IMG/VR virus record: IMGVR_UViG_3300037504_000220
Span: 1 to 23,972 of that record
Reading direction: 5' to 3' (one strand)
From: a virus
Length of the DNA: 23,972 nucleotides
Shown: one piece after another, positions 1 to 23,972 of the stretch
How positions within the stretch are numbered: position 1 is the stretch's first letter
Layout of the letters: every line of letters starts with the position of its first letter
Notes under the pieces: generated by a model
What the model saw: only the letters and a program-made list of their open reading frames with translations
The model's database searches: none
Told to the model about the DNA's origin: nothing
Program-made: the position numbers and the translations under genes

Positions 1-243
1 CGCAGAAAGCATGTGGATTGTGGCAAAGTGTGCCTCTGCTTCATCACAGAAACCCTTATCATGAGAGCACCCAAACGACAAGTTTCTAATTATCTCTAAA
101 TTGCGATTCATATTTATTCCTTTCAGATAAGCCTCGAACTTTGTAAGGCATTCACTCAGCAGCAGGCGTATCCTCTCGTTGTCTATTTTCAACCTGTCTC
201 TGTCTTGCTGAATTCCGCACCCGGCATCATAATCGCATTCCAC
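1..243 (-). CDS. Partial small hypothetical protein, cut by the window edge
   Basis: A minus-strand frame stays open for 81 codons from a GTG at 243 to the window edge, so the C-terminus lies outside. The GTG has a good Shine-Dalgarno (AAGGA, 7 bases upstream). A second in-frame start, ATG at 111, also has its own AAAGGA about 6 bases upstream, so a shorter product of the same frame is possible. The visible protein begins MECDYDAGCGIQQDRDRLKI, is charged and helical in character, and has several cysteines. I recognise no family. It begins about 25 bases after attC-like repeat A, the same arrangement as the neighbouring small genes, so it looks like another one-gene cassette. Confidence 0.5.
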   Translation of the reverse strand, partial: MECDYDAGCGIQQDRDRLKIDNERIRLLLSECLTKFEAYLKGINMNRNLEIIRNLSFGCSHDKGFCDEAEAHFATIHMLSA

Positions 244-267
244 GTTATTTTCCTTCCATAGCCCGCA

Positions 268-326
268 GGCTAACAACCAGCTCCAGCCGACGCGCTACGC
301 GCGCGCATGACCGCTGGCGGTTAGCT
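268..326 (+). repeat. attC-like imperfect hairpin repeat, copy A
   Basis: The outer arms are GGCTAAC (268-274) and GTTAGCT (320-326). The left 13 bases from GCTAAC pair with the right end with about two mismatches, and the centre is GCGC-rich. Left half and core resemble integron attC sites such as that of aadA1: TAACAA, then AGCCGACGC, then a short GCGC hairpin, then GTTAG. Copies B and C share the core CAGCCGACGCGCTACGCGCG. The 16 bases at 262-277 (cccgcaggctaacaac) are identical to 1131-1146 in copy C. Judged by the TAACAA end, attC polarity is plus, opposite to the adjacent genes. Confidence 0.6.
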
Positions 327-665
327 GGCTGGTGCGTCAGCAAGCGTCTTGCCGCAGATTTGGCAATACTGTCCTGGATCCAGTCCATCGCTCATGGCTT
401 CCCGCACCTCCGCGAGTATCGCCCGGCATGCTTCCGCCGGGTCTGGGAGTCCGCACATGGACGCGATGCGGTTCAGCCTGCGAGCGAATACAGTCTCTGC
501 ATACCTTTCTGCTGCTAGCATGATATTCTCAGCGTCCTCCATTGCCACAGGGCACCCATCGCCGTCCAATGCGTTGACGCTATCAGCGATTCGCTTCGTG
601 AATTTGAACTCCAGCGTCCAGCCTATTTCTGCACAGCTTTTATCAGCACGAGGGAACACGTTCAT
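321..665 (-). CDS. Small hypothetical protein with C-terminal CxxC
   Basis: A 114-residue product. The ATG at 665 is chosen because it has a strong GGAGGT 7 bases upstream; a longer reading from a TTG at 701 would start inside repeat B. The protein is mostly helical, with an alanine/arginine-rich middle (AERYAETVFARRLNRIASMC) and a C-terminal CQICGK that could be half of a zinc site. No family recognised. The TAA stop at 321-323 lies inside the GTTAGC arm of repeat A, and the start lies just after repeat B, so the gene fills the whole space between two attC-like repeats. Function unknown. Confidence 0.6.
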   Translation of the reverse strand: MNVFPRADKSCAEIGWTLEFKFTKRIADSVNALDGDGCPVAMEDAENIMLAAERYAETVFARRLNRIASMCGLPDPAEACRAILAEVREAMSDGLDPGQYCQICGKTLADAPAS

Positions 666-692
666 GGCTAATACCTCCGGCAGTAAGATGCC

Positions 693-735
693 AGCTAACA
701 ACGCGCTCCAGCCGACGCGCTACGCGCGCGCATGA
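693..735 (+). repeat. attC-like repeat, copy B (right arm missing)
   Basis: The left arm AGCTAAC (693-699) is followed by the same core as copies A and C, CAGCCGACGCGCTACGCGCG. After CATGA at 735 the similarity stops, so the matching right arm seen in A and C is absent. The last codons and TAG stop of the next minus-strand gene lie inside the core. The repeat therefore supplies the C-terminus HARA of that protein, and read on the plus strand it encodes NALQPTRYARA. Confidence 0.55.
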
Positions 736-1112
736 GCGTCGTATGCCGACCAGAAGTGCTCCTCGGCCCCAAGGTCTCGCATATCCTGTACCAGCTTCCG
801 CAAGCCTGCGATTAGTTCGTTCTTTTGCCGCAGCGCAAACTCAAGTCGTTCGATTTCGATAGCGGCGGCATCGTTTGCACCTTTTGCGACCCTGCGTCTG
901 GCCTGCTGAAGCGGAGTAGTAGGGTGTTCATCTGTCGCTCTAGTTGTGCCCTCATATTGCCTAGAATCACATGTTCCAAGGATTTGCTCGGATACTGACT
1001 CAATGATCAAGTCGTGACACGCAATTTCCCGGCTCAGGCGGTCAATAGCCTCGTCGTCTAGGTCTTTTAGCAGGTCGAATATGTTGATTGTTATGGTTCC
1101 GTCTTTGTTCAC
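720..1112 (-). CDS. Small hypothetical coiled-coil protein ending inside repeat B
   Basis: A 130-residue product starting at a GTG (1110-1112) with AAAGGG about 6 bases upstream. The N-terminus (TITINIFDLLKDLDDEAIDR) is acidic. Residues from about 80 to 115 (IERLEFALRQKNELIAGLRK) look like a short coiled coil. The last five residues and the stop codon are encoded by attC-like repeat B, which suggests that the original 3' end was replaced or extended when the repeat joined it. No family recognised. It lies between repeats C and B in line with its neighbours and is probably translated from a shared transcript. Confidence 0.6.
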   Translation of the reverse strand: MNKDGTITINIFDLLKDLDDEAIDRLSREIACHDLIIESVSEQILGTCDSRQYEGTTRATDEHPTTPLQQARRRVAKGANDAAAIEIERLEFALRQKNELIAGLRKLVQDMRDLGAEEHFWSAYDAHARA

Positions 1113-1136
1113 GGCAATCCCTTTCTATATCCCGCA

Positions 1137-1196
1137 GGCTAACAACGCGATACAGCCGACGCGCTACGCGCGCGCCTGACCGCTGCGGGGTTATCT
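1137..1196 (+). repeat. attC-like imperfect hairpin repeat, copy C
   Basis: The arms are GGCTAAC (1137-1143) and GTTATCT (1190-1196). The core is the same as in A and B, CAGCCGACGCGCTACGCGCG. The right flank CTGACCGCTG resembles copy A's ATGACCGCTG. It sits between the stop codon of the HTH gene (1207) and the GTG start of the next gene (1112). Repeat starts A, B and C are spaced 425 and 444 bases, one small gene per interval. Confidence 0.6.
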
Positions 1197-1206
1197 GGGG
1201 CCGGTG

Positions 1207-1431
1207 CTAACTCAACATGCAAGCCGATTCCGTCTCTGCGTACTGTTCATGCAGGTAGCACAGAATTTCGTAATTGTCTTGAGACATACGACGCTGCCCT
1301 AGCCGCCATTTCGTGACGGCCTGGTTGGAGACGCCCATCCATTGGGCCACGGATGATGGGCCGCCTAGCTCGTCGATGAGCTGCCGGACGACATACGTCG
1401 GCGCGTCGGTGCGGTCGATGGTGTTTGGCAT
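1207..1431 (-). CDS. Small HTH DNA-binding protein (Cro/YdaS-like)
   Basis: A 74-residue protein. Residues about 24-45 fit a Cro/CI-type helix-turn-helix: GGPSSVAQWMGVSNQAVTKW, with the GVSNQAVTKW recognition helix followed by the arginines of RLGQRRMS. Size and pattern match the YdaS/Cro group of phage regulators that bind operators as dimers. The ATG at 1431 has AAGGAG 7 bases upstream. It is transcribed divergently from the plus-strand secreted-protein gene across a 143-base gap containing a promoter and a pair of GC-rich direct repeats, so it could control that gene or itself. The C-terminal 20 residues are not recognised. Whether it represses or activates cannot be seen. Confidence 0.75.
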   Translation of the reverse strand: MPNTIDRTDAPTYVVRQLIDELGGPSSVAQWMGVSNQAVTKWRLGQRRMSQDNYEILCYLHEQYAETESACMLS

Positions 1432-1483
1432 TGTGTAACTCCTTGGCCATATTCTACGCGCCAGGTTTGCGGCCCAAGCCCCG

Positions 1484-1501
1484 CCTGGGGATTCCCTGGG
1501 G
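1484..1501. promoter_or_regulatory. Direct repeats in the divergent control region (possible operator)
   Basis: CCTGGGG occurs at 1484-1490 and again at 1495-1501, 11 bases apart, about one helical turn. They lie roughly 25 bases upstream of the -35 box of the plus-strand promoter and upstream of the HTH gene start. Spacing and position suit an operator for a small dimeric regulator, but only the repeat itself is seen. Confidence 0.3.
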
Positions 1502-1525
1502 GGCGTGTGTCACTCACTTTGTGGA

Positions 1526-1554
1526 TTGACTTTCTTCCAAAGTTGCGGTATTGT
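1526..1554 (+). promoter_or_regulatory. Sigma70-like promoter for the plus-strand gene
   Basis: TTGACT (1526-1531), a 17-base spacer, then TATTGT (1549-1554). The start codon it would serve is at 1575, with AAGGAG at 1564-1569. It is the best consensus promoter I noticed in the window and fits a gene that must be expressed independently of the opposing late operon. Confidence 0.55.
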
Positions 1555-1574
1555 ATAGGCACAAGGAGACAGCA

Positions 1575-2063
1575 ATGCGCCCATACGTCACCATGATTGC
1601 AGTTGCCATCATCATCGCTTGGTGCGCGGCATCTGCCGCTGCCGAGACAGTCATTGTAATCCACGGATCCTCTTCGCGGGCCCGGTCAGTGGAGCGCGCA
1701 TGTCCCGCACTCGATACGCTGCGCGCCGCGCGCGAGGCAGAGATAGCGGCGCGCGAGGCCGTAGAGCGGGCGAGAGAGGCCCATAGTGTCGCTGTCACCG
1801 ATGTGCAGGAAGCAACATATGCAGCCGCCCTACACTACTATGATCACGTCATGTCAAAGACACCTGCAACGGGCGGTCTTGGGTCCGGCTGGTACAATCA
1901 GGTCTTGGAGCGATTTGCGACTACTCGGCAGACACAGACAACGCGAGTCGCTAGGCTGATATACGGGGACTTTCGGGAATACAAGCGGTTTTGGCCGATG
2001 TATGAGGAGCTAAATTCAGGACGCGCGGGCTTTCTGGAATGGGCTGCAATCGACGGTCAATAG
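1575..2063 (+). CDS. Probable secreted or periplasmic protein (moron candidate)
   Basis: A 162-residue protein. The ATG at 1575 is chosen because AAGGAG lies 5 bases upstream; the TTG at 1551 would overlap the -10 box. Residues 1-23 form a signal peptide: a short N-region with Arg2, a hydrophobic core TMIAVAIIIAWCAA, and an AAA-ET cleavage site. The mature part has an alanine/glutamate/arginine-rich helix at about residues 48-75 (LRAAREAEIAAREAVERARE), then a globular C-terminus rich in tyrosine and tryptophan. It is the only plus-strand gene, with its own promoter, and it overlaps the last tail gene convergently by 7 bases. That layout is typical of morons expressed from a prophage. No family recognised, so export is supported but function is not. 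Confidence 0.7.
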   Translation: MRPYVTMIAVAIIIAWCAASAAAETVIVIHGSSSRARSVERACPALDTLRAAREAEIAAREAVERAREAHSVAVTDVQEATYAAALHYYDHVMSKTPATGGLGSGWYNQVLERFATTRQTQTTRVARLIYGDFREYKRFWPMYEELNSGRAGFLEWAAIDGQ

Positions 2064-3037
2064 CTCTCTGACAGGATAGCGCCATGTGCGTATTCTATCG
2101 GTGCATCGATGTCGTCTGAATGCATTAATGGCACATGCCGCGTCGGCCAATAGTTCAGCTGTGCCGCCGGCTCTGCCGGGTAGATGCCGCCGACATTCTC
2201 GTCGTAGTCTACGAGTCCATCTGATATGCGCTCACGTCGTATATGGTGCCCAATATCGTAGCCGCACACCGCTGGAAATGTTATCTCGTACCATCCGGAA
2301 GACGGGACTTCCGTTTTGGATATATCCTCTTGCGTTACAATCGCGAAGCTGCCATTTCGGTACAGCCAACCCACTGAGTATGATTCCCACCCAGCCTCAA
2401 CCTCTACATACACAACATGTGTCGCCTGTCGATATGGATATATTGTTGCGCCCCCAGGAGCAGCGAATGCAAGATATGACACTATGCAATCAGTGCCATC
2501 GAAAGCTGGAACTGCGCTTGATGAGTTGGTAAATGACGTTCCGTCAAAATGTCTGACTGCGCTGTTGCCGGGTAGATCCCTGTCGATCTCAACATACCCC
2601 GTAGGAAATGTGTAGGGTATGATTCGTTGTCCTATGGTAAGATTTCGCTTGTTTATCCACAACATTCCGTCTGCGTCAGGCAGTGGGACCAACGTGTCGG
2701 TTGTGATCTCGCTGTTAAGTGCGTATGAAGACAGGGAGTTACGCAAAATATATGACGTCTTCCATCCTGTGTCGTCCCAGAGGCTTTGCTGTTGCGGCCA
2801 GTTTACGCCTGGAGATGGAGCGCCGGTATAAGCCTTGATGTTCGATAGATTGCATGGTACAAGATCATCTATAGTCAGTTTGTTGTTACCAAAGCTTGGA
2901 GCGCCTGACGCTTCTCTTTTTATGCGTTCGGTTTTATACAACAGGAGTTCCCACACGCGAGACTTGATCGAGTTGTCGTAATACTCGCGCCATTCAAAGT
3001 TCGTTCCTACGATTCTCTGCCCGGTTACAGTCGTCAT
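2057..3037 (-). CDS. Distal tail/baseplate-region structural protein, unassigned
   Basis: A 326-residue product, the last gene of the late operon. The ATG at 3037 follows the previous stop by 6 bases. Composition is beta-rich with many aromatic, glycine and serine residues (GWESYSVGWLYRNGSF, SSGWYEITFPAVCGYDIGHH), like a receptor-facing tail protein, but no named domain is recognised. The N-terminal 60 residues (FEWREYYDNSIKSRVWELLL) are more helical and could be the attachment part. Its position at the distal end of the tail genes suggests a tail-tip, fiber or accessory baseplate role. No lysozyme, amidase or depolymerase motif is evident. Confidence 0.6.
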   Translation of the reverse strand: MTTVTGQRIVGTNFEWREYYDNSIKSRVWELLLYKTERIKREASGAPSFGNNKLTIDDLVPCNLSNIKAYTGAPSPGVNWPQQQSLWDDTGWKTSYILRNSLSSYALNSEITTDTLVPLPDADGMLWINKRNLTIGQRIIPYTFPTGYVEIDRDLPGNSAVRHFDGTSFTNSSSAVPAFDGTDCIVSYLAFAAPGGATIYPYRQATHVVYVEVEAGWESYSVGWLYRNGSFAIVTQEDISKTEVPSSGWYEITFPAVCGYDIGHHIRRERISDGLVDYDENVGGIYPAEPAAQLNYWPTRHVPLMHSDDIDAPIEYAHGAILSESY

Positions 3038-3043
3038 TATTTG

Positions 3044-3484
3044 CTAACCTGCCGGGATAAATGTCCATGCAGTCATGGATCCGCCTGCGTCAATAGGTAT
3101 TACGGCCTGCGAGCAAAGCGCGACAATGCTATTTTGCACTAGAGGATAGCCGATTGCATTACGCGTGTCGTTGACGACAAAGGCAAGCTGTGTGCTGACT
3201 CTGCTGGGCCAGAGCATGCTGACTACGCCGATCCCATCGGCATATGGCCAATCCGAAGAAGACGAGCTCAGCGTGTATTCAGTCGGCACGGATTCAATTT
3301 CTGTTGCGGAGTATTTCACCCCGTATATTGTGCCAAATGAGGCGCCTGTAAATGTGAGCGTATTGCCACCAAGAACCTGTCCAAGCGTCATTGTCATAGT
3401 GTGCCGGTTACCATGCTCCATTGTGGCAACCTTACGCTCCAACTCCTCCATGCGCTTTTGCAGATCTTGGAAAGAGTTATACAT
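3044..3484 (-). CDS. Small tail-tip protein with N-terminal coiled coil
   Basis: A 146-residue product from the ATG at 3484, one base after the upstream stop (TGA-T-ATG), so translation is probably coupled. A TTG at 3553 would give 169 residues but a 68-base overlap and no better ribosome site. Residues 1-22 (MYNSFQDLQKRMEELERKVA) are a heptad-like coiled coil, suiting trimerisation. The rest is beta-rich, threonine/serine-rich and ends with WTFIPAG. This short-coil plus beta-domain design is common in small trimeric tail or baseplate decorations. No family recognised. Confidence 0.6.
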   Translation of the reverse strand: MYNSFQDLQKRMEELERKVATMEHGNRHTMTMTLGQVLGGNTLTFTGASFGTIYGVKYSATEIESVPTEYTLSSSSSDWPYADGIGVVSMLWPSRVSTQLAFVVNDTRNAIGYPLVQNSIVALCSQAVIPIDAGGSMTAWTFIPAG

Positions 3485-3485
3485 A

Positions 3486-5678
3486 TCAATGCCAATCCGT
3501 CTCAAAAGTTGTGCTGCCGTTGTTGTAGGTAATGCGTGATATGATCGATCCAAGTCCCGTTAGGGTTTCGCCTCGAACTTTCAGCGTGTCGACCATGTAG
3601 CACATGCGTGGATAGTCGTAGGATTGTCCGCCCTGGGATCCGCTGGCAGTAAACGATGAAAGAAGCCCGCAAGTCATCCGCAACGTGTAGCGCATACGGT
3701 ATCGCGTACGGAAATAACGGTCCTTGGCATGTTCCATCGCGATCCGCAGAAGCTCTCGGTCGTCCCGGTAGATCTGCACGTCATCGTCTGATATGCGCTC
3801 GACAGTATTGATTGTCGATCCCTTGCCGCATATAGACCCTCTGTGACCCAGCCACAGATGAGCATCAGGAACTCTCACGACCATGTTGCGCTTCGGGACT
3901 TCCACGCCATCACGCACCGCACGCATGCGCACATGATGCGGAAGACGCAAGCCGACCACGAAGACATATTTCTCGTAGTTCGCTTGGGACAATCGCGAAT
4001 TTGCTTCGACAACGTGCGGCACAAGCTCGATCGTGTTTTGATTAACCCGCACACCATAGGCGAACTGGCCGTATGTCGGGTTGTCCCAGGTGGTATATGA
4101 GTCTTCGGCGGCACGCGCATAGAATTGCACATCATGCAGGCCGGTATTGGGATATTCAGCAGATGAGGCCGTTGCTGTCTTCAGATCATAGTACATAGGG
4201 CACGGCAAATAGGACAACAGCTCACAAAGCGCGATGCTTGTGTTTTCCGGCGTGTCATCCCCAGGCTCTATTATATCGCCGGTGTCTCTGCACCGATAGT
4301 CGCAACGAACCTTAAGGGCGTCGTCGTCTGTGCTGTTTGGGGTTTTGAAGTTCCACGTAGGATCAAGCACGAACTTGCGGTATGTGGCAGCATACTGCGA
4401 TTGGTCGCCTGTGTATACCGTCGCACTATCAAAAGCGGTCTCTGCCGCATCTGTCCATCCCTTGACCAGCGTTCCTTCAGGAAAGCCAAGCTGCGTCGCA
4501 ACCTCGATGCGCTCGCCAATCACTTCGATTTCATCGGCCAGCATGTCTTCGTTTGTTTCGAACACATAGCTTTGCGCAACGATACGATTGTCGCCGGTCA
4601 AGGTGATCGTTTGCGTGATGCCAGCGCTTTCCCCGCCATCGATCGTGACTGACGTGCCTGCTGTCGCGTATCCACCAGCATCAATTAGCGGAATAACAGT
4701 AGAATCAGCGCGGGCCTGTGGGTAGACTGCAAGATAGCATTCTGTGGATGAATCGATGACGGTGTCTGACCAGTAGATGCAGGCGTTTCCTGTGCCACGA
4801 TCCGAACGCAAAACATCGCGCAACAGGTCGTACGCGCTCATTCCGTAATAGGTCCGATATGCGTTGATACGAACGAGCTGTCCGTTGCTGTCTGCGAGCA
4901 GAATCGGCTGCGATGAATCCTTAGTCCCATAGTACAGCGCAAAATCGACCACATCCCCATCCGTCCAGTATTCGGTGGATTCTCCCGCTATGCTATGTGC
5001 GTAAACGCTCCAATCTGTCGGCGCGCCACTAACTCCGAGCCCGTTGATAGTGTCCGATGACCTATTGCCTCCGTTGCCTCCCGTTGCGTTTACGTTGAAA
5101 CTTGGTAGACCTACGCACTCATAGACATTTGACCCTGAGTCATAGTAGGACGTGTAATAATGCTTTGTTAGCGAGGCAAATTGAAGCTCATATGTGAACT
5201 CATAGGCGGTGTACCGTTCTATGGCATGCGGTGCAGTCTCGTAAGCGATGTCTGAACTGCGCTCTGCGTACTGCCCGCCTGGGGCTCCAACGGTCTCTTG
5301 GCGTTTGATAACACCCCACCAAACGGTCTCCCAGCTTTCCCCGCCATCTCCAGATGCATCCACGCGCAACTGGTGATTGACCAGGTTGCTAAGCTCTTCT
5401 CCCAGATCTGTCACCATCCCGGAAATCAGCCCATATGGTCGTTCCACTACCGCCTGACCGATCTCAGGCCAGCGCGCACGGCTCATGCTGCGAACCAGGA
5501 ACCCCGTTCGCTTGTAATTGTCGCCGTCAAACGCGCCTAGCGTTTTGTGTTGGATCCATTCCGCGCCGTGCTCTTTTCGCGTATATACGCGAAATTGCGG
5601 CGCATAATGTACGCTCAGCCCGCTATCATCAGCGGCTGATGTGTCGAATATAGACGAAGACGTGCCGACTAGCGTCAT
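3486..5678 (-). CDS. Large tail-tip/baseplate hub-like protein
   Basis: A 730-residue protein, the largest in the window. The ATG at 5678 overlaps the upstream stop as ATGA. The first ~140 residues contain YGLISGMVTDLGEELS and ESWETVWWGVIKRQETVG, the type of beta-strand pattern (V..W.G.I) seen in N-terminal domains of baseplate hub and tail-tip proteins. A central section of about 250 residues mentions no catalytic motif. The C-terminal part (RMRAVRDGVEVPKRNMVVRV, then ISDDDVQIYRDDRELLRIAM) looks like a second structural domain. With its place after the tape measure and one small gene, a hub/tail-associated role is the best assignment. No peptidase or lysozyme motif is visible. Confidence 0.55.
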   Translation of the reverse strand: MTLVGTSSSIFDTSAADDSGLSVHYAPQFRVYTRKEHGAEWIQHKTLGAFDGDNYKRTGFLVRSMSRARWPEIGQAVVERPYGLISGMVTDLGEELSNLVNHQLRVDASGDGGESWETVWWGVIKRQETVGAPGGQYAERSSDIAYETAPHAIERYTAYEFTYELQFASLTKHYYTSYYDSGSNVYECVGLPSFNVNATGGNGGNRSSDTINGLGVSGAPTDWSVYAHSIAGESTEYWTDGDVVDFALYYGTKDSSQPILLADSNGQLVRINAYRTYYGMSAYDLLRDVLRSDRGTGNACIYWSDTVIDSSTECYLAVYPQARADSTVIPLIDAGGYATAGTSVTIDGGESAGITQTITLTGDNRIVAQSYVFETNEDMLADEIEVIGERIEVATQLGFPEGTLVKGWTDAAETAFDSATVYTGDQSQYAATYRKFVLDPTWNFKTPNSTDDDALKVRCDYRCRDTGDIIEPGDDTPENTSIALCELLSYLPCPMYYDLKTATASSAEYPNTGLHDVQFYARAAEDSYTTWDNPTYGQFAYGVRVNQNTIELVPHVVEANSRLSQANYEKYVFVVGLRLPHHVRMRAVRDGVEVPKRNMVVRVPDAHLWLGHRGSICGKGSTINTVERISDDDVQIYRDDRELLRIAMEHAKDRYFRTRYRMRYTLRMTCGLLSSFTASGSQGGQSYDYPRMCYMVDTLKVRGETLTGLGSIISRITYNNGSTTFETDWH

Positions 5679-6100
5679 GTGGCAGGTTCCAGCGGCTCTA
5701 TAATGCAGCGCAATACGACTTCAGCGGATTGACTGGCGACCGCATAATTGCCATATGCAACCGATGGCCTTGCGCGCGCAACAATTGATCTTACAACCAC
5801 AGACGGGTATGAGACAGAATCGCCAAACGCTGTTACAACTAAGGAACCAATATATCCCTGGCGCGAACCTATGGTGGATGCCGCAGATCGTGCTGCTGCA
5901 AGCGAGCCGTATCCTGCGGTTGCGGACAGTCTAAACGGCTGAAACTGCTGGCTTTCATTCACGATCAATCGGCCATCAACGCCAAACGTGTCAAGCGCAG
6001 ATATACGCATATGCGCATTAGTCGGCAATCCATCAGGCAGCTGCACCGTGGAAAACTCCACCGTAGTGGTGCCTAGTGATAGTGTCCCGCGATTGGCCAT
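5675..6100 (-). CDS. Small tail protein following the tape measure (distal-tail-like position)
   Basis: A 141-residue protein whose ATG at 6100 overlaps the tape-measure stop as TGATG. Its own stop overlaps the hub gene as ATGA. The sequence is beta-rich: an N-terminal GTLSLGTTTVEFSTVQLPDG and a C-terminal AEVVLRCIIEPLEPAT, with a serine/alanine-rich middle. Position between tape measure and hub is where distal tail or tail-hub adaptor proteins are found. I do not recognise the family from sequence, so the role rests on gene order. Confidence 0.55.
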   Translation of the reverse strand: MANRGTLSLGTTTVEFSTVQLPDGLPTNAHMRISALDTFGVDGRLIVNESQQFQPFRLSATAGYGSLAAARSAASTIGSRQGYIGSLVVTAFGDSVSYPSVVVRSIVARARPSVAYGNYAVASQSAEVVLRCIIEPLEPAT

Positions 6101-7326
6101 CAGTTGCGCCCCATTGCATCAATAGTTGGCGTGATAGGTCCGGCATTCTGCCTTTCGATCGCGTTCGCCGTGCGTGTCATGGCCTGTTCAAGCTGTGCCA
6201 TCGTGCCAGATACTTCTAAACCAAATTGTTCGCCTGTTCGTTGCATGGTTGCTTCGGTAGCACCTGCTGCCGTCATCGCCCTGCTACCGATCGCACTATA
6301 TGCGCCGAACGTCATATAATCTAGTTGGCGACTTGACTGCATCCCCGGATCGGACAACTCGCCCTCTGCTATTGCATCAGCTACATCTTGCAAATTATCC
6401 CTTGCAAGTTGATTTGCTTCTGCACGGCGTCGGTATCTGCCGGTTGTGAGTAGCCTGCGCCCGCCTTCTGTAGACGCAAATTGCTGTGCAACATTCTGCA
6501 GGTAGCCTTCGCCAAATTCTGGAGCACGACTGAGATTGCGGCGAATACCCATGAGTCGCACTGCATTTTCGCCGCCAATCGTCTGCGGTTCAATGTTCAT
6601 CGCCCACTGAGCAAAATCGCCATATTGCCCAGGGTCTTTTGTGTAGCGTGCATACAAGGCCTGAATAGATTCCGGAGAATACTGACCCATTGCAGATGCG
6701 GCCATAAATGGCATAATCTGCTCAACAGGTGCACCTGCAGACGCAAGCCTCCCGACGGTCTTTGCATATCCCTCGGCCTGGCCGCCAAAATTCTGGGCCA
6801 TATATGCGGCTATGTCACCTGCTTTTGCCCCACCAATACCGGCGACGTTCAAGCTGCCCAATAAAGATGGGAATGATGCTGGCATGCCTGTAACAGATGC
6901 GATTTCAGACAGCTCTAGTGCAGTTCTGCGCTCCTGCATCGAGGACGTTGTGTTGACATTTGTATAGCGGCTCAACTGTTCAATGTCTGCGGATATTGGT
7001 TGATACCCTCTTCGCGAAGAAATAAACGCCCGCATCTGCGGACTTTCGCCCGTGAATCCTGCGCCTCCTGATAGCTGCGCCATTTTGCGAGCCAATTCAG
7101 TGGCCTTGCGGCTGGCCTCGTCCATGTCCGAGATCCAGCCTTTGAATCCCTCACCAGCAGCCCGGATCGCACTGCCCACAAGGGCAGCAGTCCCGACCAG
7201 TTTACCCAGCTCAAGCCCTGCCTTTTTCGGGGCTTCCTGCATTTTCTGCATGCGACGCTTGAGCTTATCGACCTCCTTAATGGCTGCGTCTGCACGCATA
7301 TCAAGGGACATAACCATTTTACCCAT
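6100..7326 (-). CDS. Tail tape measure protein (short)
   Basis: A 408-residue protein. The N-terminal 35 residues (ADAAIKEVDKLKRRMQKMQE) form an amphipathic coil. A hydrophobic patch follows at about residues 37-60 (LGKLVGTAALVGSAIRAAG). The rest is alanine/glycine-rich helix, including repeated alanine- and methionine-rich stretches and AQLEQAMTRTANAIERQNAG near the end. This is the usual make-up of tape measures, which set tail length and help DNA passage. At roughly 1.5 angstrom per residue it predicts a tail near 60 nm, short for a siphovirus. No murein-cleaving domain is seen. The ATG at 7326 shares a base with the upstream TAA (TAATG). Confidence 0.7.
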   Translation of the reverse strand: MGKMVMSLDMRADAAIKEVDKLKRRMQKMQEAPKKAGLELGKLVGTAALVGSAIRAAGEGFKGWISDMDEASRKATELARKMAQLSGGAGFTGESPQMRAFISSRRGYQPISADIEQLSRYTNVNTTSSMQERRTALELSEIASVTGMPASFPSLLGSLNVAGIGGAKAGDIAAYMAQNFGGQAEGYAKTVGRLASAGAPVEQIMPFMAASAMGQYSPESIQALYARYTKDPGQYGDFAQWAMNIEPQTIGGENAVRLMGIRRNLSRAPEFGEGYLQNVAQQFASTEGGRRLLTTGRYRRRAEANQLARDNLQDVADAIAEGELSDPGMQSSRQLDYMTFGAYSAIGSRAMTAAGATEATMQRTGEQFGLEVSGTMAQLEQAMTRTANAIERQNAGPITPTIDAMGRN

Positions 7327-7841
7327 TATGCCCCTCCTAGCCTTGTAACAGCACGCCCGCTTTTCAGTTTGCGAGATGTAGCGCCTTGTATCGCGTTTAT
7401 TAGCTGATCAGCGTAGTATTCGACTAGCTCGTCTGTTTCTGATGCAGGAGCATGGTCAAGCACGCGCCGTAGAACACGGTTTTTGCTGATGTATTCCGGG
7501 ACATCCCATCCGACGCGACCGACGACGCCCTTGGTTGATGTCCCTGTCACCTTGATTCTATAGTTCCATAGTGTCATCCGTCTTGTGCGCCCGGTTTCCA
7601 CCAAGGGCTTTGGGTTTTTTACGCCGCCGCGCATGCTGTAGCGGAATCCGTGACCATACACGTAATCCGTGAATCTTTTCGGCAAGTACGCTTTCGCAAA
7701 TCTGGTGCATGTTCTCTTCATCGCCATTGTCATTGCGCGCTTGCGATCCTTCGCGGACATCAAATTTGCGACCCCGTCGAAGATCTCTATCGTCGACCTG
7801 ACGTTTCCGCTCATTGGTCCGCGCAGAATAACCTTAGCCAT
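7326..7841 (-). CDS. Tail assembly gene, basic protein, unassigned
   Basis: A 171-residue product from the ATG at 7841, which has AGGA 8 bases upstream. A TTG at 7877 would add 12 unlikely residues. It overlaps the previous gene by 8 bases. The middle is strongly basic (KDRKRAMTMAMKRTCTRFAK, FRYSMRGGVKNPKPLVETGR), followed by a beta region (YRIKVTGTSTKGVVGRVGWD) and a helical C-terminus. It sits directly before the tape measure, a position often filled by chaperone or minor tail proteins. It might be a virion-morphogenesis-type tail completion protein, but I cannot confirm this. Confidence 0.55.
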   Translation of the reverse strand: MAKVILRGPMSGNVRSTIEIFDGVANLMSAKDRKRAMTMAMKRTCTRFAKAYLPKRFTDYVYGHGFRYSMRGGVKNPKPLVETGRTRRMTLWNYRIKVTGTSTKGVVGRVGWDVPEYISKNRVLRRVLDHAPASETDELVEYYADQLINAIQGATSRKLKSGRAVTRLGGA

Positions 7842-8469
7842 CTCGGCATTCCTGCGGCAGCTGCCCAACAGCAGCAAACACGGCTGCTGTTCCGATCCTG
7901 TCGTCGATCATGCCAAGCGGCAAAGGCGCGTCATCCGGAATGTGGTAGCACGCTGCAAGCAACGTGTTCAACACTTCGCTTTCTACTTCCATCTGCGCTT
8001 CATCGTCGACGATGCTAATCTCGTTGATCATTTCAGAGCATGCGTCAGCCGCAGCGATCAGCGCATTCTGCAGTTTCGTCGCAACCTTGATAGGATTGCC
8101 GTTTTCGTCGCGAGACCATCGGCGCTCCAGCAGGCAGCGACCATCTTCGCCGTAGATCACCGGCACAATTACAGGCTGATCGATGTAGTTCACACACTCG
8201 ACACAGATGCATTGTGTTTTGTCTTGCAATTTCACGCGCAACAATCCGTTGTCGTCAATCACGGTAGGCCGCAATGGTGGCAGCTCACGATACCGCAGCA
8301 AGATTTCCCAGCCTCCGGCATGTGCCCATTCGCCAAGTTCCGGCGGGTAGTTCCATTCTTCCTCGGTGCAAACAATGATCCCGCCATCGGTCAACTGCCG
8401 ATAGGTCACGCGTTCTGGCGCCCAATCAGGAGGACAAGTGTGCTCGGTGAGCCTGCTTCTGATCCACAT
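7834..8469 (-). CDS. Hypothetical tail-region protein (chaperone position)
   Basis: A 211-residue protein with an ATG at 8469, 12 bases after the tail-tube stop, and a G-rich ribosome site (GGGGGC). The N-terminal half is aromatic and acidic (EEEWNYPPELGEWAHAGGWE), with a CICVEC cysteine pair near residues 88-93. The C-terminal third is helical (ATKLQNALIAAADACSEMIN). Siphoviruses usually place tail assembly chaperones between tube and tape measure. I see no slippery frameshift arrangement typical of those genes, so this remains hypothetical. Confidence 0.55.
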   Translation of the reverse strand: MWIRSRLTEHTCPPDWAPERVTYRQLTDGGIIVCTEEEWNYPPELGEWAHAGGWEILLRYRELPPLRPTVIDDNGLLRVKLQDKTQCICVECVNYIDQPVIVPVIYGEDGRCLLERRWSRDENGNPIKVATKLQNALIAAADACSEMINEISIVDDEAQMEVESEVLNTLLAACYHIPDDAPLPLGMIDDRIGTAAVFAAVGQLPQECRDG

Positions 8470-8481
8470 GCCGTTGCCCCC

Positions 8482-9360
8482 TCATGCGCCGACAGTCCAC
8501 GGATGGGTGAGTCCGTCGCTAGATGCCGGATGTATCATGATAGTGCCAACCTCAACGTCATCAACAGAGCCTCCGTGCTGCGTGATCGCTACCAGCCCGT
8601 CCGCAACAGTCAAGCTGTACTCCGTCGTACCGATGGTGCCGTCTGAGTCACGTTGCAAAAAAGCCATTTTAGTCGTGCTGCTCGCATCAAGTGCGGCGAG
8701 GCTCGCGGCTGTTGCAACAGCATCGGGGTCTTGGTGTTCGATTTGCATCATTGGCGAAGATCCAAACCACCGTACAAGCGTCGGGTATTGGTCGCCATCA
8801 GTATCTGCCGCTGCAGTAATACGATGGTTAAGAGTGCCGCTGAATGACCTCACGCCAGCATACTCGGTGCCAGCCAAGTCCAGCGGTCCGAGCGTGTGCA
8901 GAGTTGGCTGAGCGGCAAGAGACAACGCGGACCCTGTGCCCTTGCTCAGAGGATGGGTCGTGCCATCATTGCTTTGAAAATAGGCCGTCACCGTCGCGGT
9001 GGCTATGCCGTATTGCTGGCACTGAATGCTATCAATGACGCAGATGGCGCGGCAACTGGCGGCAAGAGAATACAGCACATGTGATGCAGACGCAGATTTT
9101 CCCGTAGTGCTGTCAAACTTGATGAGCGATATGCTCATGGATGTCAAACTGGTGCACTCGAATCCAATAGCCGAAACAAGCGGCTGCATTGGACCAGTGA
9201 ACGTAAACGACGGAGATGCGCCGAAAATCGTTTGCAAAGTATCGTACTCATCTGCGCCAGATCGTTGACCAGTGATGGCTTGATTAAGATTGAGCGTGTG
9301 ACTATACACCGGAACAACTGTTGCCCCGAGCGAAACAAGCCCTTGCCGTGATACCGTCAT
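8482..9360 (-). CDS. Major tail tube protein (probable)
   Basis: A 292-residue beta-rich protein starting at 9360 in an ATGA overlap with the tail terminator. Two tandem half-barrels are suggested by GPMQPLVSAIGFECTSLTSM in the N-terminal half and LAGTEYAGVRSFSGTLNHRI near residue 160, followed by DGDQYPTLVRWFGSSPMMQI. The latter resembles the G-V-R-S-x-x-x-x-x-N ... YPT pattern of tube proteins. It has the expected place after closure and terminator genes and before the tape measure. The sequence match is to a fold pattern, not a named family, so the assignment leans partly on synteny. Confidence 0.65.
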   Translation of the reverse strand: MTVSRQGLVSLGATVVPVYSHTLNLNQAITGQRSGADEYDTLQTIFGASPSFTFTGPMQPLVSAIGFECTSLTSMSISLIKFDSTTGKSASASHVLYSLAASCRAICVIDSIQCQQYGIATATVTAYFQSNDGTTHPLSKGTGSALSLAAQPTLHTLGPLDLAGTEYAGVRSFSGTLNHRITAAADTDGDQYPTLVRWFGSSPMMQIEHQDPDAVATAASLAALDASSTTKMAFLQRDSDGTIGTTEYSLTVADGLVAITQHGGSVDDVEVGTIMIHPASSDGLTHPWTVGA

Positions 9361-9779
9361 GCTGAGACCTCCAATCCATATTCTAGTTCAATGGTTACAA
9401 CAACAACCTGGTCACCTTCCGGCGTTGGTTCTTCGGCTTCGGTTACGCCAACGCATCGCAAACCTTCGATGCCGGTATCCTGGCATATCTCGGTTTGTAA
9501 ATCGTCGGCCAGTTCTTCGATTGTCGAAATCGAGCCGGAGTATTCCATGAACAGGTGAATCGCTAGCGTGCCGGATTTTAGCGAGACTCCGGTGAATGCG
9601 CGATATGATGTTCCGCTTATCTTTTCTAGAACTGCGCATGGAAATGTTGCATTGTCGGGATCAACGCGCGGATAGTGAACACGAGCAGCAGACCCGCCGG
9701 CAGTGGTCCACGAAGCGCAATTGCCTAGCTGGTCGCGCAAGGCCTTGATGATGGTCGGGGCAGTCTCTGCTACAGTCAT
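9357..9779 (-). CDS. Tail terminator/completion protein
   Basis: A 140-residue protein. The N-terminal helix (TAPTIIKALRDQLGNCASWT), then beta strands with ATFPCAVLEKISGTSYRAFT and a central helix (GSISTIEELADDLQTEICQD), ending in a strand VVVVTIELEYGLEVS, follow the alpha-beta order of gpU-like tail terminators that cap the tube and join it to the head. Both ends are ATGA overlaps (start 9779, stop 9357). It is flanked by head-tail closure and tube genes as expected. Confidence 0.65.
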   Translation of the reverse strand: MTVAETAPTIIKALRDQLGNCASWTTAGGSAARVHYPRVDPDNATFPCAVLEKISGTSYRAFTGVSLKSGTLAIHLFMEYSGSISTIEELADDLQTEICQDTGIEGLRCVGVTEAEEPTPEGDQVVVVTIELEYGLEVSA

Positions 9780-10162
9780 CGTCTGCCCCTCGGGTTCCCG
9801 AGTGCGATGGTGCTTTCGTCACGTATCTGGTAATAGGTGGTCCCGCTCATACGTTTTCCTTGAATCACTGCCGTCACACGCCAGTTTGTGCCGTCTGGGT
9901 CAGTTACACGGTCATCAATTGCGGGGGCAGTGTCCATGGTATCCGTGACAACCCTGAGCCCCATTTCATGAACAAGACTTTCCTCGTACGATTCGAGCGG
10001 AACGTTATCTTGTGCGCTCGATGGTATCGCTGTTATCGCAACGGCTGTTGCGTAAGATGGCGTCGCATCTGCGTCGCTTGTTTTGCGACTCCAGGTCCAC
10101 CCTGATTCGGCCATATTCGTGACCGCAGAGATTGAGTTGGCTTTGATCGTGGCAGCGCTCAC
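9776..10162 (-). CDS. Head-tail closure/connector protein (probable)
   Basis: A 128-residue protein starting at a GTG (10162) in a GTGA overlap, with GAGGAA upstream. The beta-rich C-terminal half (APAIDDRVTDPDGTNWRVTA, then YYQIRDESTIALGN) resembles the small barrel of head-completion and head-tail adaptor proteins, in which a V-x-D-P-x-G-x-x-W-x-V segment is common. Its position directly before the terminator and tube supports this. In most siphoviruses it would follow the capsid closely; here it is about 4.6 kb away because of inserted fiber and membrane genes. Confidence 0.55.
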   Translation of the reverse strand: MSAATIKANSISAVTNMAESGWTWSRKTSDADATPSYATAVAITAIPSSAQDNVPLESYEESLVHEMGLRVVTDTMDTAPAIDDRVTDPDGTNWRVTAVIQGKRMSGTTYYQIRDESTIALGNPRGRR

Positions 10163-10827
10163 AGACCAGTTTCCTCGTGAATTTCGGCTCGCGCCTGATT
10201 TATCATTCGCTCAGTCTTTGCAATGCTGTCTTTGTTTCGCAGGTCTTTCAGTAAGCAACGAACTTTTTTGCGGTCCTGGTCTATTTTTGCATATCTCTTC
10301 GCGTTATCAATATCCCAGCCGTTTTCAAGCATATCAGCGAACTTCGCCGCCATCTGTGCGGCGATCTGTGACCGACGAAGATGCCACACCAGTACGCCGA
10401 GACCGATCAGAAGAAGGGCCGCGCCAACCCAGGGCAGCAGCCACGCCAGGGCGGACCAGATTTTGGCTAGAGCAGCACCGGCACCGCATGCCGCAGCAAC
10501 TGTAAAAAACAAACGCTTGCCAGATGGCACAAAAAACGCAGCAATGGCGCAGCCGATGGCAGCCAGGGCGCAGATACGAGCGACCCAGGCGAGGACCGCC
10601 CTCTCTCGCTCATCCTCCGCAGCCTCGGCGCGCGCATGCTCTGCCGCCGCGTGTGCCTCAGCAGTAGCAAGCAACGACCGCAGCCTTGCAACCTCGGCAT
10701 CTGCATCTGCGACGGTATCGACGGGCGTTGATGTAGCGACGACATCATCAGCCACTGCCGAGCGCTCGCTACAGCCGCACGATGCGATAAGGATCGCGAG
10801 GATCATGCCGAGAAAAGATGGCCTCAT
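10159..10827 (-). CDS. Lipoprotein-like membrane protein with coiled coil and three transmembrane spans
   Basis: A 222-residue protein starting at 10827 in an ATGA overlap. The N-terminus has a lipobox, I14-A15-S16-C17, after a short hydrophobic run. Residues about 42-78 form an alanine/glutamate/arginine-rich coiled coil (ADAEVARLRSLLATAEAHAA). Membrane spans are likely at about 79-99, 105-122 and 128-150. The C-terminal ~70 residues are charged, and MLENGWDIDNAKRYAKIDQD suggests a cytoplasmic helix. Together with the preceding holin-like protein it could form a lysis or envelope module, perhaps spanin- or holin-related, but the combination of lipobox with multiple spans is not a family I recognise. 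Unprocessed signal-anchor topology is an alternative. Confidence 0.6.
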   Translation of the reverse strand: MRPSFLGMILAILIASCGCSERSAVADDVVATSTPVDTVADADAEVARLRSLLATAEAHAAAEHARAEAAEDERERAVLAWVARICALAAIGCAIAAFFVPSGKRLFFTVAAACGAGAALAKIWSALAWLLPWVGAALLLIGLGVLVWHLRRSQIAAQMAAKFADMLENGWDIDNAKRYAKIDQDRKKVRCLLKDLRNKDSIAKTERMINQARAEIHEETGL

Positions 10828-11093
10828 GGAGCAATCCCAAGAGCGCGATCAAGCTTTGTTTCTATTCTTTTGTCTCGCTGATCCTTTTGGCGTCGCCACT
10901 GGCGCGCCTCGGATCCCTCTCGCTCGACCTCACGCAGTCGGAGCTCGTGATCATGCGCGCTCTCATCAAGGCGACACATTCGCTCTTCTGCGGTGTAGCC
11001 CCATCCGATGAGAGCGGCGATGATCGCAAGCGCTCCGATAGCGCTCGCAGCAACCTTGATCCATCCGGTGATGGGCAGATCACGCGTAGCCAT
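10824..11093 (-). CDS. Holin-like small membrane protein
   Basis: An 89-residue protein. A single membrane span at about residues 10-29 (WIKVAASAIGALAIIAALIG) is followed by a highly charged coil (ESAHDHELRLREVEREGSEA and the next 30 residues). One span plus a soluble coiled coil is seen in small holins, Rz-like and XhlA-like proteins. The ATG at 11093 has AGGAG with an overlapping AAGGA upstream and overlaps the previous gene by 14 bases. It is directly coupled to the lipoprotein-like gene. No endolysin accompanies it, so the lysis role is only suggested. Confidence 0.55.
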   Translation of the reverse strand: MATRDLPITGWIKVAASAIGALAIIAALIGWGYTAEERMCRLDESAHDHELRLREVEREGSEARQWRRQKDQRDKRIETKLDRALGIAP

Positions 11094-11322
11094 AGTCCTT
11101 CTCCTGGCTAGTGTTGACAGGCCTCCCTGACACGTCGTATGATACGGAATTGCGGAAGTTATGTATTTGTTGAATCAGCGTATTTCGTTCGTCTAGCTCT
11201 TCCTGAAGTTCTTTGCACATAATGTCTACCCTGTCTCGGTCGGCGTCACCGACAGCAAGACGAGCAGCGGCCATGAGCCGTGCCAAACGTGGATCTTTTA
11301 CGACAGCGCCAGTGGCCATCAT
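11080..11322 (-). CDS. Small coiled-coil hypothetical protein
   Basis: An 80-residue protein starting at 11322 in an ATGA overlap with the DUF1617-like gene; a second ATG follows immediately at 11319. The N-terminal part (DPRLARLMAAARLAVGDADR) is helical and the centre (CKELQEELDERNTLIQQIHN) is a clear coiled coil, with a polar tail ending KDYGYA. Families of this size beside DUF1617 genes are usually of unknown role. Translational coupling on both sides makes it a real member of the operon. No function assigned. Confidence 0.6.
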   Translation of the reverse strand: MMATGAVVKDPRLARLMAAARLAVGDADRDRVDIMCKELQEELDERNTLIQQIHNFRNSVSYDVSGRPVNTSQEKDYGYA

Positions 11323-11720
11323 GATTCCCCGTCGAACATGAACAGCAGCCCAGCGAGTGCCGCCGGTTCGATCGATTCAGCCTTGTCCACGATTGCCGTG
11401 ATGTCGATGTCGTACAGCTCGACTGAAACCATTTCCTTTCGCAACTCATCAATCTGATTGCGATATGCTTCCGGATCTTTGATGGAGATTCCATGCCGTG
11501 TTTTGATGATCTCGCCATTTTGATCTCTGCTGGCGGCCTGCGACTGCAGCAAGCGCGCAGTGTCGTCGTATGCCTCCTTAAGCGGCTGCAACAAACGCAG
11601 GTTCTGCGCACACCGGAGAGCGATCGGCCCAGGGAGCTGCTTGCTGGCAAGCACCGACAACGACGCATACGCGTCGATCAACTCGTGTTGTGTGATGTTG
11701 TATACTTTGCGTTGCGTCAT
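11319..11720 (-). CDS. DUF1617-like phage protein
   Basis: A 133-residue helical protein. The N-terminal line ITQHELIDAYASLSVLASKQ followed by LPGPIALRCAQNLRLLQPLK, then a basic linker with DQNGEII, and finally ELYDIDITAIV and IEPAALAGLLFMFD match the layout of DUF1617-type phage proteins (short strand, L-P-x-x-x-A-x-x, paired helices, C-terminal leucine-rich segment). These are frequent in siphovirus late regions with no settled role. The ATG at 11720 has AGGAAA about 7 bases upstream. Confidence 0.6.
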   Translation of the reverse strand: MTQRKVYNITQHELIDAYASLSVLASKQLPGPIALRCAQNLRLLQPLKEAYDDTARLLQSQAASRDQNGEIIKTRHGISIKDPEAYRNQIDELRKEMVSVELYDIDITAIVDKAESIEPAALAGLLFMFDGES

Positions 11721-11750
11721 TGTGTTATTTCCTGCTAAACTTGTTTGCTG

Positions 11751-13820
11751 TCATGATGCAGCCAATATGCCGCACTGTTTCAGATTGTAGACTATGTCGC
11801 CGATAGTATAGGCCTTTGTCCCTGTATTTCCGGTGAATGTCGAATCGTCATTAACTCCCGTGCCTGAACCAGCAGTGAATCCTGTGGTTGTTCCAGTTGT
11901 CGAAGGTTGAACTACAGGAGTGGCGCCCCATAAGCCCAATTTTTGAGATGTCGCAGTTCCAATTTCTGTACCTGTAGTTGTATCTAATATAATTTGTTTG
12001 CCATCATCCATTGTTAAGTTTTCGCTGAATTTAATTCCTGTTGATCTATCTAATTCAGCTATCGTTACGGCACCTTCTTTTATTATTGTTTTACCTGCGC
12101 TAATTTCAAGGTTTTCATATTTAGTATCTCCTCGATCATATGATGTAATATATCCAACGCTTCCAGAAAATGAAATTTCTACACCTGCACCCGACGCTGG
12201 TGTAGTGCTTCCTGTTGCTCTTATTACACCAGTTGAAACGTCTAAAATATCATCAACTGTTACAGTGCCTGTGTCGGAGGTTATTGATCCTGAACCTAAT
12301 TCCAGGTCCTTATCATCTGTATCAAGTTTGACGCCTAAAGAGATTTTTTCTAGATTTTGATCAAACAGTAAAAATTCAGTCCCACCTACTTCATCACGGA
12401 ATCTCAAATCCCCAGCAGCAGCAGTGTAACCTATTCTCCATTTTCCTGTGCCATTTTCAGAGAAGTATAATTCTTGATTTTGCCCTGCCGTATCTGAATC
12501 AAGCTCTAGTCTGTTTGTGCCATTTGATCCGACAAATTTAGACATATTTAAAGCAGATATATTTCCGGTGACGATTATTCCATCGTCAATATTGATGGTG
12601 TCTGTGTCGGAAGTGATCGACCCGCCGCCAAGTTCCAGGTCGTTACCAGCGGTGTCAATGTTTACAGAAAAAGTGGCGAGCGATGATGTTACGGACAACG
12701 CACTCGTCACTGACAGAGACGTCAAATCTGCGATCGTACCGCCAGTGATGGCAACACTGCTTGCCGCCTGTGTTGCAATCGTGCCGAGGCCCAGCGTTCC
12801 GCGTGCCGTCGATGCGTCTGCATCATCCAGCAATGACCGCGCAAAACTGGTCAGCGTTGCTTCCGCCCAAGTATCAACGCCAGTCGTGTAAGCTAGTTTG
12901 TCCGATGCAGTTCCAAGGGCGGCAATGCTGTTCAGGGTTGCATCATACGCCTGAACATCTGTTCCAGTTTCAAGGTTTACAAGTGCCTTGAACGCTGCCT
13001 CGTCCGCTACAGCTACCAGGCTACGGCCATATGATGTGATGTCGGTGACGGCATATGTGTCTGAAGCCGTCGCGTATATCATTTTGTCTGCTGCCGTGGT
13101 CAGACCGGCAATCGACGCAAGTCCATCATCATATGCCTGGACCTGTACGCCAACGTCTGCATCACGCAAGACGTCTGTATCGACGGCAAGCGTGTTGCCG
13201 GTCTTGGTGAGCCCATCGCCAGCGGTAATCTCGGCCGCCCCGCTGAAGCGTTCGATGGTCAGCGTGTCGGTGCCCACTACATCCGATCCGCTGTCCGTCG
13301 TGCACCACCATCGCGTGTCAGCATAGGTCGTGCCTCGATCGACAAGCCAAAATGCCATCGACGCCGCAGCGCCAGCAGCGAAGTTGTCGGGCCTGGCCCA
13401 TGCACCAGATGCGACAACCCATGTCCCGTTTTCGGTGTCGGTGGTTTGCGCCGTAAGAAGAACAATGTCGCTGTCAGCAAGCGTGATTCCGTCAACAGTT
13501 GATCCTACTCCGCTCAACGATGCGACGTTTGCTGTCGCGACGCAATCCACAATCCCCTTGCCGACGAGGCCTTCAATTTTGGCGTCAACATATGCCTTGG
13601 TTGTTGCGGATGTGTCAGCCGTTGGGGTTGCAACCGCCAGCTCTCCGGAAGCATCCCGCAAGGCAATGGTGTCAGCCGTCGCTGTCGCGGAGCTGTTATA
13701 CCCGTCGAGCAAATCGGCATCCAAGCCTGACCCGGTGCCGTCGACGGTTAGCAACCTGTTAAGGACCTGCGTCCCGGTCAGGTTTTTTGTGATCTGTTGC
13801 CAATGTGATCCGAGCGTCAT
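11751..13820 (-). CDS. Fiber-like structural protein with modular repeats
   Basis: A 689-residue protein. The ATG at 13820 (ATGA overlap with the upstream gene) is preferred to the GTG at 13841, which would overlap by 25 bases. Modules in order: a DADLLDG motif at ~34-40, usual in tail-fiber repeats; a domain at ~88-193 of the phage-fiber type (ENGTWVVASGAWARPDNFAA); two copies of a ~60-residue repeat starting VQAYDDGLASIAGL (~228) and VQAYDATLNSIAAL (~289); two LELG.GSITSDT repeats at ~395 and ~506; and a C-terminal cap ending NLKQCGILAAS. Residues ~420-630 are coded by strikingly AT-rich DNA. It lies beside capsid genes rather than tail-tip genes, so a head fiber or displaced tail fiber are both possible. 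It probably trimerises and binds a surface receptor. Confidence 0.7.
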   Translation of the reverse strand: MTLGSHWQQITKNLTGTQVLNRLLTVDGTGSGLDADLLDGYNSSATATADTIALRDASGELAVATPTADTSATTKAYVDAKIEGLVGKGIVDCVATANVASLSGVGSTVDGITLADSDIVLLTAQTTDTENGTWVVASGAWARPDNFAAGAAASMAFWLVDRGTTYADTRWWCTTDSGSDVVGTDTLTIERFSGAAEITAGDGLTKTGNTLAVDTDVLRDADVGVQVQAYDDGLASIAGLTTAADKMIYATASDTYAVTDITSYGRSLVAVADEAAFKALVNLETGTDVQAYDATLNSIAALGTASDKLAYTTGVDTWAEATLTSFARSLLDDADASTARGTLGLGTIATQAASSVAITGGTIADLTSLSVTSALSVTSSLATFSVNIDTAGNDLELGGGSITSDTDTINIDDGIIVTGNISALNMSKFVGSNGTNRLELDSDTAGQNQELYFSENGTGKWRIGYTAAAGDLRFRDEVGGTEFLLFDQNLEKISLGVKLDTDDKDLELGSGSITSDTGTVTVDDILDVSTGVIRATGSTTPASGAGVEISFSGSVGYITSYDRGDTKYENLEISAGKTIIKEGAVTIAELDRSTGIKFSENLTMDDGKQIILDTTTGTEIGTATSQKLGLWGATPVVQPSTTGTTTGFTAGSGTGVNDDSTFTGNTGTKAYTIGDIVYNLKQCGILAAS
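11940..12560. other. AT-rich segment inside the fiber gene
   Basis: By eye this stretch is far richer in A/T than the flanking coding DNA (roughly one third G+C against about half elsewhere), while the reading frame stays open. It codes for the distal half of the fiber-like protein, the part most often exchanged between phages, so recent recombination is the simplest explanation. Confidence 0.6.
12265..12309. repeat. Internal fiber repeat, AT-shifted copy
   Basis: These 45 bases align without gaps to 12598-12642, about 33 of 45 identical. Both code for the LELG.GSITSDT motif on the minus strand. Most differences replace G/C with A/T in this copy. Confidence 0.6.
12598..12642. repeat. Internal fiber repeat, GC-normal copy
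   Basis: Partner of the repeat at 12265-12309. This copy lies just outside the AT-rich segment and has the base composition of the rest of the operon. Confidence 0.6.
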
Positions 13821-14716
13821 GTAGTCTCGTCTCGTTGCCACTTGATGTTTATCTGGTACCTGCCAAACGTGAACAGCTTGCCGCTTGCTGTTTCTTTGAC
13901 CTGCACATCAATATAGACCGTAGTGTTTTCTGTGTCACCGATAGCGGTAACAAGACCGGCCGGCATCGTGTCCCAATAGAATTGAAACGTTCTCGCCGAT
14001 GCATCGACGAATGCAGCGCTGATGCTGTATTCGGTACCACCGGCAGCGGTTTTCATGCCCGCGCTTATAGTGTATCCGCTGGAAAGATCGGTTACTCCAA
14101 ATATCTGCGAACATGTGGTAGATGAAATGGTTAGCACAGCAGACTTGTAGCAGTCTTCTACACTGATCGTTCCGAGATCAGTTTCGGCGCCAGAAAGCAC
14201 GCCTGGAGTAGATATGCCGCTGTAAATCGCAGCGTATATGCTGTCCGCATCTGCGGCCTGTACGTCAGCACTGTAGGCGACCGGATATGCTTCGTAGCCA
14301 TATGGTGCCGTTGGTCGCACAAGCGTTTCGCCGCTTTGCGCAGTAAATGCCAAGAGGTGCAAGCCTTCTATGCGCCGTGTCGTCCATACCGCTGTGCCAT
14401 CCGAGGTCGTCCCTCCCTCGGTGGTGTCCCACGTTGGTTCTGTTCCACCAGTTGTTCCGGCAGTCGAGCACACGTATTCATAATTGCCAGGTGATGTAGG
14501 TATCACTATATCACCGAGAGCGTATGCCGTAGACGCCGCCCAATCATCAGCATCGACAGGCGTGAGCGTGTAGGTCAGCGCACTTGATGATCCGCCATTT
14601 TCGTAATAAACGTTCCAGCCTGCGGCCTCCGCTGTAGTCTTGTCCGCATACCGCACGCCAAAACCGCCGGTGGTCGTAAGCAAAAACTCCAAGGATGCGG
14701 TGTCACCGGCTTTCAT
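13817..14716 (-). CDS. Structural protein with carbohydrate-binding-like module
   Basis: A 299-residue protein. ATG at 14716 with GGGGAAA just upstream. Residues about 59-114 (WAASTAYALGDIVIPTSPGN, then EYVCSTAGTTGGTEPTW and GTAVW) match the W-x-x-x-T-x-Y-x-x-G-D-x-V pattern of short carbohydrate-binding-type modules common in phage adhesion and baseplate proteins. The C-terminal ~180 residues are beta-rich (TVYIDVQVKETASGKLFTFG). Located between decoration and fiber genes, it may link the fiber to the capsid or act as a surface adhesin. An alternative is a plain minor structural protein. Confidence 0.6.
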   Translation of the reverse strand: MKAGDTASLEFLLTTTGGFGVRYADKTTAEAAGWNVYYENGGSSSALTYTLTPVDADDWAASTAYALGDIVIPTSPGNYEYVCSTAGTTGGTEPTWDTTEGGTTSDGTAVWTTRRIEGLHLLAFTAQSGETLVRPTAPYGYEAYPVAYSADVQAADADSIYAAIYSGISTPGVLSGAETDLGTISVEDCYKSAVLTISSTTCSQIFGVTDLSSGYTISAGMKTAAGGTEYSISAAFVDASARTFQFYWDTMPAGLVTAIGDTENTTVYIDVQVKETASGKLFTFGRYQINIKWQRDETT

Positions 14717-14737
14717 CGTTTCCCCGTATCAGATGTG

Positions 14738-14763
14738 CCCCGGCACGCATGAACGTGCCGGGG
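14738..14763. terminator. Strong GC-rich hairpin downstream of the decoration gene
   Basis: A perfect 10-bp stem, CCCCGGCACG (14738-14747) with CGTGCCGGGG (14754-14763), and a 6-base loop. It fills the 61-base gap between the decoration gene stop (14778) and the next ATG (14716). No T-run follows on either strand, so it is more likely an attenuator or 3' mRNA-protecting structure than a full intrinsic terminator. Confidence 0.45.
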
Positions 14764-14777
14764 TTGTGTTGCTGTCT

Positions 14778-15593
14778 TTACAGCCCGATTTCCTCGACGA
14801 TCAGCTGGTCGAGACGCACGGAGTTGCCAGCATCCGCTGCGCTCCAGTTCGCCGTAACGCTCACGGTAATATCCTCCGTGGTGTCTACGGTGCTGCTGTC
14901 GACCGTGTCTTGCTGCATTGCCGCAGTACCTTCGGCATCCTCGGCATACCAACCTGATGCCACCATGGTACCGCTGGAACCATCAGCGCGGACAGTAACA
15001 ATCGAATCAATGAGAAAAGTGTCATTGTCCGAAACATCAAGCGCGGTGGTGGTTCCCAACACAATGGTGTTGGTGCCATCATCCATTTTCAGCTTGAGTT
15101 GCAACGTGTCCGTGGAGCTGGCCGCAGTGACCTTGCCGAACGCACGGATGTGCACACAGCTCCCGTCGACAAGTCGGCCCCCCGAAATAGTTGCGGTCTT
15201 GTCAAAGGCGGTTTCTGTAGCGCTGTCGCTAACTGCGGACGAGGCCGCAACCTGCGCCGCATCAAGCATCCGCCCAGGCCGGATGTCTAGCAACACGTTT
15301 CCAGTCTCCGCAGCAGCGGTCGCATCCTCGTATGCTACTCCGAGGATGATGCTGTCCGGCGTGCGAGTCGCAGAACTACCATTGTAATAAATGGTATCGC
15401 CAGCCCTCCAGGCATGACCGGTTGCCTTGGTGACGCCCTTGGCGATCTTGCCCTGGATCTGCAACGCCTGCTCGGCCGCGCTGGTAGTAATCGTGGCAAG
15501 ACCGACAATCTCGGCAATGGTGGTCAAGTTGTGAACGGTTGCGGTGACAGAATCGACCACGCAGCCGTTGCTATCGTGCAATGTGATAGCCAT
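14778..15593 (-). CDS. Capsid decoration-like protein
   Basis: A 271-residue protein directly after the capsid gene. ATG at 15593 with AAAGGAA upstream. The N-terminal ~110 residues (GKIAKGVTKATGHAWRAGDT, then IYYNGSSATRT and GVAYEDATAAAETGNVLLD) follow the DUF2190-type pattern of head decoration proteins. The C-terminal part (LQLKLKMDDGTNTIVLGTTT, then DITVSVTANWSAADAGNSVR) looks like a jelly-roll-type beta domain that could project from the capsid. A strong hairpin after the stop suits a highly expressed structural gene. Confidence 0.6.
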   Translation of the reverse strand: MAITLHDSNGCVVDSVTATVHNLTTIAEIVGLATITTSAAEQALQIQGKIAKGVTKATGHAWRAGDTIYYNGSSATRTPDSIILGVAYEDATAAAETGNVLLDIRPGRMLDAAQVAASSAVSDSATETAFDKTATISGGRLVDGSCVHIRAFGKVTAASSTDTLQLKLKMDDGTNTIVLGTTTALDVSDNDTFLIDSIVTVRADGSSGTMVASGWYAEDAEGTAAMQQDTVDSSTVDTTEDITVSVTANWSAADAGNSVRLDQLIVEEIGL

Positions 15594-15614
15594 GTCGTGT
15601 TCCTTTCTAGTCCA

Positions 15615-17537
15615 TTAGGACTGAGTGCATTGATGCATACCGATCAGATTGCTCGGCAGCGTGGTTTCAAACGGGAGCATGATCTTCCAGTTGCGCTTCG
15701 CAACTGCAAGAGAGTCATACTCCATGGTCATCGGTCCATTCAGGCCTTCCAGGAAGGCGACGACGCAGGTGTCCGCGATAGCCGGGCTAGCGGCCAAGTA
15801 GTAAGTCGAATTCGCCGGCGTTGACGCGGTGGTCAGATGCGGGGCGATGATAGGAGTCAGAAACGTGTTCACAACGCGCTCCGTCGATCCCTGAACCTGG
15901 GTCGTCTTTTGCAGCCCGTCTTCGTACAGACCTGACGGAACAATCAGATATTCCGGCATGATATTCAGCACTTCGGATTGTCCCGCGCTGGTACGATTCA
16001 TGAACGCGGAAACGCCCTTGGCCAGATTTCCCTTAGTGCCCAATTCGCCGGTGGTGGTCGTATGACCGGTCCACGTGGCATCTTCAACCTCAGTGTAAAC
16101 CTGCTTTTCGATAGCATTCTGCGCGATTGCGCCAGCGCGGCCCAGCAGGCGATCGAACTGGCCGAGGTCGTCGTTTATGTACGCTTGCAGCGTGAGGCTG
16201 ATGGTACAACCCCACATTTTCAGCGTGTCGCTGTAGCCATCTTCCGATTTGCCGATTTCTGGGAAGGCCTCATTTTCGGCCACCTGCGTCAGGCTGCCAA
16301 CATCAAGGGCAGCACCGTAGTAGGTCTTGAAATCCTTGACACGACGAATGACGCACCATTGGTCGTACGTCTTACGGCCGATGTTGTACCCATTCATGAT
16401 CGCTTTGTCCATGGCATTGACCAAGACATAGCTTGTGAAGTTGGAACTGGAGACATTTGCAGATCGCTCAAACAGCATGCGCGCCAGCTGAACCCGATTG
16501 CCTGGAACATCGATATTGTGGGCCCGCAAGTATTCCTCGCCAAGCTGAAGGATGCTGCGACCACGGAGACCCATGTCCTTTTCGCCAGGCGCGCCGAATC
16601 GTGCGCAAAGGCTGTCGTCAATCGCGGCCTCGCGCTTTTCGACGTGCTCTGGCCCGACCTTGATACGCACACCCTTACCACCTTGATCATCTCGATCAGT
16701 AATGACCGGATCTTCCGGCTGGCAGTATCGCTTGCCCATCTGCGCCATAACGTGCCGCATGCCATCCTCGACAGACTCGAATTCGTCGAGCTTTTCGTCG
16801 TCGATGCGAACACCGTGCTGATTCGCGGCGCGAACGATGGCCAGTTGCATTTGCGCGCGATCAGCGACCTTCTGGGCCTCCTCGCGCGCCTTAATGGCAC
16901 TGTCATCAGTGCCGTTGTCCGCAGTCTTGGCCTGCGGTTCCTTCTCACCAGGCATTTGTTGCCCCCTTTCTTTTGTTTCCTCCGCAGGCATTGCGGCGGA
17001 TTTGATTTGAATGATTTGTTTCCATTTGCCTTCGTCCATTGAATCGCTTCGCCCAATGCCGACAGATGCGTCAGCGGGAATAGGAGTCAACGACGCTTCG
17101 TAAACCTCCCAATCGACGGCACGGATTTCGCGTGCCTCTTCGTCGATTTCCCAGGCATATACACGATATGAAACGGATACGCCGCGTAGTCCGCCTTCTC
17201 TGACCTCAGTCTTTGTAGTCTGACCAAAATCAGTAGACAGGAACCTGGCGCCGATGCGCAAAACTCCGTTTTCGACGGCTGCGGACTCGATAGCGCCTGC
17301 CCGTTGGCCAGGATCGTGGTTCACGAGCAGTGCCCCGATACTTCGCAAGCGATCCAAGCGCACGGCTTCGGATGTGTGCACCAGGATTTCCTTGTCGCCA
17401 AATCTGTAGACAGGAGTTTCCGACGATGCAGTGAACTCGATGTAATTGTCATTTTCGTCATTGGCAGTGGCGCGACAATGGATCGGCATCTCGCGATACA
17501 TGGTTACAGGCTTGTCGAGCCGTTTGATTTCAGGCAT
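15615..17537 (-). CDS. Fused prohead protease and major capsid protein
   Basis: A 640-residue protein. ATG at 17537 with GGAGAAGGAA immediately upstream, overlapping the portal by 8 bases. Residues ~10-165 are an HK97-type prohead protease: His74 in LLVNHDPGQRAGAI, Ser121 in LRGVSVSYRV, and YEASLTPIPADASVGIG at its end. Residues ~170-290 are charged and helical, like a scaffold/delta region (IKAREEAQKVADRAQMQLAI). From ~300 the sequence is a phage major capsid protein of the Mu-like/HK97-fold type (YLRAHNIDVPGNRVQLARML, then RVVNTFLTPIIAPHL and CVVAFLEGLNGPMTMEY). No stop or frameshift separates the parts. The protease presumably cuts itself and the scaffold from the coat during maturation. 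Confidence 0.85.
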   Translation of the reverse strand: MPEIKRLDKPVTMYREMPIHCRATANDENDNYIEFTASSETPVYRFGDKEILVHTSEAVRLDRLRSIGALLVNHDPGQRAGAIESAAVENGVLRIGARFLSTDFGQTTKTEVREGGLRGVSVSYRVYAWEIDEEAREIRAVDWEVYEASLTPIPADASVGIGRSDSMDEGKWKQIIQIKSAAMPAEETKERGQQMPGEKEPQAKTADNGTDDSAIKAREEAQKVADRAQMQLAIVRAANQHGVRIDDEKLDEFESVEDGMRHVMAQMGKRYCQPEDPVITDRDDQGGKGVRIKVGPEHVEKREAAIDDSLCARFGAPGEKDMGLRGRSILQLGEEYLRAHNIDVPGNRVQLARMLFERSANVSSSNFTSYVLVNAMDKAIMNGYNIGRKTYDQWCVIRRVKDFKTYYGAALDVGSLTQVAENEAFPEIGKSEDGYSDTLKMWGCTISLTLQAYINDDLGQFDRLLGRAGAIAQNAIEKQVYTEVEDATWTGHTTTTGELGTKGNLAKGVSAFMNRTSAGQSEVLNIMPEYLIVPSGLYEDGLQKTTQVQGSTERVVNTFLTPIIAPHLTTASTPANSTYYLAASPAIADTCVVAFLEGLNGPMTMEYDSLAVAKRNWKIMLPFETTLPSNLIGMHQCTQS

Positions 17538-18999
17538 TTCCTTCTCCTGCTGGTTGTTCTGATTCCTCTTGTATCATTTCGCGCAAAACCTGCTTTTCCA
17601 TTTTCCATTGCTCAATTTTTCTCTTCCAGTCCTCACCCTTTTGGCTGTACCAATCTTCCAAAGTAGCGCCACCAATCTCAAACAACGACGTGAACGCCTG
17701 GGCTGCTCCGCCAACGTCGTGCTCTGGGGGGATATCTGGTTGCAACTGATATTTGCGTAGATGCTTCATGCGCGTACTGCGCTCATCCGGCCACGAAAGG
17801 CCGGCAGCCAACGTCAAATACGGAAGAAACTCTTCGTATATTCGCCCAATCGTTGCCGGGCCAAACCATCGTTGGAATGGTTTTGTGTTCATGTTCGAAC
17901 GTATCTGGTCAAACCGCGAATTTGCAAAGTTGTATTGGCTGCCGTCCCTGTCCAGGTCGACGATGCTGACGCCTGCAGCAGCGGCCATGTCTTTGTTCAA
18001 ACTGTGGCAAAATTTTGGAACGTTTGTGTTGGGTCGTTCGATCTTGAACGCGCCGGCGTCTTCGCCTTCCGGCAGATTTACGTGCGCGCCGATCGGGAAT
18101 TCAGTGATCATCCGATCTTCGCCGTCAGAATCCGTGTCTTTGTCGTCGTCGAGCGTATCGGGAGGATATTGCGACTTGGTGAACGTCGTCAGGCATAAAG
18201 CATTCGCGGCAGCCTGGATCTCGGTGTCTGTCAAACGACCAAGCTGCAAAGCGCGCTCGATAATCGCGACAATGACCGGCTCGCCGATTACCTGACGGGC
18301 ACGGCGACGCTCGAATCCGTGTATGATCTGCGATGCTGGTACACGTTCGATCCGCGCATCGCTCCGTTCAGGGTTTTTGATGTGGTAATATTTGCGCCTT
18401 CCATAGCGATCGTATTCTATGCCATGCGCAAATGTGTGTCCAGCCGGGATATCTCTGTCAGTGGACTCGCAAAGCCATTCCAGCTCCATCGGTATCACAG
18501 CAAGAGGAGGCAATCCCTGATCTATTCTGTCCTCTATTGCAACGAACCGGCCAAAACAAGCGCCTGATACGACACAGTCACCGCACCAAATGCGCTGCAG
18601 CTCCATGTCAGATTCGCCATCTGCGCCCAGATGTGACCTGATTTCGTTCCATCTGTCTGAGATCCGCTTGTCCCAGTCATCGTTGCCTGTGTCTGGCCGT
18701 ACCGTGATGCCTGTACCGACAACTCGGGCCTTGTACGCTTCCACGGCAGCGCGAACAGTAGCATTGTTGCGCTCTAGTTGCCGCAAAATATCGGACAATT
18801 CCTGCACAGACATCGACAGCAAGGCATTCATCGTGCCTGATGCATATCGGATTGGGTCGGCCACAAGCCTACCCTTGTCAAGAGGGTGGTATGCGCCGCC
18901 TTGGTGCATGGCTGACAAAAATTGCGCCTTGCTCCACGATGCGTTCGATACGATCTTGCTGCGTTTGCGCGGCGATGATTTCTTGAGCCAACCAAACAT
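17530..18999 (-). CDS. Portal protein, lambda gpB family
   Basis: A 489-residue protein. The ATG at 18999 is chosen because GAGGG lies 5 bases upstream and it overlaps the joiner stop as TGATG; the GTG at 19002 is possible. Features of lambda-type portals: the N-terminal helix and LERNNATVRAAVEAYKARVV, then TGITVRP, DWDKRISDRWNEI, the CVVSGACFGRFVAIEDR core, GIEYDRYGRRKYYHIKNPER, a stem-like IIHGFERRRARQVIGEPVIV, and a C-terminal clip/crown region. It forms the dodecameric DNA channel at one capsid vertex. Normal length for the family and directly upstream of the protease-capsid fusion. Confidence 0.85.
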   Translation of the reverse strand: MFGWLKKSSPRKRSKIVSNASWSKAQFLSAMHQGGAYHPLDKGRLVADPIRYASGTMNALLSMSVQELSDILRQLERNNATVRAAVEAYKARVVGTGITVRPDTGNDDWDKRISDRWNEIRSHLGADGESDMELQRIWCGDCVVSGACFGRFVAIEDRIDQGLPPLAVIPMELEWLCESTDRDIPAGHTFAHGIEYDRYGRRKYYHIKNPERSDARIERVPASQIIHGFERRRARQVIGEPVIVAIIERALQLGRLTDTEIQAAANALCLTTFTKSQYPPDTLDDDKDTDSDGEDRMITEFPIGAHVNLPEGEDAGAFKIERPNTNVPKFCHSLNKDMAAAAGVSIVDLDRDGSQYNFANSRFDQIRSNMNTKPFQRWFGPATIGRIYEEFLPYLTLAAGLSWPDERSTRMKHLRKYQLQPDIPPEHDVGGAAQAFTSLFEIGGATLEDWYSQKGEDWKRKIEQWKMEKQVLREMIQEESEQPAGEGNA

Positions 19000-19238
19000 C
19001 ACAACCCTCTTGCGCGCCCGCGCGTGATGGTTGTCTTGTTCGATGCTCTACGAAGAGACGATTCCTCTTCTTGCAGTGTCTTAAGGTAATCGACGAGCAG
19101 CGCAGGGTTGTAGCTTATCCCGTCGCCGGATGTGGACGCTGTAATTGCGTCTGTGACTTCTTGTATATGGGAGCGCAGCACGCTTAAGCGGCTGTTCAAC
19201 GAAGTTTCGGCAATCCAAGACGAATATGACCAAGCCAC
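18999..19238 (-). CDS. gpW-like head-tail joining protein
   Basis: A 79-residue protein with the helix-strand-helix make-up of gpW/DUF6148-type proteins: SLNSRLSVLRSHIQEVTDAI, a short DGISYN turn, LLVDYLKTLQEEESSLRRAS, then a basic tail. In lambda, gpW sits between terminase and portal, as here. The start is awkward: the only upstream in-frame choice is a GTG at 19238 with no nearby ribosome site, while a perfect AGGAGG (19266-19271) serves an ATG at 19261 in another frame. Translational coupling or a frameshift is possible. Confidence 0.55.
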   Translation of the reverse strand: MAWSYSSWIAETSLNSRLSVLRSHIQEVTDAITASTSGDGISYNPALLVDYLKTLQEEESSLRRASNKTTITRGRARGL

Positions 19239-19261
19239 GGCTGCATGCTATGCAACCGCAT
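19196..19261 (-). CDS. Possible 21-residue leader ORF overlapping the gpW-like start
   Basis: ATG at 19261 lies 4 bases after a perfect AGGAGG and reads MRLHSMQPWLGHIRLGLPKL plus one residue to a TGA at 19196, inside the gpW-like gene in a different frame. It could be a leader peptide that couples translation, or the true N-terminus of the gpW-like gene displaced by an indel. Confidence 0.3.
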   Translation of the reverse strand: MRLHSMQPWLGHIRLGLPKLR

Positions 19262-19271
19262 TTGGCCTCCT

Positions 19272-19290
19272 AATAGTGTTTCGCACTATT
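19272..19290. other. Stem-loop in the zinc-ribbon/gpW gap
   Basis: AATAGTG (19272-19278) pairs perfectly with CACTATT (19284-19290) across a 5-base loop. It lies 2 bases from the parS-like palindrome and directly precedes the AGGAGG ribosome site on the minus-strand message. It might modulate translation or mark an mRNA processing point. No T-run, so not a standard terminator. Confidence 0.5.
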
Positions 19291-19292
19291 CT

Positions 19293-19308
19293 GGTTCCAC
19301 GTGGAACC
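19293..19308. promoter_or_regulatory. parS-like 16-bp perfect palindrome
   Basis: GGTTCCACGTGGAACC is a perfect 16-base palindrome. Its inner 14 bases, GTTCCACGTGGAAC, fit the conserved ParB-binding parS core GTTNCACGTGNAAC and equal the core of the Pseudomonas parS form. Only the two outermost bases differ from TGTTCCACGTGGAACA. It lies 5 bases beyond the zinc-ribbon stop codon, in non-coding DNA. No parA/parB gene is in the window, so any binding would be by ParB from the host or elsewhere on the element. Confidence 0.55.
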
Positions 19309-19313
19309 TTATT

Positions 19314-19586
19314 TTATGTGATTCTGGTCATCGGTGGACGATACTCAAATCTGCACCCGCACATGGTGCACATGCAATAGACAGTGCGACCTTTTTCTGC
19401 GGTGTGCGCGTGTCGCTCTATGCGTGGGACCATTCCACGGCCACACTTAGGACACACCATGCCTGGCACGCGATCAGGAATGACCACATCGACAACTTCC
19501 TGATACTCTGTGCGCTGATCGCCCTTCTTTGGACGTCCTCGCTTACGATTTGGCTGTTCCATTCTGTCATGCAATCCATTCTGCAT
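19314..19586 (-). CDS. AT-hook plus zinc-ribbon protein
   Basis: A 90-residue protein. ATG at 19586 has AAAGGAG 6 bases upstream; it overlaps the preceding gene by 20 bases. Residues 15-23 (KRGRPKKGD) match an AT-hook minor-groove DNA-binding motif. Cys45/Cys48 (CPKCG) and Cys73/Cys76 (CTMCG) form a zinc ribbon with a 24-residue spacing. Such a pair suggests a small nucleic-acid binding regulator, comparable in scale to Com- or Ogr-type phage proteins but not clearly homologous. Its stop is directly followed by the parS-like palindrome and a stem-loop. Confidence 0.65.
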   Translation of the reverse strand: MQNGLHDRMEQPNRKRGRPKKGDQRTEYQEVVDVVIPDRVPGMVCPKCGRGMVPRIERHAHTAEKGRTVYCMCTMCGCRFEYRPPMTRIT

Positions 19587-20148
19587 TTGTGTCTCCTTTC
19601 GTGACGGTTATGTTGCAGAAATTGCGGAGGTATCTGACGACTCCAGCAGTCTGTTTGCGCTCCTTGTCCCATCGCGTCTTTCCGCTGTTGTCTGATTCTT
19701 CGTTTTCGTGCCTGGTGCGACCAGTGCAATAGTCAGCGCCGGCCATGTCACATCCATAGACATGCACACTGTTCACTCCAAGCGTTGCAGTCAGCGCAAT
19801 CGCATAGGTAATGCTGTACTTCATACGCAATTCATTCGGAATCATCTCTCGTACGCATTCCTTCGAGAAGATAGGTATTTCCTTGGGCAGCAAATTGTCA
19901 TCACCACGACGAATCGTCGCTGATACCGGGTTGCACGTTAAGACTGCCTGCATGTTCAAGTGCTTCGGCCGCATATGATGGTAAGCCTCCTCGTCGAGGC
20001 ATGACCAGATCGTGAGGCCGTCTGTGATTGGCCACATCTGAATTGCGTCATTTAGTACGATCCAGATCGGGTACCCTGTCGGCTGATCCAAAATGCCTGA
20101 ATCAATCAGGCTGGGCCCAGGGCAGATTATCGCGCATGACGCCTTCAT
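19567..20148 (-). CDS. MptE/DUF115-like (Rossmann-type) protein
   Basis: A 193-residue protein. ATG at 20148 overlaps the glycosyltransferase stop as ATGA. The N-terminus ASCAIICPGPSLIDSG carries the GPSL loop after a beta strand, and the C-terminal YSITYAIALTATLGVNSVHV leads into YGCDMAG (131-137), both hallmarks of the DUF115/MptE-like group, which also resembles some sialyltransferase folds. Members use nucleotide-linked donors. It pairs with the upstream GT8-like gene, suggesting joint modification of a glycan or virion protein. The substrate cannot be read from sequence. Confidence 0.6.
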   Translation of the reverse strand: MKASCAIICPGPSLIDSGILDQPTGYPIWIVLNDAIQMWPITDGLTIWSCLDEEAYHHMRPKHLNMQAVLTCNPVSATIRRGDDNLLPKEIPIFSKECVREMIPNELRMKYSITYAIALTATLGVNSVHVYGCDMAGADYCTGRTRHENEESDNSGKTRWDKERKQTAGVVRYLRNFCNITVTKGDTNAEWIA

Positions 20149-20795
20149 TTATTGTCCTTTTGTCCCATGATTTTGTCGTACAGCGCGCGCACGGTCTGCT
20201 TTCCTGCCTGTCCATGCCCGTGCAAGGTGTGTGTTGGCTCATCAGCGTATGTGTGGCTGTGGTTCCATTTTCGATCGAGTAACTTGCCGTCTGATAGTCT
20301 CCACGCAGCCGTTGCTATGATCTCGTCATAATACGCACGACGGGCCGCCTTGCTGTTTTTGTATTTTTTCCATAAGTGTGCAAATTTGAGGAAAAATATC
20401 GTTGGACTAATCTCCCGACACAAAATGAGACCGCTATTCATCTCGACACCGCATTCTGGAATCGATCTGTATGTCCTTTTCCCAGGATCCTCAGCCATAT
20501 ACAGTCCAGGCGGCAACATCGATAGTTGCTCCGGGTTTCTCAGAAAAACCAGATCAAGATCACATGCAACCACGGTTTCGTATCTTTGCGCATAATCGCA
20601 AAGACACGTCGCCTTGATCCATCCTGCCTTTTGTAAGGCGCCTGTTGTTTCAGGTTCAACCACATCCGACAGGGTATAATTAGACGCAAACACAACGTCC
20701 CCGCTGTATCCAGTGCGTTTGAGCATTTCGTACCATATCACAGCGTCCCGCGTGATACGATTGCCGAATGCCGGCGCTATGATTACCATGTTCAT
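20145..20795 (-). CDS. GT8-like glycosyltransferase
   Basis: A 216-residue protein. The ATG at 20795 is chosen because AGGAA lies 10 bases upstream and it leaves a 13-base gap from the terminase; a longer TTG/ATG reading to 20846 would overlap it. Motifs of GT-A, GT8-type enzymes: a DxD metal-binding site CDLDLVF (Asp79, Asp81), EMNSGLIL at 118-125 comparable with the F-N-S-G-V loop, YDEIIATAAW, and a C-terminal HGHGQAGK like H-x-x-G-x-x-K. It would transfer a sugar from a nucleotide donor. Short for the family, with no membrane segment. Candidate roles are capsid/fiber glycosylation or alteration of the host surface. Confidence 0.65.
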   Translation of the reverse strand: MNMVIIAPAFGNRITRDAVIWYEMLKRTGYSGDVVFASNYTLSDVVEPETTGALQKAGWIKATCLCDYAQRYETVVACDLDLVFLRNPEQLSMLPPGLYMAEDPGKRTYRSIPECGVEMNSGLILCREISPTIFFLKFAHLWKKYKNSKAARRAYYDEIIATAAWRLSDGKLLDRKWNHSHTYADEPTHTLHGHGQAGKQTVRALYDKIMGQKDNK

Positions 20796-20808
20796 GTCTT
20801 CACCGTTC

Positions 20809-22758
20809 CTATGTGACTCGTTGTCCGCCGATGAATACGCCGGCAACCCTGCGTCTTTTGCGTTTCTTGCCGCTTGTCGTTGCGTATGCTCCTAGCAGGT
20901 GCTTCGTGATTGCCACCTGGTACTTCTTGCAGTCGGCATAGTCATCTCGCGATCTGATAGCCTTGTATTTGCCATCCACGTATTGCCAACAGGAAATGTG
21001 TAGGATGTATGCTGCGTTTCGGTTTAGGCCCGAGCCAATAGCGCAACTGTCAGGATCGCCTGGCTTGCGCAAATACATTGCTTGCATCGCCTGCATAGAT
21101 GCAGCATCTTCTACAATGTACTGTCCATTTGCAAAAAGTGGGTTTTTGCAAAGCGCTAGTAGGTTTTCTGCGCATATTTTGTTGGTTTTCGACTTTTTTG
21201 GAAGCTTTTTGCGCCCAATAACGGCAAACCAATCCTTGTTTTCAGAGATAAATCGGCTTATCTCGTCCGCTTGGAATCCAGTGTCGCAAACCTTGCAAAT
21301 CCAGTTCCCTTGAAATCTCGGAATGATTTCGTCGCGTATCCGCTCCAAAACCGTTTTCCAGTCGCCTACCGCAAACGGAGTAAGACGATCCGATGTTTTA
21401 GGAATGTGTTCGTAACCAAATCCCATGTCGTAGGTCCTAAATCCATCAGACCATCCGGTCACCTGCCAATATATGCGGTCACCCTGCACGTCGCAACCAA
21501 TAGATAGATTGTCGATCCCTTCTGGCTGTGATTGCGCAAAATACCGGCTGAACAGACGTGGATCCTTTTCGCTAAGGTATTCCGCCCACCCTCGCTGGCT
21601 CAAAGCTTCCAAGTGTGATTCGCTGATCTTGTCCACGTCCATTAGGTCGTCAACAAGATCATCTAGGTATACCATGCACTTGCGATAGCGCGTGAATTTG
21701 CGAATTAATCCATGGTGGCCACTATTTGCAAGCGCATTCGCTGCCGTCCTATGCTCCAAGGCAACTTCGCCAAGCGTTACGAGACATGATTCGAGAGCAG
21801 TCCATAGAAATCCAAGGCTTGTCGTTCTTGGTTCAGGTCCTATCACCTCTCCGCGCTCAACCGATTGTCCTCCATGGACAGGCAGTGCCTCATGCAGCCC
21901 GCATATTCTGTCCTCGTCGTATATTTCGACGCCGCAATGTTTGCAGGCAATGTGTGCTGTTTCAATTGCGGACATGTCGTCAGTCGCATCGTAGTCGAAG
22001 GTTTCCCAATCGTACGGAATATGCAATCCGCAATGTTGGCAGCGTGGCCACAGCCTAGTGCCTGTTGCGTGCTCATCGATCAATGGTAGTATGATTGAAT
22101 TTGTGTCGTGTTCGATCGTTCCAACGGCTATTCTCATCGCACTGCGCCCGTAACTGTCGGCACGGTGAAACATGTCTTCCAATGACTCCCACATCGGTTC
22201 ACCATTAGACAAACGGAACTGGTCTACCTCATCAACCAAAACCGTTCGGACCGTCATGCTGTATGCGCCGCCGGCCATGAATACAATGTCTCCAGATTTG
22301 CGGCCTGTTATCGGGTCGTACATCGTCAACGTCGGCCCTCGTCCTCCCCTTGCGCCGGGCCCTTTCGTCGGCAGCCAGTCGCCATAGCCTCCGTCAATGA
22401 TTGTTGGCTTAAGCTTCTGCGTCCACGCCCGATCGAGGTCTGCAAGCGTTGGTAGTCCATAGCCTACTTGCGCCCGCATGGCTACGATGTCTCGCAGTGC
22501 AACAGTCAATATGCACAACTGCGTTTTCCCGCCGATCTGCGGAGGAGCGCAAACATATATACGTTCCCACCGCCCAGTATCTAGTTGTGTGCACAAGTAG
22601 TTTTGAGCGGCATCATTGCTCGGGTCGTATTTGTGCCCCTTGAGCTTGCCGCCTCCCAGCGTGATGTTGCTGGCGAACTGCCTATATGTTGGCGGCGCCT
22701 TGGATGGCGACCACCCATGCAGCACATGGTCCACTATCGACAGCGCGTCGTCGGTCAA
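20809..22758 (-). CDS. Terminase large subunit, GpA family
   Basis: A 649-residue protein. Walker A-like APPQIGGKTQ with Lys78, Walker B VLVDEVD at 173-179, a CQHC/CKHC zinc-type pair near residues 240-275 typical of GpA terminases, and a nuclease-start strand IGCDVQGDRIYWQVTGW near residue 420. It powers DNA packaging and cuts genome ends. The start is TTG at 22758 with weak AGG; a TAG lies three codons upstream. A 13-codon ORF from ATG 22796 ends in TTGA overlapping it, so coupling may set initiation. A GTG eight codons further in is an alternative. C-terminus is rich in lysine/arginine (GKKRKRRRVAG). Confidence 0.85.
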   Translation of the reverse strand: MTDDALSIVDHVLHGWSPSKAPPTYRQFASNITLGGGKLKGHKYDPSNDAAQNYLCTQLDTGRWERIYVCAPPQIGGKTQLCILTVALRDIVAMRAQVGYGLPTLADLDRAWTQKLKPTIIDGGYGDWLPTKGPGARGGRGPTLTMYDPITGRKSGDIVFMAGGAYSMTVRTVLVDEVDQFRLSNGEPMWESLEDMFHRADSYGRSAMRIAVGTIEHDTNSIILPLIDEHATGTRLWPRCQHCGLHIPYDWETFDYDATDDMSAIETAHIACKHCGVEIYDEDRICGLHEALPVHGGQSVERGEVIGPEPRTTSLGFLWTALESCLVTLGEVALEHRTAANALANSGHHGLIRKFTRYRKCMVYLDDLVDDLMDVDKISESHLEALSQRGWAEYLSEKDPRLFSRYFAQSQPEGIDNLSIGCDVQGDRIYWQVTGWSDGFRTYDMGFGYEHIPKTSDRLTPFAVGDWKTVLERIRDEIIPRFQGNWICKVCDTGFQADEISRFISENKDWFAVIGRKKLPKKSKTNKICAENLLALCKNPLFANGQYIVEDAASMQAMQAMYLRKPGDPDSCAIGSGLNRNAAYILHISCWQYVDGKYKAIRSRDDYADCKKYQVAITKHLLGAYATTSGKKRKRRRVAGVFIGGQRVT

Positions 22759-22812
22759 GGTCGCCTATTTTTCTGCCGTGTCATGGCGCTACTCATTGAA
22801 AGTGTTGGGCGG

Positions 22813-22962
22813 TCACAAAATATAGCCTAGGATCGACATCAGGATTGCCCCGAGTAGTAGCGATATCCAGAGCAATAAAAACACTATTGCCCACGCTGCG
22901 TCGGCGATTGAGTTAAGCTGCTTCCAGCCGCCATCATACGATAGTGATACACGGTCTTTCAT
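22813..22962 (-). CDS. Tiny single-span membrane protein (49 residues)
   Basis: ATG at 22962 with GGAG 8 bases upstream, stop at 22813. The first 23 residues are soluble (MKDRVSLSYDGGWKQLNSIA). Residues 24-47 (WAIVFLLLWISLLLGAILMS and on) form one strong membrane span ending at the C-terminus. Such tail-anchored shapes occur in phage toxins, holins and inhibitors, but no family is recognised. It sits between attC-like repeat E and a lone GTTGGGC box (22804-22810), so it looks like a one-gene cassette in the terminase gap. Confidence 0.65.
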   Translation of the reverse strand: MKDRVSLSYDGGWKQLNSIADAAWAIVFLLLWISLLLGAILMSILGYIL

Positions 22963-22981
22963 GTCTTCATCTCCATTCACC

Positions 22982-23038
22982 GCCCAACAAGGCGATTCAG
23001 CGGGACGGCTTCGCCGCCCCTGATCTTGGTGATTAGCC
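22982..23038 (+). repeat. attC-like repeat, copy E
   Basis: Begins with GCCCAAC (22982-22988), matching the attC box RYYYAAC, then CAAGGCGATTCAGCGGGACG, an inner hairpin GGG-a-CGGC-ttc-GCCG-c-CCC, and ends with GATTAGCC. A matching GTTGGGC, the complementary box, lies at 22804-22810 on the far side of the tiny membrane gene. Left arm and core match copy D, and more distantly A-C. Confidence 0.5.
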
Positions 23039-23040
23039 TG

Positions 23041-23205
23041 CTATATACTTCGCTTTGCAGGTGGCGGCGTACGCCGTGGACGTGGTGGCGGCGATTTGAG
23101 CCTGCGCCCTGGCCTATCCATGTCCACCCGCAGCGCCCACAGCAATAAACGTGTGGCTAGCAGCATTCCGCCTCCAGCTATGGCAATCGCGAAAAGTTGC
23201 TCCAT
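23041..23205 (-). CDS. Tiny single-span membrane protein (54 residues)
   Basis: ATG at 23205 with AAAGGA about 10 bases upstream. An upstream non-ATG extension would run through repeat D and is unlikely. Residues 1-23 (MEQLFAIAIAGGGMLLATRL and on) form one membrane span; the rest is basic and proline-rich (RPGRRLKSPPPRPRRTPPPA), presumably cytoplasmic. It resembles no family I know; small phage membrane effectors often have this plan. It lies between attC-like repeats D and E, in the gap between small and large terminase genes. Confidence 0.65.
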   Translation of the reverse strand: MEQLFAIAIAGGGMLLATRLLLWALRVDMDRPGRRLKSPPPRPRRTPPPAKRSI

Positions 23206-23231
23206 GGTACCAATGTCCTTTCCGGTTCGAC

Positions 23232-23274
23232 GGCCAAAAACGCGATTCAGCGGACCGCTTCGCGGCGCGCTGAT
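23232..23274 (+). repeat. attC-like repeat, copy D
   Basis: GGCCAAA (23232-23238), then AACGCGATTCAGCGGACCGC and a nested hairpin CAGCG-ga-CCGC-ttc-GCGG-cg-CGCTG, ending CTGAT. The stretch GCGATTCAGCGG is identical to copy E. The outer right arm is degenerate. It lies between the small terminase stop (23288) and the 54-residue membrane-protein gene. Confidence 0.45.
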
Positions 23275-23287
23275 GGTGTCATTGTTC

Positions 23288-23809
23288 TCATGCACCTGGG
23301 TTATCTTTTGCAAAGTTAAGCGCCTCAGCAATTTCGGACTCTATAACCTTGGTTATCTGCTGCTTCGCGTCGATTGAGACGTTCAGCCTTTTGCAAACGA
23401 TTTGCGGGATGTTTGCAAGCCTATCACCGATCTTGTCTCGAAGGTTGTAAAGCGCCTGTTGCATCGTTTTACGCTCGACCAACTTTCCTTGCATCTGTTT
23501 CAGCTCAAGCTGTGCCTTTTCGTTCTGCAGAAATGCATTCCGCGCTTTCTCTCGCTGTGCTGCCAGCACGTAGGTTCGCACAGGTATTCGTACGATCGCG
23601 TCATATGGACACTTGCCTGGTAGCTTCTGGTCTGATGCAACGCCATCGCTGTCACCAGTCACGCCGATGTTCTTGCCGTTCTGGTCGCACCATTCGACCC
23701 ACGCCTCATAGTCTATTTCCCGAGGCGCTCCTTGGCTCCGCCAGTTGCTGATTGTTGATTGCGGGACTCCAAGCTGAATGGCAAGTCCTGCCCAAGATGG
23801 TCTAGGCAT
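23288..23809 (-). CDS. Terminase small subunit (probable)
   Basis: A 173-residue protein. ATG at 23809 with AAGGG 7 bases upstream. Residues ~5-30 (WAGLAIQLGVPQSTISNWRS) are a helix-turn-helix for binding the packaging site. Residues ~80-115 form a basic coiled coil (AQREKARNAFLQNEKAQLEL), followed by GKLVERKTMQQALYNLRDKI and LANIPQIVCKRLNVSIDAKQ, the usual Nu1/DUF1441-type C-terminal layout in which the A-R-x-x-x-x-P segment recurs. It recognises phage DNA and hands it to the large subunit. Normally the two terminase genes adjoin; here about 530 bases with two tiny genes and two repeats separate them. Confidence 0.75.
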   Translation of the reverse strand: MPRPSWAGLAIQLGVPQSTISNWRSQGAPREIDYEAWVEWCDQNGKNIGVTGDSDGVASDQKLPGKCPYDAIVRIPVRTYVLAAQREKARNAFLQNEKAQLELKQMQGKLVERKTMQQALYNLRDKIGDRLANIPQIVCKRLNVSIDAKQQITKVIESEIAEALNFAKDNPGA

Positions 23810-23852
23810 GTGCGAACCCTTCTTTCGTTGCGCGGTATGACGTGTTGCAAAA

Positions 23853-23870
23853 TTCGACCAAGGAGTCGAA
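23853..23870. promoter_or_regulatory. Inverted repeat upstream of the small terminase
   Basis: TTCGAC (23853-23858) and GTCGAA (23865-23870) are perfect inverted repeats around a 6-base spacer, 44 bases upstream of the small terminase start. A second pair, CCGTAGG (23921-23927) and CCTACGG (23962-23968), lies farther out. They could be an operator or part of the packaging recognition region. I see no convincing promoter in 23,810-23,972 on either strand. Confidence 0.35.
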
Positions 23871-23972
23871 AAGTACGACTATGGTGTTGCATCTTCGGAC
23901 TCTATGTCCACCCGGCTTACCCGTAGGTCATTTTGACGTGTGAAAAAAATCAACGGACTGGCCTACGGCAAT

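Follow-up and report, generated by a model that had tools for sequence, protein, structure and literature searches.

Integron gene cassettes are shuffling units known to spread antibiotic resistance. The two ends of a single cassette match, a rule familiar from the integron literature, and the gene usually lies on the same strand as its attC site, although this is not absolute. The origin of the cassettes is unsettled, and the direction of the gene with respect to attC is taken to follow from the requirement that the integron promoter express it. In cluster K mycobacteriophages, the start-associated sequences (SAS/ESAS), repeats with inverted arms, lie just upstream of the start codons of small genes.

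Arrays of attC sites in phages have already been published. The main text of Qi et al. (2023; PMC9892861) describes integrase-less clusters of attC sites (CALINs) in the phages TJE1, PH101, P12002L and MW202573, and reports IntI1-mediated recombination with attI1 for five of the six phage sites assayed, which came from TJE1, PH101 and P12002L. The bottom strands of these sites on average outperformed the top strands. The PH101 sites tested there may differ from those scored here. The main text presents the TJE1 and PH101 arrays as typical and contains no reference to a reversal of their genes.

The locus described here is in an IMG/VR record of 23,972 bases, a fragment that was analysed in full (the window). 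Family searches recognized a small and a large terminase, a lambda-type portal protein and a head-protease/capsid protein, showing that the window derives from a tailed phage, and nearly all of its genes are on the minus strand. A lone plus-strand gene (1575-2063) has a signal-peptide-like start and matches no family, while two genes at 19567-20795 occupy an unusual place between the large terminase and portal genes, the second displaying a weak match to nucleotide-diphospho-sugar transferases. Searches with DNA, the portal protein and gene 3 identified no close relative of the phage, and an empty-site comparison is thus impossible in this case.

Table 1. attC sites, neighbouring genes and module ends in the window. 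R1 and R2 are the covariance models described in the text; bit scores are followed by E-values, which are rough.
Feature	Position	Strand	Description	R1	R2
attC site A	268..326	+	R'' GGCTAAC 268-274; R' GTTAGCT 320-326	29.1 bits, E 2.4e-5	36.7 bits, E 2.1e-6
attC site B	693..747	+	R'' AGCTAAC 693-699; R' decayed, GTATGCC 741-747	19.6 bits, E 0.0067	29.5 bits, E 8.4e-5
attC site C	1137..1196	+	R'' GGCTAAC 1137-1143; R' GTTATCT 1190-1196	26.9 bits, E 8.9e-5	34.8 bits, E 5.5e-6
attC-like site D	22982..23038	+	Between small genes beside the terminase genes	14.5 bits, E 0.14	24.5 bits, E 0.001
Degenerate attC-like core E	23233..23290	+	Weak; only the hairpin 23245-23274 recognized	10.6 bits, E 1.4	12.5 bits, E 0.46
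Gene 1	1..243	-	GTG start at 243; truncated by the fragment end; antisense to A; no family match		
Gene 2	321..665	-	114 aa; cassette flanked by A and B; stop codon within the R' box of A; no convincing family match		
Gene 3	720..1112	-	130 aa; between B and C; stop codon within B; phrog_32847 (phage family), E 1.6e-11		
Gene 4	1207..1431	-	74 aa; Cro/YdaS-like regulator adjoining R' of C; P22_Cro E 3.5e-5 and YdaS E 2.3e-5, both under the curated cut-off		
Small membrane-type gene	22813..22962	-	Start 19 nt from D; no PHROG match		
Small gene between D and E	23041..23205	-	Start ATG at 23205 is our own reading, not chosen by the gene caller; no Pfam match		
Gene-2 module end	320..328	+	GTTAGCTGG; complementary to 691-699		
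Gene-2 module, other end	691..699	+	CCAGCTAAC; 9-nt match to 320-328		

A preliminary description of the window, made from its sequence alone, had proposed that three attC-like repeats (A, B and C) separate tiny genes. The repeats were found at the positions given there; they form a single three-copy family whose starts are spaced 425 and 444 bases apart, with one small gene in each interval. Three copies of the 20-mer CAGCCGACGCGCTACGCGCG are present in the record, and IMG/VR contains no further match to it. A strict RYYYAAC...GTTRRRY pattern missed the window sites and covariance models were therefore used. Model R1 drew on 15 attC sites taken from class 1 integrons on plasmids and from bacterial chromosomes, all outside the window, and model R2 was based on 44 sites located on other viral contigs. 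Of the checks suggested in the preliminary description, the covariance search favoured the attC proposal: R1, applied to both strands of the 24 kb with filters off, ranked A, C and B first to third. In another check, folding of the repeats, the single-strand folds were not distinctive (z -0.3 to -2.1), and an Rfam search gave no meaningful match. Since an independent attC model places the three repeats at the top, a chance resemblance to attC is very unlikely, and the repeats are real attC sites. A, B and C fit both models, D fits R2 only and E neither.

In all three repeats the inner L''/L' helix carries an extrahelical base (GCCG-A-CG). Compared with RYYYAAC/GTTRRRY the outer boxes of A depart from the consensus once per side. 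Of the right arms noted previously as complementary in A and C, that of A is GTTAGCT, facing GGCTAAC, and that of C, GTTATCT, is weaker. The decayed R' box of B had been overlooked. The extrahelical A in GCCGAC places the attC orientation of the window sites on the plus strand, as does the R1 score of site A, 29.1 bits on that strand versus 11.2 on the minus strand. D and E are two more attC-like sites that lie upstream of small genes, far from the A-C array.

Every gene beside these sites is on the minus strand and every site is on the plus strand. The genes are thus antisense to attC, an arrangement that had escaped the preliminary description and departs from the usual layout of a cassette. 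The sites lie ahead of the genes, and the R'' box (the left, TAAC arm) is separated from the start codon by 24, 27, 24 and 19 nt at A, B, C and D, respectively. The module containing gene 2 consists of one gene with matching 9-nt ends (Table 1), whereas the end of the gene 3 module has decayed. The product of gene 3 is ~30% identical to proteins of Vibrio and Pseudoalteromonas phages. Gene 4 probably marks the edge of the array and is a candidate cassette at most.

The TIGR02249 profile of integron integrases found no match anywhere in the record, which is a fragment. A CALIN is defined by at least two neighbouring attC sites without an integrase; A, B and C lie within 0.93 kb of one another and, as the fragment has no integron integrase, the locus can be described as a CALIN in a phage. 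Lacking intI, it does not qualify as a complete integron, in which an intI gene and an attI site adjoin the array. The covariance scores, the module ends and the presence of the same core in Competibacter-like attC sites all support the earlier proposal of integrase-less attC cassettes in a phage. The further statement that these genes were collected as in a CALIN covers only part of the picture, because they face the opposite way to their sites, which the genes of bacterial CALINs do not. The exact 20-nt core was also found in Competibacter-, Contendobacter- and Deltaproteobacteria-type genomes, mostly within attC sites, and four of the eight core-bearing genomes checked contain an integron integrase above the family cut-off. 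On one Competibacter-like contig intI (4260-5198, plus strand) adjoins four attC sites on the opposite strand, a textbook integron. These findings suggest, without proving it, a host of this kind for the window phage.

The generality of the reversed layout, hereafter termed mirror as opposed to canonical, was explored by scanning IMG/VR with a gapped attC pattern, which returned at least 120 loci; R1 detects sites in about half of the loci listed. Gene orientation was taken from a codon-usage gene caller in place of a crude longest-ORF count, which had shown a weaker contrast (46 antisense versus 33 in the viral set), probably because shadow ORFs were picked. Among the matches listed, genes flanking attC sites on viral contigs comprised 208 antisense and 37 co-oriented, in a sample that is limited to AGCCGAC-type sites and relies on home-made gene calls and on an IMG/VR classification that can be wrong. 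The corresponding numbers for bacterial sites were 4 and 56, and a second sample collected through R1 alone gave 2 and 18, a total of 6:74. Because sites on the same contig do not count as independent observations, the comparison was repeated per contig with duplicates removed. Of the viral contigs among the matches listed, 28 were mirror and 9 canonical, whereas the bacterial ones numbered 0 and 14 (Fisher p 6e-7), a test that still includes some related phages. The mirror layout is therefore general across the phages checked. In one 66-kb phage the direction of attC flips with that of the genes, eight plus sites lying among minus genes and eight minus sites among plus genes. The two arrays of eight sites each (L189, 16194-19421; L190, 5421-7546) point in opposite directions and each is antisense to its genes. 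A contig binned as Parachlamydia (L022, 1-7771) carries a dense canonical cassette array of about ten attC sites, possibly through a binning error.

Several mirror contigs encode a terminase. An integrase above the cut-off was detected in only 3 of the 38 viral contigs among the matches listed (L070, L072 and L120), none of which is a clear mirror array; in 28, several of them longer than 40 kb, the integrase family was not matched at all, and a further seven gave weak matches only. The covariance models also identified the mirror layout in phages that were annotated independently in GenBank, PH101 (NC_029094) and ctTUS972 (MW202573), whereas TJE1 is canonical. A blastn search of cultured phages with mirror-site DNA returned nothing, although the covariance model did find such sites. 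The published phage CALINs and the present locus are both integrase-less attC clusters with small genes as cassettes, and for some of the published sites the main text of PMC9892861 demonstrates that they are IntI1 substrates; the difference is that our models score the genes of PH101 and MW202573, but not those of TJE1, as antisense to attC. Clusters of attC in phages are thus known, whereas no earlier report of a systematic mirror orientation was found in the open-access papers searched, including the main text of PMC9892861.

The modules of the viral arrays display several properties of cassettes. Past GTTRR, complementarity between the two ends of a gene module extends to 4.35 of 6 positions, with at least five matching in 54.6% of cases (n=119). 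By comparison, the two boxes of the same site match at 2.46 positions (6.7%) and ends shuffled within a locus at 2.62 (6%). The matched ends are longer than those of bacterial modules. Homologous genes occur in otherwise different arrays, next to different neighbours, with the homology bounded by the boxes (L066/L116, L089/L094 and L132/L157). Among 171 aligned blocks over a site, 19 extend at least 10 nt past R'' into the leader but only two do so past R'; as the blocks stop at R', the breakpoints are placed at this box, which is where integrases cut. The L''/L' helix of viral sites shows compensatory changes, and conservation is seen in the extrahelical base and in both outer boxes. The distance from site to start codon is constant (median 23.5 nt), and leader and site are often conserved jointly. 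Arrays that share a gene often differ in the hairpin core on both sides of it, a pattern not expected under a simple cassette model. The homologous genes of L066 (8873-9250), L116 (2143-2520), L089 and L094 keep ~10-13 nt matched terminal repeats, and different hairpin cores flank them on both sides, as if swapped independently of the genes. In the related phages L081 and L109 the attC content differs, with a divergence too great for exact junctions to be defined. Among the genes carried are DNA methyltransferases and an HNH endonuclease that belong to phage families. Matches to PHROG were obtained for three of nine randomly drawn mirror cassettes and three of ten bacterial ones, rates that do not separate the two. 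Relative to sedentary chromosomal and class 1 integrons, the phage arrays have in common the attC architecture, single-gene modules, matching ends and one direction per array; they differ in lacking an integrase, in genes antisense to attC and in longer matched ends. The SAS/ESAS elements, likened here by description only, resemble the phage sites in place and inverted arms, while the features described here are those of attC.

We consider it likely that the small genes between the window repeats are integron-type cassettes of a tailed phage, antisense to the integron attC sites that the repeats form and drawn from a phage pool that is moved in trans. Counting against this interpretation are the degeneracy of B, D and E, the canonical layout of TJE1 and of nine viral contigs among the matches listed, and the cores that differ around shared genes. 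The same degeneracy, together with the constant spacing to the start codon, the joint conservation of leader and site and the uniform orientation of sites relative to genes, would fit attC-derived or attC-like sequences that have become fixed intergenic elements (a terminator, an RNA hairpin or a start-associated sequence upstream of the ribosome-binding site) and are not recombination sites. This we regard as unlikely, as terminators would not give matching module ends or shared modules bounded by boxes, conservation extends to the extrahelical base and the two outer boxes, and the main text of PMC9892861 reports recombination of PH101 sites.

Phages might move the modules with a recombinase of their own that is not closely related to IntI, a proposal that gains from the incompleteness of the fragment, in which gene 1 runs off the end, and from module ends that match over a longer stretch than in bacteria. 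It is nevertheless improbable given how rarely the viral contigs match the integrase family, a search that covers integrase-family recombinases only, and given that the sites retain the features read by integron integrases, those of PH101 reportedly working with IntI1 in the main text of PMC9892861. Slightly less probable still is the acquisition of ordinary bacterial cassettes whose genes are reversed by chance. Every gene beside the window sites is reversed, the bias recurs in 28 of 37 viral contigs among the matches listed and in none of 14 bacterial ones, and gene 3 belongs to a phage family, even though the exact core is common in Competibacter-like attC sites and reversed genes do exist in bacterial arrays (6 of 80 flanks).

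For the window the arrangement itself is established (the identity of the sites, their orientation and the matching ends of the gene-2 module), as are, in other phages, matching ends in general and modules that recur in unrelated arrays; mobility is inferred. The attC site lies just upstream of the start codon, with the interval of about 24 nt leaving room for a ribosome-binding site, and the bottom strand, the one recombined by integron integrases, is the coding strand of the gene. The cassettes may belong to a pool circulating among phages and, because the phages lack an integrase, are assumed to be recombined in trans by the integrases of integron-bearing hosts. They would be expressed through the phage operon instead of an integron promoter. 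Mirror polarity could then be maintained because recombination fixes the direction of attC in each array, such that only operon-facing cassettes would be expressed. Integrases recombine the bottom strand with about a thousandfold preference, and folding is helped on the lagging-strand template (PMC8946536). Being the coding strand in mirror arrays, the bottom strand is the lagging-strand template when transcription and the fork are co-directional, and easier hairpin formation may thus also favour mirror polarity. As B, D and E are degenerate, the array of the window phage may now be mostly inert.

A broader proposal, for which we see the case as evenly balanced, is that phages have a separate pool of cassettes in common, the mirror image of the bacterial one, with attC upstream of the gene and the recombining strand as the coding strand, so that such a cassette would function in a phage operon but would lie antisense to the promoter once inserted at a bacterial attI. 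Mirror arrays are a ready route to phage accessory genes, such as DNA methyltransferases. If the proposal is true, a large phage pool of opposite polarity would mean that phages shuffle accessory genes with host integrases, a simple sequence test would tell phage cassettes from bacterial ones, and both the origin of cassettes and the choice of strand would become testable.
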